A stretch of DNA of 64,000 nt from NCBI RefSeq assembly GCF_034424625.1, contig NZ_CP139976.1:1116001-1180000 (forward strand). Reading direction: 5' to 3'. This DNA comes from Janthinobacterium lividum. GTDB lineage: Bacteria > Pseudomonadota > Gammaproteobacteria > Burkholderiales > Burkholderiaceae_D. This document shows, in pieces, positions 1-64,000 of the stretch (positions are counted from its first letter, which is position 1; each line of letters opens with the position of its first letter). A program made the position numbers and the translations under genes. The notes under the pieces are model-generated. The model did not search any database. It had not been told where the DNA came from and was given only the letters and a program-made list of their open reading frames with translations.

Positions 1-31
1 AGTATAGATACCAAGGCAAGACCAGCAGTGC

Positions 32-60
32 TGCGCGGCGTCAGGAGATGACGCCGCGCA
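32..60. other. Perfect 12-bp hairpin downstream of valS
   Basis: Arms at 32-43 and 49-60 are exact reverse complements around a 5-nt loop. It lies just past the valS stop when read on the minus strand. Neither side has a T-run, so it is not a typical intrinsic terminator; it may protect the valS mRNA 3' end. Confidence 0.4.
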
Positions 61-77
61 ATCCTTCCAAACTTGCC

Positions 78-2885
78 TTATGCGCTGGCTAGTTTAGCAA
101 ACTGTTCGCGCAGTTTTTCAATTGTCGCCGAAAAACTGAGCAAACGCTCGTTTTCTTGCGCAACGATGGCGGCAGGGGCGCGCGCAACAAAGCTTTCATT
201 GCCCAACTTGCTGTTAACCTTGGCAATTTCCGCTTCGATGCGGGCGATTTCCTTGCCCAGGCGCTCGCGCTCGGCGGCCACGTCGATTTCCACTTTCAGC
301 ATCAGCTTGGTGGTGCCGACGATGGCGACGGCCGCTGGCGAGTCCGGCAGCGCATCGACGATCTGCACTTCAGCCAGCTTGCCCAGCGACTGGATGTACG
401 GTGCGTACGACGCCAGCGCGGCTTTTTCCGTGGCATTGCCCGCTTCGACGATCAGCGGCACGCGCACGGAAGGCGAGATCTGCATTTCGCCGCGCAGGTT
501 GCGCGTTGCGTCCGTCAAGGCTTTCAGCTGCTGCATCCACGCTTCCGCGCTTTCATCGATCTTCTCGGTGTTGGCGATCGGATACGGCTGCATCATGATC
601 GAATCGCCCTCTGGCTTGAGCGTCTTGCCGGCCAAAGGCGCCACCGTTTGCCACAACGCTTCCGTAACGAACGGGATGATCGGATGGGCCAGGCGCAGCA
701 CGACTTCCAGCACGCGCAGCAGGGTGTGGCGGGTGGCGCGCTGCTGGCCTTCCGTGCCCTGTTGCACTTGGACTTTCGCGACTTCCAGGTACCAGTCGCA
801 ATACTCGTCCCAGACAAATTTGTAGATGGTGGCGGCGATATTGTCGAAACGGAAGTCTTCAAAGCCCTTGGCCACGTCCAGTTCCGCCTTTTGCAGCAGG
901 GAAATAATCCACTTGTCCGCTTGCGACAGGTCGGCGTCATTCGGCGTGCAGTCCTTGCCTTCCGTATTCATCATGACGAAACGGGTGGCATTCCACATCT
1001 TGTTGCAGAAGTTGCGGTAGCCTTCGCAGCGGCCCAGGTCGAAATTGATGTTGCGGCCCAGCGATGCATAGCTGGCCATGGTGAAGCGCACGGCGTCCGT
1101 GCCATAGGCGGAAATGCCTTCCGGGAATTCCTTGCGCGTTGCCTTGGTGATCTTTTCCGCGTCGCGCGGGTTCATCAAGCCCGTGGTGCGCTTGACGATC
1201 AAGCCTTCCAGGTCGATGCCGTCGATCAGGTCGATCGGGTCCAGCGTGTTGCCCTTCGACTTGGACATCTTCTGTCCCGTCGAATCGCGCACGAGGCCGT
1301 GCACGTAGACGGTTTCAAACGGCACCTTGCCCGTGAAGTGCGCCGTCATCATGACCATGCGCGCGACCCAGAAGAAGATGATGTCGAAACCCGTCACCAG
1401 CACGGACGATGGCAGGAAGGCTTTCATGTCCGGCGTTTCTTCCGGCCAACCCATGGTCGAGAACGGTACGAGCGCCGACGAGAACCACGTGTCGAGCACG
1501 TCGTCGTCGCGTTTCAACGGGCCCGTGCTGCCGGCCGCCTGCGCCTTGGCGATGGCTTCCGCTTCCGTCTTGGCCACGAAGATATTGCCGGCATCGTCGT
1601 ACCACGCCGGGATTTGATGGCCCCACCACAGCTGGCGCGAGATGCACCAGTCCTGGATGTTGTTGAGCCACTGGTTGTAGGTGGTGCTCCAGTTTTCCGG
1701 CACAAACTTGATTTCGCCGCTGGCGACCTTGTCCAGCGCCGTTTCCGCGATCGACTTGCCTGGGAAGAAGGTGCCTTCCGGGGCCGGTTTGCTCATGGCG
1801 ACGAACCACTGGTCCGTCAGCATCGGCTCGATGACGACGCCCGTGCGGTCGCCGCGCGGCACCATCAGCTTGTGCGGCTTGACTTGTTCCAGCAAGCCTT
1901 GCGCGTCGAGGTCGGCGACGATCTGCTTGCGCGCGGCGAAGCGGTCCATGCCGCGGTAGGCTGCCGGCGCGTCGTCCGTGATCTTCGCGTCCAGGGTCAG
2001 GATGACGATCTGCGCCAGCTTGTGGCGCTGGCCCACGGCGTAATCGTTCATGTCGTGCGCCGGGGTGATCTTCACGCAGCCGGTGCCGAATTCCTTGTCG
2101 ACGTATTCGTCGGCGATGATGGGGATTTCGCGGTCCGTCAGCGGCAGTTTCAGCATCTTGCCCACCAGCGCCGTGTAGCGCTCGTCCGTTGGATCGACGG
2201 CCACGGCCACGTCGCCCAGCATGGTTTCAGGACGGGTCGTGGCCACCGTCAGGAAACCGCTGCCGTCGGCCAGCGGGTACTTGATGTACCACATGGAACC
2301 GTCTTCTTCCTCGGACACCACTTCCAGGTCGGACACAGCCGTGCCCAGCACGGGGTCCCAGTTGACGAGGCGCTTGCCGCGGTAGATCAGGCCTTGCTCG
2401 AACAGGCGCACGAAGACGTCGGTGACGACTTTCGAGCGCGGTTCGTCCATCGTGAAGTATTCGCGCTGCCAGTCGGCCGAGGCGCCCAGGCGGCGCATCT
2501 GGCCAGTGATGATGGAACCGGATTTTTCTTTCCATTCCCACACTTTTTCCACGAATTTCTCGCGGCCCAGGTCATGGCGCGAAATCTTTTGCGCGTCCAG
2601 CTGGCGTTGCACGACGATCTGCGTGGCGATGCCCGCGTGGTCGGTGCCGGGTATCCAGGCCGTGTTGTGGCCCAGCATGCGGTGGTAGCGGGTCAGGCCA
2701 TCCATGATGGTCTGGTTGAACGCATGGCCCATGTGCAGGGTGCCGGTGACGTTCGGCGGCGGCAACTGGATGCTGAAGGAAGGTTTTCCCGCATCGAGGG
2801 TGGCGGTGAAGTAACCGCGCTGCTCCCACTCGGTGCGCCAGAATTGTTCAATGTCGGCGGGCTCGAAAGACTTGGCTAATTCCAT
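78..2885 (-). CDS. valS: Valyl-tRNA synthetase
   Basis: Charges tRNA-Val with valine in the cytoplasm (class Ia synthetase). The 935-aa product has the usual family length. The HIGH-type signature reads HMGH at about residues 51-54 after PPPNVTGTL. The KMSKS loop is intact (QKMSKSKGN, about residue 545). The editing domain lies between them, and the C-terminus is the charged coiled-coil arm seen in ValRS. The ATG at 2885 is preferred over a TTG at 2906 because a TATAAT hexamer at 2915-2920 would place the transcription start near 2908, which would make the TTG start essentially leaderless. The gene appears monocistronic. Confidence 0.97.
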
Positions 2886-2914
2886 GATTTGGCGTGTGAT
2901 TGGCAAAAGGAACC

Positions 2915-2920
2915 ATTATA
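2915..2920 (-). promoter_or_regulatory. Putative -10 of valS
   Basis: An exact TATAAT on the minus strand, 30 bases upstream of the valS ATG. No good -35 sits at 16-18 bp. The call rests on the hexamer and its position only. Confidence 0.4.
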
Positions 2921-3024
2921 GATGACGCGGCATCGCCTGCAGCGTGGCAAGCCGCCTTTTTCAGTGTTTTGGCGGCTTTGCGGGCCGTTGACGGGCAACA
3001 GAACGGGGATAAAAGCGCTGCCGA

Positions 3025-3387
3025 TGTTATAATGCCGGCCTTGGCGCCTCCTGCCCTATCTTTGCGGACGGCGCCAGCGGGCGCAGTTGTATCAAAGTTT
3101 CACTCCAACTCTCGTCCGCGTCACCCGGCCAGCGCATCTGCGATGCCAGCCACTTTCAGAGCGTCCCCTGCGGGCTGGGCGCCTGAGCCACGCGCACCGC
3201 CAGCGGTGCACCATTCACGGCGGAATCAAGGCGGCTCGTCATTGCACGCCGCTGCCGCCACAGCTTAGCCAGGAATGTTGTTATCTGGCCCGTCGTCTTT
3301 CGATACGGCATGTTCCACAGCGCCTGGCCGCTGTGGCTATGCCATGGCCGCGCGCTTTCCCGGTTTTGCCTGCATAAGGAAACCAGC
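3025..3387 (+). promoter_or_regulatory. Extended -10 promoter and long leader before the porin gene
   Basis: TGTTATAAT at 3025-3033 matches an extended -10 (TGn plus TATAAT exactly). The next convincing start codon on the plus strand is the porin ATG at 3388, so transcription from here would give a leader of about 350 nt. The stretch 2886-3387 contains no reading frame that I consider coding. It could be a regulated 5' UTR, as is common for outer-membrane porins, or a separate small RNA. Which of these applies is not visible in the sequence. Confidence 0.35.
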
Positions 3388-4437
3388 ATGAAAAAACTCT
3401 CGATCAGTGTCGGCCTCGTTTCGACCATCGCCACCCTGGGCGCCTTGCCTGCCGCCCATGCCCAGTCCTCCGTCAACGTGTATGGCTTGATGGATGCGGG
3501 CCTGGTGCAGGAAGGCGGCGTCAGCAAGCTCACCAGCGGCGTGTCGGCCGGCTCGCGTCTGGGCTTGCGCGGCACGGAATCCCTGGGTAACGGCTTGCAA
3601 GCCGTGTTCACGCTGGAAGCGGGTGTCTTGAGCGACACGGGCCGCTCGGACCAGGCAGGCCAGTTGTTTGGCCGCCAGGCGTTTGTCGGCATCGACAGTC
3701 CGCTGGGCATGCTGACCGTGGGTCGCCAGTACAACCTGCAGAGCCAGGCGCTGACCGACGTGGCCGATCCGTTCGAGGGCGGCATGGCGGGCGCGTCGAC
3801 CAACCTGGCCGGCTATTCGGCCACGCGCATCGACAATACCGTGCGCTACACCTCGCCCGAGCTGCGCGGCGTCACGGCCACGGTCATGGTCGGTTTTGGC
3901 GAACACACGGGGATTGCGGCGGACCAGCGTTCGCTGGGCCTGGCCCTCGGCTATGTCAACGGTCCATTGACCTTGCGCCTGGCGCGCCAGAGCCGTGCCG
4001 GCGAGCTGGGCAAGGCCGACGTGAACAACACGATATTGGCCGGTAATTACAACTTTGGCGTGGCCACGGCGTTTGCCGGTTATGGCCGCAACACGGGCGA
4101 TGGCAGCAGCATGTTCTTTGCCGAGAATCCATACGGCGCGGCGCAGGCGCCGGCCCAGTCCACCGACAGCCGCGACGCCATCGTCGGCGTGTCCGTGCCG
4201 CTCGGCGCGGCGACCTTGCTGGCCTCGTATGTGCGCAAGGATGACCGCGACGCGGCCAACCGCGATGCGCAGCAGCTGGCCATCGGCGCCACGTATGCCT
4301 TGTCCAAGCGCAGCAAGGTGTATGTTGCCTACGCGCACATCCGTAACCGCAACGATGCCGCCTACATGGTGGGCAATGCCACCGAAGTGGGCAGCGGCAA
4401 CCGCGCCTTCAACGTCGGCCTGCGCCACGCGTTTTAA
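3388..4437 (+). CDS. Gram-negative outer-membrane porin
   Basis: General diffusion porin of the trimeric beta-barrel type common in Burkholderiales. The 349-aa precursor starts with a clear Sec signal peptide (MKKLSISVGLVSTIATLGAL, cleavage after AHA near residue 23). The mature protein begins SSVNVYGLMDAGL, the typical first strand, and contains TESLGNGLQAVFTLE and the loop-3 region. It ends NVGLRHAF with the C-terminal Phe needed for Bam recognition. An AAGGA ribosome-binding site sits 8 nt before the ATG. It is probably transcribed alone; its 3' end nearly abuts the convergent GGDEF-EAL gene, with 9 nt between stops. Substrate preference cannot be told from the sequence. Confidence 0.93.
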   Translation: MKKLSISVGLVSTIATLGALPAAHAQSSVNVYGLMDAGLVQEGGVSKLTSGVSAGSRLGLRGTESLGNGLQAVFTLEAGVLSDTGRSDQAGQLFGRQAFVGIDSPLGMLTVGRQYNLQSQALTDVADPFEGGMAGASTNLAGYSATRIDNTVRYTSPELRGVTATVMVGFGEHTGIAADQRSLGLALGYVNGPLTLRLARQSRAGELGKADVNNTILAGNYNFGVATAFAGYGRNTGDGSSMFFAENPYGAAQAPAQSTDSRDAIVGVSVPLGAATLLASYVRKDDRDAANRDAQQLAIGATYALSKRSKVYVAYAHIRNRNDAAYMVGNATEVGSGNRAFNVGLRHAF

Positions 4438-4446
4438 ACCGTCACG

Positions 4447-6531
4447 CTAGGCGGGCAGCATGCTGCCTTCGTGCAGCAGCGCTTCGAAGGCGGGGGCGGC
4501 GAGTGGGCGGCTGAACAGGTAGCCCTGCATCTGGTCGCAGCCTTGCTGGCGCAGGAAGGCCAGCTGCTGTTCCGTTTCCACGCCTTCGGCGATGACTTTC
4601 AGGCGCAAGCTGTGCGCCAGCGAAATGATGGCGCGCACGATGGCCGCGTCGTCGTCGCTGTGCGTGATGTCGCTGACGAAGGTTTTGTCGATTTTCAGCA
4701 CGTCGATAGGGAAGTGGCGCAGGTAGGCCAGGCTGGAATAGCCGGTGCCGAAGTCGTCGATGGACAATTGCACGCCCAGCGCCTTCAAGTTGGCCATGAT
4801 GGCCGTGGCTTGCTCCACGTTATGCATGACCATGCTTTCCGTCAATTCCAGTTCCAGATGGGCCGCATCGAGGCCTGTCTCGGCCAGTGCCTGCGCCACC
4901 GCGTGCAGCAGATTCCTTTGCTTGAATTGTCGCGCCGACAGATTGACGGCCAGGCGCAGCGGGCCATGGCCGGCCAGTTGCCAGGCACGCGTCTGGGCGC
5001 ACGCCGTGCGCAGCACCCAGTCGCCAATGGGGGTGATCAAGCCCATTTCCTCGGCCAGGCCGATGAAGCTGGCAGGTGGAATACGCCCCAGTTGCGGATG
5101 TTGCCAGCGCAGCAGCGCTTCCATGCCCACCACGGCGCCGCTGGCCAGGTCCAGCTGGGGCTGGTATTCGAGGTGGAATTGGCCGCGTTCCAGGGCGTAG
5201 CGCAACTCGCTTTCCAACCCCAGGCGCTCCAGGGTGCCCGCATTCATGCCCGAGGCATAGAATTGCCAGTTGCCCCGTCCCTGTTCCTTGGCGCGGTACA
5301 TGGCGATGTCGGCGTGCTTGATCAGGGTGTCGGCATCGTCGCCATCATCGGGATACACGGCCACGCCCATGCAACAGCTGAGGAAAAATTCATATTCGCC
5401 CAGTTGCAGCGGCTGCGCCACGGCGTCCTGGATGCGCTGCAGAATGGCCGCGCCCGGTTCGCCATTGCCATGCTGGGGCAGCAGCAGCACGAATTCGTCG
5501 CCGCCCAGGCGTGCCACCGTGTCGACTTCGCGCGTGGCGTCGCGCAGGCGTTCGGCCACGCTTTTCAGCACCAGGTCGCCTGCATCATGGCCCAGGGTAT
5601 CGTTGACAAATTTAAAGCGGTCGAGGTCGATGAAAACCACCCACAGGGGAAGGCCGTTGCGCCGCGTCACGGCCATCGCCTGCTCCAGCCGTTCGCGCAG
5701 CAGTGCCCGGTTGGCCAGGCCCGTCAGGATATCGTGCCTGGCCTGAAATTCCATTTCCTGTTCGAAACGCATGACGGTGCTGATGTCGTATTGCGCCACG
5801 ACAAAGTGACTGAGCGCGCCATCGCCATCGTCGCGCACGGGCGCGACGAACAGCTCGCTCCAGTAGCTGCTGCCATCCTTGCGGAAATTGCGCACGATGG
5901 CCTTGCCTTCGCGCTGTTCGCGCAGGGCCGCCGTAATGGCGTGCATGTCTTGCCGCCCTTGCTCGGGACCTTGCAAGTCTTCCAGGCGCTGGCCGATGAC
6001 TTCGCTGGCCGCATAGCCGGTGATGCGTTCGAAGGCGGGGTTGACGTATTCGATCAGGTAGCCGGGCGCGTCGGCGCTGCACAGGATGATGGCATTGGCC
6101 GATACTTCGATGATGCGTTCGCGCAAGCGCAGCGACTTTTCATTGTGCATGCGCGCGGCGATATCTTCGGACAGGCGCAGATTGGCAAACTGCAGCGCCG
6201 CCGTGCGTTCGCCCGTGATGCGGGCAATCACGGAATTGCGCGACACCAGCTGGTATACATACGCTGTTGCCAACAGGCTCGACAGTAATCCGCCCAGCAG
6301 CACATATAGCGAGCCGCGATGGTTGGCATCCAAGGTCATGCCCTTGGCCGGCAGCAGGGCGGCGCCCAGGGTGTGTCCGCTGGCGTGGTACTGCAGCAGC
6401 AGCCTGGCGCTTTCCGCTTCGATCTGCCGCGCCGAGGCGTAGCACAGGGCCGTCAGGCACAGCCCGACCGCCAGGGTGATCAGGGCCGAGGTGGAAACGG
6501 AAATGGAGATGCGTTTGAAGAATGATTGCAT
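4447..6531 (-). CDS. Membrane PAS-GGDEF-EAL cyclic-di-GMP enzyme
   Basis: Predicted inner-membrane protein of 694 aa that makes and/or degrades cyclic-di-GMP. Order: a first TM helix (about 12-34), a short periplasmic segment, a second TM helix (about 76-97), a PAS domain with PAC (about 135-255), GGDEF (about 265-425) and EAL (about 440-690). The active-site motif is intact (ARLGGDEFVLLL) and so is GMEALLRWQHP, so both activities are possible; many such fusions use only one. The gene diverges from a Crp/Fnr-family regulator across a 240-bp region holding a perfect palindrome, which suggests linked control. The PAS ligand is unknown. Confidence 0.92.
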   Translation of the reverse strand: MQSFFKRISISVSTSALITLAVGLCLTALCYASARQIEAESARLLLQYHASGHTLGAALLPAKGMTLDANHRGSLYVLLGGLLSSLLATAYVYQLVSRNSVIARITGERTAALQFANLRLSEDIAARMHNEKSLRLRERIIEVSANAIILCSADAPGYLIEYVNPAFERITGYAASEVIGQRLEDLQGPEQGRQDMHAITAALREQREGKAIVRNFRKDGSSYWSELFVAPVRDDGDGALSHFVVAQYDISTVMRFEQEMEFQARHDILTGLANRALLRERLEQAMAVTRRNGLPLWVVFIDLDRFKFVNDTLGHDAGDLVLKSVAERLRDATREVDTVARLGGDEFVLLLPQHGNGEPGAAILQRIQDAVAQPLQLGEYEFFLSCCMGVAVYPDDGDDADTLIKHADIAMYRAKEQGRGNWQFYASGMNAGTLERLGLESELRYALERGQFHLEYQPQLDLASGAVVGMEALLRWQHPQLGRIPPASFIGLAEEMGLITPIGDWVLRTACAQTRAWQLAGHGPLRLAVNLSARQFKQRNLLHAVAQALAETGLDAAHLELELTESMVMHNVEQATAIMANLKALGVQLSIDDFGTGYSSLAYLRHFPIDVLKIDKTFVSDITHSDDDAAIVRAIISLAHSLRLKVIAEGVETEQQLAFLRQQGCDQMQGYLFSRPLAAPAFEALLHEGSMLPA

Positions 6532-6611
6532 GATGGCGTCCGGTAAGCAGCACCGCTACCGATCCGTGATCCGGCAGCCCTGGCAGTGATTGACTGTAGG
6601 GCGCGCGGTGA

Positions 6612-6645
6612 ATGAACGTCCGTTCGCTACCGAACGGACGTTCAT
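6612..6645. promoter_or_regulatory. Perfect 15-bp inverted repeat, likely operator
   Basis: Arms at 6612-6626 and 6631-6645 are exact reverse complements around CTAC; the core reads CGTTCG-CTAC-CGAACG. It lies between the divergent GGDEF-EAL gene (start 6531) and the Crp/Fnr-type gene (start 6771). There is no T-run, so a protein-binding site is more likely than a terminator. Autoregulation by the adjacent regulator is an inference; the site does not resemble the E. coli CRP half-site TGTGA. Confidence 0.55.
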
Positions 6646-6770
6646 GCCACCAAGAAATATAGTGGGGGCATTGTGCGGGCGCTGTGTTACGCTGCTGCAT
6701 ATGGCGCCCCTCGTTCGGACGTCTTTCATTTATCTCCCTAGCTGACGACTGGAAACCAGGAAAACTGCCC

Positions 6771-7511
6771 ATGTCGAGTCCGCATGCCCAGCTGCACAAC
6801 CCGAATCAAAACCATTTGCTTTCCGCCATGCTCGACGCCGATTTCGCGCGCCTGGCGCCCCACCTGGAGCAAGTCTCCATGCTGCTGGGCGATGTGATCT
6901 ACGATTCGGGCGACAAGCTGCAGCATGTGTACTTCCCCACCACGGCCATCGTTTCCATCCACTACCTGCTGGAAAACGGCGGTTCGTCGGAAATTGCCGG
7001 CGTCGGCAACGAGGGCGTCGTGGGCGTGTCGTTGTTTATGGGCGGCAACTCGACGCCAAGCCGCGCCGTCGTGCAGACGGGCGGCGTCGGCTACCGGCTG
7101 AAAGCCCATCTGCTGATGGAAGAATTCGACCGCGCCGGCCCCGTCATGCGCTTGCTGCTGCGCTATACGCAAGCGCTGATCACGCAAATGTCGCAAACGG
7201 CCGTGTGCAACCGCCACCATACGGTGGAACAGCAGCTGTGCCGCTGGCTGCTGCTGACCATGGACCGCCTGCCGAACCGCGAGCTGACCATGACGCAGGA
7301 GTTGATCGCCAACATGCTGGGCGTGCGCCGCGAAGGCGTGACGGAAGCGGCCGGGCGCCTGCAGCAGCGCGGCCTCATCAGCTACCGGCGCGGCCATATC
7401 ACGGTGCAGGACCGCGCCGGCCTCGAAGACCAGGTGTGCGAATGCTATGGCGTGGTGAAGAAGGAATTCGCGCGCCTGCTGTCGGACGTGCGCCAGCGCC
7501 AGGCGTCTTGA
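6771..7511 (+). CDS. Crp/Fnr-family transcriptional regulator
   Basis: A 246-aa regulator with an N-terminal cyclic-nucleotide-binding-type beta-roll (about 20-140; FPTTAIVSIHYLLENGGSSE), a dimerisation helix, and a C-terminal Crp-type helix-turn-helix (about 185-230; TQELIANMLGVRREGVTEAAGRL). It lacks the four-cysteine iron-sulfur cluster of Fnr, and I see no clear cAMP-contacting Arg-x-x-Leu motif, so the signal is unknown. The ATG at 6771 is chosen because CCAGG lies upstream and the fold begins soon after. A two-component gene pair follows 45 nt downstream, possibly in the same transcript. Confidence 0.9.
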   Translation: MSSPHAQLHNPNQNHLLSAMLDADFARLAPHLEQVSMLLGDVIYDSGDKLQHVYFPTTAIVSIHYLLENGGSSEIAGVGNEGVVGVSLFMGGNSTPSRAVVQTGGVGYRLKAHLLMEEFDRAGPVMRLLLRYTQALITQMSQTAVCNRHHTVEQQLCRWLLLTMDRLPNRELTMTQELIANMLGVRREGVTEAAGRLQQRGLISYRRGHITVQDRAGLEDQVCECYGVVKKEFARLLSDVRQRQAS

Positions 7512-7556
7512 ACACCGCTTCTTTCCTCTTATCGTAGTCACAGCCCAGGCTAGCTC

Positions 7557-9461
7557 ATGCAATCTGTCGAAAAAATTCCCCCGCGCGCCCCGTCGCGCTG
7601 GCCCATGGCGCTGGCGTTTTCGTTCAGCGCCATCGCCCTGCTGGCCGTCGGCGCGCTGGCCTGGCGCGCGCCGTTCGAGACGGCTTGCGTCATCGACGCG
7701 CTGGTCTTCTTGCTGCTGATGCTGCTCGTGGCGCTGTACCGGCGCACGGTGTCGGCCAGTCTGCCGCGCCAGCTGCTCAAGGCGGGCGCCTTGCAGGACG
7801 CGATCTTCAACAGCGCCAATTTCTCGTGCATCGCCACCGATGCGCAAGGCGTGATCCAGATTTTCAATGTGGGCGCCGAACGCATGCTCGGCTATGCCGC
7901 CAGCGACGTGGTCGACAAGCTGACGCCGGCTGGTATTTCCGACGCGCAAGAAATCGTCGCGCGCGCGGCCGCCCTCAGCGCCGAGCTCGACACGGTTATC
8001 ACGCCCGGTGTGGAAGCGCTCGTGTTCAAGGCCATGCGCGGCATCGAAGACATCTATGAGCTGACCTACATCCGCAAGGATGGCAGCCGCTTCCCCGCCA
8101 TCGTCTCCGTGACGGCCCTGCGCGACGCGCAGAGCAAGGTCATCGGCTATCTGCTGATCGGCACCGACAACACGGTGCGCAAGCAGGTCGAGGCGGAACA
8201 GGCGCTGCTGGACCAGCGCCTGCGCGAACAGCAGGCGTATACGCGCTCGCTGGTCGAGACCAACAATGCGGAGTTGAAAAAGGCGCGCCTGGTGGCGGAA
8301 AAGGCCAACCGCGCCAAGTCCGAATTCCTGTCGAGCATGAGCCACGAATTGCGCACGCCCCTCAATGCCGTGCTGGGTTTCGCCCAGCTGATGGCGTCCG
8401 ACGTGCCGCCGCCGAGTCCGCCGCAGCAGCGCTCGATCGAGCAGATTCTCAAGGGCGGCTGGTACCTGTTGCGCTTGATCAATGAAATCCTCGACCTGGC
8501 CATGATCGAATCGGGCAAGGTCACTTTGTCGCAGGAAGCGATGTCGCTGCTCGACGTGCTGCAGGATTGCCAGGCCATGATCGCGCCGCAGGCGGAAAAG
8601 CGCGGCATCCGCATGCATTTCCCCCGCTGCGGCCAGGCTTTCTATGTGCATGCGGACCGCACGCGCGTGAAACAGGTGATGATCAACCTGCTGTCGAACG
8701 CCATCAAGTACAACCAGGGCGGCGGCGCCGTCACCGTCGAATGCAGCCGGCACGGCGAGAAGGTGCGCGTGAGCGTGCGCGACAGCGGTGCCGGCCTCGA
8801 TGCGCAGCAAGTGGCGCAGCTGTTCCAGCCTTTCAACCGCCTGGGGCAGGAAAACAGCACGGAAGAGGGCACGGGCATCGGCCTCGTCGTCACCAAGCAG
8901 CTGGTCGAATTGATGGGCGGCACCATCGGCGTCGACAGCACGGTGGGCGTGGGCACTACGTTCTGGTTCGAGCTGGCCGCCAGCCGCGCGCCGGCACTGG
9001 CGCTGGACGATGGCGACGCGCTGCCGCAGGTGCAGGAGCCGCAGGAAAGCCTGCGCACCCTGCTGTACGTGGAAGACAATCCCGCCAACCTGGCGCTGGT
9101 GGAGCAATTGATCGCCCGCCGCAGCGATTTGAAGTTGCTCACGGCCATCGATGCGCACCTGGGCATCGACCTGGCGCGCACGTATCAGCCGGACGTGATC
9201 TTGATGGATATCAACCTGCCGGGCATCAGCGGCTTTGGCGCCCTGCATATCCTGCACAACGACCCGCTCACCAGCCACATTCCCGTGATGGCGCTGTCGG
9301 CCAACGCCGTGCCGCGCGACATCGAGAAAGGCCTGCAAGCGGGCTTCTTCCGCTACCTGACCAAACCGATCAAGGTGGTCGAATTCATGGATGCGCTCGA
9401 CGTGGCCCTGCACCACGCGGCCGCGCTCGGCCTGGCCGACGACACTCACGTAATACGCTAA
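7557..9461 (+). CDS. Hybrid sensor histidine kinase / response regulator
   Basis: A 634-aa hybrid kinase. Two TM helices lie at the N-terminus (about 15-37 and 43-62), then a PAS sensor (about 80-200), a short coiled coil and a HisKA domain with H-box SMSHELRTPLNAVLGFAQLM (His263 is the predicted phospho-acceptor). The HATPase domain has N-box NLLSNAIKYN and G-boxes DSGAGLD and GTGIGLV. The C-terminal receiver carries YVEDNPAN and phospho-acceptor Asp551 in MDINLPG. All key residues are present. The next gene, 28 nt downstream, is a REC-PAS protein and probable partner. The stimulus is not evident. Confidence 0.93.
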   Translation: MQSVEKIPPRAPSRWPMALAFSFSAIALLAVGALAWRAPFETACVIDALVFLLLMLLVALYRRTVSASLPRQLLKAGALQDAIFNSANFSCIATDAQGVIQIFNVGAERMLGYAASDVVDKLTPAGISDAQEIVARAAALSAELDTVITPGVEALVFKAMRGIEDIYELTYIRKDGSRFPAIVSVTALRDAQSKVIGYLLIGTDNTVRKQVEAEQALLDQRLREQQAYTRSLVETNNAELKKARLVAEKANRAKSEFLSSMSHELRTPLNAVLGFAQLMASDVPPPSPPQQRSIEQILKGGWYLLRLINEILDLAMIESGKVTLSQEAMSLLDVLQDCQAMIAPQAEKRGIRMHFPRCGQAFYVHADRTRVKQVMINLLSNAIKYNQGGGAVTVECSRHGEKVRVSVRDSGAGLDAQQVAQLFQPFNRLGQENSTEEGTGIGLVVTKQLVELMGGTIGVDSTVGVGTTFWFELAASRAPALALDDGDALPQVQEPQESLRTLLYVEDNPANLALVEQLIARRSDLKLLTAIDAHLGIDLARTYQPDVILMDINLPGISGFGALHILHNDPLTSHIPVMALSANAVPRDIEKGLQAGFFRYLTKPIKVVEFMDALDVALHHAAALGLADDTHVIR

Positions 9462-9489
9462 TTCAGCACTTATTTTTAGGAATACCGCC

Positions 9490-10296
9490 ATGCTTCAAGC
9501 CACCGAGATCCTGAACGCCAGCATCCTCATCGTCGATGACCAGGAGGCCAACGTCATGCTGCTCGAGCAGGTGTTGCGCAACGCCGGCTATACGCGCATC
9601 ACCTCCACCATGGACCCGCAAGCCGTGCGCGCGCTGCACCAGCAGCACCGCTACGACCTGATCCTGCTCGACTTGCAGATGCCGGAAATGGATGGCTTCG
9701 AAGTGATGGAAGGCTTGCGCGACATCGAGGCGGGCAGCTATCTGCCCGTGCTGGTGATCACGGCCCAGCCCGGCCACAAGCTGCGCGCCCTGCAAGCGGG
9801 CGCCAAGGATTTCGTCAGCAAGCCTTTCGACCTGGTGGAAGTGAAGACGCGCATCCACAACATGCTGGAAGTGCGGCTGCTGTACCAGAAGCTGGCCGAA
9901 TACAACAAGTCGCTGGAACAGATGGTGGAAGTGCGCACGGCGGAGTTGCGCGAAAGCGAAGCGCGCTTCCAGCGCTTCACGGAACTGTCGTCCGACTGGT
10001 ACTGGGAGCAGGATGCGCAGGGCAATTTGACGCGCTTTTCCGGCCCCGTGGCTGAAATGCTGGGCATCGGCAGCGAGGAAGAGCCGCAACGCTGGAACGC
10101 GGCCGAGCGTGCCTTGCTCGACGCCAAGATTGCCGCACGGGAACCGTTTCTCGACTTTATCTACAGCCGCGCCAACCTCGACGGCAGCACGCAGTACCTG
10201 CAAGTGAGCGGCGAACCGATGTTCGACAATGGCAGCCGCTTCATCGGCTACCGCGGCATCGGCCTCGATGTCACGCAGCGCCATCGGAGTGCCTGA
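9490..10296 (+). CDS. Response regulator with REC-PAS architecture
   Basis: A 268-aa protein. The receiver domain (1-125) has acidic residues in IVDDQEAN, phospho-acceptor Asp61 (LLDLQMPEMDG) and the conserved Lys of SKPFD. A helical linker (about 130-155) leads to a PAS domain (about 158-262) that ends in a PAC-like YRGIGLDVTQR. The protein stops right after PAC, where relatives usually continue into GGDEF or kinase domains. It is therefore a single-domain-type signalling output or a C-terminal truncation. AGGA precedes the ATG. It is co-directional with the hybrid kinase upstream and probably exchanges phosphate with it (inference). Confidence 0.88.
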   Translation: MLQATEILNASILIVDDQEANVMLLEQVLRNAGYTRITSTMDPQAVRALHQQHRYDLILLDLQMPEMDGFEVMEGLRDIEAGSYLPVLVITAQPGHKLRALQAGAKDFVSKPFDLVEVKTRIHNMLEVRLLYQKLAEYNKSLEQMVEVRTAELRESEARFQRFTELSSDWYWEQDAQGNLTRFSGPVAEMLGIGSEEEPQRWNAAERALLDAKIAAREPFLDFIYSRANLDGSTQYLQVSGEPMFDNGSRFIGYRGIGLDVTQRHRSA

Positions 10297-10334
10297 TTTA
10301 TACTTGGTGCCATCGATACTGACCAGGAAAAATC

Positions 10335-10589
10335 ATGACTGACAAATCTCCTTCCTACTGGTTCCCCGCCAAGACCTATGGCTGGGGCTGGGGCTTGCCC
10401 ATCACCTGGCAGGGCTGGCTGGTGTTCCTGTCCGCGCTGGCGCTGTTCGCCTGCGGCGCCTTCCTGTTCCCGCCGCAAGAATCGCTGGCGCTGTACATCA
10501 TCTATGAAGCGGCCATCGTCGCCGTGCTCATTTTCATCTGCCAGCTGAAGGGCGAACCGACCGGCTGGCGCTGGGGCAAGAAGAAATAA
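10335..10589 (+). CDS. Small two-helix membrane protein, unknown function
   Basis: An 84-aa protein starting MTDKSPSYWFPAKTYGWGWG, with two hydrophobic helices (about 29-47 and 54-72) and a basic C-terminus ending in GKKK. AGGAAAA lies 8 nt before the ATG. It follows the REC-PAS gene by 38 nt on the same strand. I recognise it only as a conserved hypothetical type; the Trp/Gly-rich N-terminus and small size suggest an inner-membrane accessory protein. Confidence 0.7.
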   Translation: MTDKSPSYWFPAKTYGWGWGLPITWQGWLVFLSALALFACGAFLFPPQESLALYIIYEAAIVAVLIFICQLKGEPTGWRWGKKK

Positions 10590-10598
10590 TCGTAATGA

Positions 10599-10621
10599 CA
10601 TCGGCTGCGCGGCAGCCGATG
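10599..10621 (+). other. 10-bp hairpin between the small membrane protein and the thi leader
   Basis: Arms at 10599-10608 and 10612-10621 are perfect complements with a 3-nt loop. No T-run follows, so termination is uncertain; it may mark the 3' end of the preceding transcript. Confidence 0.4.
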
Positions 10622-10649
10622 CGCAAAGACGACACCTGCAAGAAATCAT

Positions 10650-10678
10650 CTGGCCACGCGGCGTGAACCGCGTATAAT
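10650..10678 (+). promoter_or_regulatory. Promoter of the thi operon
   Basis: TATAAT at 10673-10678 is an exact -10. A weak -35-like CTGGCC lies 17 bp upstream at 10650-10655. Transcription would start near 10685, just before the TPP riboswitch, which supports the call. Confidence 0.6.
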
Positions 10679-10702
10679 TGGCTCGCTGCCGCAAGGCGGC
10701 AA

Positions 10703-10804
10703 ACGCTAGGGGTCCTGCCTTTCGCTGTGGAAACACGGTGCAAGCGCGGGTGAGAAATACCCTCCGAACCTGATCTGGATAATGCCAGCGAAGGGAAGCT
10801 TTAG
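10703..10804 (+). ncRNA. TPP riboswitch (THI element)
   Basis: Conserved elements of the thiamine pyrophosphate riboswitch are visible: the 5' GGGGTCCTGCC strand near 10709, the GTGAGAAATACCC core (10750-10763), CGAACCTGATCTGGATAATG (10764-10783) and the closing CAGCGAAGGGAA. It sits about 90 nt upstream of thiC. TGGCTCC at 10854-10860 can pair with GGAGCCA at 10884-10890, which contains the thiC Shine-Dalgarno. This suggests TPP represses mainly by blocking translation initiation, the usual mode in proteobacteria. No intrinsic terminator is visible between aptamer and gene. Confidence 0.95.
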
Positions 10805-10868
10805 GATGAACGCACCCCGCTTTTCCGCGTGCGCAATTCCGAACCTCCTTAGCTGGCTCCAGGCTTAA

Positions 10869-12806
<1,938 letters not shown>

Positions 12807-12817
12807 AGGAGAGCGTG

Positions 12818-13030
12818 ATGCCTGCATTGATATCCATCACGCTCAACGGCGCACCGCACCAGGTGCCGCCGGGGCAAACCCTGGACCAACTGATCGCCGC
12901 GCTGTCGCTGGAAAACCAGGCGCTGGCGCTGGCCGTCAACCGCAACGTCGTGCCGCGCAAGGCGTGGCCAGGGCAGGTCTTGCAGACGCAAGACCAAGTG
13001 GAGATAGTACGCGCCATCGGCGGCGGTTAA
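12818..13030 (+). CDS. thiS: Sulfur carrier protein ThiS
   Basis: A 70-aa ubiquitin-fold sulfur carrier for thiazole synthesis. It ends in the required di-glycine (VRAIGGG), whose C-terminal Gly is adenylated and then thiocarboxylated. The ATG follows the thiC stop by 11 nt, with AAGGAGAG directly upstream. The order thiS-thiG matches the known partners. No thiF-type adenylyltransferase gene is present in this cluster. Confidence 0.93.
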
Positions 13031-13055
13031 GTTGAGAATAGACAAGGAAAAGCAC

Positions 13056-13850
13056 ATGAATACCGCAACACATGACGACCTGCTGACCATCGCAGGAAAA
13101 CAGTATCAATCGCGCCTGCTGGTGGGCAGCGGCAAGTACAAGGATTTGCCGCAGACGCGCGAAGCGACGGACGCGGCCGAGGCGCAGATCATCACGGTGG
13201 CGATCCGCAGGGTCAATATCGGCCAGGACCCGAACGCGCCCAGCCTGCTGGACTTCGTGCCGCCGGACCAGTACACGATTTTGCCGAACACGGCCGGCTG
13301 CTACAACGCAAAAGATGCCGTCTACACCCTGCAACTGGCGCGCGAGCTCCTGGGCGGGCGCAATCTGGTGAAGCTGGAAGTGCTGGGCGACGAAAAAACC
13401 CTGTTTCCGCACATGCCGGAAACCCTGGTCGCGGCAGAAGCGCTGGTCAAGGATGGCTTCGACGTGATGGTCTACTGCAGCGACGACCCCATCCAGGCGA
13501 AGATTCTGGAGGACATCGGCTGCGTGGCCGTCATGCCGCTGGCGTCGCTGATCGGCTCGGGCATGGGCATCCTGAATCCGTGGAACTTGTCCTTGATCAT
13601 CGATCAGGCGAAAGTGCCCGTGCTCGTCGATGCGGGCGTGGGCACGGCGTCGGATGCGGCCATTGCCATGGAACTTGGCTGCGATGGCGTGCTGATGAAT
13701 ACAGCCATTGCCGGCGCGCGCGACCCCGTGCGCATGGCGCATGCCATGAAGCTGGCCGTGCGGGCCGGGCGCGAAGCATTCCTGGCGGGGCGCATGCCGC
13801 GTAAATTCGCCGCTTCGCCATCGTCGCCGATGGCGGGCCGCCTGGCGTGA
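13056..13850 (+). CDS. thiG: Thiazole synthase ThiG
   Basis: TIM-barrel enzyme of 264 aa that joins DXP, dehydroglycine/iminoacetate and sulfur from ThiS thiocarboxylate to form the thiazole phosphate. The Schiff-base lysine lies in [10 protein letters not shown]. Phosphate-binding glycine motifs are visible ([17 protein letters not shown]). The ATG at 13056 has AAGGA 7 nt upstream. Its stop overlaps the thiD start. The nearby cluster contains neither thiO nor thiH, so the glycine-derived substrate must be supplied by an enzyme encoded elsewhere. The DXP substrate could come from dxs at 35667. Confidence 0.96.
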
Positions 13851-14614
13851 AGCCGGGGAGCCGGCCGACGGTGCTGGTGTTTGCCGGCGCCGATCCGTCG
13901 GGCGGCGCCGGCATCGCCGCCGATATCGTGGCAATTACCGCGCAGGGCGCGCATGCCTTGCCTGTCATCACGGCGCTGACGGTGCAGGACAACGACCGCG
14001 TGTTTGCTGTCGAGCCTGTGGCCCCGGAATTGCTGCGCCGACAGGCGCAGACGCTGATCGACAAGATCGCCATCGATGCCGTGAAGATCGGCATTCCCGG
14101 CAGCGCCGCGAATGCGGCCGTCATTGCGCAACTGATCGCGCAATTGCGGCTGGTCCGGCCGGATTTGCCTGTCGTGCTCGATCCCGTGCTGGCCAGCGGC
14201 CATGGCGACGTGCTCAGCCGGGACGACGCCGTGCTGGCGCTGGCACCCTTGCTGCCGGTGACTACCGTCATCGTACCGAATGGGCCGGAAGCGGCGGCCC
14301 TCGGTGGCGAGAAAAACTTGCGCGCGCAAGGCTGCAAGAACGTGCTGGTGACGGGCGGCCATGGCGAAGGCGAGGTGATCGTCAACCGCTGGCACGATGG
14401 CGAGGACAGGGCGCGCGAGTGGCGCTGGCCGCGCCTGCCCGGCGAATTCCACGGCAGCGGCTGCACCCTGGCGTCCGCCATCGCGGCGCGCCTGGCACTG
14501 GGCCAGGCATTGCCCGAAGCGCTTGATGGCGCGCAAAGCTATTGCCATGCGGCCCTGGCCGGCGCGTATGCGGTTGCGCCAGGCCAACTGATACCGCAAC
14601 GATTCATTCAATAA
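13847..14614 (+). CDS. thiD: Hydroxymethylpyrimidine / phosphomethylpyrimidine kinase
   Basis: PfkB/ribokinase-fold kinase of 255 aa that phosphorylates HMP-P to HMP-PP for coupling by ThiE. The N-terminal [15 protein letters not shown] is the characteristic substrate/anion loop. The C-terminal [19 protein letters not shown] contains the GxGC catalytic motif. The GTG start at 13847 overlaps the thiG TGA by three bases (GTGA), which points to translational coupling. A GTG start without a strong ribosome-binding site fits coupling. Confidence 0.94.
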
Positions 14615-14624
14615 GGAAAACATC

Positions 14625-15248
14625 ATGCGTGGACTGTATCTGGTTACCCCGAACTGGGATGACACCGACCGCCTGCTCGATATCACGGAACAGGCTTTGC
14701 ATGGCGGCGTGGCCCTGCTGCAATACCGCCACAAGAGCGCCGAGGCGGAACAGCGGCGCGAGCAGGCGGGCGCCTTGCTGGTCCTGGCCCGCAAGTATGG
14801 CGTGCCTTTCATCATCAACGATTTTATCGAGCTGTGCGAAGAGCTCGACGCGGACGGCGTGCACGTGGGCGGCACGGATGCGTCCGTCGCGCAGGTGCGC
14901 GCGCGCCTGGGCAAGGACAAGCTCGTCGGCGCCTCATGCTATGGCGACATGGCCCTGGCGCGGACGGCGCAGGCTGGCGGCGCCAGCTATGTAGCCTTCG
15001 GCGGCTTTTATCCCTCGCTGGTGAAAAAGTATCCGGTCACGACGCCGCCCGATATCGTGCTGCAGGCCAAGCGCGAGATCGCCTTGCCCTGCGTGGTGAT
15101 CGGCGGCATGACGCCGGAAAACGCCGCGCCGCTGGTGGCGCGCGGCGCCGACATGGTGGCGGCCATCAGCAGCGTCTTTGGCAAAGAATACCAGGCGGAC
15201 GATGTGAATATTGCGGTGCAGCAATTCAATCACTTGTTTGCGGCATGA
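14625..15248 (+). CDS. thiE: Thiamine-phosphate synthase
   Basis: Couples HMP-PP and thiazole phosphate into thiamine phosphate. The TIM barrel is 207 aa. The pyrophosphate/HMP residues appear as LLQYRHKSA and FIINDFIEL, followed by ADGVHVGGTDASV. The loop that reads F-P-T-x-T-K in the classical enzyme is here YPSLVKKYPVT, so the canonical Thr-x-Thr-Lys is replaced. The rest of the barrel, including VIGGMTPENAAPL, is normal. AAGGAAAA precedes the ATG. Last gene of the riboswitch-controlled operon. Confidence 0.93.
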   Translation: MRGLYLVTPNWDDTDRLLDITEQALHGGVALLQYRHKSAEAEQRREQAGALLVLARKYGVPFIINDFIELCEELDADGVHVGGTDASVAQVRARLGKDKLVGASCYGDMALARTAQAGGASYVAFGGFYPSLVKKYPVTTPPDIVLQAKREIALPCVVIGGMTPENAAPLVARGADMVAAISSVFGKEYQADDVNIAVQQFNHLFAA

Positions 15249-15327
15249 GCATGCGGGTGCAGGGCTGGTTTGGGCGGATAATCGGCATATAATAAGAGCA
15301 TCATTCATTACCGAGGTCCCTTTGCCC

Positions 15328-15960
15328 ATGAGTCAGCCAGCCGCCGCGAAACGCCTTATCCTGATCGTTGACGATGACCAACTCCTGTTGGAATTCCTCG
15401 GCGAAGTCCTGCGCCATGCCGGCTACGAGACGGCCCTGGCCCATTCGGCCGAAGTGGCGCTGCAGCTGATTGCCCAGCGCGAGCCCGACCTGGCCTTGCT
15501 CGACATCCACATGCCGGGCATGTCGGGCCTGGAGCTGGCCAAGCGCCTGCATGGCGAAACGGCCGTGCCGTTCATGTTCCTGTCCGGCAGCGGCGACAGC
15601 GAATCGGGCAAGCAGGCGGCCGCCTATGGCGCCGTCGGCTATGTCGTCAAACCCGTCGACGAAGGCCGCTTGATGCCCGCATTCGAAGCGGGTCTGGCGC
15701 GCGCCGATGAAATCCGCCAGCTGCGGCGCACCGAACTGAACCTGAATGCGGCGCTGGCCGCCGGCCGCGAAACGAGCCTGGCTGTCGGTTTGCTGATGGG
15801 TAAGTTCCAGACGGACCGCAACACGGCGTTCGAAGTGCTGCGCGACCACGCCCGTTCCAGCCGCCGCAAGATCAATGAAATCGCCAGCCAGCTGCTGCTG
15901 GCCGAAGAAACCCTGAACGGCCTGCACGGCGCCTTTTTGAACCGGGCGAAAACCAAGTAA
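15328..15960 (+). CDS. Response regulator with ANTAR RNA-binding domain
   Basis: A 210-aa regulator. Receiver (about 8-125): IVDDDQLLLEF, phospho-acceptor Asp59 in LLDIHMPGMSG, and conserved Lys in VVKPVDE. A coiled-coil linker leads to an ANTAR domain (about 145-200; VGLLMGKFQTDRNTAFEVLRDHAR). AmiR/NasT-type proteins use this domain to bind paired hairpins in leader RNA and prevent termination. The ATG at 15328 is chosen as the start closest to the REC fold. No sensor kinase lies nearby, so it is an orphan. Its RNA targets are unknown; the hairpin-rich repeat at 17.2-17.5 kb is a speculative candidate. Confidence 0.88.
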   Translation: MSQPAAAKRLILIVDDDQLLLEFLGEVLRHAGYETALAHSAEVALQLIAQREPDLALLDIHMPGMSGLELAKRLHGETAVPFMFLSGSGDSESGKQAAAYGAVGYVVKPVDEGRLMPAFEAGLARADEIRQLRRTELNLNAALAAGRETSLAVGLLMGKFQTDRNTAFEVLRDHARSSRRKINEIASQLLLAEETLNGLHGAFLNRAKTK

Positions 15961-16060
15961 GCGTTGCACCGGCGCCAGCATGGCACGTCGGCGCCTGCCT
16001 TGTTATGATGTGGCGATACGGCGCGCTGGCGCGCCTGGTTCAACCATAGACAGGACACAC

Positions 16061-17167
16061 ATGAAAACCAAAGCAGCGATTGCATGGAAGGCGGGCGCTC
16101 CGCTGACGATCGAAGAAGTCGACCTGGCCGGCCCGCGCGAGGGCGAAGTACTGGTCGAGATCAAGGCCACCGGCATTTGCCACACCGATTACTACACCCT
16201 GTCGGGCGCCGATCCGGAAGGCATCTTCCCGTCGATCCTCGGCCATGAAGGCGCCGGCATCGTCGTCGATGTGGGCCCGGGCGTGAAAAGCCTGAAGAAG
16301 GATGACCACGTCATTCCCCTGTACACGCCGGAATGCCGCCAGTGCAAATTCTGCCTGTCGCAAAAAACCAACCTGTGCCAGTCGATCCGCTCGACCCAGG
16401 GCCGCGGCCTGATGCCGGACGCGACTTCGCGCTTTTCCATCGACGGCAAGCCCATCTTCCATTACATGGGCACATCCACCTTCTCGAACTACATCGTCGT
16501 GCCGGAAATTGCCCTGGCGAAGATCCGCGAAGATGCGCCATTCGACAAAGTCTGCTACATCGGCTGCGGCGTGACGACGGGCGTGGGCGCCGTGTTGTTT
16601 ACGGCCAAGGTGGAAGCGGGCGCCAATGTGGTCGTGTTCGGCCTGGGCGGCATCGGCCTGAACGTGATCCAGGCGGCGAAAATGGTTGGCGCCGACAAGA
16701 TCATCGGCGTGGACATCAACCCGGCGCGCCAGGCCATCGCGCGCAAGTTCGGCATGACGCATTTCGTCAACGCCAACGAGGTGGAAAACGTTGTCGACAC
16801 CATCGTGCAGCTGACGGACGGCGGCGCCGACTATTCGTTTGAATGCATCGGCAACACCACCACCATGCGCCAGTCGCTCGAGTGCTGCCACAAGGGCTGG
16901 GGCCAGTCCATCATCATCGGCGTGGCGGCGGCCGGCCAGGAAATTTCCACCCGTCCATTCCAGCTGGTGACAGGACGCGTGTGGAAAGGTTCCGCCTTCG
17001 GCGGCGCGCGCGGACGCACGGACGTGCCGAAGATTGTCGACTGGTATATGGAAGGCAAGCTCAATATCGACGATTTGATCACGCACCGTTTGAAACTGGA
17101 AGATATCAACCAGGGTTTCGACCTGATGAAGAGCGGCGAATCGATCCGCTCCGTCGTGCTGTATTAA
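16061..17167 (+). CDS. frmA: S-(hydroxymethyl)glutathione dehydrogenase / class III alcohol dehydrogenase
   Basis: Zinc- and NAD-dependent enzyme oxidising the glutathione adduct of formaldehyde. The 368 aa match the class III family. Catalytic zinc ligands are Cys40 (ATGICHTD) and the His of GHEGAG; the structural-zinc cysteines lie in ECRQCKFCLSQKTNLC. The Rossmann fingerprint is VFGLGGIGLNV. The ATG at 16061 follows CAGGACA. A gene for S-formylglutathione hydrolase, often adjacent, is not present here. A strong terminator follows 30 nt after the stop. Confidence 0.97.
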   Translation: MKTKAAIAWKAGAPLTIEEVDLAGPREGEVLVEIKATGICHTDYYTLSGADPEGIFPSILGHEGAGIVVDVGPGVKSLKKDDHVIPLYTPECRQCKFCLSQKTNLCQSIRSTQGRGLMPDATSRFSIDGKPIFHYMGTSTFSNYIVVPEIALAKIREDAPFDKVCYIGCGVTTGVGAVLFTAKVEAGANVVVFGLGGIGLNVIQAAKMVGADKIIGVDINPARQAIARKFGMTHFVNANEVENVVDTIVQLTDGGADYSFECIGNTTTMRQSLECCHKGWGQSIIIGVAAAGQEISTRPFQLVTGRVWKGSAFGGARGRTDVPKIVDWYMEGKLNIDDLITHRLKLEDINQGFDLMKSGESIRSVVLY

Positions 17168-17196
17168 TTGACATACGCCGTACCACGGCGTTTTTG

Positions 17197-17221
17197 CGGA
17201 GGCTGCGGCCTCCGTTTTTTT
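17197..17221 (+). terminator. Intrinsic terminator after frmA (repeat copy 1)
   Basis: Stem CGGAGGC/GCCTCCG (17197-17203 and 17208-17214) with a 4-nt loop, followed by seven T. It lies 30 nt after the frmA stop. Confidence 0.85.
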
Positions 17222-17352
17222 GCCGCCGCGTTTGCCATCCATCGGGCCAGGCTGTCGCCTAACCCTTCATCCCGGCACTTCATCGCACGGCGCTGGCGGT
17301 ACTGGCCGCCAGCGCTTATCGTGATTCTCGTCGCTGTACCACAGCGGCTTTA

Positions 17353-17378
17353 CGGAGGCCCCTGGCCTCCTTTTTTTT
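17353..17378 (+). terminator. Intrinsic terminator, repeat copy 2
   Basis: Stem GGAGGCC/GGCCTCC (17354-17360 and 17364-17370), loop CCT, then eight T. It has the same relative position in copy 2 as the terminator of copy 1. No gene lies between the two, so it may end a separate short transcript. Confidence 0.8.
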
Positions 17379-17510
17379 ACCCGTGCTTTGCCACTCATCG
17401 CGCAAGCCTGCCGTCCAGGTGCGCCTTTTTGCAGCCTGTCGCACCGCGCTGGAGCCGTGAGCTTTCCGTCGTTAAAGTCAATGCTCCACTACTTTTGCGA
17501 CGAGGCAGCC

Positions 17511-18374
17511 ATGTCCACTTCCCACCGTTTGATCCTCAGCCTGGCCGGTATCCTGCTTGGCGGCAGCGCGCTGGCCGTGCAGCCGCCGCAACCGCCCGCG
17601 CCACCGGCCGCACCAGCCGCACCAGCCGCGCCCAGCGTGCAGGTCAGCCGTTCGCTCGACAAGGGTGAAAGCTATGCGCTCGTTGATGGCGCCAGGGATG
17701 GCGAGGGCGTCATCGTCATCGACAGCGATATTCATTCGCAGCAGGTGGAAAAGCTCAAGCGCTCGATCAAGGGACCCTTCCTGTGGTTCCGCGACCAGGG
17801 ACAGGCTTACGTGCTGCAGGATGCGGCCTTGCTGGGCAAGGTGCGCACGGCATGGCTGCCCTCGAAACAGCTGGGCAAGGAGATGGGCGCGCTTGGCGAT
17901 CAAATGGGCGCGCACGGCAAGGCCATGGGTGAAATGGGCCGCAAGATGGGCGCCCGCAGCCTGGAAAAAGGCAGCGCGCGCGAGTCGGAACAGCTGCGCG
18001 CGCTGGGCCGCCAGCAGCAGGAGCTGGGCCGCAAGCTCGGCGACGCCTCGCGCCGCCAGGCGCTGGCAACGAGCGGCACGGCGCGCCGCGCGGCCGAGCG
18101 CGACGTGGAACGCCTGCAGCAGCAGATGGAAGATGCGCAGGAAGAAATGGAAGAGATCAACGACCGCATCGCCGACGTGCACGAGCGCGAGGCCGAGAAA
18201 ATGGAGCAGATGTCGCGCCAGATGGAGCAGCGCAGCAAGCCGATGGAAGCGCTGGGCAAGCAAATGGACGACCTGGGCCGCCAGCAGGAAAAAGTCGTCA
18301 AGATCGCCGACAAGACCACGCGCCAGGTGATCGCCCAGGCGCTCAGCGAAGGCAAGGCAAAGCTGGTGCGCTGA
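17511..18374 (+). CDS. Secreted coiled-coil protein, unknown function
   Basis: A 287-aa precursor with a Sec signal peptide (cleavage after ALA, about residue 23), then a Pro/Ala-rich stretch (about 24-45). A compact segment (about 50-110; GEGVIVIDSDIHSQQVEKLK, FLWFRDQGQAYVL) precedes a long charged coiled coil (about 120-270) rich in MG/ME repeats. It resembles the C-terminal extracytoplasmic part of some M56/BlaR-like peptidases, but no peptidase domain or HExxH motif is present. GAGG lies 6 nt before the ATG. It is predicted to be periplasmic; its role is unknown. Confidence 0.72.
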   Translation: MSTSHRLILSLAGILLGGSALAVQPPQPPAPPAAPAAPAAPSVQVSRSLDKGESYALVDGARDGEGVIVIDSDIHSQQVEKLKRSIKGPFLWFRDQGQAYVLQDAALLGKVRTAWLPSKQLGKEMGALGDQMGAHGKAMGEMGRKMGARSLEKGSARESEQLRALGRQQQELGRKLGDASRRQALATSGTARRAAERDVERLQQQMEDAQEEMEEINDRIADVHEREAEKMEQMSRQMEQRSKPMEALGKQMDDLGRQQEKVVKIADKTTRQVIAQALSEGKAKLVR

Positions 18375-18387
18375 ATGTTGTGCTGAA

Positions 18388-18924
18388 TCAGCGGGCCAGT
18401 GGCTTGCGCATCAGGCAGCGCAGCGCCGGGTCGTGCCCGTCCTGCGCTTCGCGCGCCAGCTTGAGCGCGTGACCCGCGCCCAGCGCCGCGGCCTCGATTG
18501 CGCTGAAACCGTGGCGCGCATAGTAGGGCGCGTTCCATGGCAGGTGGCGATACGTGCTCAGTGTCAGGCATGCGCAGCCCAGCGTCCGGGCATGGGCCGC
18601 CGCCGCGTCGAGCAGGCGCGCCCCCAGGCCCTGCCGTTGATGCGGCAGGGCAACTGACAATTCCACGATGAACCACTGGCCGTCGAGCGGCTGGGCGGCC
18701 AGGAAACCCGATGGCCGGTCCAGGCCATCGGCGGCCACCCATATGCCGCCATGCTGCTGCAGCATCTGCAAGGTGCTCAGTGGCAAGGGTTCTCCCTGCA
18801 CCAGCCACGCCAGTTCGGGGCCTGCGTGGGCAAACAGAGCTGCGGCGCTGCGCTCGACCTGGGCCAGCAGGGGCAGGTCGGCGCCGGTGGCTGCGCGGAT
18901 GGCGTAACTCACGGTGTGTTCCAC
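18388..18924 (-). CDS. GNAT-family N-acetyltransferase
   Basis: A 178-aa acetyl-CoA-dependent acyltransferase. It has the GNAT beta4-alpha3 core: VELSVALPHQRQGLGARLLDAA carries the Q/RxxGxG/A acetyl-CoA pyrophosphate loop at about residues 97-105. The C-terminal part has APYYARHGFSAIE, the usual beta6-beta7 region. The GTG start at 18924 overlaps the stop of the upstream small gene, so the two are likely translationally coupled. The acceptor substrate cannot be inferred. Confidence 0.85.
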   Translation of the reverse strand: MEHTVSYAIRAATGADLPLLAQVERSAAALFAHAGPELAWLVQGEPLPLSTLQMLQQHGGIWVAADGLDRPSGFLAAQPLDGQWFIVELSVALPHQRQGLGARLLDAAAAHARTLGCACLTLSTYRHLPWNAPYYARHGFSAIEAAALGAGHALKLAREAQDGHDPALRCLMRKPLAR

Positions 18925-19190
18925 ACGGCGGCCACGGCGCGGTATTGCGCCGGCAGCTGCTCCCTGGCGTCGTCCTCGCTGGCATACACCTCATCCTGTA
19001 CCGTTTCCCAGTGCGCGTCGCAGCTGAAACGGTAGACTTGCGCCTCGTCCCCGTAGCGGCACACGGCCAGGCCGTGGATGGCGATGGGGGCGGTGCCGTC
19101 TTCACTGGCGACGTGGCCGAAGGGCAGGCCGGACCAGGCCCAGGCCAGTACGCGGGCGCCGTCGAGGTGGCTGGGAGGTGTCATGGGCAT
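18909..19190 (-). CDS. Small conserved hypothetical protein
   Basis: A 93-aa protein (91 aa if the second ATG at 19184 is used). It has an aromatic-rich centre (CRYGDEAQVYRFSCDAHWETVQD split by a short turn) and an acidic C-terminal helix. There is no signal peptide or TM segment. It resembles a small, mostly Oxalobacteraceae hypothetical family, but I cannot assign a function. It overlaps the GNAT gene start by 16 nt, so the two may be co-expressed. Confidence 0.6.
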   Translation of the reverse strand: MPMTPPSHLDGARVLAWAWSGLPFGHVASEDGTAPIAIHGLAVCRYGDEAQVYRFSCDAHWETVQDEVYASEDDAREQLPAQYRAVAAVWNTP

Positions 19191-19286
19191 GTTTTCGTCA
19201 GCTGTGCAGTGATGCCGATTGTAGCGCGCACGCGGCGAATGCGGCGCGACCGCTGGACAAATGCACAGTATTTTTAGCCATGCCGG

Positions 19287-19292
19287 TATAAT
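19287..19292 (+). promoter_or_regulatory. Consensus -10 seven bases before the uvrD start
   Basis: An exact TATAAT whose last base is followed by six bases and then the uvrD ATG at 19299. If it is used, the transcript would begin at or next to the start codon (leaderless mRNA). No good -35 is placed at 16-18 bp; TGGACA at 19254-19259 is too far (27 bp). Confidence 0.4.
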
Positions 19293-19298
19293 CACGGG

Positions 19299-21608
19299 AT
19301 GCAAAATCTTCTTCACAACCTCAATCCCGAACAATTGGCTGCCGTCACCTTGCCGGCGCAGCATGCGCTGATCCTGGCAGGCGCCGGTTCGGGCAAGACC
19401 CGCGTGCTGACCACCCGCATCGCGTGGCTGATCCAGACCCAGCAGGTATCGCCGCCCGGCATCCTGGCCGTGACGTTTACCAATAAAGCCGCCAAGGAAA
19501 TGCTCACGCGCCTGTCGGCCATGCTGCCGATCAACACGCGCGGCATGTGGATCGGCACCTTCCACGGCCTGTGCAACCGCTTGCTGCGCACGCACTACCG
19601 GGACGCGGCCTTGCCGCAGACGTTCCAGATCCTCGATTCCCAGGATCAATTGTCGGTGATCAAGCGTTTGTTGAAGGCAAACAATATCGATGATGAAAAA
19701 TTCCCGCCGAAGACGGTGATGTATTTCATCAACAATGCCAAGGACCAGGGCTTGCGCGCCACGGACGTGGAAGCGTACGACGCGCACGAGCGCAAGATGG
19801 TCGAGCTGTATCAGCTGTACGACGACCAGTGCCAGCGTGAAGGCGTCGTCGATTTCGCGGAATTGCTGTTGCGCACGTATGAATTGCTGAGCCGTAACCA
19901 GCCCCTGCGTGAACACTACCAGGCCCGTTTCCGCCACATCCTCGTGGACGAGTTCCAGGATACGAATAACCTGCAATACAACTGGCTCAAATTGCTGGCC
20001 GGTCACGGTAGCCGCGATGGCGGCGCCCTGTTTGCCGTCGGCGACGATGACCAGAGCATCTATGCGTTCCGCGGCGCCAACGTGGGCAACATGAGCGCTT
20101 TCGAGCACGAGTTCCAAGTGAAGAACTTGATCAAGCTGGAGCAGAACTACCGCTCGCACGGCCACATTCTCGACAGCGCCAACGTGCTGATTGCGAACAA
20201 CAGTAAGCGCCTGGGCAAGAATCTGCGCACGGACGCGGGCCATGGCGAGCAGGTGCGCGTGTATGAAGCCAGTTCCGATCTGCAGGAAGCGCAGTGGATC
20301 ATCGAAGAGGCGAAAAGCTTGATCGCCGATGGCGCTTCGCGCAGTGAAATCTCCATCTTGTACCGCTCGAATGCACAGTCGCGCGTGATCGAGCATGCGC
20401 TGTTCTCGGCCGCGATTCCGTATCACGTGTATGGCGGCCAGCGCTATTTCCAGCGCGCCGAGGTCAAGCACGCGATTGCCTATTTGCAATTGATGGACAA
20501 TCCGCACAACGATTCGGCCTTCTTGCGCGTGGTCAATTTCCCCACGCGCGGCATCGGCATGCGCTCGATCGAGCAATTGCAGGCCGCGTCGGAACAGTAC
20601 GGCATTTCGCTGTATGCATCCGTGCCGTACGTGGCGGGCAAGGCGGGTAGCGTGCTGGCCGGTTTCGTCAAGCTGATCGAGGGCGTGCGTTTCGAAACGC
20701 AGCAATTGTCCTTGCCGGAAATGGTCAGAGTGGTGCTGGAAGCGAGTACCTTGCTGCAACACTATCAAAATGAAAAAGAGGGCGCCGACCGCATCGAGAA
20801 CTTGGAGCAGATGGTCAGCGCGGCCAGCCAGTTCATTTCCGAGGAAGGTTTCGGCCAGGGCGCACCGGCCCACCTGGGCCCTGCCGCCCAGGCGCAATCG
20901 GGCGCACCCGTCGTCAACCAGGATGGCATCGAAATTCTCGATGCCGACGCGCCGCTGCCGGCCGTGATGTCGCCGCTGTCCGCCTTCCTGTCGCACGCGT
21001 CGCTGGAAGCGGGCGACAACCAGGCGCAGGCGGGCCAGGATGCGCTGCAGATGATGACCGTGCACTCGGCCAAGGGCCTGGAATTCGACAATGTGTTCAT
21101 TACCGGCCTGGAAGAGGGCCTGTTCCCGCACGAAAGCAGCTCGAAGGAAGACAACGGCGTGGAAGAGGAACGCCGGCTGATGTATGTGGCCATCACGCGC
21201 GCGCGCAAGCGGTTGTACATGAGCTTTTCGCAGACGCGCATGCTGCATGGCCAGACGCGCTACAACATGAAATCGCGCTTCTTCGACGAATTGCCGGAAG
21301 AATCCTTGAAATGGCTGTCGCCGAAGGTGCAGGCGAACTGGTTCGGCAACCGCAAGTCGGCCTGGGACGAGGCGCCCAAGGTGGCCAGCCTGGGTTCGGA
21401 CAATGCGATTGCACAAAAGATCGCGCAAAAAGCCACGGGCGGCGGCTGGCGCATCGGCGAATCCGTGGCGCACGCCAAGTTCGGCGAAGGCGTGATCGTC
21501 AATATCGAAGGCGGCGGCGGCAATGCGCGCGCGCAAATCAACTTCGGCCAGCACGGCATGAAGGTGCTGGACCTGGGTATCGCCAAGCTGGAACGCCTGG
21601 GGCGGTAA
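19299..21608 (+). CDS. uvrD: UvrD/PcrA-type superfamily I DNA helicase
   Basis: ATP-dependent 3'-5' helicase for nucleotide-excision and mismatch repair. The 769-aa product shows the SF1A motifs in order: LNPEQLAAV (Q motif), AGAGSGKTR (Walker A, about 29), FTNKAAKEM (Ia), DEFQDTNNLQY (II), GDDDQSIYAFRGA (III), LEQNYRSHG (IV), MTVHSAKGLEFDNVFI (V) and YVAITRARKRLY (VI). The C-terminal segment FGEGVIVNIEGGG is the Tudor-like RNA-polymerase-binding region of UvrD/PcrA. A TATAAT lies almost at the start codon. REP-like DNA and a terminator follow. Confidence 0.95.
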   Translation: MQNLLHNLNPEQLAAVTLPAQHALILAGAGSGKTRVLTTRIAWLIQTQQVSPPGILAVTFTNKAAKEMLTRLSAMLPINTRGMWIGTFHGLCNRLLRTHYRDAALPQTFQILDSQDQLSVIKRLLKANNIDDEKFPPKTVMYFINNAKDQGLRATDVEAYDAHERKMVELYQLYDDQCQREGVVDFAELLLRTYELLSRNQPLREHYQARFRHILVDEFQDTNNLQYNWLKLLAGHGSRDGGALFAVGDDDQSIYAFRGANVGNMSAFEHEFQVKNLIKLEQNYRSHGHILDSANVLIANNSKRLGKNLRTDAGHGEQVRVYEASSDLQEAQWIIEEAKSLIADGASRSEISILYRSNAQSRVIEHALFSAAIPYHVYGGQRYFQRAEVKHAIAYLQLMDNPHNDSAFLRVVNFPTRGIGMRSIEQLQAASEQYGISLYASVPYVAGKAGSVLAGFVKLIEGVRFETQQLSLPEMVRVVLEASTLLQHYQNEKEGADRIENLEQMVSAASQFISEEGFGQGAPAHLGPAAQAQSGAPVVNQDGIEILDADAPLPAVMSPLSAFLSHASLEAGDNQAQAGQDALQMMTVHSAKGLEFDNVFITGLEEGLFPHESSSKEDNGVEEERRLMYVAITRARKRLYMSFSQTRMLHGQTRYNMKSRFFDELPEESLKWLSPKVQANWFGNRKSAWDEAPKVASLGSDNAIAQKIAQKATGGGWRIGESVAHAKFGEGVIVNIEGGGGNARAQINFGQHGMKVLDLGIAKLERLGR

Positions 21609-21611
21609 TGG

Positions 21612-21705
21612 ACGTAGGTCGGATTAGCGGCGAAACGCCGCGTAATCCGACGCTGCGAGGCCAGCAATGGCGTCGGATGAGGCCTTCGGCTAATCCGACC
21701 TACGT
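21612..21705. repeat. REP/BIME-like palindromic element
   Basis: A 94-bp element with perfect 17-bp terminal inverted repeats (21612-21628 and 21689-21705; outer sequence ACGTAGGTCGGATTAGC). A second, inner pair of inverted TAATCCGAC/GTCGGAT-type arms makes it two REP units head to head. It lies in the uvrD 3' region and is related to the element at 27085-27174 (shared TAGGTCGG core). Likely mobilised by a RAYT-type transposase encoded elsewhere (inference). Confidence 0.75.
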
Positions 21706-21734
21706 GTGGCATTGCAAGGCATTCGGCAAATAAA

Positions 21735-21764
21735 AAAAGGGCAGCCTGCGCAGGCTGCCCTTTT
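21735..21764. terminator. Bidirectional intrinsic terminator between uvrD and the BPSS1780-type gene
   Basis: A perfect 14-bp palindrome (AAAAGGGCAGCCTG, 2-nt loop, and complement) flanked by A-runs on the left and T-runs on the right. It serves the convergent genes on both strands. Confidence 0.9.
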
Positions 21765-21781
21765 CTTATGCGGCGTAGCAA

Positions 21782-22573
21782 TCAGTCGTTCGGCTTATCC
21801 AGCGACACCGTCTTGCTTTCATCGACGGGTAAGCCGAAGATCTGGCGGTAGGCGGCGTAGAACGAGCAATGCATGATGATGGTCAAGATCATCGACAGCG
21901 GCATCATCAGCTGCATCATCAGCGGCGTGCGGCCAAAGATGACGGCCAGCAACTGGCTGGTGACGACGCTGATGGCGAACCAGGTGGCGGCGAAGACGAT
22001 GAAGGCCGACAGCGAACGCCAGACGGCGAAAAAGCTGAAGAACAGCGCCTTGCCCAGCCCGGTTTGTTTCCAGTAGATCAGCGGTGCGGCAAAGCAGAAG
22101 GCCATGGCGGCCGGCACGTACAGCACGATGGCCAGCAGGATGCCGAGGCCCAGGCGCGATTCGGGGATGGCGGTGCGCGCCGCCTCTTCCGTCAATTGCC
22201 CGGTGACCAGTTGCCACAGCAAGCCGTCGTCCACCAAAGTCGAGGCGCCGATGGCCACGATGGCCATCAGGATGTACAGCACGCCCAGGCCGAACAGGGA
22301 AGGAAACGCGGGCTTGCGGAAGCCCGAGATCAAGAGGCTGGGCAAGACGCGCTTGCCCTGGTCGATGTTCAGGCAGCCTTGCACGAAGGCGACGGAAAAC
22401 ACGGGCACGAGGATGACGGGCAGCATCTGGCCGAGCACGGGCACGATGCTGACGGCCAGCATGCAGAACATATAGCCGAGAAACAGCATCGACATGCCGC
22501 CAGGTTGCTTGCGAAACAGGGCGAAGCCTTGTTTCACCCATTGCCAACCTGTACTTGCAGGTAATTTTTCCAT
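21782..22573 (-). CDS. BPSS1780-family multi-pass membrane protein
   Basis: A 263-aa inner-membrane protein beginning MEKLPASTGWQWVKQGFALF, the typical opening of this betaproteobacterial family, with about six hydrophobic segments (VSIVPVLGQMLPVILVPVF and others). The start at 22573 lies 2 nt after the thrB stop, so the two are co-transcribed. The function is unknown; the family is often encoded beside thrB/polA in Burkholderiales. Confidence 0.85.
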   Translation of the reverse strand: MEKLPASTGWQWVKQGFALFRKQPGGMSMLFLGYMFCMLAVSIVPVLGQMLPVILVPVFSVAFVQGCLNIDQGKRVLPSLLISGFRKPAFPSLFGLGVLYILMAIVAIGASTLVDDGLLWQLVTGQLTEEAARTAIPESRLGLGILLAIVLYVPAAMAFCFAAPLIYWKQTGLGKALFFSFFAVWRSLSAFIVFAATWFAISVVTSQLLAVIFGRTPLMMQLMMPLSMILTIIMHCSFYAAYRQIFGLPVDESKTVSLDKPND

Positions 22574-22575
22574 GT

Positions 22576-23532
22576 TTAAAACAGTTCCGGAGCAGGTGTG
22601 GCGATACGTTCGCGCAGAATGCGTTCGAAATGCGTGGGATCGTGCGGGGTCAGCATTTCCGCTTCGCGCGGCTGGTAATAATCGTACAGGCGCGACAGCC
22701 AGAAGCGCAGCGCGGCGGCGCGCAGCATCGGTTGCCAAGCCGTTTGTTCCTCATGCGTAAACGGGCGCACGGCCTGGTAGGCGTCGAGCAGGGCGCGCAC
22801 GCGCACCGTGTCGAGCACGCCCGTGGCCAGGTCCACGCACCAGTCGTTGACGGTGACGGCCACGTCGAACAGCCAGGTGTCGCAGCCGGCAAAGTAAAAG
22901 TCGAAAAAGCCCGTCAGTTGTTCGCCGTCAAACATGACGTTGTTGCGGAACAAGTCGGCATGCACGGGACCGCGCGGGATGGCTTTATACGTATCGCAGG
23001 CAGCAAACGCGTCCTGGAAATGGATTTCCGCGCGCAGCAAGTGCGCCTTGGCATCGTCGAGGTGGTGCAGGACGAGGGGCGTGGTGGTGTTCCACCAGTC
23101 CAGTCCCCGCAAATTCGGCTGTTGCAGGGGGAAGTCCTGCGCCGCCAGGTGCATCTTTGCCAGCATGGCGCCCACGGCCGCGCAATGCACGGCTTGCGGT
23201 GCCATCTGCGAGCTGCCGTCGAGTTTGCTGACGATGGCGGCCGGCTTGCCTTGCAGGGCCGTCACCAGTTCGCCGTCCGCATTGGCGATCGGCGCCGGCA
23301 CCAGTACGCCCCGGTCCGCCAAATGGCGCATCAGTTGCAGATAAAACGGCAATTGCTCGAAGCTGAGGTTTTCAAAGATCGTCAGCACGTACTCGCCGCG
23401 CTCCGTGCTCAGGAAGAAATTGCTGTTTTCGATGCCGGACGCGATGCCCTTGAGCGCCAGAGGTTTGCCGAGTGGAAACTGCGTGATCCACTGGCCGATA
23501 TCGTCCAGGTGTAGCGCGGTAAAAACTGCCAT
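22576..23532 (-). CDS. thrB: Homoserine kinase (APH-fold, ThrB2 type)
   Basis: Phosphorylates L-homoserine in threonine biosynthesis. The 318-aa protein has the aminoglycoside-phosphotransferase-like fold rather than the GHMP fold of E. coli ThrB. N-terminal [15 protein letters not shown] is the nucleotide loop. The catalytic loop is [16 protein letters not shown] (about residues 187-202), and the metal motif is [16 protein letters not shown]. It lies between DUF2782 and the BPSS1780-type gene on the same strand, an order shared with other proteobacteria near polA. A likely terminator separates it from the upstream DUF2782 gene. Confidence 0.94.
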
Positions 23533-23559
23533 GGGAAAGAGAGGATTGGTCTAAAAGGT

Positions 23560-23596
23560 CAAAAAAAGCCGGCTGCCCCGCAGGTGGCCGGGGCAG
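23560..23596 (-). terminator. Probable intrinsic terminator between the DUF2782 gene and thrB
   Basis: On the minus strand CTGCCCCG and CGGGGCAG (23573-23580 and 23589-23596) form an 8-bp stem, followed after five bases by a run of seven T. The offset T-run lowers confidence. thrB may therefore also have its own promoter. Confidence 0.5.
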
Positions 23597-23615
23597 GGCA
23601 GAAGAGAGTGGCTGC

Positions 23616-24011
23616 TTACTTCGCTGGTGCGGGCGGTGCTGGCGCGTCCGCTGCCTCTTCATCGCGTTGTTTCTGTTTCTTTTTGCCCAGGTCAAACTCC
23701 AGCACTTTCCATTGCGGACCGCGCAGGGCGCCGCCGTGGGCCTGGTCGCCGCCGGCGGCCGGCTTCATGTAATAGGTGCTGCCGCCGCTCGTCACTTTCA
23801 CTTCGGACGTCACGCCCGCTTCGCGTTTCTCGGTAATCTGCTGCTTGGCTGCGGCCGGTGCCACGGTGATGGGCGCTTCGCCCATTTCCTCGATACGTTC
23901 CAGTTGTGGCGGCGCGTCGCTCGGTTTGGCCGGCGTCTGGGCGCTGGCGATGGCCGAACATGCCAGCAGGGGCAGGGCGAGGAATGTCCAGAGTGTCGAT
24001 GTACGCATCAT
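23616..24011 (-). CDS. DUF2782-family exported protein
   Basis: A 131-aa precursor (start MMRTSTLWTFLALPLLACSA). The signal could be cut by signal peptidase I after ASA, or lipidated at the Cys of LLAC; both motifs are present. The mature part has the DUF2782 pattern RIEEMGEAPITV and STYYMKPA, then a Lys-rich, Pro/Ala-rich tail. The position between polA (divergent) and thrB matches the family's usual context in gammaproteobacteria and betaproteobacteria. GGAAG lies upstream of the first ATG. The function is unknown. Confidence 0.82.
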   Translation of the reverse strand: MMRTSTLWTFLALPLLACSAIASAQTPAKPSDAPPQLERIEEMGEAPITVAPAAAKQQITEKREAGVTSEVKVTSGGSTYYMKPAAGGDQAHGGALRGPQWKVLEFDLGKKKQKQRDEEAADAPAPPAPAK

Positions 24012-24315
24012 GATGGGTTCGCTTCCATGTGAGGGACTGCAGCGCGTGCAGTGGTGTAGTGCCGTCAATTTATCTATAAGGCATTGTAACAAACTGGTAG
24101 GCAATGCTGCTTAATACGGCTGATTAATGCGCCGAAACGGCCCGCAGCGGCCGCCCGCGCGCCCGCATGGGGCTGCCGGGGTGATAAAAACGCCAGGAAC
24201 GGCACGCGTTGCGGCCGGTGGCGTGGCCCTAAACTCTGCGATAATTGTGCGATATTCCGCCCGTCCGCCGCTGTTTCTTCCCGGCTGGCGCGGCTCACCT
24301 TATTTTATTGGCATT
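24012..24315. other. Divergent intergenic region, DUF2782 gene / polA
   Basis: About 300 bp without a convincing gene. It must hold the promoters of both flanking genes. GATAAT at 24240-24245 is the best -10-like hexamer for polA, but no good -35 accompanies it. No repeat or strong hairpin was seen. Confidence 0.3.
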
Positions 24316-27078
24316 ATGCAAAACACCCTGCTGTTAGTCGACGGTTCCAGTTACCTTTATCGTGCCTTCCATGCGCTGCCCGACCTGCGCAGCCCGGATG
24401 GCTATCCCACGGGCGCCATGCACGGCATGGTCAACATGCTGCGCCGCCTGCGCGCCGATTACCCGGCCGCCTACATCGCCTGCGTGTTCGATGCCAAAGG
24501 TAAAACGTTCCGTGACGACATGTATCCCGAATACAAGGCCACGCGCGCCTCGATGCCGGACGACCTGCGCCTGCAGATCGAGCCGATCCACGAAGCCGTG
24601 CGCGCCATGGGCTGGCCGATCCTGATGGTCGACGGCGTGGAAGCGGACGACGTGATCGGCACGCTGGCCGTGCAGGCCGCTGCCGCCGGCATGAACGTGG
24701 TGGTGTCGACGGGCGACAAGGACCTGGCGCAGCTGGTCAACAGCCAGGTGACCCTGATCAATACCATGAGCAATGAAAAGCTCGACGAAGCGGCCGTGCT
24801 GGTCAAATTTGGCGTGCCGCCGAACCGCATCATCGATTATCTGTCGCTGATTGGCGATACCGTGGACAACGTGCCGGGCGTATCGAAATGCGGCCCGAAG
24901 ACGGCCGTCAAATGGCTGACCTTGTACGACAGCCTGGAAGGCGTGATGGAAAACGCGGCCAAGGTGGGCGGCGCCGTGGGGGAAAACCTGCGCACGGCCT
25001 TGCCATGGCTGCCGCAGGCGCGCGCCTTGATCACCGTCAAGACCGATTGCGACTTGTCCGGACACATGACGACCATCGCCGACTCGCTGGTGGCGAAACA
25101 CGAAGACAAGGAAGCGCTGCTGGCCTTCTTCCAGCGCTACGGCTTCAAGGCCCTGCTGCGCGAACTGGGCGCGGTGCCGCCGCCGATGTCGCCTGTTGGC
25201 GCACCGGCAACTGCCGGTGCCGCTGCTGCCAACACGACGGGCGACATGTTTGCCGATGCCGCGCCAGCAGTGGAAGCCGTGTATGAAACCGTGCTGACGG
25301 ACGAGCAGCTGGACAAATGGATCGCCCTGATCGATGCGGCGGCTTTGACGGCCGTCGACACGGAAACCACCTCGCTGGAGCCGATGACGGCGCAAATGGT
25401 CGGCATTTCCCTCTCCGTGGCCGAGCACGCTGCCTGCTACATCCCGCTGGCCCACGACTACGCGGGCGCGCCCGAGCAATTAACGCGTGAACACGTGCTG
25501 GCGAAATTGCGCCCGTGGCTGGAAGATGCGAACAAGCCCAAGCTGGGCCAGAACCTCAAGTATGACAGCCACATCTTCGCCAATCACGGCGTGACGTTAC
25601 GCGGCATCGCCCACGATACCCTGCTCGAATCGTATGTATTCGAGTCGCACAAGAAGCACGACATGGACAGCCTGGCCCTGCGCCACCTGAATTACACGAC
25701 GATCCCGTTCGAGGACGTGTGCGGCAAGGGCGCCAAGCAGATCACGTTTAATCAAGTCGAGGTAGAGCAGGCGGCGAAATACGCGGCCGAGGATGCGGAC
25801 GTCACCTTGCGCTTGCACAATGCCATGTGGGGTAACGTGGCGAACGATGACAAGCTGACCTTTATCTATGAAAAGATCGAGATGCCGACGGCTGTGGTCT
25901 TGCAAAAGATCGAGCGCAACGGCGTGCTGATCGACGACGAATTGCTCAACATCCAGTCGGCCGAGCTGGCCGTGAAGATTCTGGAGCTGGAAAAGAAGGC
26001 GTATGAACTGGCCGAGCAGCCGTTTAATTTAGGCTCGCCCAAGCAGATCGGCGAAATCTTCTTTGACAAGTTGAAACTGCCGGTGGTCAAGAAAACGCCG
26101 ACGGGCGCGCCGTCGACGGATGAAGAAGTGCTGCAAAAGCTGGCCGAGGATTATCCATTGCCCAAAGTGCTGCTGGAATACCGCGGCATGGCCAAGCTGA
26201 AGTCGACGTACACGGATAAATTGCCGAAGATGATCAACGTCACCACGGGACGCGTGCATACGAACTATGCGCAAGCCGTGGCCGTGACGGGGCGTCTGGC
26301 ATCGAACGACCCGAACTTGCAGAATATTCCCATCCGCAGCGCGGAAGGCCGGCGCATCCGCGAAGCGTTTATTGCGCCGCCCGGCAGCCACATCGTTTCG
26401 GCCGACTATTCGCAGATCGAATTGCGCATCATGGCGCATATCTCGGGCGACGAAGCCATGCTGCGCGCATTTGCCGACGGCATCGACATTCACCGCGCCA
26501 CGGCCGCCGAGATCTTTGGCGTGCCGGCCGCGGAAGTACAAAGCGAGCAGCGCCGCTACGCCAAGGTCATCAACTTTGGTTTGATCTACGGCATGAGCGC
26601 GTTCGGCCTGGCCGGTAACCTGGGCGTGGACCGCACGGCCGCGCAAAGCTATATCGACCGCTACTTTGCCCGCTTCTCCGGCGTGAAACAGTATATGGAA
26701 GACACGCGCCAGCAAGCCAAGGCGCGCGGCTACGTGGAAACCGTGTTCGGCCGCCGTTTGTGGCTGCCGGAAATCAATTCGCCGAACGGCCCCCGCCGCC
26801 AAGGCGCGGAACGGGCGGCCATCAACGCGCCGATGCAGGGCACGGCCGCCGACCTGATCAAGCTGGCCATGATCGCCGTGCAAGGCTGGCTGGAAACGGA
26901 CAACTTGCAAACGAAGATGATCATGCAGGTGCACGATGAACTGGTGCTGGAAGTGCCGGACGCCGAGCTCGAATTGGTCAAGCGCAAGCTGCCGGAACTG
27001 ATGGCGGGCGTGGCCGCGCTGAAAGTGCCGCTGACGGCCGAGGTGGGCGTCGGCAGGAACTGGGACGAAGCGCATTGA
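24316..27078 (+). CDS. polA: DNA polymerase I
   Basis: Repair and Okazaki-fragment polymerase, 920 aa. It has an N-terminal 5'-3' exonuclease (LLVDGSSYLYRAFHAL; VEADDVIGTLA; GDTVDNVPGV). The 3'-5' exonuclease keeps its acidic residues (DTETTSLEP, NLKYDSHIF, YAAEDADVTLR), so proofreading looks intact. The polymerase domain has motif A DYSQIELRIMAHIS, motif B RRYAKVINFGLIYGMSAFG and motif C MQVHDELVLEVP. The ATG at 24316 opens directly into the conserved N-terminus. A REP-like element follows the stop. Confidence 0.97.
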   Translation: MQNTLLLVDGSSYLYRAFHALPDLRSPDGYPTGAMHGMVNMLRRLRADYPAAYIACVFDAKGKTFRDDMYPEYKATRASMPDDLRLQIEPIHEAVRAMGWPILMVDGVEADDVIGTLAVQAAAAGMNVVVSTGDKDLAQLVNSQVTLINTMSNEKLDEAAVLVKFGVPPNRIIDYLSLIGDTVDNVPGVSKCGPKTAVKWLTLYDSLEGVMENAAKVGGAVGENLRTALPWLPQARALITVKTDCDLSGHMTTIADSLVAKHEDKEALLAFFQRYGFKALLRELGAVPPPMSPVGAPATAGAAAANTTGDMFADAAPAVEAVYETVLTDEQLDKWIALIDAAALTAVDTETTSLEPMTAQMVGISLSVAEHAACYIPLAHDYAGAPEQLTREHVLAKLRPWLEDANKPKLGQNLKYDSHIFANHGVTLRGIAHDTLLESYVFESHKKHDMDSLALRHLNYTTIPFEDVCGKGAKQITFNQVEVEQAAKYAAEDADVTLRLHNAMWGNVANDDKLTFIYEKIEMPTAVVLQKIERNGVLIDDELLNIQSAELAVKILELEKKAYELAEQPFNLGSPKQIGEIFFDKLKLPVVKKTPTGAPSTDEEVLQKLAEDYPLPKVLLEYRGMAKLKSTYTDKLPKMINVTTGRVHTNYAQAVAVTGRLASNDPNLQNIPIRSAEGRRIREAFIAPPGSHIVSADYSQIELRIMAHISGDEAMLRAFADGIDIHRATAAEIFGVPAAEVQSEQRRYAKVINFGLIYGMSAFGLAGNLGVDRTAAQSYIDRYFARFSGVKQYMEDTRQQAKARGYVETVFGRRLWLPEINSPNGPRRQGAERAAINAPMQGTAADLIKLAMIAVQGWLETDNLQTKMIMQVHDELVLEVPDAELELVKRKLPELMAGVAALKVPLTAEVGVGRNWDEAH

Positions 27079-27084
27079 TGCTGC

Positions 27085-27174
27085 GTCGGCTTACGCGGGG
27101 CATGCCCCGCTAAGCCGACCTACATGTTTACTTGAGCAATGACCATAGGTCGGCTTAGCGCAGCGTAAGCCGAC
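27085..27174. repeat. REP/BIME-like palindromic element after polA
   Basis: Two palindromes (27085-27119 and 27149-27174), each with arms GTCGGCTTA/TAAGCCGAC. The units also face each other through TAAGCCGACCTA and TAGGTCGGCTTA, which gives a head-to-head pair. It is related to the element at 21612-21705 but with a CTTA rather than ATTA core. It fills the gap between polA and the next gene. Confidence 0.75.
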
Positions 27175-27207
27175 ATTTTCTGTGAATACACCCTTCAGGA
27201 GAAACGC

Positions 27208-28092
27208 ATGAGCGACATGATCACCGATTGTGAAAGTTTGCTGGGCCGGAGCAGCTTGTCCGGGCCGGATGGCCGGCGTGGTTTCCTGAAGGTGGCGCTG
27301 GGCACTGGCTTTGCCGTGGCCGTCTTGCCCGTGGCGGCGCAAAACGTCATCAAGACGGATTCCGCCGGGCTCGTCACGGGCCACATGTCGGTGATGGTCG
27401 ATGGCCAGGCCGTGCCCGTGTATGCGGCGCAGCCGGAGGGCAAGACGGGTTTGCCCGTGGTACTGGTCATTTCGGAAATCTTTGGTGTCCATGAACATAT
27501 CGCCGACATGGCGCGCCGTTTTGCCAAGCAGGGTTATCTGGCGCTGGCGCCCGATTTGTTCGTGCGCCAGGGCGATCCCACCAAGGTGGCCAGCATCCCG
27601 GAGTTGATGAAAGGCATCATCGCCAAGACGCCGGACGCGCAAGTGATGGCGGACCTCGATGCGGTGGTGGCATGGGCGAAACAGAATGGCGGCGATACGA
27701 GCCGTTTGGGCATCACGGGCTTTTGCTGGGGCGGGCGCATCACCTGGCTGTACGCGGCGCACAATCCGGCCGTCAAGGCGGGCGTGGCCTGGTATGGCCG
27801 CCTCGTCGGCGAACCGACTGCCTTGCAGCCGAGCAATCCCATCGATATCGCCGCTACCTTGAAGGTTCCCGTACTGGGCTTGTATGGCGGCAAGGATACG
27901 GGCATCAGCCAGGAATCGATCGGCAAGATGAAGGATGCGCTGGCCAAGGGCGGCAACCAATCCGAGTTTGTCGTGTATACCGATGCGGGCCATGCCTTCA
28001 ACGCCGATTACCGCCCCAGCTATGTGGCGGCCGATGCGAAAGACGGTTATGCGCGCTGCCTGGCCTGGTTCAAAAGCCACGGCGTGGCGTGA
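27208..28092 (+). CDS. Dienelactone hydrolase family protein, exported
   Basis: A 294-aa alpha/beta hydrolase. The N-terminus carries an RR-containing signal (GRRGFLKVALGTGFAVAVLP, cleavage near AAQ at about 45), suggesting Tat export. The catalytic triad resembles carboxymethylenebutenolidase: Cys in GITGFCWGGR (about 177), an Asp near KDTG and His in DAGHAF. ISEIFGVHEH supplies the conserved Glu region. AGGAGAAACGC precedes the ATG. The substrate is unknown; the cytoplasmic dienelactone pathway is unlikely given the signal peptide. Confidence 0.88.
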   Translation: MSDMITDCESLLGRSSLSGPDGRRGFLKVALGTGFAVAVLPVAAQNVIKTDSAGLVTGHMSVMVDGQAVPVYAAQPEGKTGLPVVLVISEIFGVHEHIADMARRFAKQGYLALAPDLFVRQGDPTKVASIPELMKGIIAKTPDAQVMADLDAVVAWAKQNGGDTSRLGITGFCWGGRITWLYAAHNPAVKAGVAWYGRLVGEPTALQPSNPIDIAATLKVPVLGLYGGKDTGISQESIGKMKDALAKGGNQSEFVVYTDAGHAFNADYRPSYVAADAKDGYARCLAWFKSHGVA

Positions 28093-28125
28093 TCTGCAAC
28101 AGAAACATACCGCATCTTCCATAAA

Positions 28126-28166
28126 TTGACGCGAAAGACGCACCGGGCTGTAAAATGCCCGGTGCG
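28126..28166 (+). promoter_or_regulatory. Candidate promoter with overlapping hairpin before the ZIP gene
   Basis: TTGACG (28126-28131) and TAAAAT (28151-28156) are spaced 19 bp. A 10-bp inverted repeat (28139-28148 and 28157-28166) frames the -10. Such a site could be an operator for metal-responsive control, but no known Zur or Fur consensus was recognised. Confidence 0.35.
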
Positions 28167-28308
28167 CGCCAATGCAGTACAATTGCATCTTCACCGCGCT
28201 ACGCTGCCGCCAAACGCGCAAATGTAAACAATAGATAACAACGCATTCATCAGGCCAGACGCCAGCATCGCGGGCGCCAGTGACCCGGCGCCATTTTGAG
28301 GTAAGAAA

Positions 28309-29094
28309 ATCATCGATCCCGTCCTTATATCCATTTTGCTCGCGACCACGATCGCGGGCGTGTTGAGCATTACCGCGGCGGCGATCTTTTCGTTTGCATT
28401 CCTGTCCAAAGTGGTCGAGCGCATGGTCAGCTTGTCCGTCGGCATCATGTTGTCGACGTCCTTGCTGCACGCCTTGCCCGAAGCGTTCGAATCGCAGGCG
28501 GATCCGCGCAGCCTGTTCGCCACCCTGCTGGCCGGTTTGCTGGCCTTTTTCATGCTGGAAAAATTCGCCATCCTGCGCCATTCGCACCACCACGAAGGCG
28601 ATGGCCACCACCATGCGCACGGCCACGACAAGCACGAGGCGGGCAAGGCCGGCTGGATGATTTTAGTGGGCGACGGCATGCACAACTTTACGGACGGCAT
28701 CCTGATCGCCGCCGCCTTCCTGGCCGACCCGAAACTGGGCCTGGTGACGGGCCTGGCCATCATCGCGCATGAAATCCCGCAGGAAATCGGCGATTTTATT
28801 GTACTGCTCAATGCCGGTTTCTCGCGCCTGCGCGCCTACATCTTCAACCTGCTGTGCAGCCTGATGGCGGTGGCGGGCGGCCTCCTCGGCTATTTCACCC
28901 TGGACCGCGCCAGCAATTTGATTCCTTATGTGCTCGTGTTCGCCTCGTCCGGCTTCATCTATATTGCCTTGAGTGATCTGATGCCGCAGATGCAGCGTCG
29001 CGCCACCTTGCGCGAAACTATTCCGCAGGTGCTGTTGATCGCACTGGGCGTGTGCATCGTGCTGTTTTTGACGCATAAGCGCCACGGCGGTTGA
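28309..29094 (+). CDS. ZIP-family divalent metal transporter
   Basis: Inner-membrane importer for zinc or related divalent metals, with about eight TM helices. A His-rich cytoplasmic loop (RHSHHHEGDGHHHAHGHDKHE) and the metal-site helices GDGMHNFTDGILIAAAF and IIAHEIPQEIGDF are diagnostic. The start is a problem. After the in-frame TGA at 28297 there is no ATG or GTG before the first helix. GAGG at 28298-28301 points to an ATC codon at 28309 or 28312, giving a first helix DPVLISILLATTIAG. The first conventional codon is TTG at 28336, which would remove part of that helix. I annotate from 28309 with low certainty about the start. Confidence 0.85.
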   Translation: MIDPVLISILLATTIAGVLSITAAAIFSFAFLSKVVERMVSLSVGIMLSTSLLHALPEAFESQADPRSLFATLLAGLLAFFMLEKFAILRHSHHHEGDGHHHAHGHDKHEAGKAGWMILVGDGMHNFTDGILIAAAFLADPKLGLVTGLAIIAHEIPQEIGDFIVLLNAGFSRLRAYIFNLLCSLMAVAGGLLGYFTLDRASNLIPYVLVFASSGFIYIALSDLMPQMQRRATLRETIPQVLLIALGVCIVLFLTHKRHGG

Positions 29095-29104
29095 TACGCC
29101 ATTC

Positions 29105-29133
29105 TGTCGGCGCAGTGCTACCTATGCTATATT
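29105..29133 (+). promoter_or_regulatory. Putative promoter of the ABC-F leader
   Basis: An extended -10 (TGCTATATT, 29125-29133) with a weak TGTCGG at the -35 position. A second TATAAT at 29169-29174 overlaps the leader ATG and is an alternative -10. Confidence 0.35.
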
Positions 29134-29172
29134 GCCTTTCTGACTAACTTGCACAGAAAGGAGGAAAATATA

Positions 29173-29262
29173 ATGGAAGAAAACTTGTTGCTCGCCTTGT
29201 GGCGCGCACGCTCTTTAAGCGCATTTGCCAGCTCTTGCCCACGTTCTATCGCGCTGCGATAA
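29173..29262 (+). CDS. Possible 29-aa leader peptide upstream of the ABC-F gene
   Basis: An ATG with a very strong Shine-Dalgarno (AAGGAGG, 8-nt spacing) opens a 29-codon frame: MEENLLLALWRARSLSAF, then ASSCPRSIALR. It ends 108 nt before the ABC-F ATG. GAAAGGA at its ribosome-binding site (29156-29162) can pair with TCCTTTC at 29296-29302. Many antibiotic-protective ABC-F genes are controlled by translated leaders, so an attenuation role is plausible. The purine-rich match could be chance, and TATAAT overlaps the start. Confidence 0.35.
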   Translation: MEENLLLALWRARSLSAFASSCPRSIALR

Positions 29263-29370
29263 CCTGGCCAGAGCAAAGTCACCCTCCTAGACGAGTCCTT
29301 TCCTGGTACTCCGTTGTCGTTAGCGCTCCTGTTAACGCGGATGCTTGCATCCCGAACAAAGACAAGAGCC

Positions 29371-31113
29371 ATGACTACCCTTATCTCTACCCAAGCTTTA
29401 CAGCTGGATACCCACGACGGTTTCCTCTTCAACGAACTCGCCTTTACCTTGCGCCAGGGCGACCGCATCGGCCTGATCGGCCACAATGGCTGCGGCAAAT
29501 CCACCTTGCTGGGATTGCTCAGCGGCACGCGGGAAGCCACTGCCGGCACCATCCACTATGCTCGTGCCTGCCGCTTGCAGCACGTGGAGCAGCACTTGCC
29601 GGCGGAACTTGCCAAGCTGAGCCTGTACGACGCCTTGCTGGCGCCCGTGCTGGAGCAGCCGGAACTGCATTGGCGGGTCGACAGCCTGCTGGCTGAACTG
29701 GGTTTTGACCAAGAAACGGCGCAAGTGCCCGTGCATTCCCTGTCCGGCGGCCAGCACACGCGGCTGCTGCTGGGGCGTGCCCTGCTGCAGGAGCCGAACG
29801 TGCTGCTGCTGGACGAACCGAGCAATCACCTGGACTTGCCATCGCTGCTGTGGTTGGAGCAATTCCTGCTGGCCTGGCGCGGCGCTTTCATCCTCGTCTC
29901 GCACGACCAGCGCCTGCTCGACAACGTGGCGACGCGCAGCTGGATCTTGCGCGATAGCCGCCTGTACGATTTCGACTTGCCGTGCGGCCCCGCGCTGGCG
30001 GCGCTGGCCGAAGCGGACGTAGCCGCTGCCGCCCGCCATGCGGCCGAGCAGAAGGAAATCGACCGCCTGTCGGCCAGCAGTGCCCGCCTGGCCCTGTGGG
30101 GCCGCACCTATGACAATGAAGACCTGGCACGCAAGGCCAAGACCATGCAGCGGCGCATCGACAAGCTGAAGGATGTGCAATCGTTCGTCAGCGACGGCGC
30201 GCCCTGGCGCTTGAGTCTGCGCGGCAAGGCGCTGGCGGCCGACCAGCTGCTGGCGCTCGACGGGTTGGATGTGCGCGCCGTGCCCGCGTCTCCCGTGCTG
30301 TTCCAGGTCGGCCAGCTGTGGCTGAAACCGGGCGACCGGGTCGCCTTGCTGGGCGCCAATGGCAGCGGCAAGTCGTCGCTGCTGCGCCTGTGCTGGCAAG
30401 CGATCCAGGCACAGGAGGAGCGCAGCGACTTGCGCTATCACAAGGCGGCGAACATCGGCTATTACGACCAGTCGCTCAAACAACTGGCCGATACGGCCGA
30501 CCTGTCCGACGCCCTGTACCCGTTTGCCGTGCAAAACGAAGCTGCGCGCAGCCAGGTGGCGCGCAAGCAGGCGCTGATCGCGGCCGGTTTCCCGTATGCG
30601 CGCCATGGCCAGACGGTGGGAACGTTGAGCGGCGGTGAGCGGGCGCGGCTGCTGTTCCTGGGGCTGTCGCTGGCCAGCTACCACTTGCTGCTGCTGGACG
30701 AGCCCAGCAATCACCTGGACATGCAGGGCAAGGCGGAACTGGGGCAAGCGCTGCAGGGATTTGCGGGCGGCTGCCTGCTGGTGTCGCACGACCGCGACCT
30801 GATCGAGACGGCCTGCAACCGCTACTGGGTGGTGGCCGATGGCGGGCTGGAAGAGTGGCCGGATGCGGCCGGCGCGTATGCACGGCTGAGTCTTGAGGAT
30901 GGGCAGGCTCCGCCGTCCCCGGCGCGAATGGAAACGGCTGCGCTGGCGCTAGCGCACAGTGACGTGGATCAACAGCTGGAACGCTTGTGCGAACTGGAGC
31001 AATTGCTGGCGCAAGACCTGGCGAGAAAACCGCGCCACCAGAAGCCGGCCAGCCAGCAGGCGTGGCTGGCGGAACTGGAGCGCTTGAATCAAGTGCTGGG
31101 GATAACGTCGTAG
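29371..31113 (+). CDS. ABC-F family ATPase (Uup/EttA-like)
   Basis: Soluble twin-ABC ATPase of 580 aa, a ribosome-associated translation factor type without TM segments. First ABC: GHNGCGKST, LSGGQHTRLLLGRALL and LLLDEPSNHLD. A charged linker (about 200-290; KEIDRLSASSARLALW) corresponds to the P-site tRNA-interaction motif. Second ABC: GANGSGKSS, LSGGERARLLFLGLSLA and LLLDEPSNHLD. The ATG at 29371 is preferred by resemblance to relatives beginning MTTLISTQ; its own ribosome-binding site is weak. In-frame upstream starts at 29341 and 29314 exist. Whether it serves housekeeping or antibiotic protection is not decidable. Confidence 0.9.
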   Translation: MTTLISTQALQLDTHDGFLFNELAFTLRQGDRIGLIGHNGCGKSTLLGLLSGTREATAGTIHYARACRLQHVEQHLPAELAKLSLYDALLAPVLEQPELHWRVDSLLAELGFDQETAQVPVHSLSGGQHTRLLLGRALLQEPNVLLLDEPSNHLDLPSLLWLEQFLLAWRGAFILVSHDQRLLDNVATRSWILRDSRLYDFDLPCGPALAALAEADVAAAARHAAEQKEIDRLSASSARLALWGRTYDNEDLARKAKTMQRRIDKLKDVQSFVSDGAPWRLSLRGKALAADQLLALDGLDVRAVPASPVLFQVGQLWLKPGDRVALLGANGSGKSSLLRLCWQAIQAQEERSDLRYHKAANIGYYDQSLKQLADTADLSDALYPFAVQNEAARSQVARKQALIAAGFPYARHGQTVGTLSGGERARLLFLGLSLASYHLLLLDEPSNHLDMQGKAELGQALQGFAGGCLLVSHDRDLIETACNRYWVVADGGLEEWPDAAGAYARLSLEDGQAPPSPARMETAALALAHSDVDQQLERLCELEQLLAQDLARKPRHQKPASQQAWLAELERLNQVLGITS

Positions 31114-31126
31114 TTACCCACAGGTG

Positions 31127-31158
31127 AAATGGCGGACCAGCTGGTCCGCCATTTTTTT
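31127..31158. terminator. Bidirectional terminator between the ABC-F and sulfurtransferase genes
   Basis: A perfect palindrome (AAATGGCGGACCAG and its complement, 31127-31154) followed by a T-run to 31158. It serves the two convergent genes; the minus-strand U-tract is shorter. Confidence 0.88.
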
Positions 31159-32014
31159 AACTCCCGGTCGCCACGGGCCGCGCCGGATCGGCGCACCATT
31201 CGCTCCACGAGCCCGGATACAGGGCTGCGCCAGGCAAACCCGCCACTTCCATTGCCAGCAAGTTGTGGCAAGCCGTCACGCCGGAACCGCATTGCAGGAT
31301 GGCCGCTTGCGGTGCATCAAACAATGCGCTGAAATCGCGTCGTAGTTCCTCGGCGCCCTTGAAACGGCCGTCCGCTTGCAGATTGTCCTTGAAGAAACGG
31401 TTTTTCGCGCCGGGGATATGGCCGCCCACGGGGTCGATGGTTTCGTTTTCGCCGCGATAACGGTCGGGCGCGCGCGCGTCGATCACCGTCAACGCCTGGG
31501 TTTCCAGGTTGGCAACGACGTCCTGCACGCTGGCCGTGCGCGTCAGGCTGGCTTTTTCCGTCAGGTTGCCGGCAGGGCGGGGCGCCACCGGTGTGACCAG
31601 CGGCAAGCCTTGCGCCTGCCAGCCGGCCAGGCCACCGTCGAGCACGGCCACGGCTGGATGGCCAACCCAGCGCAGCAGCCACCACAAACGGGCGGCGAAC
31701 ATGCCGCCCTGGCCGTCGTAGGCGACCACTTGCGTGTCGTCATTGATGCCCCAGCCGCGCAGGGTGGCCAGCAGGGCGTTGCGGTCGGGCAGCGGATGGC
31801 GTCCCGTAAAGTCCGCGCCGCGTGCCGTCTTGGGGCCGGACAGGGCCGTGTCGATATCGGCGAACTGGGCGTTCTGGATGTGGCCGGCGGCAAACGCATC
31901 GCTGCCGGCCCTCGGGTTGAGCAAGTCGTGGCGGCAATCGAGGATGACCCAGTTGCTGTCATTCAGGTGGCTGGACAAATCATTGCTGTTGATCAAGGTC
32001 GTATACAAGGTCAT
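31157..32014 (-). CDS. sseA: Tandem-rhodanese sulfurtransferase
   Basis: A 285-aa protein with two rhodanese domains. The N-terminal one (about 5-135) is inactive-like, and the C-terminal one (about 160-280) carries the active loop CGSGVTAC near residue 240. The CGSGVTA loop is typical of 3-mercaptopyruvate sulfurtransferases, while CRKGVTA is typical of thiosulfate enzymes, so MST activity is inferred. It is followed in reverse by the DMT transporter, 6 nt from that gene's stop, so the two are probably co-transcribed. Confidence 0.88.
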   Translation of the reverse strand: MTLYTTLINSNDLSSHLNDSNWVILDCRHDLLNPRAGSDAFAAGHIQNAQFADIDTALSGPKTARGADFTGRHPLPDRNALLATLRGWGINDDTQVVAYDGQGGMFAARLWWLLRWVGHPAVAVLDGGLAGWQAQGLPLVTPVAPRPAGNLTEKASLTRTASVQDVVANLETQALTVIDARAPDRYRGENETIDPVGGHIPGAKNRFFKDNLQADGRFKGAEELRRDFSALFDAPQAAILQCGSGVTACHNLLAMEVAGLPGAALYPGSWSEWCADPARPVATGS

Positions 32015-32020
32015 GACTCC

Positions 32021-32944
32021 TTACACTTCGCTGGCGATGGGATCCGTGCGCGCGATCGCCGCGCCACGGGCCGTGTTGCGGGTATTGTAATAGGTTGCCG
32101 CGATGCCGGAAGCGAGAATGATGGCGATGCCGGCCCAGCCATGCCAGTCGAACAGGTCGCCAAAGATCACCACGCCCCAGAAGCTGGAAAAGACGATGCC
32201 CGTGTATTGCAGGTTTGCAACCACGAGGGTCTTGCCCAGGCGATAGGCGCGCGTCATGGCCATCTGCGCCATGGTGGCGCACAAGCCGATGGCGGCCAGC
32301 AAGCCGATGCCGTAGGCGCTCGTGTGCGCATGCCAGACGACGGGGCCGCCGCCGGCGCTGGCCACGTGGCCGATCACGCCAGCGAGGAAATTGACGACCG
32401 AGAAATAGAACACGACCCGGTATTCGGGCTCGCCCAGCAAGCCCAGCTTGCGCACCTGCAAGTAGGCGAGGGCCGACAGCATGCCGGAAATCAAGGCCGT
32501 GATGGCGCCAGCCGCCTGGTCCGTCTCGAACACGGGCTGCAGCAGCAGGGTCACGCCGACAAAGCTCATGGCGATGGCCGCCACCAGCGGCCATTCGACC
32601 TGCTGCATGCCCTTGAACCAGCCGCCGGCCAGCAGGATCACGGCGATCCAGATGGGCGCCATGTAATTCAGGGTCATGGCCGTGGCCAGCGGCAGGATGG
32701 CGATGGCATAAAACCACAACCACAGGGCGATCACGCCCACCACGCCGCGCCACAGATGCTGGCCCGGCATCGTGGTTTTAAAACTGCCGCCCTGGTACAG
32801 AATCGTGCAGCTCATGACGATCATGCCGATGATGCCGCGGTACATGACGATTTCGGAGGTCGAATACAGATCCGACGCCAGTTTCACGCACACGCCCATG
32901 ATGGCAAACATAAAGCTGGCAAACAGCATCCATAAAGATTGCAT
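32021..32944 (-). CDS. DMT/EamA-family transporter
   Basis: A 307-aa inner-membrane protein with ten hydrophobic helices in two EamA repeats. The first repeat begins MQSLWMLFASFMFAIMGVCV; the second contains the SSFWGVVIFGDLFDW segment typical of EamA C-termini. ATG 32944 has AGGA 9 nt upstream. It lies between a sulfurtransferase and a Rieske oxygenase on the same strand. A terminator-like hairpin separates it from the oxygenase. The substrate is unknown; family members export amino acids and metabolites. Confidence 0.88.
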   Translation of the reverse strand: MQSLWMLFASFMFAIMGVCVKLASDLYSTSEIVMYRGIIGMIVMSCTILYQGGSFKTTMPGQHLWRGVVGVIALWLWFYAIAILPLATAMTLNYMAPIWIAVILLAGGWFKGMQQVEWPLVAAIAMSFVGVTLLLQPVFETDQAAGAITALISGMLSALAYLQVRKLGLLGEPEYRVVFYFSVVNFLAGVIGHVASAGGGPVVWHAHTSAYGIGLLAAIGLCATMAQMAMTRAYRLGKTLVVANLQYTGIVFSSFWGVVIFGDLFDWHGWAGIAIILASGIAATYYNTRNTARGAAIARTDPIASEV

Positions 32945-32968
32945 GAGTAAATCCTGACCATGAAAATG

Positions 32969-32994
32969 AAAAAGGGCCGCGCAATGCGACCCTT
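32969..32994 (-). terminator. Intrinsic terminator after the Rieske oxygenase gene
   Basis: On the minus strand, AAGGGTCGC pairs with GCGGCCCTT (one G-T wobble) across a 5-nt loop, followed by a short T-tract. It stands between the oxygenase stop (33001) and the DMT gene start (32944), so the two genes are only partly coupled. Confidence 0.65.
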
Positions 32995-33000
32995 GAGGAA

Positions 33001-34101
33001 CTACAGTTCGATATTGTTGCGATACCACTCGTGGAAATGCTGCATGCCATCTTCCATGGGCGATTGATAAGGGCCCACTTCGTTCACGCCGCGCTGCATC
33101 AGAACCTTGCGGCCCGCATCCATGCGCTGGGCGATTTCATCGTCCTCGACACAGGTTTCCATGTAGGCAGCCCGTTCCGCTTCGACGAAGTCGCGCTCGA
33201 ACAGCACGATTTCTTCCGGGTAATAGAACTCTACCACGTTGCGCGTTTTTTGCGGACCGTCGGGCCACAGGGTCGAGACGACCAGCACGTGCGGATACCA
33301 TTCGACCATGATGTTCGGATACAGGGTCAGCCAGATGGCGCCATACGGCGGCGCTTCGCCGCCGCGGAATTGCAGCACCTGCTCCTGCCATTTCTTGTAG
33401 GCAGGCGAGCCGGCTTGCTGCAAGCCGCGGTGCACGCCCACCGTTTGCACGCTGTAATCCTTGCCGAATTCCCAGCGCAGGTCGTCGCAGCTGACGAAGC
33501 TGCCCAGGCCCGGGTGGAACGGTTCCACGTGATAGTCTTCCAGATAGACTTCGATGAAGGTCTTCCAGTTGTAGTCGCACTCGTGGATTTCCACGTGGTC
33601 GAACATATAGCCGGAGAAATCGAGGTCTTTCGAGACGGACAAATCTTTCAATTTTTCCATCACGTTGTAGCCATTTTGCTCGAACAGCAAGCCATTCCAG
33701 CTTTGCAGCGGCGTTTTCGACAGGTTCAGGCACGGCGTCTCGGGGAAATGCGGCGCGCCGATCAATTCACCCTTGAGGTCGTAGGTCCAGCGATGCAGCG
33801 GGCAGACGATATGATTCGCATTGCCGCGGCCATTGAACATCAGCGCCTGCCGGTGACGGCACACGTTGGACAGCACTTCGATGCCATTGGCGTTGCGCAC
33901 GAGCATGCGCCCTTCGTTCTCAGACGCCAGGGTCGCAAAATCGCCGGTTTCCGGCACCATCAGCTCATGCCCGACATAGCGCGGGCCGGCTTGGAACAAT
34001 TGCTGCATTTCACGCTGCAACAGCGTTTCGTCAAAATAGACGTGGACCGGAAGTTGCGCGTTTGAACGCGCCAGCTTGGCGTGAGTAGCCAGATCGGACA
34101 T
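33001..34101 (-). CDS. Rieske-type aromatic ring-hydroxylating / N-demethylating oxygenase, alpha subunit
   Basis: A 366-aa oxygenase component. The Rieske [2Fe-2S] site is CRHRQALM plus CPLHRW (C-x-H and C-x2-H). The mononuclear iron site is in EDYHVEPFHPGLGSF (two His; the third ligand is likely an Asp/Glu further on), preceded by NWKTFIEVYLEDY, which carries the bridging acidic residue. Family relatives act on aromatic acids or on quaternary amines such as carnitine and betaines; I cannot choose between these. No reductase gene lies nearby. ATG 34101 is preceded by a G-rich ribosome-binding site. A Fur-box-like site lies about 190 bp upstream. Confidence 0.88.
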   Translation of the reverse strand: MSDLATHAKLARSNAQLPVHVYFDETLLQREMQQLFQAGPRYVGHELMVPETGDFATLASENEGRMLVRNANGIEVLSNVCRHRQALMFNGRGNANHIVCPLHRWTYDLKGELIGAPHFPETPCLNLSKTPLQSWNGLLFEQNGYNVMEKLKDLSVSKDLDFSGYMFDHVEIHECDYNWKTFIEVYLEDYHVEPFHPGLGSFVSCDDLRWEFGKDYSVQTVGVHRGLQQAGSPAYKKWQEQVLQFRGGEAPPYGAIWLTLYPNIMVEWYPHVLVVSTLWPDGPQKTRNVVEFYYPEEIVLFERDFVEAERAAYMETCVEDDEIAQRMDAGRKVLMQRGVNEVGPYQSPMEDGMQHFHEWYRNNIEL

Positions 34102-34506
34102 CCCAACCCCCCATAAATGTACAACGGTCAGCAGTGCCCCAGGCCATTCCCTGGGCAACCGCTACAGAGAGAAAGAATCCGCAAAGACCTGAATTCAAAT
34201 TTGTTGAAACGGTATTTCGGACAGAACCGGCGATTATAGCGCGGATCGGCCTCGGCATTATCAAACTCCCCCGCGAAATAGCCTATTAATGAGAAACATT
34301 GTCATTTGGCGCGCAATTTTCGGCAGAGAGGGGGGATTCGGCTAAAATTCACTGACAAGCTGGCAACGCTATTGACTTTGAGCGCGCCGATTGCGCTTTA
34401 GTTTTCACTTAATAGTGTGGTTTGTTCTAAAATAACGCTTCTATGCTGGCCGGGAATCCCCGGCGTCTCCCTACAAGCCCCTCGTGCCACGAAGAGATCT
34501 GAGTCT
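34102..34506. other. Divergent intergenic region, Rieske oxygenase / xseB
   Basis: A gap of about 400 bp with no credible gene. It contains the Fur-box-like site at 34290-34304, a TTGACT at 34372-34377, and -10-like TAAAAT at 34428-34433 upstream of xseB. The -35/-10 spacing is not ideal for any pair. This stretch is AT-richer than its surroundings, consistent with promoters for both directions. Confidence 0.35.
34290..34304. promoter_or_regulatory. Fur-box-like palindrome
   Basis: TGAGAAACATTGTCA matches 11 of the 14 fixed positions of the 7-1-7 Fur motif TGATAATnATTATCA. It lies upstream of the iron-dependent Rieske oxygenase gene (minus strand) and the xseB operon. The match is suggestive only. 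Confidence 0.3.
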
Positions 34507-34758
34507 ATGTCGAAGAAATTAACTGCCGCTGCCGCAGCGCCGGCCTCGTTTGAAGAGGCAATGGCGGAACTGGCGCAGCTGGTAACGCAAATGGAAGCGG
34601 GCCAGTTGCCGCTGGAAGCATCGGTCGCGGCGTATCAGCGCGGCTCGGAACTGGTCAAGTATTGCGCAAGCCAGCTCGACAGCGTCGAAGCGCAGGTGAA
34701 AGTACTCGAAGGCGACATGTTGAAACCGTTCGTGGATGCCGGCGAGGCCGCCCAATGA
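34507..34758 (+). CDS. xseB: Exodeoxyribonuclease VII small subunit
   Basis: An 83-aa subunit of the single-strand exonuclease, forming a helical hairpin (SFEEAMAELAQLVTQMEAGQ and SVAAYQRGSELVKYC), with the typical spacing between the two helices. It lies directly upstream of ispA with ATGA overlap at 34755-34758 and dxs next, the standard xseB-ispA-dxs operon of proteobacteria. The ATG at 34507 follows a weak AGAG-type ribosome-binding site. Confidence 0.93.
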   Translation: MSKKLTAAAAAPASFEEAMAELAQLVTQMEAGQLPLEASVAAYQRGSELVKYCASQLDSVEAQVKVLEGDMLKPFVDAGEAAQ

Positions 34759-35666
34759 TGGCCAGCATGCAACAAGATGGCGTGACCTTCGGCGACTGGA
34801 TGCAAGCCACCCAGTCCGGCGTGGAAGCCCGGCTCGACCAGTTCCTGCCGGCGGCCGATACCGTGCCGCACAAGCTGCACGCTGCCATGCGCTATGCGCT
34901 GCTGGGCGGCGGCAAGCGCGTGCGCCCGCTGCTGGTGATGGCGGCTGGCGAACTGTTTGATGCCGATCAAGATACCCTCGCCCGTGCTGCTTGCGCGCTG
35001 GAAATGATTCACGTGTATTCGCTCGTGCATGACGACATGCCGTGCATGGATGACGATGCCTTGCGCCGTGGCAAGCCCACCGTGCACATCGCCTACGATG
35101 AAGCGACGGCCCTGCTGGTCGGCGACGCGTTGCAATCGCAAGCGTTCATGCTGCTGGCCGATGGCGCTGCCATTCCTCCGGCGCGGCAAATGGCGATGAT
35201 CAAGCTGCTGGCGCACGCCTCCGGTTCGGCCGGCATGTGCGGCGGCCAGGCGATCGACCTCGATAGCGTCGGCCTGGCCTTGACCTTGCCGCAGCTGGAA
35301 CAGATGCATCAACTGAAAACGGGCGCCTTGCTGCGCGCGGCCGTGATTCTCGGCGCGCTGGCCGGCAAGGACTTGACGGCGAACGAGATGACGGCGCTGA
35401 ACGCGTATGCGCGCGCCGTCGGACTGGCGTTCCAGGTGGTCGACGATGTGCTCGACGCAACGGCTGATTCGGCCACCCTGGGCAAGACGGCAGGCAAGGA
35501 TGCGGCCGCCAACAAGCCCACTTACGTATCGATACTGGGGCTGGAACCATCGCGAGCCCTGGCAGAACAATTGCGGTGCGACGCCCATGCGGCGCTGGCG
35601 CCATTCGGGGACAAGGCACGCCGTTTGCGCGAGCTGGCGGACCTGGTCGTGCAGCGGAAGGCATAA
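34755..35666 (+). CDS. ispA: Geranyl/farnesyl diphosphate synthase
   Basis: Condenses IPP with DMAPP and GPP to farnesyl diphosphate for isoprenoids, ubiquinone and undecaprenyl-P. The 303 aa carry the first Asp-rich motif VHDDMPCMDDD and the second VVDDVLD, with GGGKRVRP upstream for diphosphate binding. The ATG at 34755 overlaps the xseB TGA (ATGA), indicating coupling; a second ATG at 34758 is possible. The stop is immediately followed by the dxs ATG. Confidence 0.96.
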   Translation: MMASMQQDGVTFGDWMQATQSGVEARLDQFLPAADTVPHKLHAAMRYALLGGGKRVRPLLVMAAGELFDADQDTLARAACALEMIHVYSLVHDDMPCMDDDALRRGKPTVHIAYDEATALLVGDALQSQAFMLLADGAAIPPARQMAMIKLLAHASGSAGMCGGQAIDLDSVGLALTLPQLEQMHQLKTGALLRAAVILGALAGKDLTANEMTALNAYARAVGLAFQVVDDVLDATADSATLGKTAGKDAAANKPTYVSILGLEPSRALAEQLRCDAHAALAPFGDKARRLRELADLVVQRKA

Positions 35667-37538
35667 ATGAAACTGTTAGAAACCATCAATGAACCAGCGC
35701 AAGTGCGCAAGCTGGCCCGCTCGCAACTGGTGCCGCTGGCCCAGGAACTGCGCAGCTTCCTGCTCGACTCCGTTTCCAAGACGGGGGGCCACTTGTCGTC
35801 CAACCTGGGCACGGTCGAGCTGACTGTCGCGCTGCATTACGTGTTCAACACGCCGCACGACCGCATCGTGTGGGACGTGGGCCACCAGACCTATTCGCAC
35901 AAGATCCTCACGGGCCGCCGCGAGCGCATGCATACCCTGCGCCAGAAGGATGGCATTTCCGGCTTCCCGAAGCGCGACGAAAGCGAATACGACACCTTCG
36001 GCACGGCGCACTCGTCGACGTCGATCTCGGCCGCGCTGGGCATGGCGCAGGCCGCCAAGATCAAGGGCGACCCGCTGCATGCGATCGCCGTGATCGGCGA
36101 CGGCTCGATGACGGCCGGCATGGCTTTCGAGGCGATGAACAATGCGGGCGTGCAGGAAGACGTCAACTTGCTGGTGATCCTGAACGACAACGACATGTCG
36201 ATCTCGCCGCCCGTGGGCGCCCTGAACCGCCACCTGGCGCGCCTGATGTCGGGCCAGTTCTATGCGGCAGCGAAAAATGTCGGCAAGTCCGTCTTGCCCG
36301 GCCCCGTGCTGGAACTGGCGAAGCGCTTTGAAGAGCACGCCAAAGGCATGGTCGTGCCCGCCACCATGTTCGAAGAGTTCGGTTTTAACTATATCGGTCC
36401 CATCGACGGCCACGACCTCGATTCGCTGATCCCGACCTTGCAAAATATCAAGCAATTGAAGGGCCCGCAATTCCTGCACGTGGTCACCAAGAAGGGGCAA
36501 GGCTACAAGCTGGCCGAGGCGGAGCCGATCCTGTATCACGGCACGCCGAAGTTCAATCCGCTGGAAGGCATCAAGCCGGCCACGGCGCCGGGCAAGATGA
36601 CGTACACGGAAGTGTTCGGCAACTGGCTGTGCGACATGGCCGCCCACGACAAGCGCCTGGTGGGCATCACGCCGGCCATGCGCGAAGGTTCGGGCATGGT
36701 CAAGTTCGAACAGCAATATCCGAACCGTTACTTTGACGTCGGCATTGCCGAGCAGCATTCCGTGACGTTTGGCGCGGGCCTGGCCTGCGAAGGCCTCAAA
36801 CCCGTCGTGGCCATCTATTCGACCTTCCTGCAGCGCGCCTATGACCAGCTGATCCACGACGTGGCCCTGCAAAACCTGGACGTGACGTTCGCGCTGGACC
36901 GCGCCGGCCTGGTGGGCGCCGACGGCGCCACGCACGCGGGCAATTACGACATGGCATTCCTGCGCTGCATCCCGAACATGGTCATCATGGCCGCGTCCGA
37001 CGAAAACGAATGCCGGCAAATGCTGACGACGGGCTACCATTATCCTGGCCCGGCCGCGATCCGCTATCCGCGCGGCGCCGGCGCTGGCGTGGTCATCGTG
37101 CCGGAACTGACGAGCATTGAAATCGGCAAGGGCGAGATCAAGCGCCAGGGCAAGCGCATCGCCATCCTGGCCTTCGGTTCCATGGTGGCGCCTAGCGTGG
37201 CGGCGGGCGAGAAGCTCGACGCGACGGTGGCGAACATGCGCTTCGTCAAGCCGCTCGACGTGGCACTGGTGAAACAGCTGGCCGCCGACCACGATTACCT
37301 GGTGACGGTGGAAGAGGGCTGCATCATGGGCGGCGCCGGCTCGGCCGTGGCCGAGGCCCTGGCCGCCGAGGGCATCGTCAAGCCGATCCTGATGCTGGGC
37401 TTGCCCGACACCTTCATCGACCATGGCGACCCCGTGCAACTGCTGAAAAGCGTGGGCCTGGACGCCGTCGGCATCGCCGCGTCGATCGAGCAGCGCTTTG
37501 GCGGCACGCAGCCGCCGCGCCTGGCAGCTGTCAGCTAA
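35667..37538 (+). CDS. dxs: 1-deoxy-D-xylulose-5-phosphate synthase
   Basis: Thiamine-diphosphate enzyme making DXP from pyruvate and glyceraldehyde 3-phosphate, the first step of the MEP pathway and a precursor of thiazole and pyridoxal. The 623 aa are standard. TPP-binding [18 protein letters not shown] (about 150-167) and the catalytic Glu region [17 protein letters not shown] are present. It starts directly after ispA with no gap. A strong terminator follows. The neighbouring ispA uses the pathway's end products, and DXP also feeds the ThiG reaction. Confidence 0.97.
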
Positions 37539-37554
37539 GCTGGCTTGCATACGG

Positions 37555-37584
37555 AAAAGCGACATCGCGGTGTCGCTTTTTTTT
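37555..37584 (+). terminator. Intrinsic terminator after dxs
   Basis: AAAAGCGACA pairs with TGTCGCTTTT (37555-37564 and 37571-37580) around a 6-nt loop, followed by further T to 37584. Confidence 0.9.
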
Positions 37585-37669
37585 CGCCCGCAGTCCATTT
37601 ACGCTGCACTGCAACATTTTTCACCGGGGAATGCTACGATGACGCTTTGATACCCTTTCAAAGCCGATC

Positions 37670-39787
37670 TTGCATTTCAGGAAACTTCACCGCCGTTCGC
37701 GCGCGCTGGCCAGCCGCTGGCTGACGGGCATGCACGCCTATACCGATACCCTGGCGCAGCGCCGCCCCCTGTGGATGGTCAGCCTGGCCATCGATGAAAC
37801 GAACCTGTCCGAGGGCTTGCGGGCCGCCTGCGCTTCGAGCGCCATGCTGCTGCTGGGCCTGCTGTTTGACCACCCCGATTTTTCCTGGGCCGCTATCGGC
37901 GCCTTCTGGACTTGCCTGGCCGACGCGGCGGGCACGCGGCGCATGCGCTTTGTCTCGATGGTGGGCTTCGGCTTGCTGTCGACCGTGGCCGGCGGCCTGA
38001 CGGCGCTGGCGGCCGGCCATGGCCTGGCGGCGGCCGCCATCGCCGTGCTGCTGTTTTCCTGGGCCGGCGCGCTGGCGCGCATCTGGGGCGCGGCCACGGC
38101 GCAGGTGGCCATCCTGGCCGCCACGGCGTGCGTGGTGATGGTCACGCATCCGCTGGAATCGATGACGCAGACGGCGCCTTTCCTGGGCCTGTACATGTTC
38201 GGCTGCCTGTTCGCCACCGTGCTCAGTTTTACCATCTGGCGCATCCACCCGTTCAGCCCTGCCAGGCGCGCCATTCGCGCCGCGTATTCGCGCCTGGCCG
38301 GCATCGCGCGCGACAATGCGCGCTTTCTCGAACATGATGCCGCGCAGGCGGACGCGGCAGCGCATGGCGCCAGCTACCGTTCGCAGGCCCGCGCCGCGCT
38401 GGAAGCGGCGCGGGTGGCGCTGGCCGCCGTGCCGCCCGCGCGCGCGGGCCGCAGCGCCCTGTACGACAACCTGCTGCTGGCGCTCAGCGACGCCGAGCGC
38501 ATCTTCGCCTATCTGATCGCCGTCACGCATACGTGCGAGCGCGAGCAGCAGCGCCTGCGCCAGGACCCGCGCGCGCGGCGCAGCCTGGAAGTGATGGCCG
38601 TGCTGCTGCGCCGCCTGGGGCAAGCCGTGCAGCGCCAGCCGGAAACGCCGCCGCTGGCCTTGCAGCGCCGCCTGGCCGGCTGCGGACGGCGCCTGGAAGC
38701 GGCGCTGGGCGCCTTGCTGCCGCTGCGCCTGAACGTGGACTTCATGGAGCTGGGCTTGCCGCGCGCGGCGCAGCTGCCGTGGCGCGAAGCGGCCTTCCTG
38801 GCGCTGGGGCAGGCGTGGCAGACGGCAAAAGTCAATGCCACGCCGCAGTCGCTGAGCTGGCGCCATGCGGCGCGCGTGTCGCTGGCGACGACGGCCGGCT
38901 TCCTGCTGGTCGAGGCCTTGCATATTCCGTTCGGCTACTGGGCCACCATGGCGACCTTGCTGATACTGCAGCCGTCCGTGTCGACCACCTGGCCGCGCGG
39001 CATCGAGCGGGTCGCGGGCAGCGTGCTGGGCGCCGTGCTGGCCGTGCTGATCGGCCTGGTCATTTACACGCCGCTGGGCATCTCGCTGGTGGTGTTTCCC
39101 CTGATCGTCGCCACCATGGCCTTGCGCCGCGTTAGCTACAGCCTGCACGTGCTGTTCATGACGCCGGCCTTCGTGCTGGTGGCCGATTATGCGGCGCCGG
39201 CCAGCGAGATGGTGTATGCGATGAGCCGCCTGGGCAACAATGTGCTGGGCTGCGTGCTGGCCCTGCTGGCCACGTTTTTCCTGTGGCCGGACCGCGAGGC
39301 GGACGACCTGGACCAGCGCCTGGCGAAAGCCGTGTCGGCCAACCTGAAATACCTGCTGGCCGTGCTGGCGGCGGGTGGACGCTGGGATAGCGCCATCGCG
39401 CGCCTGCGCCGCGAGGCGGGACTGGCCAGCAATAACGCGGAACAGGTCTTGCAGCGCTTGCGTATCGAGCGCCGCCTGGACCGCAGTAGCGGCGTGGGTC
39501 TGGCGGCGCTGCGCACCCTGCCGTTGCTGCGCCGCGTGGCGGGCAGCACGGCGCGCATCAGTCTGAGTCCCCAGGCCGAGCCGGCGCCGCCCGAATTGCA
39601 ACGGTGGATTGCCGCCGTCAGCGGGGAAATCGATGCCTTGCTGCGTGGTGAAGCCGATGCCAGCGCGCCTGCTCCGTGCATTGCCGAGGGATTGACGGCC
39701 CTGCAGGCCGATGCCGTGGCCCAGGTGCAGCTGCTGCGCGGCTTGCTGCGCGAGCATGTGCAGGCGCTGGCTGGCGGCGCGCGGTGA
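37670..39787 (+). CDS. FUSC-family (YccS/AaeB-like) membrane protein
   Basis: A protein of about 705 aa with two blocks of hydrophobic helices (about 48-195 and 400-535) separated by a cytoplasmic helical region, the fusaric-acid-resistance/YccS layout. The C-terminal part (about 540-705) is cytoplasmic and Arg/Ala-rich. Family members are aromatic-acid or phenazine efflux components, often with an HlyD partner, which is not present here. The start is uncertain: TTG at 37670 gives the full frame, and the ATG at 37730 is an alternative. Neither has a clear ribosome-binding site. Confidence 0.85.
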   Translation: MHFRKLHRRSRALASRWLTGMHAYTDTLAQRRPLWMVSLAIDETNLSEGLRAACASSAMLLLGLLFDHPDFSWAAIGAFWTCLADAAGTRRMRFVSMVGFGLLSTVAGGLTALAAGHGLAAAAIAVLLFSWAGALARIWGAATAQVAILAATACVVMVTHPLESMTQTAPFLGLYMFGCLFATVLSFTIWRIHPFSPARRAIRAAYSRLAGIARDNARFLEHDAAQADAAAHGASYRSQARAALEAARVALAAVPPARAGRSALYDNLLLALSDAERIFAYLIAVTHTCEREQQRLRQDPRARRSLEVMAVLLRRLGQAVQRQPETPPLALQRRLAGCGRRLEAALGALLPLRLNVDFMELGLPRAAQLPWREAAFLALGQAWQTAKVNATPQSLSWRHAARVSLATTAGFLLVEALHIPFGYWATMATLLILQPSVSTTWPRGIERVAGSVLGAVLAVLIGLVIYTPLGISLVVFPLIVATMALRRVSYSLHVLFMTPAFVLVADYAAPASEMVYAMSRLGNNVLGCVLALLATFFLWPDREADDLDQRLAKAVSANLKYLLAVLAAGGRWDSAIARLRREAGLASNNAEQVLQRLRIERRLDRSSGVGLAALRTLPLLRRVAGSTARISLSPQAEPAPPELQRWIAAVSGEIDALLRGEADASAPAPCIAEGLTALQADAVAQVQLLRGLLREHVQALAGGAR

Positions 39788-39830
39788 CGCCATCGTGCTG
39801 ACGCGTTTTTTCGGCGTCGTGTAGCCGCTC

Positions 39831-39857
39831 GGCCGGCTGCGCCCGCAACCGGCCTTT
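39831..39857 (+). terminator. Probable terminator after the FUSC gene
   Basis: GGCCGG and CCGGCC (39831-39836 and 39849-39854) enclose inner TGCG/CGCA pairs. Only three T follow, so efficiency is doubtful. Confidence 0.45.
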
Positions 39858-39974
39858 ACTGATTGCGGCGCCAATATTGTATAGACGTTTGGCGCCTCCC
39901 AATCTCTCCAAATTCCACATTTCATGGGCTGTCCCGATATATTTTCCAAACTGGAAATTTATCGAAAGGAAACG

Positions 39975-40003
39975 TTGACTCTAAAATAAGTGCGGTCTAT
40001 ATT
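39975..40003 (+). promoter_or_regulatory. Near-consensus sigma-70 promoter of the peptide cluster
   Basis: TTGACT (39975-39980), a 17-bp spacer and TATATT (39998-40003). The start would be near 40010, about 80 nt before the first peptide ATG. This is the best -35/-10 pair noticed in the window, suggesting strong or constitutive expression of the cluster. Confidence 0.75.
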
Positions 40004-40088
40004 CGATTTTGTAGCAAGCAAAGATGAAATTTCTTACGACTGGTCTGACGCGATTGCCTGGTGCAATAGCTCACATGGAGAGTAGTAA

Positions 40089-40274
40089 ATGAAAAAGATT
40101 GCCGCATTTATTTTTACCGTGGGATTGAGTGCTTCCTATGCCATTGCTTCGGATATCGGCTGCTCCAGCTGCGAAGAGGAATTGCGGGAATGCACGATGA
40201 TGAACGGCGACAGATCCCCCTTTTGCATAGGCAGTTACAAAGCCTGCCTGAAAGTCTGCCAAATCGGCGCCTGA
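40089..40274 (+). CDS. Small secreted six-cysteine peptide 1
   Basis: A 61-aa precursor with a Sec signal peptide (MKKIAAFIFTVGLSASYAIA, cleavage near residue 20) and a mature peptide of about 41 aa. The cysteines are at 25, 28, 35, 46, 53 and 57 (C-x2-C-x6-C-x10-C-x6-C-x3-C). On helices these lie on one face, so a helix-turn-helix with nested disulfides 25-57, 28-53 and 35-46 is a natural model (inference). GGAG lies 8 nt before the ATG. First gene after the promoter and one of four related genes; no known family recognised. Loss of one residue in the first spacing distinguishes it from the other three. Confidence 0.8.
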   Translation: MKKIAAFIFTVGLSASYAIASDIGCSSCEEELRECTMMNGDRSPFCIGSYKACLKVCQIGA

Positions 40275-40355
40275 TATCCATGTTGCATTGCGAGGCGGCC
40301 GGCAAGCGCACGCTGCGCCGGCCGCCCTCGATCATTGACGCCTCTGACAATACTT

Positions 40356-40736
40356 ATGATGCAGAAAAAAATTAAAACCATCGCCATGTATGGCTTGATC
40401 CTGGCCGCCGGCCTGGGCAGCGGGTATGGCCTGTCCTTGTTGCCCGGTTTGCTCAAGCCGAATTACACCGAGGGTAATTACGCCGCATATTTCCCGAATG
40501 CCCAGGCGAAGGTGGTGTTGTACGGTACGGATTGGTGCGGCTATTGCGCCAAGACGCGCGCGTATTTCAAGGAAAACAAGATCGAATTCGTCGATCTCGA
40601 TATCGAGAAATCACCGGAAGCGAGAAAAGCCCATGAAGAACTCGGCGGCGGCGGCGTACCCGTGGTCTTGATCGGCAACCGCAAGATCCAGGGTTTCAAT
40701 ACTGGCGCGCTGGAAGCGGCGCTGAAGAAAATCTGA
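40356..40736 (+). CDS. Membrane-anchored glutaredoxin-like protein
   Basis: A 126-aa protein. A basic N-terminus (MMQKKIKTIAM) is followed by one TM helix (about 11-33), so by the positive-inside rule the thioredoxin-fold domain (about 50-126) faces the periplasm. The active site is W-CGYC (Cys61 and Cys64), with the cis-Pro loop GVPVVLIGNRKIQGFN and a typical EKSPEARKAHEEL helix. It lies between peptide genes 1 and 2 on the same strand. This suggests it reduces, isomerises or oxidises the peptides' disulfides; the direction is not predictable. It starts at the first of two adjacent ATGs. Confidence 0.85.
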   Translation: MMQKKIKTIAMYGLILAAGLGSGYGLSLLPGLLKPNYTEGNYAAYFPNAQAKVVLYGTDWCGYCAKTRAYFKENKIEFVDLDIEKSPEARKAHEELGGGGVPVVLIGNRKIQGFNTGALEAALKKI

Positions 40737-40767
40737 CGTTTCAACTTGTCAACCTGAAAGGCTCACC

Positions 40768-40959
40768 ATGTTCAAAAAGATTGCCGCTTTCCTGTTTGCC
40801 GCCGGCGCTGCGCTGTCCTTCAATGTCCATGCCGGCGGCCCTGACTGTACCTTTGTCTGCGAACGCAACCTGCTCGATTGCGTGGAATTCGGCCAGCCGG
40901 CCTGCATGGAAAATTATCAGGCTTGTCAGAAGGAATGCCTGCGCCCGCCGCATAACTGA
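40768..40959 (+). CDS. Small secreted six-cysteine peptide 2
   Basis: A 63-aa precursor with signal peptide MFKKIAAFLFAAGAALSFNV and likely cleavage after VHA (22). Cysteines at 27, 31, 38, 46, 53 and 57 give C-x3-C-x6-C-x7-C-x6-C-x3-C, the same mirror-symmetric pattern as its three neighbours with the shortest central loop. The mature part is about 41 aa and acidic in its first half (ERNLLD, VEFGQPA). AAAGG precedes the ATG. It follows the glutaredoxin gene by 31 nt. Confidence 0.8.
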   Translation: MFKKIAAFLFAAGAALSFNVHAGGPDCTFVCERNLLDCVEFGQPACMENYQACQKECLRPPHN

Positions 40960-41045
40960 CGCGCGGAGGCACTTATGGATGACGCGTAAGGGACGGCGCG
41001 CCATGGATGTTGCTCATCGTCTGACATTTCCACAAAGGAGTACCA

Positions 41046-41246
41046 ATGTTTAAAAAACTGGGTTTCTTTTTGTTTGCCATGGGCGTGAGCGCCTCGTATG
41101 CCATCGCTGGCGGCGGCGAGCCGGAATGCTACGCGCAGTGCGAGGACGATCTGGCGCAGTGCATGACGGATCATCCGAGGGCGCCAGGCGCTTGCTTCAA
41201 GATTCACCAGATGTGCAATAAGAGCTGCGATCCATACTTGCCGTAA
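41046..41246 (+). CDS. Small secreted six-cysteine peptide 3
   Basis: A 66-aa precursor. The signal peptide MFKKLGFFLFAMGVSASYAI is nearly identical to that of peptide 4. Cysteines at 28, 32, 39, 50, 57 and 61 give C-x3-C-x6-C-x10-C-x6-C-x3-C. The mature sequence otherwise differs from peptide 4 almost everywhere outside the cysteines. AAAGGAG lies 6 nt before the ATG. It is encoded 86 nt after peptide 2 and 96 nt before peptide 4. No homologous family recognised. Confidence 0.8.
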   Translation: MFKKLGFFLFAMGVSASYAIAGGGEPECYAQCEDDLAQCMTDHPRAPGACFKIHQMCNKSCDPYLP

Positions 41247-41342
41247 ATAATGATTGCCGGTCTGCGTCTGCCAGTCTCCTGGCCAGGCCGACCGAATCAA
41301 CTCATCCGTCCTGCAGTCTCTCATTTCCAAAAAGGAGTGTGT

Positions 41343-41531
41343 ATGTTCAAAAAGCTGGGTTTCTTTTTGTTTGCCATGGGCGTCAGCGCCTCGTATGCGA
41401 TGGCCAGTAGTACCGCCGACATTTCCGAATGCCAGTCCGAGTGCTATATGGCGCTCGATGCCTGTGTCATGGAGTTCAGTGTTCCTTCATGCGTCCGCGC
41501 CAATAAAGTGTGTCTTCAGGCCTGCGGCTGA
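41343..41531 (+). CDS. Small secreted six-cysteine peptide 4
   Basis: A 62-aa precursor. The signal peptide (MFKKLGFFLFAMGVSASYAM) differs from peptide 3 by one residue (I20M); all but one of the base differences there are silent. Cysteines at 30, 34, 41, 50, 57 and 61 give C-x3-C-x6-C-x8-C-x6-C-x3-C; the last cysteine is the penultimate residue. AAAAAGGAG precedes the ATG. The DNA upstream (CATTTCCA, then the ribosome-binding site) is also shared with peptide 3, so the two arose by a local duplication. A terminator follows 25 nt downstream. Confidence 0.8.
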   Translation: MFKKLGFFLFAMGVSASYAMASSTADISECQSECYMALDACVMEFSVPSCVRANKVCLQACG

Positions 41532-41556
41532 GTAACACCCTGCCAGCTGGTAAAGC

Positions 41557-41591
41557 ACGGCGATGCGGTTTGACAGGCATCGCCGTTTTTT
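41557..41591. terminator. Terminator at the end of the peptide cluster
   Basis: ACGGCGATGC pairs with GCATCGCCGT (41557-41566 and 41577-41586), followed by six T. It ends the peptide cluster and faces the convergent cobalamin adenosyltransferase gene. Confidence 0.9.
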
Positions 41592-41594
41592 ATG

Positions 41595-42149
41595 TCATCC
41601 CCGCGTGCGGTCATGCCGCCACAGCACGTCGCTGCCGCCGGCAAAGCGGTTGAGTACGCGCGACAGCACGAACAGCAGGTCCGACAGACGGTTCACGTAC
41701 TGGCGCGGATGTTCGTGGAGGGGTTCCGCATTGGCCAGCGCGACGATGCTGCGTTCGGCGCGGCGGCACACGGTGCGGCACACATGCGCCAGCGAAGCGG
41801 CGCGCGAACCGGCCGGCAGGATGAATTCGGAGAGGGCCGGCAAGTCCGCATTGTATTTCGCCAGCAGGTCGTCGAGGCGCAGCACGTGCTCTTCCTTGAT
41901 CAGCTGGTAGCCGGGGATGCAGATTTCTCCGCCCAGGTCGAACAGGTCGTGCTGGATGGCCACCAGCTCGTCGCGCAAGGCGTCGGGCATGGCTTCGCAC
42001 AGCAGCAGTCCCAGATTCGAATTGAGTTCGTCCACGTCGCCCATGGCGTGGATGCGGGCGCTGTCCTTGCTGGTGCGGCTGCCGTCGCCCAGGCCGGTGC
42101 TGCCATTGTCGCCCGTGCGCGTGGCGATTTTCGAAAGTCGGTTGCCCAT
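41595..42149 (-). CDS. Cob(I)alamin adenosyltransferase, PduO type
   Basis: Transfers adenosyl from ATP to cob(I)alamin to form coenzyme B12. The 184-aa helical-bundle protein has the N-terminal ATP motif TRTGDNGSTGLGDGSR (about 9-24), then DELNS, and the C-terminal RRAERS and YVNRLSDLLFVLSR signature of the PduO family. The start at 42149 has CAGGA upstream. It is convergent with the peptide cluster and divergent from glcD, separated from glcD by about 150 bp. Confidence 0.95.
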   Translation of the reverse strand: MGNRLSKIATRTGDNGSTGLGDGSRTSKDSARIHAMGDVDELNSNLGLLLCEAMPDALRDELVAIQHDLFDLGGEICIPGYQLIKEEHVLRLDDLLAKYNADLPALSEFILPAGSRAASLAHVCRTVCRRAERSIVALANAEPLHEHPRQYVNRLSDLLFVLSRVLNRFAGGSDVLWRHDRTRG

Positions 42150-42300
42150 GATGTCGATCCTGTAAAGAAGAATGGGGGCAGCATACGACACCGCGCGCCG
42201 CCTGGCCCCGGATTTGCGGGCAAATCGGACAAAAAATGCGGCGCGCGCCACTTTTGTGCTTACAATCGTTGCACGCCCATGCCCATTTGCCCTCCATCTT

Positions 42301-43791
42301 ATGCTCAATGCTGCCCCTGAATCCGGATTGACCGCCGCGCGCCAGCAAGCCGTCGTCGCGGCCCTGCTGGCCGTGCTGCCGGCCCGCTGCGTGCTGTCCG
42401 ACGCGGAAGATACGCGCCCGTATGAATGCGATGGCCTGGCCGCCTACCGCCAGCTGCCGATGGTGGTGACCTTGCCGGACACGGAAGAACAGGTCATCGC
42501 CATCCTCGGCGTCTGCCGCGCGTTGAAGGTGCCGATCGTGCCGCGCGGCGCCGGCACGGGCTTGTCGGGCGGCGCCTTGCCGATCGTCGATGGCGTGGTG
42601 CTGTCGACGGCGCGTTTGAACCGCATCGTGCGCGTCGATGCCTATGCGCGCACGGCCGTGGTGCAGCCGGGCGTGCGCAACCTGGCCATTTCCGAAGCGG
42701 CGGCGCCCCACGCGCTGTATTACGCGCCCGATCCTTCCTCGCAGATCGCCTGCAGCATCGGCGGCAACGTGGCGGAAAACTCGGGCGGCGTGCATTGCCT
42801 CAAGTACGGCCTGACCGTGCACAATGTGCTGCGCGTACGCATCGTCACCATCGATGGCGACGTGCTGGAACTGGGCGGCGAATGCCTGGACGCTCCGGGC
42901 CTCGACCTGCTGGCCGTCTTCATCGGCTCCGAAGGCATGCTGGGCATCGTCACGGAAGTGACCGTGAAACTGATACCGAAACCGGCCACGGCCAGGGTCA
43001 TCATGGCATCGTTCGACGACGTCGTCACGGGCGGCAACGCGGTTGCCAACGTGATCGCGGCCGGCATTATTCCGGCCGGGCTGGAAATGATGGACCGGAC
43101 TTCTTCGCGCATGGTCGAACCATTCGTCAAGGCCGGCTACGACATCGACGCGGCCGCCATTTTGCTGTGCGAAGCGGACGGCACGCACGAGGAAGTGGAA
43201 GAGGAAATCGCCCGCATGACGGCCGTGCTGGAAGGGGCGGGCGCCAGCGCCATCGCCGTCTCGCAGTCGGAAGCGGAGCGCATGAAATTCTGGTCTGGCC
43301 GCAAGAACGCCTTTCCCGCCGCCGGGCGCATCTCGCCCGACTACTATTGCATGGACGGCACCATCCCGCGCAAGCGCCTGGCGGAAGTGCTGACGGGTAT
43401 CGCCGGCATGGAAGCGACGCATGGCTTGCGCTGCGCGAACGTGTTCCACGCGGGCGACGGAAATCTGCATCCCCTGATCCTGTTCGACGCCAACATGCCC
43501 GGCGAATTCGAACGCGCCGAAGCGTTTGGCGCGGACATCCTGGCCCTGTGCGTGGCCGTGGGCGGCACCATCACGGGCGAACATGGCGTGGGCATGGAAA
43601 AGATCAATTCCATGTGCGTGCAGTTTACGCGCGCCGAACTCGATACCTTCTTTGCCGTCAAGCGCGCCTTCGATCCCCATACCTTGCTGAACCCGGACAA
43701 GGCGATTCCCACCTTGAACCGCTGCGCCGAATTCGGCAAGATGCATGTGACGGCGGGGCGGCTGCCGTTCGCCAACCTGCCCCGTTTTTAA
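42301..43791 (+). CDS. glcD: Glycolate oxidase FAD-binding subunit
   Basis: Flavoprotein subunit of membrane-associated glycolate (or D-2-hydroxyacid) dehydrogenase. The 496 aa contain the PCMH-type FAD domain with VPRGAGTGLSGGALP (about 80-94) and SIGGNVAENSGG, and a C-terminal FAD-oxidase domain with NVFHAGDGNLHPLILFD and GEHGVGMEK metal/substrate residues. First gene of glcD-glcE-glcF. The start at 42301 is the methionine closest to the conserved N-terminus; no strong ribosome-binding site is evident. Confidence 0.95.
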   Translation: MLNAAPESGLTAARQQAVVAALLAVLPARCVLSDAEDTRPYECDGLAAYRQLPMVVTLPDTEEQVIAILGVCRALKVPIVPRGAGTGLSGGALPIVDGVVLSTARLNRIVRVDAYARTAVVQPGVRNLAISEAAAPHALYYAPDPSSQIACSIGGNVAENSGGVHCLKYGLTVHNVLRVRIVTIDGDVLELGGECLDAPGLDLLAVFIGSEGMLGIVTEVTVKLIPKPATARVIMASFDDVVTGGNAVANVIAAGIIPAGLEMMDRTSSRMVEPFVKAGYDIDAAAILLCEADGTHEEVEEEIARMTAVLEGAGASAIAVSQSEAERMKFWSGRKNAFPAAGRISPDYYCMDGTIPRKRLAEVLTGIAGMEATHGLRCANVFHAGDGNLHPLILFDANMPGEFERAEAFGADILALCVAVGGTITGEHGVGMEKINSMCVQFTRAELDTFFAVKRAFDPHTLLNPDKAIPTLNRCAEFGKMHVTAGRLPFANLPRF

Positions 43792-43807
43792 TTTTCCGGA
43801 GACCCCT

Positions 43808-44878
43808 TTGCAAGCGATAGCGGAACAATTCAGGCAGCGGATCCTGGCGGCCAGCGCGGCGGGCAGTCCCTTGCGCCTGCGCGGCGGCGGCACGAAAGAC
43901 TGGTATGGCCAGCAGTTCGATGGCGAGGTGCTCGATACGCGCGCGTATGCGGGCATCATCGACTATGAACCGACGGAGCTGGTGATCACGGCCCGCTGCG
44001 GCACGCCGCTGGCGGAAATCGAGGCGGCGCTGGCCGCGCGCAACCAGATGCTGGCATTCGAGCCGCCGCACTTCGGCCAGGGCGCCACGGTGGGCGGCGT
44101 CGTCGCCAGCGCCTTGTCCGGCCCGCGCCGGGCCAGCGCAGGAGCCTTGCGAGACTTTGTGCTGGGCGCAGTGCTGATGGATGGCCATGGCGAGCGCCTG
44201 GCGTTTGGCGGGCAAGTCATGAAGAACGTGGCCGGCTACGATGTCTCGCGCCTGCTGGCGGGGTCCCTGGGCACCCTGGGCCTGATCCTGGAAGTGTCGC
44301 TGAAAGTGCTGCCCTTGCCGCTGCGCGAAGCGACGTTTCGCGTGGCCTGTGCGGAAATCGCCGCCTTGCGCATGCTCAATGAATGGGCTGGCAAGCCGCT
44401 GCCGATATCGGCCAGCTGCTGGCATGACGGCGTGTTGACGGTGCGCCTGTCCGGCGCCGAGGCGGCCGTGTCGGCGGCCCTGCAATCCTTGAAAGGCGAG
44501 CTGCTGGCAGCCGATGACGCGGCCGCCTTCTGGCTGTCCGTGCGCGAGCAAACGCACGATTTCTTTACTGGCGCGGGCAGCCTGTGGCGCTTGTCGTTGC
44601 CGCCGCACGCCAGCGCCATGATTCTAAAGGGGCGCCAGCTGATCGAGTGGGGTGGGGCGCAGCGCTGGCTGAAGCTCGATGGCGGCGCCGATGCCGATGG
44701 CGCACGGCACATCCGCCAGGTCATGGCGGCCGCCGGCGGCCATGCCACCCTGTTCCGCGGCGGCGACAAGGCCGTGGGCGTGTTCCACCCGCTGGCGCCG
44801 GCCGTGGCCACCATCCACCAACGCCTGCGGCAGGCTTTCGACCCGGCCGGCATCTTCAACCCGCACAGAATGTATTGA
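43808..44878 (+). CDS. glcE: Glycolate oxidase FAD-binding subunit GlcE
   Basis: Second, shorter flavoprotein subunit (356 aa) of the glycolate oxidase complex. FAD-binding loop LRGGGTKDWYG (about 23-33), then GATVGGVVASALSGPRR, and GQVMKNVAGYDVSRLLAGS, which matches GlcE. The TTG start at 43808 is chosen because GGAG lies 6 nt upstream and no ATG fits. The stop is 6 nt before the glcF start, so the genes are coupled. Confidence 0.94.
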   Translation: MQAIAEQFRQRILAASAAGSPLRLRGGGTKDWYGQQFDGEVLDTRAYAGIIDYEPTELVITARCGTPLAEIEAALAARNQMLAFEPPHFGQGATVGGVVASALSGPRRASAGALRDFVLGAVLMDGHGERLAFGGQVMKNVAGYDVSRLLAGSLGTLGLILEVSLKVLPLPLREATFRVACAEIAALRMLNEWAGKPLPISASCWHDGVLTVRLSGAEAAVSAALQSLKGELLAADDAAAFWLSVREQTHDFFTGAGSLWRLSLPPHASAMILKGRQLIEWGGAQRWLKLDGGADADGARHIRQVMAAAGGHATLFRGGDKAVGVFHPLAPAVATIHQRLRQAFDPAGIFNPHRMY

Positions 44879-44884
44879 GCGCGC

Positions 44885-46123
44885 ATGCAAACCAATCTCG
44901 CCGATTTCATCAAGAATACGCCGGCAGGCGACGAAGCCGAAGCCATCCTGCGCGCCTGCGTGCATTGCGGCTTTTGCACGGCCACCTGTCCCACCTACCA
45001 GCTGCTGGGCGACGAACTCGATGGCCCGCGCGGGCGCATCTATCTGATCAAGCAAGTGCTCGAAGGCGCGCCCGTCACCGCCAAGACGCAGACGCACCTG
45101 GACCGCTGCCTGACCTGCCGCAACTGCGAGTCCACCTGTCCGTCCGGGGTGCAGTACGGGCGCCTGGTCGACATCGGGCGCAGCGTCGTCGAGCAGCGCG
45201 TGCAGCGGCCCTTGCGTGAACGGGCCTTGCGCTTCGCCCTGAAGGAAGCCTTGCCGCGCCGCTGGCTGTTTACGCCCGTGTACAAGGCGGGGCAGGCGCT
45301 GCGGCCGCTGCTGTCGAAAAGCTTGCAGGATAAATTGCGACCCGGCGCCGCCGCTGGCGCATGGCCGGCGCGCCGGCACGCGCGCACCATGCTGCTGCTC
45401 GACGGCTGCGTGCAGCCGGCCATGTCGCCGAACATCAACGCGGCCACGGCGCGCGTGCTCGACGCGCTTGGCGTGCAGCTGATCGTCGCGCCGAAGGCGG
45501 GCTGCTGCGGCGCGCTGCGCCATCACCTGAACGACCAGGAGGCGGCGCTGGACGACATGCGCCGCAATATCGACGCCTGGTGGCCCTACGTAGACTGCGC
45601 GGACAGCGCGGAAGCCATCGTCATGACGGCGTCCGGCTGCGGCGCCACGGTGAAGGAATATGGCCATCTGCTGGCGCACGATGCGCAGTATGCGGAGAAG
45701 GCGCGGCGTATCGCCGCACTGACGCGCGATTTGTCCGAGATCATGCCGGCCTTCGAAGCGGAACTGGTGGCGCTGCTGAAAGGACGCATCGGCAAAAAAG
45801 TGGCGTACCACCCGCCATGCACCCTGCAGCATGGCCAGCAGGTGCGCGGCAAGGTGGAGCAGGTCTTGCGCGCCGTCGGCGTCGACGTGCGCCTGTGCGC
45901 CGACAGCCATCTGTGCTGCGGTTCGGCGGGCACCTATTCGATCCTGCAGCCGGCACTGTCGCAGCAGCTGCGCGACAACAAGGTGGCGAACCTGGAAGCG
46001 TGCGAGCCGGAGATGATCGTGTCGGCGAATATCGGTTGCCTGAGCCACCTGCAGTCGGGCACGGAGACCCCCGTGCGGCACTGGATCGAATTGATCGACT
46101 CCGCCTTGACCCCGGTCAAATAG
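44885..46123 (+). CDS. glcF: Glycolate oxidase iron-sulfur subunit
   Basis: A 412-aa subunit passing electrons from GlcDE to the respiratory chain. Two [4Fe-4S] ferredoxin motifs appear: CVHCGFCTATCP (about 25-36) and CLTCRNCESTCP (about 75-86). Two CCG-type cysteine-rich domains follow (PKAGCCGALRHH and DSHLCCGSAGTY). It completes the glcDEF operon. Its 3' end overlaps the convergent GGDEF-EAL gene by 8 bp. Confidence 0.95.
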   Translation: MQTNLADFIKNTPAGDEAEAILRACVHCGFCTATCPTYQLLGDELDGPRGRIYLIKQVLEGAPVTAKTQTHLDRCLTCRNCESTCPSGVQYGRLVDIGRSVVEQRVQRPLRERALRFALKEALPRRWLFTPVYKAGQALRPLLSKSLQDKLRPGAAAGAWPARRHARTMLLLDGCVQPAMSPNINAATARVLDALGVQLIVAPKAGCCGALRHHLNDQEAALDDMRRNIDAWWPYVDCADSAEAIVMTASGCGATVKEYGHLLAHDAQYAEKARRIAALTRDLSEIMPAFEAELVALLKGRIGKKVAYHPPCTLQHGQQVRGKVEQVLRAVGVDVRLCADSHLCCGSAGTYSILQPALSQQLRDNKVANLEACEPEMIVSANIGCLSHLQSGTETPVRHWIELIDSALTPVK

Positions 46124-48266
46124 GCACTTCGTTGTATTGCGCGATGCGCCATTGCGGCGCAGGGATGAAATGGTTGGCCCACTCCAGCACGGCGTCGGCC
46201 GGCATGGGGCGGGCGATGCCGTAGCCTTGCGCCAGGTCGCAGCCCAGCTGGATCAGGCGCGCGCCATGCTCGACGCTTTCCACGCCTTCGGCGATCACCG
46301 TCAAGCTGAAGGAACGGGCCAGGCCGATGACGGCGCGCACCAGGTGCAGGTCATCGCGGTCGTTGAGCATGTTGCGCACGAAGCTCTGGTCGATCTTGAC
46401 GATATTCGCCGGCAGGCGTTTCAGATACGACATCGACGAGTAGCCGGTGCCAAAATCGTCGAGCGCGAACGTGATGCCCAGCGCCTGGCAGGCGCGGATG
46501 ATGCGGCGCACGTCTTCGATGTCGTGCAGGGCCGACGATTCGAGGATTTCCAGTTCCAGCATGCTGGCGCGCACGCCGGGAAATTCGCCGAGGATGGTTT
46601 CCAGGCGCGAGACGAAGTCCGGTTGCTGGAAGTGGCGCGCCGCGATATTCACGCTGACCACCCAGTGCTTGCCGCAAGCGACCCAGCGCTGCATCTGCCA
46701 CAGGGCTTGGCGCAGCACCCATTCGCCGATGTCGATGATCAAATCCGTCTGTTCCACCAGCGGCAGGAATTGCGCGGGCGCCAGCACGCCGCGGCGCGGA
46801 TGCTGCCAGCGCAGCAGCGCTTCCATGCCCACCACCGTGCCGGCGCGCATATTCACCTTGGGCTGGTAGTACAGCCGCAGTTCGCCATTGATCAGGGCCT
46901 GGCGCACTTCCGTGCGCTGGTTGTGGTGGGTGCGCACTTCCTCATCGAGATTGGTATCGAAGAAGTGATACTGGTTGCGCCCCGTCAGCTTGGCCTGGTA
47001 GACGGCGTGGTCGGCGTGGCGCAGCAGGCTTTCCGTATTCAGGTCCTTGCCCGCGTAGACGGCGATGCCGACGCTGGCCGTCATGTGCAGCGCCTGCTGG
47101 TCGCAATGATAGGGGCGGCTCAGTTCCTGCATCAATTGGGTGATGTTCTGTTCGATGCTGGCGATGCTGGCCTGGCCGCACAGCAGCAGGACGAATTCAT
47201 CGCCGCCCAGGCGCGCCGCGTAATGGATCTGGCCCGTAAAGGCGTGCAGGCGTCCGGCCACCTGCTTGAGGATTTCATCGCCCGCTTCTGCGCCGTAGCG
47301 GTCGTTGATGGCCTGAAAATGGTCGAGGTCGAACAGGCAGACGGCCAGCAGGCGCTGGCGTTCGCGCGCCAGGAACAGTTCCTGCTCGAAGCGTGCGGCC
47401 AGCGCGGCACGGTTGGGTAGACCCGTCAGCACGTCATTGTAGTTTTGCCAGGACAGCTTTTGCAGCGCCTGCTGCATGTGCACGGTTTCGTTCAGCTGTT
47501 CGCCCAGCTGGCGCTGGCTGGTTTTCAGCGAGGTCAGCAGTTCTTCGATATCGCCGGCCATGCCGTTGAACGACTGCGACACGGCTTGCGCCTCGGGCGT
47601 GGCGCCAGCCGCCAGGCGCACGGCGAAGTTGCCATCGCGAAAGCGGTCCGTCGCTTGCACAAGCCGCGCCAGCAGCTTGCGGTGCGACGCCAGGATCAAG
47701 CCCAGCAGGAGGAAGACGAGGACGATATTGATGGTGCTGAGCACGGCCTGCTCGCGCACCCTTTGCCACACCTGGGCCAGGGGCCGGCCGGGCGTGTAGT
47801 GCAGGTCGAGGATGCCGTCGCCGCCGTCCGGCAACGCCACCGTCAGGCGGCTGCGGATGGCCGCCATGCCCGCCAGGCGCGCAAACCACGCCGGCACGCC
47901 GTCGGCCAGCGCATCGCTCAGCTTGTTGTCAGCCAGCACTTCGACATGCCCGCCAGCCGTATCCCAGCGCACGGAGGCGAGGCTGCGGTTCAGTGGCAGG
48001 GCGCTGCGCAGCGCTTGCTGCACGCTGTCGTGCATCGCATGCCGGTCCGTATGCACGGCCAGCGGCAGCACGCTATTGGCCAGGAACAGGTCGAGTTGCC
48101 GGGCGTCGCTCTGGTAGCGCGCATTGGCCAGCGCCGTTTCCGTACCCAGCAGGGCGTGATAGCGTACAGCGGAAACGGCGAGTATCAGGAAGGTAATAGG
48201 GATGAAGAGGCGGGAATAACTACCCATCCGCATCCATGAAGATAATATTTTCCCAAAGACTGGCAT
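46116..48266 (-). CDS. Membrane GGDEF-EAL cyclic-di-GMP enzyme
   Basis: A 716-aa inner-membrane protein. TM1 (about 19-37), a periplasmic sensor region (about 40-170), TM2 (about 177-197), a HAMP-like segment, a short coiled coil, GGDEF (about 270-430; ARLGGDEFVLLL) and EAL (about 450-700; GMEALLRWQHP, DDFGTGYSSMSYL). Both catalytic motifs look intact. The start may be ATG 48266 or one of the methionines 11-13 residues later. The upstream 150 bp are unusually AT-rich for this genome. The sensory ligand is unknown. Confidence 0.92.
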   Translation of the reverse strand: MPVFGKILSSWMRMGSYSRLFIPITFLILAVSAVRYHALLGTETALANARYQSDARQLDLFLANSVLPLAVHTDRHAMHDSVQQALRSALPLNRSLASVRWDTAGGHVEVLADNKLSDALADGVPAWFARLAGMAAIRSRLTVALPDGGDGILDLHYTPGRPLAQVWQRVREQAVLSTINIVLVFLLLGLILASHRKLLARLVQATDRFRDGNFAVRLAAGATPEAQAVSQSFNGMAGDIEELLTSLKTSQRQLGEQLNETVHMQQALQKLSWQNYNDVLTGLPNRAALAARFEQELFLARERQRLLAVCLFDLDHFQAINDRYGAEAGDEILKQVAGRLHAFTGQIHYAARLGGDEFVLLLCGQASIASIEQNITQLMQELSRPYHCDQQALHMTASVGIAVYAGKDLNTESLLRHADHAVYQAKLTGRNQYHFFDTNLDEEVRTHHNQRTEVRQALINGELRLYYQPKVNMRAGTVVGMEALLRWQHPRRGVLAPAQFLPLVEQTDLIIDIGEWVLRQALWQMQRWVACGKHWVVSVNIAARHFQQPDFVSRLETILGEFPGVRASMLELEILESSALHDIEDVRRIIRACQALGITFALDDFGTGYSSMSYLKRLPANIVKIDQSFVRNMLNDRDDLHLVRAVIGLARSFSLTVIAEGVESVEHGARLIQLGCDLAQGYGIARPMPADAVLEWANHFIPAPQWRIAQYNEVPI

Positions 48267-48413
48267 CGTTTTTTGATCGATATCTGCGAATAATTATGTA
48301 AACATTATCACCGATATTTGCTATTTGAAACACAATATTGATATCAGGCATGAAATAAATACGGTTTTATAGATTTCGCATGATTGTTGTCTTAAATCAA
48401 AGTATTGCATTTT

Positions 48414-48899
48414 TTACTCCTGTAGCAATTGCCTTATGTCGGCTGCCAGACTGGCCGGTTTGCTGGCCGTCGCATAGCGGCGAAAGACGCTGCCATCCTT
48501 GCGCACCAAAAACTTGGTGAAATTCCATTTGATCGACTGCGTGCCCAATATGCCGGGCGCCGCCTGTTTTAATTGCGCAAACAGGGGATGGGTATGCGGG
48601 CCATTCACGTCGACCTTGGCAAACAGGGGGAAGGTGACGCCGAAGTTTTTCTCGCAAAAGGCGCCGATCTCCGCATTCGAGCCCGGTTCCTGCTGGCGGA
48701 ATTGATTGCAGGGAAAACCCAGCACGACCAGGCCCTGGTCGTGAAATGCGCGGTACAGCGCTTCGAGCCCCTGGTACTGCGGCGTGAAGCCGCAGGCGCT
48801 GGCCGTATTGACGATCAGCAGCACTTTACCCTTGTATTGCGCCAGGTCGATCGGCGTGCCGTCGAGCGCCTCGGCCTGGAAATCGTGGATGCTGGTCAT
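48414..48899 (-). CDS. Glutathione peroxidase family protein
   Basis: Thioredoxin-fold peroxidase of 161 aa reducing H2O2 or organic peroxides. Peroxidatic Cys36 in NTASACGFTPQY replaces selenocysteine. Conserved GFPCNQFRQQEPG and the WNF catalytic motif (KWNFTKFLV) are present. Most bacterial members use thioredoxin rather than glutathione. It starts 1 nt after the pilU stop, so it is apparently the third gene of a pilT-pilU-gpx unit. Confidence 0.93.
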   Translation of the reverse strand: MTSIHDFQAEALDGTPIDLAQYKGKVLLIVNTASACGFTPQYQGLEALYRAFHDQGLVVLGFPCNQFRQQEPGSNAEIGAFCEKNFGVTFPLFAKVDVNGPHTHPLFAQLKQAAPGILGTQSIKWNFTKFLVRKDGSVFRRYATASKPASLAADIRQLLQE

Positions 48900-48900
48900 G

Positions 48901-50040
48901 TCAGAGGAGTCCCAGTTTGGTGGCGCCCGTTTGCGGGGGCGGTTCCGGCGCCGTTGCGCCCTTGAGTTTGATCGTCAGGCGCAGGTCGTTGACGGAGTCC
49001 GCATTGCGCAGCGCGTCTTCATAGCTGATGGCGCCCCCTTCGTGCAGGTCGAACAGGGCCTGGTCGAAGGTTTGCATGCCATGCTCGCGCGATTTTTTCA
49101 TCAGTTCCTTGATCTCGTGCACATGGCCCTTGAAGATCAGGTCGCTCATCAGCGGTGAGTTGAGCAGGATTTCCAGCGCCGCCTTGCGCCCGCCGCCTTC
49201 CTTGCTGGGGATCAAGCGCTGCGAAATCATGCCCTTCAAATTGAGCGACAGGTCCATCAGCAATTGCTGGCGCCGCTCTTCGGGGAAGAAATTGATGATG
49301 CGGTCCAGCGCCTGGTTGGCGTTGTTCGCGTGCAAGGTCGCCAGGCACAGATGGCCCGTCTCGGCAAACGCGATGGCGTGGTCCATGGTGTCGCGGTCGC
49401 GTATTTCGCCGATCTGTATCACGTCGGGCGCCTGGCGCAGGGTGTTTTTCAGGGCCGTGGCCCAGTCGTCCGTATCGACGCCCACTTCGCGCTGGGTGAC
49501 GATGCAGTTGCCGTGCGGATGGATGAATTCCACGGGGTCTTCGATGGTGATGATGTGGCCGTGGCTGTGCGCGTTGCGGTGGCCCACCATGGCCGCCAGC
49601 GTGGTCGACTTGCCGCAGCCCGTGGCGCCCACCATGATGACGAGGCCCCGCTTGCTCATCACGATGTCTTGCAGGATGGAGGGCAAACCCAGCCCATCGA
49701 GTGTGGGAATGGCGGTATTGATCAAGCGCAAGACCATGCCTGCCTGGCCCATCTGCACGAAGGCGGATACGCGGAAACGTCCGAGACCGTCCGGGCTGAT
49801 GGCGAAATTGGCTTCGCGGCTGGACGCGAATTCGGCCGCCTGGCGTTCGTTCATGACGGCGCGCACGTAGCCGGCCGATTGCTGCGCGTCGAGCGCGCCT
49901 CCCGCCAGCAGCGTCAGCTTGCCGTCGAGCTTGATGGCGGGCGGAAAGCCGGCCGTGATGAACAGGTCCGAGCCGCCCCGTGCGCGCATCTGCGCCAGCA
50001 GCGCGTGCATGGCGCCATAGTGTTCGTGCGTCGTCTGCAT
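48901..50040 (-). CDS. pilU: Type IV pilus retraction ATPase PilU
   Basis: Hexameric AAA-type motor assisting PilT in pilus retraction and twitching. The 379-aa product has Walker A GATGCGKST (about 135), Asp box TIEDPVEFIH, Walker B VIQIGEIRDRDTM and His box ETGHLCLATLHA. It has the longer C-terminus of PilU, ending in PPPQTGATKLGLL. It follows pilT by 3 nt on the same strand. Confidence 0.94.
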   Translation of the reverse strand: MQTTHEHYGAMHALLAQMRARGGSDLFITAGFPPAIKLDGKLTLLAGGALDAQQSAGYVRAVMNERQAAEFASSREANFAISPDGLGRFRVSAFVQMGQAGMVLRLINTAIPTLDGLGLPSILQDIVMSKRGLVIMVGATGCGKSTTLAAMVGHRNAHSHGHIITIEDPVEFIHPHGNCIVTQREVGVDTDDWATALKNTLRQAPDVIQIGEIRDRDTMDHAIAFAETGHLCLATLHANNANQALDRIINFFPEERRQQLLMDLSLNLKGMISQRLIPSKEGGGRKAALEILLNSPLMSDLIFKGHVHEIKELMKKSREHGMQTFDQALFDLHEGGAISYEDALRNADSVNDLRLTIKLKGATAPEPPPQTGATKLGLL

Positions 50041-50043
50041 GGC

Positions 50044-51087
50044 TTATCCGGGGAAGTTTTCAGGCGCCTTGGCGGCCGAGCGGGCTGTTTCCGCCGAGAT
50101 CGTGCCGCGCCGCACCAGGTCGGTGAGGCACTGGTCCAGGGTCTGCATGCCCACGTTGCTGCCCGTCTGGATGGCCGAATACATTTGCGCCACTTTTGCT
50201 TCGCGGATCAGGTTGCGCACGGCCGGCGTGGCCAGCATGATTTCATGCGCGGCCACGCGGCCCGCGCCATCCTTGGTTTTCAGCAAGTTCTGCGAAATGA
50301 CGGCTTGCAAGGATTCGGACAGCATGGCGCGCACCATTTCCTTTTCCTCGGCGGGGAAGACGTCGATGATGCGGTCGATCGATTTCGCCGCCGACGAGGT
50401 ATGCAGGGTGCCGAACACGAGGTGGCCCGTCTCGGCCGCCGTCAGCGCCAGGCGGATGGTTTCCAGGTCGCGCAACTCGCCCACCAAAATCACGTCGGGG
50501 TCTTCGCGCAGGGCCGAGCGCAGCGCATTGCTGAACGAATGCGTGTGCGAGCCCACTTCGCGCTGGTTGATCAGGCATTTCTTCGGTTCATGCACGAATT
50601 CGATCGGGTCTTCGATGGTCAATATATGGTGGTTCAGGCGCTCGTTGACGTGGTTCACCATGGCCGCCAGGGTGGTCGACTTGCCGGAGCCCGTCGGGCC
50701 CGTCACCAGCACGAGTCCCCGCGGGCGCATGGCCAGCTCGCCGAAGATGCGCGGGGCGTTGAGTTCTTCCAGGGTCAGCACCTTCGACGGAATCGTGCGC
50801 AGCACGGCCGAGGCACCGCGTTCCTGGTTGTAGGCGTTGACGCGGAAGCGGGCCAGGCCGGGAATCTCGAACGAAAAATCGCATTCCAGCGCTTCTTCAT
50901 ACGCCTTGCGCTGGCTGTCGTTCATGATGTCGTAGATCATGCTGTGCACTTCCTTGTGCTCGAGCGGCGCCACGTTCAGGCGGCGCACGTCGCCGTTGAC
51001 CCGTATCATCGGCGGCAGGCCGGAAGACAGGTGCAAGTCGGAAGCCTTGTTGCTGACGGAGAAAGCGAGTAGTTCGGAGATGTCCAT
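50044..51087 (-). CDS. pilT: Type IV pilus retraction ATPase PilT
   Basis: Motor for pilus disassembly, 347 aa. Walker A GPTGSGKST, TIEDPIEFVH, VILVGELRDLETI and AETGHLVFGTLH are intact. The C-terminal VRNLIREAK matches the AIRNLIRE retraction signature of PilT. Initiates at ATG 51087 and diverges from yggS-proC, the common arrangement in betaproteobacteria and Pseudomonas. pilU and gpx follow. Confidence 0.96.
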   Translation of the reverse strand: MDISELLAFSVSNKASDLHLSSGLPPMIRVNGDVRRLNVAPLEHKEVHSMIYDIMNDSQRKAYEEALECDFSFEIPGLARFRVNAYNQERGASAVLRTIPSKVLTLEELNAPRIFGELAMRPRGLVLVTGPTGSGKSTTLAAMVNHVNERLNHHILTIEDPIEFVHEPKKCLINQREVGSHTHSFSNALRSALREDPDVILVGELRDLETIRLALTAAETGHLVFGTLHTSSAAKSIDRIIDVFPAEEKEMVRAMLSESLQAVISQNLLKTKDGAGRVAAHEIMLATPAVRNLIREAKVAQMYSAIQTGSNVGMQTLDQCLTDLVRRGTISAETARSAAKAPENFPG

Positions 51088-51151
51088 TTATAATCCCTGT
51101 GCCTGCATTGATGGGCTGGCGCACTGTGCCGCCGCCCCTATACACTAGAAA

Positions 51152-51859
51152 ATGATTATGTCCACAATCGAACAGAACTTGCAAGCCGTGCGCGACAGTA
51201 TTGCGCAGGCCGCCGCTGACGCGCAGCGCGCGCCGGCCGACGTGACCCTGCTGGCCGTCTCGAAGACCTTCGGCGCGGATGCCGTGCTGGCAGCCATGCG
51301 CGCGGGCCAGGCGGCGTTTGGCGAAAACTATCTGCAGGAAGCGCTCGACAAGATTGCCTTTGTGAAGGAAGCCGCACCGCAGCAAGCCCCGGCCTGGCAT
51401 TTCATCGGCCCCATCCAGAGCAACAAGACGCGCCCCATCGCCGAGCATTTCGACTGGGTGCACACGGTGGAACGGGAAAAGATCGCCGCACGCCTGTCCG
51501 AACAGCGCCCGGCAGGCTTGCCGGACCTGAATATCTGCCTGCAAGTCAATATCAGTGGCGAGGCCAGCAAGAGCGGCGTGACGCCGGCCGAATTGCCAGC
51601 GCTGGCGCGCGCCGTGGCGCAGCTGCCGCGCTTGCGTTTGCGCGGCCTGATGGCCATTCCCGAGCCGGAAACGGATCTCGCCCTGCAACGCCTTGCGTTT
51701 GCGCAATTGCGCGCGCTGTACGAACAATTGAAGGCCGAAGGGCTGGCGCTCGATACCTTGTCGATGGGCATGTCGGCCGACTTGCGCGCCGCCGTGCTCG
51801 AGGGCGCCACCATCGTGCGCGTGGGCAGCGCCATCTTCGGCTCCCGCAACTATTCCTAA
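51152..51859 (+). CDS. yggS: YggS-family PLP-binding protein
   Basis: Pyridoxal-phosphate homeostasis protein with the fold of alanine racemase N-domain. 235 aa; PLP Lys38 in LLAVSKTFG, and IGPIQSNKTRPIAEHFDWVHTV and SMGMSADLRAAVLEGATIVRVGSAIFG typical of the family. It is monomeric and lacks racemase activity in studied members. Start ATG 51152; a second ATG at 51158 is equally possible. It precedes proC by 22 nt, the usual pairing. Confidence 0.93.
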   Translation: MIMSTIEQNLQAVRDSIAQAAADAQRAPADVTLLAVSKTFGADAVLAAMRAGQAAFGENYLQEALDKIAFVKEAAPQQAPAWHFIGPIQSNKTRPIAEHFDWVHTVEREKIAARLSEQRPAGLPDLNICLQVNISGEASKSGVTPAELPALARAVAQLPRLRLRGLMAIPEPETDLALQRLAFAQLRALYEQLKAEGLALDTLSMGMSADLRAAVLEGATIVRVGSAIFGSRNYS

Positions 51860-51881
51860 CTGATTGACAGAAAGCATAACC

Positions 51882-52712
51882 ATGACGACAGAATTGAATA
51901 TCGCCTTTGTAGGCGGCGGCAACATGGCGGCCGCCCTGATCGCGGGCCTGGCGGGCAAATTGACCCTGGGCGGCAATATCCACGTGATCGACCCGCACGC
52001 GCCGGCGCTGGAAAAACTGCAGGCGCAATTCGGCGTCACGACGGCGGCTTCCGCCGGCGAGGCATTGCGCGGCGTGGATGTGATCGTGCTGGCCGTGAAA
52101 CCGCAAAGCATGCGCGAAGTGGCGGCCCAGTTGCTGCCTTTCCTCGACGGGGATAGGGCGCCATTGATCCTGTCGATCGCGGCCGGCATCCGCGCGCAGG
52201 ACCTGTCGCGCTGGCTCGGCGACTACCCCGCCATCGTGCGCTGCATGCCGAATACGCCGGCCCTGATCGGCATGGGTATCACGGGCATGGTGGCCAGCAG
52301 CGGCGTGAGCGAGGAACAGAAGAAGATGGCGGACGCCATCCTGCGCGCCGTTGGCCAGACCGTCTGGCTCGATGACGAAGCCAAGATCGACCCCGTCACG
52401 GCCGTGTCGGGCAGCGGTCCCGCCTATGTGTTTTACTTTATCGAGGCGATGCAGCAGGCGGCCGCCGAACTGGGCTTGACGCCCGAGCAGGGCACGCAGC
52501 TGGCGATTGCCACCTTTACGGGCGCCGCGCAACTGGCGGCCAATTCCAGCGAGCCCGTGTCCTTGCTGCGCGAGCGGGTCACGTCGAAGGGCGGTACGAC
52601 GTATGCGGCACTCACCAGCATGGAAGAGAGCGGCGTGAAAGCGGCCATCGTCAAGGGCATCAAGGCGGCCGCGCAACGGGGGCGCGAGATGGGTGACGAG
52701 CTGTCGAAGTAA
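51882..52712 (+). CDS. proC: Pyrroline-5-carboxylate reductase
   Basis: NAD(P)H-dependent last step of proline synthesis. 276 aa, with Rossmann motif FVGGGNMAAALIAGL (about 7-21), the conserved MPNTPALIGMG, and the C-terminal signature GSGPAYVFYFIEAMQQAA with SKGGTTYAAL. Start ATG 51882 follows the yggS stop by 22 nt. It abuts the convergent anti-sigma factor gene with no intergenic base. Confidence 0.95.
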   Translation: MTTELNIAFVGGGNMAAALIAGLAGKLTLGGNIHVIDPHAPALEKLQAQFGVTTAASAGEALRGVDVIVLAVKPQSMREVAAQLLPFLDGDRAPLILSIAAGIRAQDLSRWLGDYPAIVRCMPNTPALIGMGITGMVASSGVSEEQKKMADAILRAVGQTVWLDDEAKIDPVTAVSGSGPAYVFYFIEAMQQAAAELGLTPEQGTQLAIATFTGAAQLAANSSEPVSLLRERVTSKGGTTYAALTSMEESGVKAAIVKGIKAAAQRGREMGDELSK

Positions 52713-53429
52713 TTAGATCACCTTGACGGCGCGGCCTATGTATAAAATCGGTCCTGTCGGCCGCCCCGTTGGCGAGCCCGCTTCCGGCTCCAGGGTGATT
52801 TCAAACAGTTGATCGGCTTGCAGCGGCGGCAGCTTATCCAGGGTCAACTTGAGGCTTTGCCCCGGCTTGACGAGGCCCAGCGAGACGGGCGCGCCCCAAT
52901 CCTTGCCCTTGGTCCAGAATTGCAGGGCTTTTTGCTGCGGCACCTTTGTCGGACCCAGAGGGATCAGGCTCAGGTCGCGGTTCTTGCCGCCGCGTCCGCC
53001 AGCCTGCACGATCCAGCCCGGCGATTTATCCTGCGGCGCCACCAGCACCACCAGATAGCCGGGTCCGCCTGGCGCTTGCAGCTGCACGCTGACCAGCACG
53101 GCCAGCACAGCTGTCGCCACCAGGCCGCCGCCGGCCAGCAGTCTCCAGAAGGCCAGGCTGTTCCACCACGCTTGCCAGCCGCCCGCCTGCTGCACGGCTT
53201 TCGGCGTGAACAGGCTGGCGCTGATGCGCGGCCACAGTTGCTCCGAGGGCGTTTCGGGCGGCGCCAGGGTGGTCAATGGCAGCAAGCGCTGTTCCCAGGC
53301 ATCGACGGCGTCGCGCAAGGCGGCATCGCGCGGCAAGCGCCGTTCCACTTCCGCGCGTTCGGCCAGTGCCAGGGTGCCCAGCACATATTCGCTGGCCAGC
53401 CTGTGCAATTCCTCGTCGCTGTTGATCAT
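52713..53429 (-). CDS. Anti-sigma factor, RskA/anti-sigma-K family
   Basis: A 238-aa single-pass inner-membrane regulator. The N-terminal cytoplasmic sigma-binding region (about 1-70; LHRLASEYVLGTLALAERAEVE) resembles the anti-sigma domain. One TM helix lies at about 97-119. The periplasmic RskA-type domain (about 120-238) has GPGYLVVLVAPQ and FEITLEPEAGSPTGRPTGPILYIG. Start ATG 53429 overlaps the sigma gene stop (ATGA). A GTG at 53438 is possible. The partner is the ECF sigma directly upstream. Confidence 0.9.
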   Translation of the reverse strand: MINSDEELHRLASEYVLGTLALAERAEVERRLPRDAALRDAVDAWEQRLLPLTTLAPPETPSEQLWPRISASLFTPKAVQQAGGWQAWWNSLAFWRLLAGGGLVATAVLAVLVSVQLQAPGGPGYLVVLVAPQDKSPGWIVQAGGRGGKNRDLSLIPLGPTKVPQQKALQFWTKGKDWGAPVSLGLVKPGQSLKLTLDKLPPLQADQLFEITLEPEAGSPTGRPTGPILYIGRAVKVI

Positions 53430-54001
53430 CCCATGCACTCCCGCAAGGCGGCCAGGCCCCGCTTGACCCAGGCTTTGACGGTCCCCAGCGGCGCTTGCAG
53501 ACGCTGCGCGATTTCGCCGTGGGAACAGCCATCGACGTAGGCATACAGGATGCTATTGCGCTTGGCTTCATCCAGGTGGCCGAGGCAATCGTGCAGCTTG
53601 CCCAGGTCAGCCTGGTCGGCATAGGCCTCGCCCGCGTCGTGGCCTTGGCGTTGGTGCAGCAGGGTTTCCACGGTATCCTCGTCGGCTGACAGTTCATGGG
53701 CACGGGCGCGCGCCATGTCCAGCGCCTGGTGCCGCACCACCACATAGATCCAGCCCTTGCCGCTGCCGCGCGTGGCGTCGAAGCTGCCGGCGCGGCGCCA
53801 GATATTCAGGAAGGCGTCGTGCAGCACGTCTTCGGCCAGGGCCCGCTGGCGCACGATGCGCAGGGCCACGCCCAGAAGGTAGCGGCTTTCCTGCTGGTAC
53901 AGGCCGTGCAATGCCTGCTGCTCGCCTCTGGCGCAGGCGCGCAGGGCGGCATCGTAATCGTAAGGGGCGGCTAGCGTTGGCAAGGTTGGCGCAATCGTCA
54001 A
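53426..54001 (-). CDS. ECF-family RNA polymerase sigma factor
   Basis: A 191-aa sigma-70 family member. Region 2 (about 30-95; ALAEDVLHDAFLNIWRRAGSF) and region 4 (about 135-185; GCSHGEIAQRLQAPLGTVKAWVKRGLAAL) are present, and region 3 is absent, as expected for ECF. It is translationally coupled to its anti-sigma gene. Pairing with an RskA-type anti-sigma is typical of the SigK-like ECF group. A DUF3455 gene lies just upstream. The target regulon and inducing stress are not known. Confidence 0.92.
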   Translation of the reverse strand: MTIAPTLPTLAAPYDYDAALRACARGEQQALHGLYQQESRYLLGVALRIVRQRALAEDVLHDAFLNIWRRAGSFDATRGSGKGWIYVVVRHQALDMARARAHELSADEDTVETLLHQRQGHDAGEAYADQADLGKLHDCLGHLDEAKRNSILYAYVDGCSHGEIAQRLQAPLGTVKAWVKRGLAALRECMG

Positions 54002-54075
54002 GAGTAAACGGTTAGCAAGTTTTCAAGGCCGAGTATAGGCCAGAAACCCGCTTGCCAACCGTCGCTTTCACTGAT

Positions 54076-54633
54076 TTATGCGGCCTTCCAGAAAATGTAG
54101 TCGGCTTGATAGGGCACCCATTGTTTGGCGCCGATGCTTTCCATGCCGCAGGGGCTGCTTGGCGCCACGCCACCGCTGGTGGCCACGCGCTGGATGTAGC
54201 TGACGCCCTGCATGGCGCCGCTGCCCGTGGCCGGGTTGGCTTTCACCAGCTGATACGGAATGTTGCCGGCGCCGGCCGGCGCCACGGCCACTTGCGTCGC
54301 CGTCACTTTCGAGCCATCCAGGTTGGCCCAGGTGGCGGGTGGGCCGACATACGTGCCGACCTGCATGCCGCTGCGGTCGTTCAGGGCCGCGTCCGGGCCC
54401 ACGAAGACCCATTCATGGCCCGTCATGTCTTTCTTGGCCTTGCATTCGTAGGCGATCTTGCCCACGCCCACCGTTTGCATGGCTACCTGGTGGCCATCGG
54501 GCACCTTGACGGCATTCGGTAATTGTTCCTGCGAATAGCGGGCACTCATGGGGGCACAGGCGGCCACGAGCAGGGCGGCGCACAGCACGGTGAGCGAAGG
54601 GGCGGTATGACGTGGGGCGATGGTGGCAAGCAT
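54076..54633 (-). CDS. DUF3455-family predicted lipoprotein
   Basis: A 185-aa protein with an N-terminal signal and lipobox LLVAAC (Cys26), so it is predicted to be lipid-anchored. The mature domain has VPDGHQVAMQTVGVGKIAYEC, WVFVGPDAALND and PPATWANLDGS, characteristic of DUF3455. Family genes are frequently next to ECF sigma/anti-sigma pairs, as here, so it may be a target or accessory of that stress response (inference). The molecular function is unknown. Confidence 0.85.
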   Translation of the reverse strand: MLATIAPRHTAPSLTVLCAALLVAACAPMSARYSQEQLPNAVKVPDGHQVAMQTVGVGKIAYECKAKKDMTGHEWVFVGPDAALNDRSGMQVGTYVGPPATWANLDGSKVTATQVAVAPAGAGNIPYQLVKANPATGSGAMQGVSYIQRVATSGGVAPSSPCGMESIGAKQWVPYQADYIFWKAA

Positions 54634-54722
54634 GGCGAACTCCTGGTAGTTGGCTCAACCGGCTGGTTGATACCATTACTACGCATGGGCTGGCCATTTG
54701 GATGCAGCCAGAGAAAAATATT

Positions 54723-55073
54723 CTAAGGCGGCGGCGTTTCTTTCTTGCTGAACCGCCGCGCCAGCGCCAGCACGACGGGCATGGCGGTGGTGGCGTGCTT
54801 GAGCAGCGCGCCGCTGGCCCGCAGCAGCGGCAGGAAACGGCGCGGGCGCACGAGCAGCAAACCCAGCACGGCGCCCCCTATCATCAGGGGAATTTTAAAG
54901 CGCGTGGCCAGGGTGTGGCGCAGATTGCCGCCCGTTAAAGGCTCCAGCAATTGGCGCGTCTGCACGCCCAGGGCCAGGCGCTGCAGCGCACATTCGGCCA
55001 GCAGCGCGTCGCGCCGCTGCGCCAGGCTGGCGGCCGTGTGCACATGCGATAACTTGGTGGGATGCGTGGTCAT
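54723..55073 (-). CDS. YqjK-like membrane-associated protein
   Basis: A 116-aa basic protein with one weak hydrophobic helix (about 66-80; KIPLMIGGAVLGLLLV) and an Arg/Lys-rich C-terminus. It is third in the order DUF883 (YqjD/ElaB), YqjE-like, this gene, as in the E. coli yqjD-yqjE-yqjK operon. Sequence resemblance to YqjK is weak, so the assignment rests on context and size. Its ATG overlaps the YqjE-like stop (ATGA). Confidence 0.65.
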   Translation of the reverse strand: MTTHPTKLSHVHTAASLAQRRDALLAECALQRLALGVQTRQLLEPLTGGNLRHTLATRFKIPLMIGGAVLGLLLVRPRRFLPLLRASGALLKHATTAMPVVLALARRFSKKETPPP

Positions 55074-55456
55074 GGCCGCTCCGATCCCCGGCGCGCCAGC
55101 AGTTGCAGCTCGTCCAGGTCTTTGTTCAGTTCGGAAAGTGTGAAGGACAGCAGTTTCGGCTTGCTGCGGAAACTGGCGCGCACGCCCAGCAGGGTGGCGA
55201 TGGCGGCGCCGATGAAGACGGCGGCCGTGATGGCGATGGCGGCGATGCGGTGCGTATCCCAGAACAGCACGATGACGAGGAACACGATCAAGACCAGGCC
55301 GACAAACAGGCACAGCAGTGCCAGCATGGCCAGCGCCAGATAGGACAGGAAGCGCAGCGACTCTTCTTCCATTTCCACGGCCGCCAGGGCCAGACGGGTC
55401 TGGACGATGGCGGCGAGGGTCGCTGCGACTTGGGCGACATGGTGCAAGATAGCCAT
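55070..55456 (-). CDS. yqjE: YqjE-like (phage holin superfamily) membrane protein
   Basis: A 128-aa protein with an amphipathic N-terminal helix (VAATLAAIVQTRLALAAVEMEEE) and two TM helices (about 38-64 and 72-92) typical of the DUF1469/YqjE family, plus a cytoplasmic helix rich in Lys/Glu. The family is named for distant holin resemblance but is a chromosomal envelope protein; no phage genes are nearby. It lies between DUF883 and YqjK-like genes. Confidence 0.85.
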   Translation of the reverse strand: MAILHHVAQVAATLAAIVQTRLALAAVEMEEESLRFLSYLALAMLALLCLFVGLVLIVFLVIVLFWDTHRIAAIAITAAVFIGAAIATLLGVRASFRSKPKLLSFTLSELNKDLDELQLLARRGSERP

Positions 55457-55523
55457 ATGCTGCCTTTCGCGTCAGGAGACGGCCTGCGCCGTCGGTGCTG
55501 CGTCGGTACTGCGCCGTTACTAT

Positions 55524-55880
55524 CTAGCGGCGTGACGAGGAAAGCAGCAGGCCGAACAGCACGCCGATGACGGCACCCGCGCCCACGGCTTTCCATGGAT
55601 TGTCCTGCACGTATTCATCGGTGGCCTTGGCCGCCTGCTTGGTACGTTCGAGCAAATCTTCTTCCAGCTTGATCAAGTCTTTCTTGGCCGTTTCCAGGGT
55701 GGCGATGAACTTGTCCTTGACGGCTTTGACATTCTCGCCCGTCTGATCCTTGGCGCCATCGAGCCAGCCTTCCGCTTCATTGATGACGGTTTTCAGGTCG
55801 CCGACCAGTTTGTCGCGGGCCTTGTCGGCGTCGGCGAGGATGCTGTCGCTGCTGGATTTTCCGGTATGTATCGAGCTCAT
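55524..55880 (-). CDS. DUF883 family protein (YqjD/ElaB type)
   Basis: A 118-aa protein: a long amphipathic helical region (about 15-90; KARDKLVGDLKTVINEAEGWL), then the conserved DEYVQDNPWKAVGAGAVIGVLFGLLLSSSRR with a C-terminal TM anchor. E. coli YqjD and ElaB are tail-anchored inner-membrane proteins that bind ribosomes in stationary phase. It is the first gene of the three-gene envelope set. Confidence 0.92.
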   Translation of the reverse strand: MSSIHTGKSSSDSILADADKARDKLVGDLKTVINEAEGWLDGAKDQTGENVKAVKDKFIATLETAKKDLIKLEEDLLERTKQAAKATDEYVQDNPWKAVGAGAVIGVLFGLLLSSSRR

Positions 55881-55988
55881 GTATTACCTCATGGAAGTGA
55901 AACTGCACAGTGAAATACCAGTGTAGGCAGCTGCGGCCAAGCCTGTCTTGCGCCGCCTCAAGGGCTGCCGCGGCGCAAGGGTTTTTGC

Positions 55989-56843
55989 TTAGCGGAAAGC
56001 AAAGTCCAGTACCACGCCCGCAAACACCGCCGCTCCTAGCCAGTTATTATGCCGGAATGCCGCAAAACACGGCATACGCTCGCGTGCGCGTATCAGGGTG
56101 TAGTGGTAAACGGCGCAGCCGGCCGCCACCAGCAAGCCCGCCACGAACCAGTAACGCAAGCCCAGGTACCAGCCGCATGCCAGCCACAGCAGCAGGAAAA
56201 CGGCATAGCAGGCCATGACGATGGCCACGTCGTAGCGGCCAAAGGTGATGGCCGAGGTCTTGATGCCGATCTTCAGATCGTCGTCGCGGTCGACCATCGC
56301 GTATTCCGTATCGTAGGCCACGGCCCAGAAGACATTGCCCAGCAGCAGCAACCAGGCGACGGCGGGCACGGCATCCGTGATGGCGGCAAAGCCCATGGGG
56401 ATGCCGAAGCCGAAGGCGATGCCCAGATACGCTTGCGGGATGGCAAAGAAACGCTTGAAATAGGGATAGGTGCCGGCGATGATGACGGCGGCCACGGACA
56501 ACTGCTTGGTCAGCGCGTTGAGGGGCAGGATCAGGCAAAAGGCCAGCACGGTGAGCACGCCAGCCACGGCCAGCGCTTCCTTGCCGCTGATGCGTCCGCT
56601 GGTGATGGGGCGCTCGGCCGTGCGCTTGACGAATTTGTCGATATCCTGGTCGGCGTAGTCATTGATGGCGCAGCCTGCCGAGCGCATCAGGAAAGTGCCA
56701 AGAGTAAAGATCAGCAGCAGCCGCCAGTCCGGCACGCCCTGCTGCGCCAGCCATAGCGCACACAGGGTAGGCCACAGCAGCAATACGGTACCAATAGGCT
56801 TGTCCAGCCGTATCAGGCGGAAATACAGCGCCAGCTTGTTCAT
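55989..56843 (-). CDS. ubiA: 4-hydroxybenzoate octaprenyltransferase
   Basis: Inner-membrane prenyltransferase for ubiquinone synthesis. 284 aa, about eight or nine TM helices. The first Asp-rich motif is [20 protein letters not shown] (about 59-78); the second is [21 protein letters not shown]. It lies directly downstream of oxyR on the same strand, the common Burkholderiales order. Confidence 0.96.
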
Positions 56844-56920
56844 GGAAGACTCGATCTTGTTGAAGAGAAAGGTCGATTATCGCAAATAGTATGTAAATGT
56901 ACTATTTTGCGCCTGGGGCG

Positions 56921-57859
56921 CTAGTCTTCGTCCTCGCAGAGCGGCGTAATGCCCGGCAAGTTGCAGCTGGCGATGGCCGCGCACAGGGCGTCGATGGCGG
57001 CCTTGCGCGTAAAGCTCTTGCGCCACAGCATCACTACGCGGCGCGATGGCACGGGGGCGGCGAAGGGCCGGTATTCGAGCATGCCGTCGGTGGCGTGCAT
57101 ATTGGCGACGGAGGCGCGCGGCAAGACCGTCAGGCCGATGCCGCTGGCCACCATGTGGCGGATGGTTTCCAGCGAGGAACCCTCAAACGTGCGCTGCATG
57201 CCATTGCCGGGCGAGGAAAAACGCGCCATTTCGGGGCACACTTCCAGCACCTGGTCGCGGAAACAGTGGCCATTGCCCAGCAGCAGCATGGTTTCCGATT
57301 TCAAGTCTTGCGCGGCGATTTTGTCGCGCGCCGTCCACGGATGCTGGCGCGGCATGGCGACGACGAACGGTTCGTCATACAGTTCCTGCATGGCCATGCC
57401 GTGGTCGGGCAGGGGCAGGGCCATGATGGCCACGTCCAGTTCACCCTGGCGCAGCAATTCGAGCAGGCGAACCGTGAAGTTTTCCTGCAAGATCAAGGGC
57501 ATCTGCGGTACCTGGTCTATCATGGCCTTGACCAGCGGCGGCAGCAGGTAGGGGCCGATCGTGTAGATCACGCCCAGGCGCAGGGGACCGGCCAGCGGAT
57601 CCTTGTTTTGCTTGGCAAGTTCCTTGATGGCGGCCGTCTGTTCCAGCACGCGCTCGGCTTGCGCAATGATTTGCGCGCCCAGTGGCGTGACGGAGATTTC
57701 CGCGCCGCCCCGTTCGAACAGGACCACGCCCAATTCGTCTTCGAGTTTCTTGATGGCCACTGACAGGGTGGGCTGGGCAACGAAGCAAGCTTCGGCGGCA
57801 TGGCCGAAGTGCTTCGCTCGCGCGACTGCAACGATATATTTCAGTTCAGTCAGTGTCAT
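56921..57859 (-). CDS. oxyR: Hydrogen-peroxide regulator OxyR
   Basis: LysR-type regulator of peroxide defence. 312 aa; N-terminal winged HTH (about 1-58; TLTELKYIVAVARAKHF). The redox-active pair falls at Cys199 and Cys208 (GNGHCFRDQVLEVC), the same positions as in E. coli OxyR, so disulfide-based peroxide sensing is intact. Start ATG 57859 is set by the conserved MTLTELKYIV. Followed by ubiA, 77 nt on. Confidence 0.96.
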   Translation of the reverse strand: MTLTELKYIVAVARAKHFGHAAEACFVAQPTLSVAIKKLEDELGVVLFERGGAEISVTPLGAQIIAQAERVLEQTAAIKELAKQNKDPLAGPLRLGVIYTIGPYLLPPLVKAMIDQVPQMPLILQENFTVRLLELLRQGELDVAIMALPLPDHGMAMQELYDEPFVVAMPRQHPWTARDKIAAQDLKSETMLLLGNGHCFRDQVLEVCPEMARFSSPGNGMQRTFEGSSLETIRHMVASGIGLTVLPRASVANMHATDGMLEYRPFAAPVPSRRVVMLWRKSFTRKAAIDALCAAIASCNLPGITPLCEDED

Positions 57860-57993
57860 AGGTTGATTGAAACACAGGAAGTGCTTACTTGCAATGAATG
57901 AAAGGTGGCGCAAACGTGAAACTGTGGCGCCGATGGCGTATTGTAGCGGATCGCCCCCTATAATGCGGGACCGGGCAGCGAAGGGAGATGGCG

Positions 57994-58233
57994 ATGGAAT
58001 TGCACCTGCAGGCGCTGGAAGCGGCAATTAATTACTGGCGTGCCAGGCAACCGGCGCGCGGCAATGAATATGCACTGTCGCCGTCCGTCAGCCGCCTGGC
58101 CGGCGTGTATGCGCTGATGATTTACTACCGGCAAGATCGCATCGCCGAAGAAGGGCTGGACCCGGCCGTCGTGGCCTTGATCGATGCCTGGCGCCGGGAT
58201 GCCGGCGGCATCCAAGGCGATAGTCACGCCTGA
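57994..58233 (+). CDS. DUF3717-family small protein
   Basis: A 79-aa protein: EAAINYWRARQPARG and VSRLAGVYALMIYY are the family hallmarks. No signal or TM segment. AAGGGAG at 57981-57987 is 6 nt before ATG 57994 and directly abuts the alternative ATG at 57988, so the later start is preferred. The family is largely restricted to Burkholderiales. The function is unknown. It diverges from oxyR and precedes rfaE2 by 44 nt. Confidence 0.88.
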   Translation: MELHLQALEAAINYWRARQPARGNEYALSPSVSRLAGVYALMIYYRQDRIAEEGLDPAVVALIDAWRRDAGGIQGDSHA

Positions 58234-58277
58234 GCGTGACCGTATCGTCACCCTATTTAACCCAACAAGAGATATCC

Positions 58278-58760
58278 ATGCCTGATTTTGAAAACAAACT
58301 GTGCGGCCGTGACGAACTGCGCGCCCGCGCCGCGGCCCTGCCGAAACCGGTGGTGGTGACGAACGGCGTGTTCGACATTTTGCACCGTGGCCACGTAACG
58401 TATCTGGCGCAGGCGCGCGCGCTGGGCGCCTCGCTGATCGTTGCCGTGAATACCGATGCTTCAGTGAAACGCCTGGGCAAGGGCGATGACCGTCCCCTGA
58501 ACAGCTGCGAAGACCGCATGGCCGTGCTGGCTGCCCTGGAAGCGGTGAGCCTGGTCGTGCCATTCTCGGAAGACAGCGCCCTGGAAGTGGTGCTGGACAT
58601 CGAACCGGAAATCTATGCCAAGGGCGGCGACTACGACATGGCGGCCATTCCGGAAGGCAAGGCCGTGCTGGCGTATGGCGGCCAGGCCGTGGCCATCGAT
58701 TTCGAGCACGACCGTTCGACCACCAAGCTGTTGACGAAAGTGCGGACGCAGCAGGGCTGA
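58278..58760 (+). CDS. rfaE2: D-glycero-beta-D-manno-heptose 1-phosphate adenylyltransferase
   Basis: Adenylyltransferase forming ADP-heptose for LPS inner core. 160 aa, the split RfaE domain II version. The nucleotidyltransferase motif is VTNGVFDILHRGHVTYLAQAR (HxGH type, about 28-48), with PLNSCEDRMAVLAAL and the C-terminal DHDRSTT-like FEHDRSTTKLL. The kinase half (rfaE1) is not in the window. Start ATG 58278 has AAGAGA upstream. Confidence 0.94.
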   Translation: MPDFENKLCGRDELRARAAALPKPVVVTNGVFDILHRGHVTYLAQARALGASLIVAVNTDASVKRLGKGDDRPLNSCEDRMAVLAALEAVSLVVPFSEDSALEVVLDIEPEIYAKGGDYDMAAIPEGKAVLAYGGQAVAIDFEHDRSTTKLLTKVRTQQG

Positions 58761-58886
58761 GGAAGCTCGTCAATGTTTCCATACAGATAAAAAGACGTTA
58801 CTATGAGAACTGCCAGGGCTGCGACCTCGTTTCGTCAGCCCCAGTACGTTCCACCGTCTGAATGCATTGCTTGTCATAGAAAATAA

Positions 58887-60383
58887 ATGGATCATAAAAC
58901 TTCTGGGGATTGGCCACTGCCCTCCGGCGCCTGGCACGTGGATGACGATGGCGCGTGGAGCATGCAGCGCAGCGCGGACGGCCAGAACGTCTCGCCCTTG
59001 GTGAGCCATGCCGATATCGGCAAGCTGATGCTCGCGCGGCGCCTGCCCGCAGCCGCCGGCGCGCCCGTGCGGCAATTTCCGCCCGAATTTTCGTTCGACC
59101 CCGCCTCGGGCGCGGCCTTGCAAGTGCCGCCCGACACGGCCCCCACGCCGCCCTGGGTGCCGCCCTACGGCGCATATCCCGTCAGCGACGTGCCGCCAGC
59201 GGGCCCGGCCGGCTTGCGCCAGGCCAGCGTGCCCCTGAAACTGGCCGACCAGCGCGCCCGCGAAGAGCATGCGCAAGCCGATGCCTCGCTGCCCATGCCG
59301 CCGCCCGGCGAATACGAATTCTTTTCCGCGCAGTTCGGCACCAGCGCGCCTGCGCTGCTGGCGCTCGACCCGCGCAAGGCCGTCTTGCACGCCTGGCTGC
59401 CCGCCTCGAAACGCTGGCTGGCGCTGGACCCCGACTATGGCAGCTTGCTGGCCGAATCGGACCTGGCCCACGGCGCCTGGCGCGCCGAGCTGGTGCCTGA
59501 GTTCAACAGCGTGCTGGTCTTGCCGACCAGCCATGGCCTCGCTTGCATCCGCCCCGACGTGCCTTCGCTCACCTATGTGGTCGAGCATGTGGGCGGCGCG
59601 CCGTGCGCGGCCGCGCCCGTCTGGTTCCAGAACCGTTTGTGGGCGCCGCTGCGCGACGACGATGGCCGCATCCGCTTTGTCAACCTTGACGCGCAACAGA
59701 AGCCGGGCAGCGATGTGCTGCTCGATGGCGTGGTTGAGCTGGGTACCGTCAGCGCACCCGTGGCCTACAACCGCATGGCCGTGTGGCCCTGCGCCAATGG
59801 CCAGCTGCGCCTGCAATTGCAGCCGGACGGCAACGTGGCCGCTTCGTTCACTTCCTGGCCCGAAGGGCTGGTGCCGCATTTCGAATTCGGCAGCCCGTAC
59901 GTGTCGCGCGATGGCGGACTGTGGCAGCTGTGCTTCGAGCGCAGCCGCGGCACCTATGTCTACGTGAAACTGGGCGCGCAGTCCGAACGGGCCGATGCGC
60001 TGGCGCCGCGCCTGTGTTCGGGCAGCTTCAATTACCGCTTCGCCACCAAGCTGAAAACGGCGCCGTGGGAAGAGCCGGAACACGGCGACGATGGCGGCAA
60101 GAACCAGGCCGTCATGCCGCTGCTGGAATCGGGCGCGGGGTCGGGCACCAGCGGCAGCGTCTTTGGCGTCAAGTTCGCCACCAGCGCCGGCCTGTCGAGC
60201 GTGCTGCGTTCGAACGAGCGCCTGGCGGCCCAGCTGGTACAGGACGACGAGTTGCGCGAAACCGTGTTTCATACCTTTGCCGTCAGCGAGCCGTGGCGCG
60301 TGCGCCTGTTTGTCCATGAAGGCACCTTGTGGGCGTATCACCCGCTGCTGTCGCGCATCGATGGCTGGGCCTTGCAGGCATGA
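58887..60383 (+). CDS. Hypothetical protein, first gene of the tubulin-like operon
   Basis: A 498-aa protein with no signal peptide. It has an N-terminal basic/aromatic part (WPLPSGAWHVDDDGAWSM), a Pro-rich linker (about 75-115), then many short beta-strand-like units (LLALDPRKAVLHAWLP, VWFQNRLWAPLRDDDGRIRFV, PYVSRDGGLWQLCFERS), suggesting a beta-propeller-like fold (inference). The last 100 residues mention no known motif. It ends with ATGA overlap on the next gene, so it is co-translated. No ribosome-binding site is obvious. I do not recognise the family. Confidence 0.7.
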   Translation: MDHKTSGDWPLPSGAWHVDDDGAWSMQRSADGQNVSPLVSHADIGKLMLARRLPAAAGAPVRQFPPEFSFDPASGAALQVPPDTAPTPPWVPPYGAYPVSDVPPAGPAGLRQASVPLKLADQRAREEHAQADASLPMPPPGEYEFFSAQFGTSAPALLALDPRKAVLHAWLPASKRWLALDPDYGSLLAESDLAHGAWRAELVPEFNSVLVLPTSHGLACIRPDVPSLTYVVEHVGGAPCAAAPVWFQNRLWAPLRDDDGRIRFVNLDAQQKPGSDVLLDGVVELGTVSAPVAYNRMAVWPCANGQLRLQLQPDGNVAASFTSWPEGLVPHFEFGSPYVSRDGGLWQLCFERSRGTYVYVKLGAQSERADALAPRLCSGSFNYRFATKLKTAPWEEPEHGDDGGKNQAVMPLLESGAGSGTSGSVFGVKFATSAGLSSVLRSNERLAAQLVQDDELRETVFHTFAVSEPWRVRLFVHEGTLWAYHPLLSRIDGWALQA

Positions 60384-61861
60384 AAGCGCGCGTCCTGATC
60401 GCGGCCGGCGCCGCCTTCCTCTCCTTCGCCTTCGCCACCGCCAGCGTGCAGGCGGCCGGCATCCAGCAAGCGTTCCTCGTGCAAAACTCGGGCTGGATGG
60501 AGCCGTTTTACACGGATGAACATTCGCAACTGAAAGCCCTGGTGGGCGCCGTGGCGCAGGCCGCGACGAGCCCGTCCGACAAGGTCTATACGCTGGCCTT
60601 CAGCCAGAGCAGCGGCGCGCACGTGTCGCCGTCGCTGCTGGGGCAAGGGCAGGGCGGCGCCGGCGTGGCGGGCCAGCTGGCCAATCTCGGCCTGGCGCGC
60701 AAGAGCGCCGGCGGCGCGCTGGCCGACACGGATTTCCAGGAAGCCGTCACGAAGACCATCACGGGGCCGTTCCAGTCCGCTTCCGGCATCGTGTGGATCT
60801 TTACGAATAACAAGAACAGCCCGAACAACGACAGCCAGACGGCCGAGCGCAACCGCGACTTTTACCGCTTGCTGCATCTGGAGCCGTCGATCACCAAGAC
60901 GGTGGTGTTTCCACTGCGCATGCCTGTGCAGGGCAAGCTGTACAGCGCCAGGGGCTTGATGGTGTATGCACTGGCGTATGGCCAGCCGGCATCCGAGGCT
61001 TTGAACCGCATCCTGGCCGAAGGGCGGCTGTCGCAAGTGCTGACGCGCCCGCCCGCGCGCCTGAAACCGGTGGACCAGGATGCCGTGCGCATCGTGCCCC
61101 AGTCCGTCAAGAACAGTGCCAACGTACACGCCAGCCTGGGCCGCGACGGCCGCACCATCGTGCTCGACGTCGATGCGGCGAACCTGGTGCCGCAAGTGGT
61201 GCTGCAGGCGTCCTTGCAAAACATGTTTTTCCCGTACGTGATCGACAGCGCCAGGGTGCACGCCAGCCTGGCCGGGCAGAACGCGCCGCTGCACGTTGCG
61301 CCGGATCAAATCCGCCAGCTGCAGCCGGGCGCCAGCCAGTCCGTGCAGGTACAGTTTGCGCTGCCGATGGCGCAAATTCCGTCGCCGTGGTCGGCGCAGG
61401 CGATCGCCGCCATGGGCAAGCAGGTGATGCTGCCCATGCAGGCGCAGGTGGGCCTGTCGGAACAGCGGCTGGCGCTGGCGTCCAGCTTTGGCAAGGATTT
61501 GCAGGAATTGTTCCCTGGCGACCCGATATCCAGCATGTTTACGCCGCCCGACAGCGTGCGCGCCTCGCAGGCAACGATACCGTTGCTGGTGCGCATACAG
61601 TATCCGCTGCTGCCCGTGCTGGTGATACTGGGCAGCGTGCTGGCGCTCGTGCTGGGCTTGCTGGCGCTGGGCCTGGTCGGCACGCGCGCCACGCGCTACA
61701 AGGTGCTGGCTGACGGCGTGCAGCGGCAAGTGTTATTAAAACCGTTCAAGAGCGTGCAGATCCGCGATGATGACGGCCGCGACATTGGCGAACTCAAACG
61801 GGGCCTGGGCAAGCCGGCCGTCGTGCGCGTGGCCGAAGGCCATACCTTGACCCTGGCCTGA
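60380..61861 (+). CDS. Exported, membrane-anchored protein with vWA-like N-domain
   Basis: A 493-aa precursor with signal peptide (MKARVLIAAGAAFLSFAFAT, cleavage near VQA). The mature start AFLVQNSGWMEPFYTD mimics the vWA entry strand and metal loop (normally D-x-S-x-S) but with N-S-G-W-M, so metal binding may be altered; an internal strand IVWIFTNNKN fits the same fold (inference). One TM helix lies near residues 414-438 (PVLVILGSVLALVLGLLALG), then a cytoplasmic C-terminus. Most of the protein would be periplasmic. ATG 60380 overlaps the upstream stop. Confidence 0.7.
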   Translation: MKARVLIAAGAAFLSFAFATASVQAAGIQQAFLVQNSGWMEPFYTDEHSQLKALVGAVAQAATSPSDKVYTLAFSQSSGAHVSPSLLGQGQGGAGVAGQLANLGLARKSAGGALADTDFQEAVTKTITGPFQSASGIVWIFTNNKNSPNNDSQTAERNRDFYRLLHLEPSITKTVVFPLRMPVQGKLYSARGLMVYALAYGQPASEALNRILAEGRLSQVLTRPPARLKPVDQDAVRIVPQSVKNSANVHASLGRDGRTIVLDVDAANLVPQVVLQASLQNMFFPYVIDSARVHASLAGQNAPLHVAPDQIRQLQPGASQSVQVQFALPMAQIPSPWSAQAIAAMGKQVMLPMQAQVGLSEQRLALASSFGKDLQELFPGDPISSMFTPPDSVRASQATIPLLVRIQYPLLPVLVILGSVLALVLGLLALGLVGTRATRYKVLADGVQRQVLLKPFKSVQIRDDDGRDIGELKRGLGKPAVVRVAEGHTLTLA

Positions 61862-61905
61862 ACACAGATTCCTTAAAAATTCCTTCCATTTAACAGAGGC
61901 ATACC

Positions 61906-62358
61906 ATGGCGCAAGACACTCCAAAAGACAACGCAGGTTTTACCTTGCCGGCCCCGGTAACGGCCCCGGCATCCGCACCACCCGCCGCCGCCGCACCTGC
62001 GGCCAGCGCAGCCACCGCCACGGCCACCACGGAACCGGCGCCCGCGTTCGATGCGGCCGGGACGACCGATACCTCGTCGCGCGACACCCTGGTCGGCGGC
62101 GTGGTGCTGCTGTTGCTGTTTATCGCCTTTTTCTTTGCCAAGAATGCCTACGCGAATGGCCTGGTGGCCAAGCGCGTGCCGCCGAACAAGGCCAATGCCT
62201 CGGGCTGGTGGCTGTTCATCTTCCTGGCCAGCCTGGCGACCGGTGTCGTGCTGGCCGCCGTGAACGCGCATAAATTCCTTGCGCCACTGTTCATGGGACC
62301 GCTGGTGCTGGTGGGCCTGGTTGCCCTGTTGCTGACATTTACCTCCAGCCGCCGCTAA
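61906..62358 (+). CDS. Small membrane protein of the tubulin-like operon
   Basis: A 150-aa protein with a cytoplasmic or linker Ala/Pro/Thr-rich N-terminus (about 1-58), then three hydrophobic helices (about 62-80, 100-118 and 123-143) and a short basic tail. AGAGG lies upstream of the ATG. It stands between the vWA-like gene and the tubulin-like gene on the same strand, so it is probably a membrane partner of one of them. No family recognised. Confidence 0.65.
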   Translation: MAQDTPKDNAGFTLPAPVTAPASAPPAAAAPAASAATATATTEPAPAFDAAGTTDTSSRDTLVGGVVLLLLFIAFFFAKNAYANGLVAKRVPPNKANASGWWLFIFLASLATGVVLAAVNAHKFLAPLFMGPLVLVGLVALLLTFTSSRR

Positions 62359-62394
62359 GAACACGCCGTTGCACGCATCATCGAAGGAATCACC

Positions 62395-64000
62395 ATGGCA
62401 GAGAACCTGAACCAAACCATCACCGGCGGCGCCAGCGAGCGCAAGCAGGACAAGATCATCGAACTGCGCCCGACCCTGTTCATCGGCATCGGCGGCACGG
62501 GCATGCAGGTGCTGATGCGCGTGCGCCGGCGCATCCTCAACACCTTGTGGGGCGGCGCGGGCAACCGCACGCGCATCGAGGGGCTGGCCGACTTTCCCAT
62601 TGCGCAATTCATCCATTTCGACCTGGACAATGGCGCCGTGATCGAAAGCGGCGAGTCGCAGGCGAAGGACTTGCAGTTCGACCAGGTGAAGTTCACGGAC
62701 GACGACAAGGTGGTCGAATCGTTCGACATGGACAAGTACAGCCGCGATGAAGATTCCCTGGAGAAGTATCCGCACATCAAGGAATGGCTGCCGCTGACGC
62801 CGCAGCGCATCCGCGAACTGCGTTTCGACATGAGCAGCGGCGCGGGGCAGATCCGCGCCGTGTCGCGCCTGTATTTCTTCGACAAGTATGCCAAGATCCG
62901 CGACAAGATCCGTTTGAAACTGAAAGCCCTGAAAGCGGGCCTGTCGCACGAGCGCCAGCTGGCCGAACTGGGTTTGCGCATGGAAACGAACCGTTTCCGC
63001 ATCGTCATCGTCGGCTCCGTGGCGGGCGGCACGGGTTCCGGTTCCTTCCTGGACATGGGCTTGCTGGCGCGCTGGCTGGCGCGCAGCGAAGTGGGCGCGG
63101 CCGACGTCGAGCTGATGCTGTTCTTGCCGACCGGCTACACCAAGGCCAACAAGGACCGGGTCGAAGCCAACGGCTACGCGGCGCTGATGGAGCTGGAATC
63201 GGCCATGATGGGCAACAAGGGCTATGTGGGCCGCTGGGATGCGTATGACCGCCCGGAATTGACGCGCGAGCCGTACAGCGAGGTTTACCTGATCGATTCG
63301 GGCAACCTGGCCCAGCAGCACACCAAGGATGTCAGCGACGTCTACCATATGGTGGCCGATTCGCTGTTCGAGGATTTCGCCTCGGCCGACTTCGCGCGCG
63401 CCAAGCGTTCGATCGCCGTCAACCAGGCGCAGCACAAGAACTCGCTGTACAACGCGCCCGTGCCGCAAGACCGCTTCGGCGACATGCGCCTGTATTTTTC
63501 GAAGCGCTTTTCCTCGTTCGGCATGGCCGTGCTCGATACGCGCCAGGAAGCGGCGCGCGACGAGCGGGCCCACCGCTGGGCCGGCGCCATGCTGCAAGCG
63601 TTCTTTGGCGTGGGCGGCACGGATGCGGGCGCCAACCGCGCCACGGATACGCAGCGCGATAATTTCCTCGCCGCCAATATGTTCCTGAAGGGTACGCCGT
63701 TCAGCGATTTCCCCGAGTTTTCCGACAAGAGCATCGAACTGAAGCGCTCCAGAGGCGACTTCATCGATTTCCGCGTCGTCGACGAATTGCTGGAAGACCG
63801 CCATGGCCACTTGCTGGCCGGCGTGGAAAACCGCGTCAATACGCGCATCAACGATATCCGCACGGGCTTTGACCGCAGCGAATGGCCGGCGCAGGTGCGC
63901 GACGCCATGAAGCACCTGGAACGCGACGCCGTGCGCGACCAGGATTCCACGGCCGACACGACGGAAGACCGCATCAGCAAGCGCCGCCGCGAAGTGCTGG
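62395..64000 (+). CDS. Tubulin-like (Tubulin_2/FtsZ-like) protein, truncated by the window end
   Basis: At least 535 codons are open to the window edge. The N-terminal RPTLFIGIGGTGMQVLMRVRR matches the glycine-rich first nucleotide loop, and VGSVAGGTGSGSFLDMGLLA has the tubulin/FtsZ G-G-T-G-[ST]-G signature (about residues 207-213). It therefore likely binds GTP and may polymerise. Length and sequence differ from FtsZ and fit the family of large bacterial tubulin-like proteins. AAGGA precedes the ATG. Its role is unknown, and the C-terminus and following genes lie outside the window. Confidence 0.8.
   Translation, partial: MAENLNQTITGGASERKQDKIIELRPTLFIGIGGTGMQVLMRVRRRILNTLWGGAGNRTRIEGLADFPIAQFIHFDLDNGAVIESGESQAKDLQFDQVKFTDDDKVVESFDMDKYSRDEDSLEKYPHIKEWLPLTPQRIRELRFDMSSGAGQIRAVSRLYFFDKYAKIRDKIRLKLKALKAGLSHERQLAELGLRMETNRFRIVIVGSVAGGTGSGSFLDMGLLARWLARSEVGAADVELMLFLPTGYTKANKDRVEANGYAALMELESAMMGNKGYVGRWDAYDRPELTREPYSEVYLIDSGNLAQQHTKDVSDVYHMVADSLFEDFASADFARAKRSIAVNQAQHKNSLYNAPVPQDRFGDMRLYFSKRFSSFGMAVLDTRQEAARDERAHRWAGAMLQAFFGVGGTDAGANRATDTQRDNFLAANMFLKGTPFSDFPEFSDKSIELKRSRGDFIDFRVVDELLEDRHGHLLAGVENRVNTRINDIRTGFDRSEWPAQVRDAMKHLERDAVRDQDSTADTTEDRISKRRREVL

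Follow-up and report, generated by a model that had tools for sequence, protein, structure and literature searches.

Exported six-cysteine peptides encoded together with a membrane-anchored glutaredoxin in Janthinobacterium lividum

Gene layout, flanking elements and selection at the locus

The window, a stretch of 64,000 nucleotides from the Janthinobacterium lividum contig NZ_CP139976.1, carries on its plus strand four short genes for exported six-cysteine peptides, G1 (40089..40274, 61 aa), G2 (40768..40959, 63 aa), G3 (41046..41246, 66 aa) and G4 (41343..41531, 62 aa, within a longer frame starting at 41250), as well as a gene for a membrane-anchored, probably periplasm-facing glutaredoxin with a CGYC motif (Grx, 40356..40736, plus strand, recognised by its PF00462 match). 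All four peptides have a Sec-type signal, with a Lys-rich start, a hydrophobic core and a likely signal-peptidase site identified by eye, and cutting at this site left mature parts of 41, 41, 45 and 41 aa in G1 to G4, in agreement with an earlier note on this DNA, which had described four short genes with signal peptides and mature parts of about 41 to 45 aa. The cysteine spacings were also as claimed there: 2-6-10-6-3, 3-6-7-6-3, 3-6-10-6-3 and 3-6-8-6-3 in G1, G2, G3 and G4, respectively. Its four-peptide unit was correct in the number of peptide genes, but it omitted both the glutaredoxin inside the interval and a fifth, unlinked family member. Since the glutaredoxin gene lies between G1 and G2, the unit is G1-Grx-G2-G3-G4, probably a single operon. 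One protein from a 605-base contig (P0018) consisted of the G3 signal peptide fused to the glutaredoxin C-terminus at a Gly run, which represents either a recombination product or an assembly artefact.

The operon is probably driven by a sigma-70-type promoter, TTGACT-17-TATATT (39975..40003, plus strand), the best of three promoter-like sites in the scan with 10 of 12 consensus matches. The scan was weak on its own, because shuffled sequences averaged 1.3 sites; each of the 10 upstream regions aligned had an unchanged TTGACT, and nine also had TATATT. Two further elements were located upstream. The first, TTGTATAGACGTT (39877..39889, plus strand), is a possible regulatory site revealed by alignment of the upstream regions, with its first ten bases invariant in 10 of 10 Janthinobacterium sequences, one of which (L015) deviated at two of the last three positions; with up to two mismatches allowed, it matched once within the window against 0.17 expected. 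The second is a perfect palindrome just 5' of the promoter, TTTCCAAACTGGAAA (39943..39957), a candidate operator. It was the sole perfect match in the window, with three matches at up to one mismatch against 0.05 expected, while its arms were intact in six of the 10 aligned upstream regions and damaged or lost in four; in a search for upstream motifs shared across loci it occurred, among the loci listed, only in the window and two own-genus loci. Between G1 and the glutaredoxin gene, a GC-rich RNA hairpin without a T-run was predicted at 40291..40331 on the plus strand (MFE -32.1 kcal/mol and z -3.62 for 40284-40336), and it possibly sets the expression of G1 apart from that of the other genes. 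A rho-independent terminator with a 10-pair stem, a 10-nt loop and six U follows G4 (41557..41591, plus strand; -19.3 kcal/mol MFE and z -4.41 for the stretch folded); it was absent from the output of the consensus scan, in which the loop limit was 8 nt.

The pooled dN/dS of the mature region, calculated for Janthinobacterium orthologs from own-genus loci grouped by simple motifs (one G2 ortholog, L033, was classed as 'other' and omitted), was 0.185 in G1 (n = 16), 0.167 in G2 (n = 11), 0.364 in G3 (n = 18) and 0.155 in G4 (n = 12 distinct sequences), the pairs being non-independent. Values above 1 were obtained for six of 145 pairs in G3, the fastest-evolving of the four peptide genes, and for 0 of 109, 52 and 60 pairs in the other three, so that positive selection was not found by dN/dS in the G1–G4 orthologs. 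These values identify G1–G4 as conserved proteins under purifying selection, with no arms race, and the frames as genuine coding genes, as the earlier note had assumed. Synonymous divergence in the signal region was lower than in the mature region both in G1 (0.245 and 0.419) and in G3 (0.248 and 0.425), with no such drop in G2 and G4, hinting at gene conversion or RNA-level constraint within 40089-41105.

Linkage with the glutaredoxin and distribution of the family

The glutaredoxin matched PF00462 with an E-value of 1.6e-14 and 54.3 bits, above the gathering cut-off of 22.9 (the searches used 40353-40733, which is one codon ahead of the ATG). Its hydrophobic N-terminal segment follows KKIK and, by the positive-inside rule, the CxxC domain would face the periplasm. 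The CxxC was kept in all 80 distinct homologs scoring above 90 bits, which makes a dithiol reaction available to the enzyme.

Among 392 genomes of the bacterial family, 61 had both the peptide and the anchored Grx, 10 the peptide only, seven Grx only and 314 neither; at a peptide cut-off of E 1e-4 the respective numbers were 59, 2, 9 and 322 (Fisher p-values for this co-occurrence ignore shared ancestry). The anchored set was defined by an alignment start within the first 16 residues, excluding G263 and domain-only matches. The 40 own-genus genomes were fully concordant: 26 with both, 14 with neither (three of them less than 90% complete) and none discordant. Three of the seven Grx-only genomes (G241, G259, G313) had a four-cysteine or shifted six-cysteine peptide beside Grx, two (G228, G372) had no such peptide beside it, and two (G165, G209) were outside the fetched loci. 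Eight of the 10 peptide-only genomes had weak scores, and in the other two (G203, G240) the module was fused inside longer proteins. Four of the 10 were re-examined (G195, G203, G240 and G252), and the frames of G195 and G252 were rejected as not resembling members.

Gene neighbourhoods were compared in 54 fetched loci, comprising 47 stretches from outside the genus and seven of the 26 own-genus genomes; the second G313 match, further G308 and G358 matches, and partial or domain-only matches were outside this set. A family peptide was located within 1 kb of Grx in 47 loci and within 300 nt in 45, the distances being slightly underestimated by the use of stop-to-stop Grx frames. The strict six-cysteine scan accounted for 33 of the 47 adjacent peptides, while the other 14 were four-cysteine or shifted-spacing relatives recovered with a profile built from the six-cysteine peptides of the same loci and are, in contrast to the 33, partly circular. 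In the remaining seven loci (L089, L093, L100, L122, L126, L127, L128) no family peptide was found within 1 kb of Grx, even by a looser look. The peptide was transcribed divergently from Grx in four loci (L096, L103, L107, L116). Grouping by common neighbour genes divided the 54 loci into eight neighbourhoods of at least two loci and 11 single ones, some of which may be split by contig ends, and among the 25 commonest clusters of frames of at least 90 aa only Grx was a repeated close neighbour in most of the loci. None of six control loci around other Grx-domain proteins contained a six-cysteine peptide. In the only clear match from another family of the order (G488) the peptide and Grx formed a pair about 130 nt apart. 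Two Grx-peptide units were found about 4 kb apart in L105, and L109 contained three Grx genes and 13 six-cysteine peptides, layouts in which enzyme and peptide seem to duplicate together. Adjacency is not required for every member: the fifth peptide of the host genome (C1:720714) is unlinked to the genome's only Grx of this type, and the distant six-cysteine relatives L154-L159 had no such Grx within about 7 kb on each side. No match to Grx at E 1e-15 was obtained in 72,556 plasmid records.

Weaker four-cysteine relatives are also present in the host genome, including two exported ones with a C-x6-C-x7/8-C-x6-C pattern (G000:C1:692835, L058; G000:C1:1440160, L059) away from the genome's Grx. 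Peptide matches were obtained at E up to 0.01 in at least 71 of the 392 family genomes and, at E 0.001, in at least three of 349 order genomes and at least five of 349 phylum genomes, with the own genome counted each time; because scoring was restricted to the best 16 (family) or 18 (order, phylum) candidates of each genome, both copy numbers and absences are to be read as lower bounds. An order-level match in G438, weak, with internal stops and no cysteine frame, was rejected. The largest numbers of six-cysteine ORFs within 20 kb were found in Massilia/Pseudoduganella-type loci: 24 in L123, where they are paralogs beside two Grx genes, 22 in L094, 17 in L112 and 16 in L113. Some Massilia-type arrays also include an M48 peptidase gene (L112, 8411-9160; L123, 6660-7409, with PF01435 in the L123 copy) and a gene that we take to be LysR-like. 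At two loci the six-cysteine module was found at the C-terminus of longer frames (L142, 217-1671; L141, 1501-1974), one of which has an HExxH motif with no Pfam match, and in the other the module follows another Cys-rich segment.

A seven-row profile of distant members, of which only the one from L153 has Grx nearby, returned 186 proteins at E up to 1. Among the 120 matches listed, 107 had the six-cysteine spacing, six the inner four cysteines only and seven neither; none had a Pfam domain, and most were named 'hypothetical protein', while a few bore automatically assigned names, e.g., lipoprotein or Kazal-like. The spacing pattern, for which the earlier note had proposed a profile search, is thus present in unnamed exported proteins of, e.g., Stenotrophomonas and Bradyrhizobium, although it is not proven that these share an ancestor with the window family. 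Each of G1–G4 had zero Pfam families at E up to 10 (with HMMER filters on), the four peptides had no PADLOC match and none in NCBIfam above the cut-off, and in a search of open-licence articles on the peptide family and periplasmic glutaredoxin no description of the family was found. It is thus apparently undescribed, as suspected from the outset. The TOMM_BorA model of NCBIfam, returned for G3, was rejected: it scored 13.3 bits against a cut-off of 60 and covered residues 1-24, i.e., the signal peptide.

Cysteine frame and predicted fold

The six cysteines of each peptide follow the pattern 2/3-6-7..10-6-3. Both x6 spacings were fixed by construction in the strict scan for six-cysteine ORFs with a signal-like start, which found none in 931,742 bases of reversed sequence; in a looser scan allowing 5-7 residues at these positions, x6 was present in every signal-bearing match among those listed. 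AlphaFold2, supplied with 59 sequences, was applied to G1 and G3. The mature G1 was predicted with a pLDDT of 87.6 as helices 6-19 and 24-40 of 41 residues, and G3 with a pLDDT of 89.8 as helices 3-19 and 24-38 of 43 residues modelled, so that both models consist of two helices and a four-residue turn despite 23% sequence identity. The helical hairpin predicted by the earlier note was therefore reproduced as far as the helices and the turn are concerned, while the helices are presumably packed antiparallel. The G3 model aligned with PDB helical hairpins over all 43 residues with generic scores only, and the PDB profile search, Foldseek and VIA-align returned only noise-level rows, ATP synthase c-rings among them.

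The cysteines sit on one face of each helix, for which positions i, i+4 and i+11 had been proposed; this holds except for the first half of G1, where they occupy i, i+3 and i+10. The two halves had furthermore been described as mirror images. The cysteine spacing is indeed mirrored, but 83% of the 141 distinct sequences had an aromatic or large hydrophobic residue at C2+4, and 73% had one at C4+4; these are the commonest positions of Tyr/Leu and point in the same direction in both helices, which limits the mirror symmetry to the cysteines.

Nested disulfides C1-C6, C2-C5 and C3-C4 had been predicted as well, and this connectivity, still a prediction, is favoured by the way in which relatives lose their cysteines. 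The outer pair was missing (C-x6-C...C-x6-C) in L090, L097, L121, L059 and L006, and the inner pair (CX3C...CX3C) in L091, L095, L099, L104, L106, L111 and L115, and such loss in matched pairs is what nested pairing predicts, although by our estimate it rests on few, perhaps three, independent events. Six cysteines were counted in 196 of 217 distinct profile matches and four in 15, of which L061 is spurious; one match had ten, a frame in L109 had none, and in four the number was odd. Three of these four had a cysteine in or before the signal peptide, and the fourth (L060) was an unrelated frame.

Several known hairpins are similar in parts. Mitochondrial intermembrane-space proteins of the CHCH/twin-CX9C type form a disulfide-held helical hairpin that is served by a disulfide enzyme. 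The CHCH domain of Mic19 was the top Foldseek row, with an E-value of only 2.7, but all four window peptides have an inner CX6C rather than CX9C spacing and no Pfam match, are Sec-exported, and have a glutaredoxin rather than Mia40 as a partner. For the animal hairpin toxins acrorhagin I (6ux5) and neurotoxin B-IV (1vib) all scores were noise and no homology is claimed. The alpha-hairpinins of plant defence are helix-loop-helix peptides stapled by CX3C...CX3C, with four cysteines in a C-X3-C-Xn-C-X3-C arrangement (PMC7191063). C1, C2, C5 and C6 of G2–G4 fit this motif, the seven relatives lacking the inner pair, which lie beside Grx, are CX3C...CX3C, and the helix-turn-helix of G1 and G3 is predicted by AlphaFold2; however, the window peptides have six cysteines instead of four, G1 starts with CX2C, and the bacterial Sec signal, the Grx neighbour and the mostly acidic composition are further differences, with no sequence relation shown.

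Proposed mechanism and possible role

The co-encoded membrane-anchored glutaredoxin is the strongest clue to the mechanism. We regard G1-Grx-G2-G3-G4 as an export-and-fold module with a dedicated periplasmic thiol-disulfide enzyme, a reading to which we assign a probability of roughly 0.6. Each peptide would be exported by the Sec system, lose its signal peptide and, once in the periplasm, fold into a hairpin of two antiparallel helices, in which the facing cysteines would form the three nested disulfides. Grx, presumably anchored in the inner membrane so that its CxxC domain lies on the periplasmic side, would form, correct or cycle these disulfides, the peptides being its putative substrates. 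Glutaredoxins normally need glutathione, and the reading would presuppose its supply in the periplasm, a point that counts against it. Gene linkage supports the mechanism well, and the steps beyond linkage are what we infer.

The nearest functional parallel found for Grx may be PedC, a thioredoxin-fold, putative secreted CXXC protein, whose co-production raised the potency of pediocin (PMC4919988). Class IIa bacteriocin operons likewise encode a small exported Cys peptide together with a thioredoxin-fold CXXC protein (PMC4919988). The window family differs in that, among frames of at least 90 aa, no ABC exporter or immunity gene was seen to recur, and in its Sec-type signal. Class IIa bacteriocins also differ from the window peptides in fold and host phylum.

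What the folded peptides do is the weakest step. Partners outside the cell are suggested by conserved signals combined with divergent mature parts, by the large arrays and by the patchy distribution, and action of secreted or envelope peptides on such partners, which we rate at slightly below an even chance, is favoured over a buffering or metal-binding role. The list of roles in the earlier note (toxin, competition, stress, metal) can be narrowed in one respect: cationic peptides that lyse membranes are disfavoured, because the net charge of the 139 distinct mature sequences was negative in 110, zero in 16 and positive in 13.

One candidate role, in our view less likely than not, is that of peptides secreted for competition, either bacteriocin-like or directed against eukaryotes, and matured by Grx in the manner proposed for PedC-type enzymes and pediocin. 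The mean identity between paralogs at seven loci was 0.38-0.56 in the signal against 0.12-0.18 in the mature part, 16-24 copies occurred in each of four loci, presence was patchy even within the genus (26 of 40 genomes), and a small Cys peptide next to a thioredoxin-fold enzyme parallels pediocin (PMC4919988). This reading is weakened by dN/dS values that lie far below 1 for each of G1–G4, by the mostly acidic mature peptides, by the lack of a recurring immunity gene or exporter beside them among the 25 commonest clusters (frames of at least 90 aa) of the 54 loci, and by the negative PADLOC and NCBIfam results. Ranked lower is a periplasmic thiol/redox buffer, in which the peptides would cycle between dithiol and disulfide and exchange electrons with the anchored Grx under oxidative stress. 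The tight pairing with a dithiol Grx, even cysteine counts in nearly all members and the acidic mature parts are consistent with it, but the 24 divergent paralogs beside two Grx genes in L123 exceed the variety that a buffer needs and no redox regulator site was identified. We consider this role doubtful. Improbable, and ranked lower still, are metal-binding hairpins whose facing cysteines hold Cu(I), Zn or similar instead of forming disulfides: cysteines on one face of two helices are compatible with a thiolate cluster, but paired cysteine loss and the Grx partner suit disulfides better, His (1.6%) and Met (1.9%) are rare among the mature residues, and the recurring neighbours listed included no recognisable metal transporter. 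That the genes are fortuitous or non-coding ORFs whose cysteine pattern is a coincidence, as their shortness and the lack of Pfam models might suggest, is refuted by the dN/dS of 0.155-0.364, as well as by the empty scan of reversed sequence and the conserved gene order and promoter, and its probability is negligible.

With the export-and-fold module as the preferred reading, the locus adds to Gram-negative bacteria a family of exported mini-proteins, apparently undescribed and probably stapled by disulfides, which is Grx-coupled and locally expanded rather than a set of four isolated peptides, and the linked oxidoreductase provides a direct handle on peptide function. More speculatively, and in our opinion unlikely rather than likely, the system might be a bacterial counterpart to the disulfide relay of mitochondria, in which an anchored periplasmic Grx would fold a hairpin repertoire of up to 24 per locus with a fixed cysteine frame, serving as an evolvable pool of secreted binders. 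If the enzyme-substrate pair is true, it would represent a folding system dedicated to a repertoire of peptides alongside the general Dsb system, and the peptides would offer a small natural scaffold whose frame is fixed and whose surface can vary freely.
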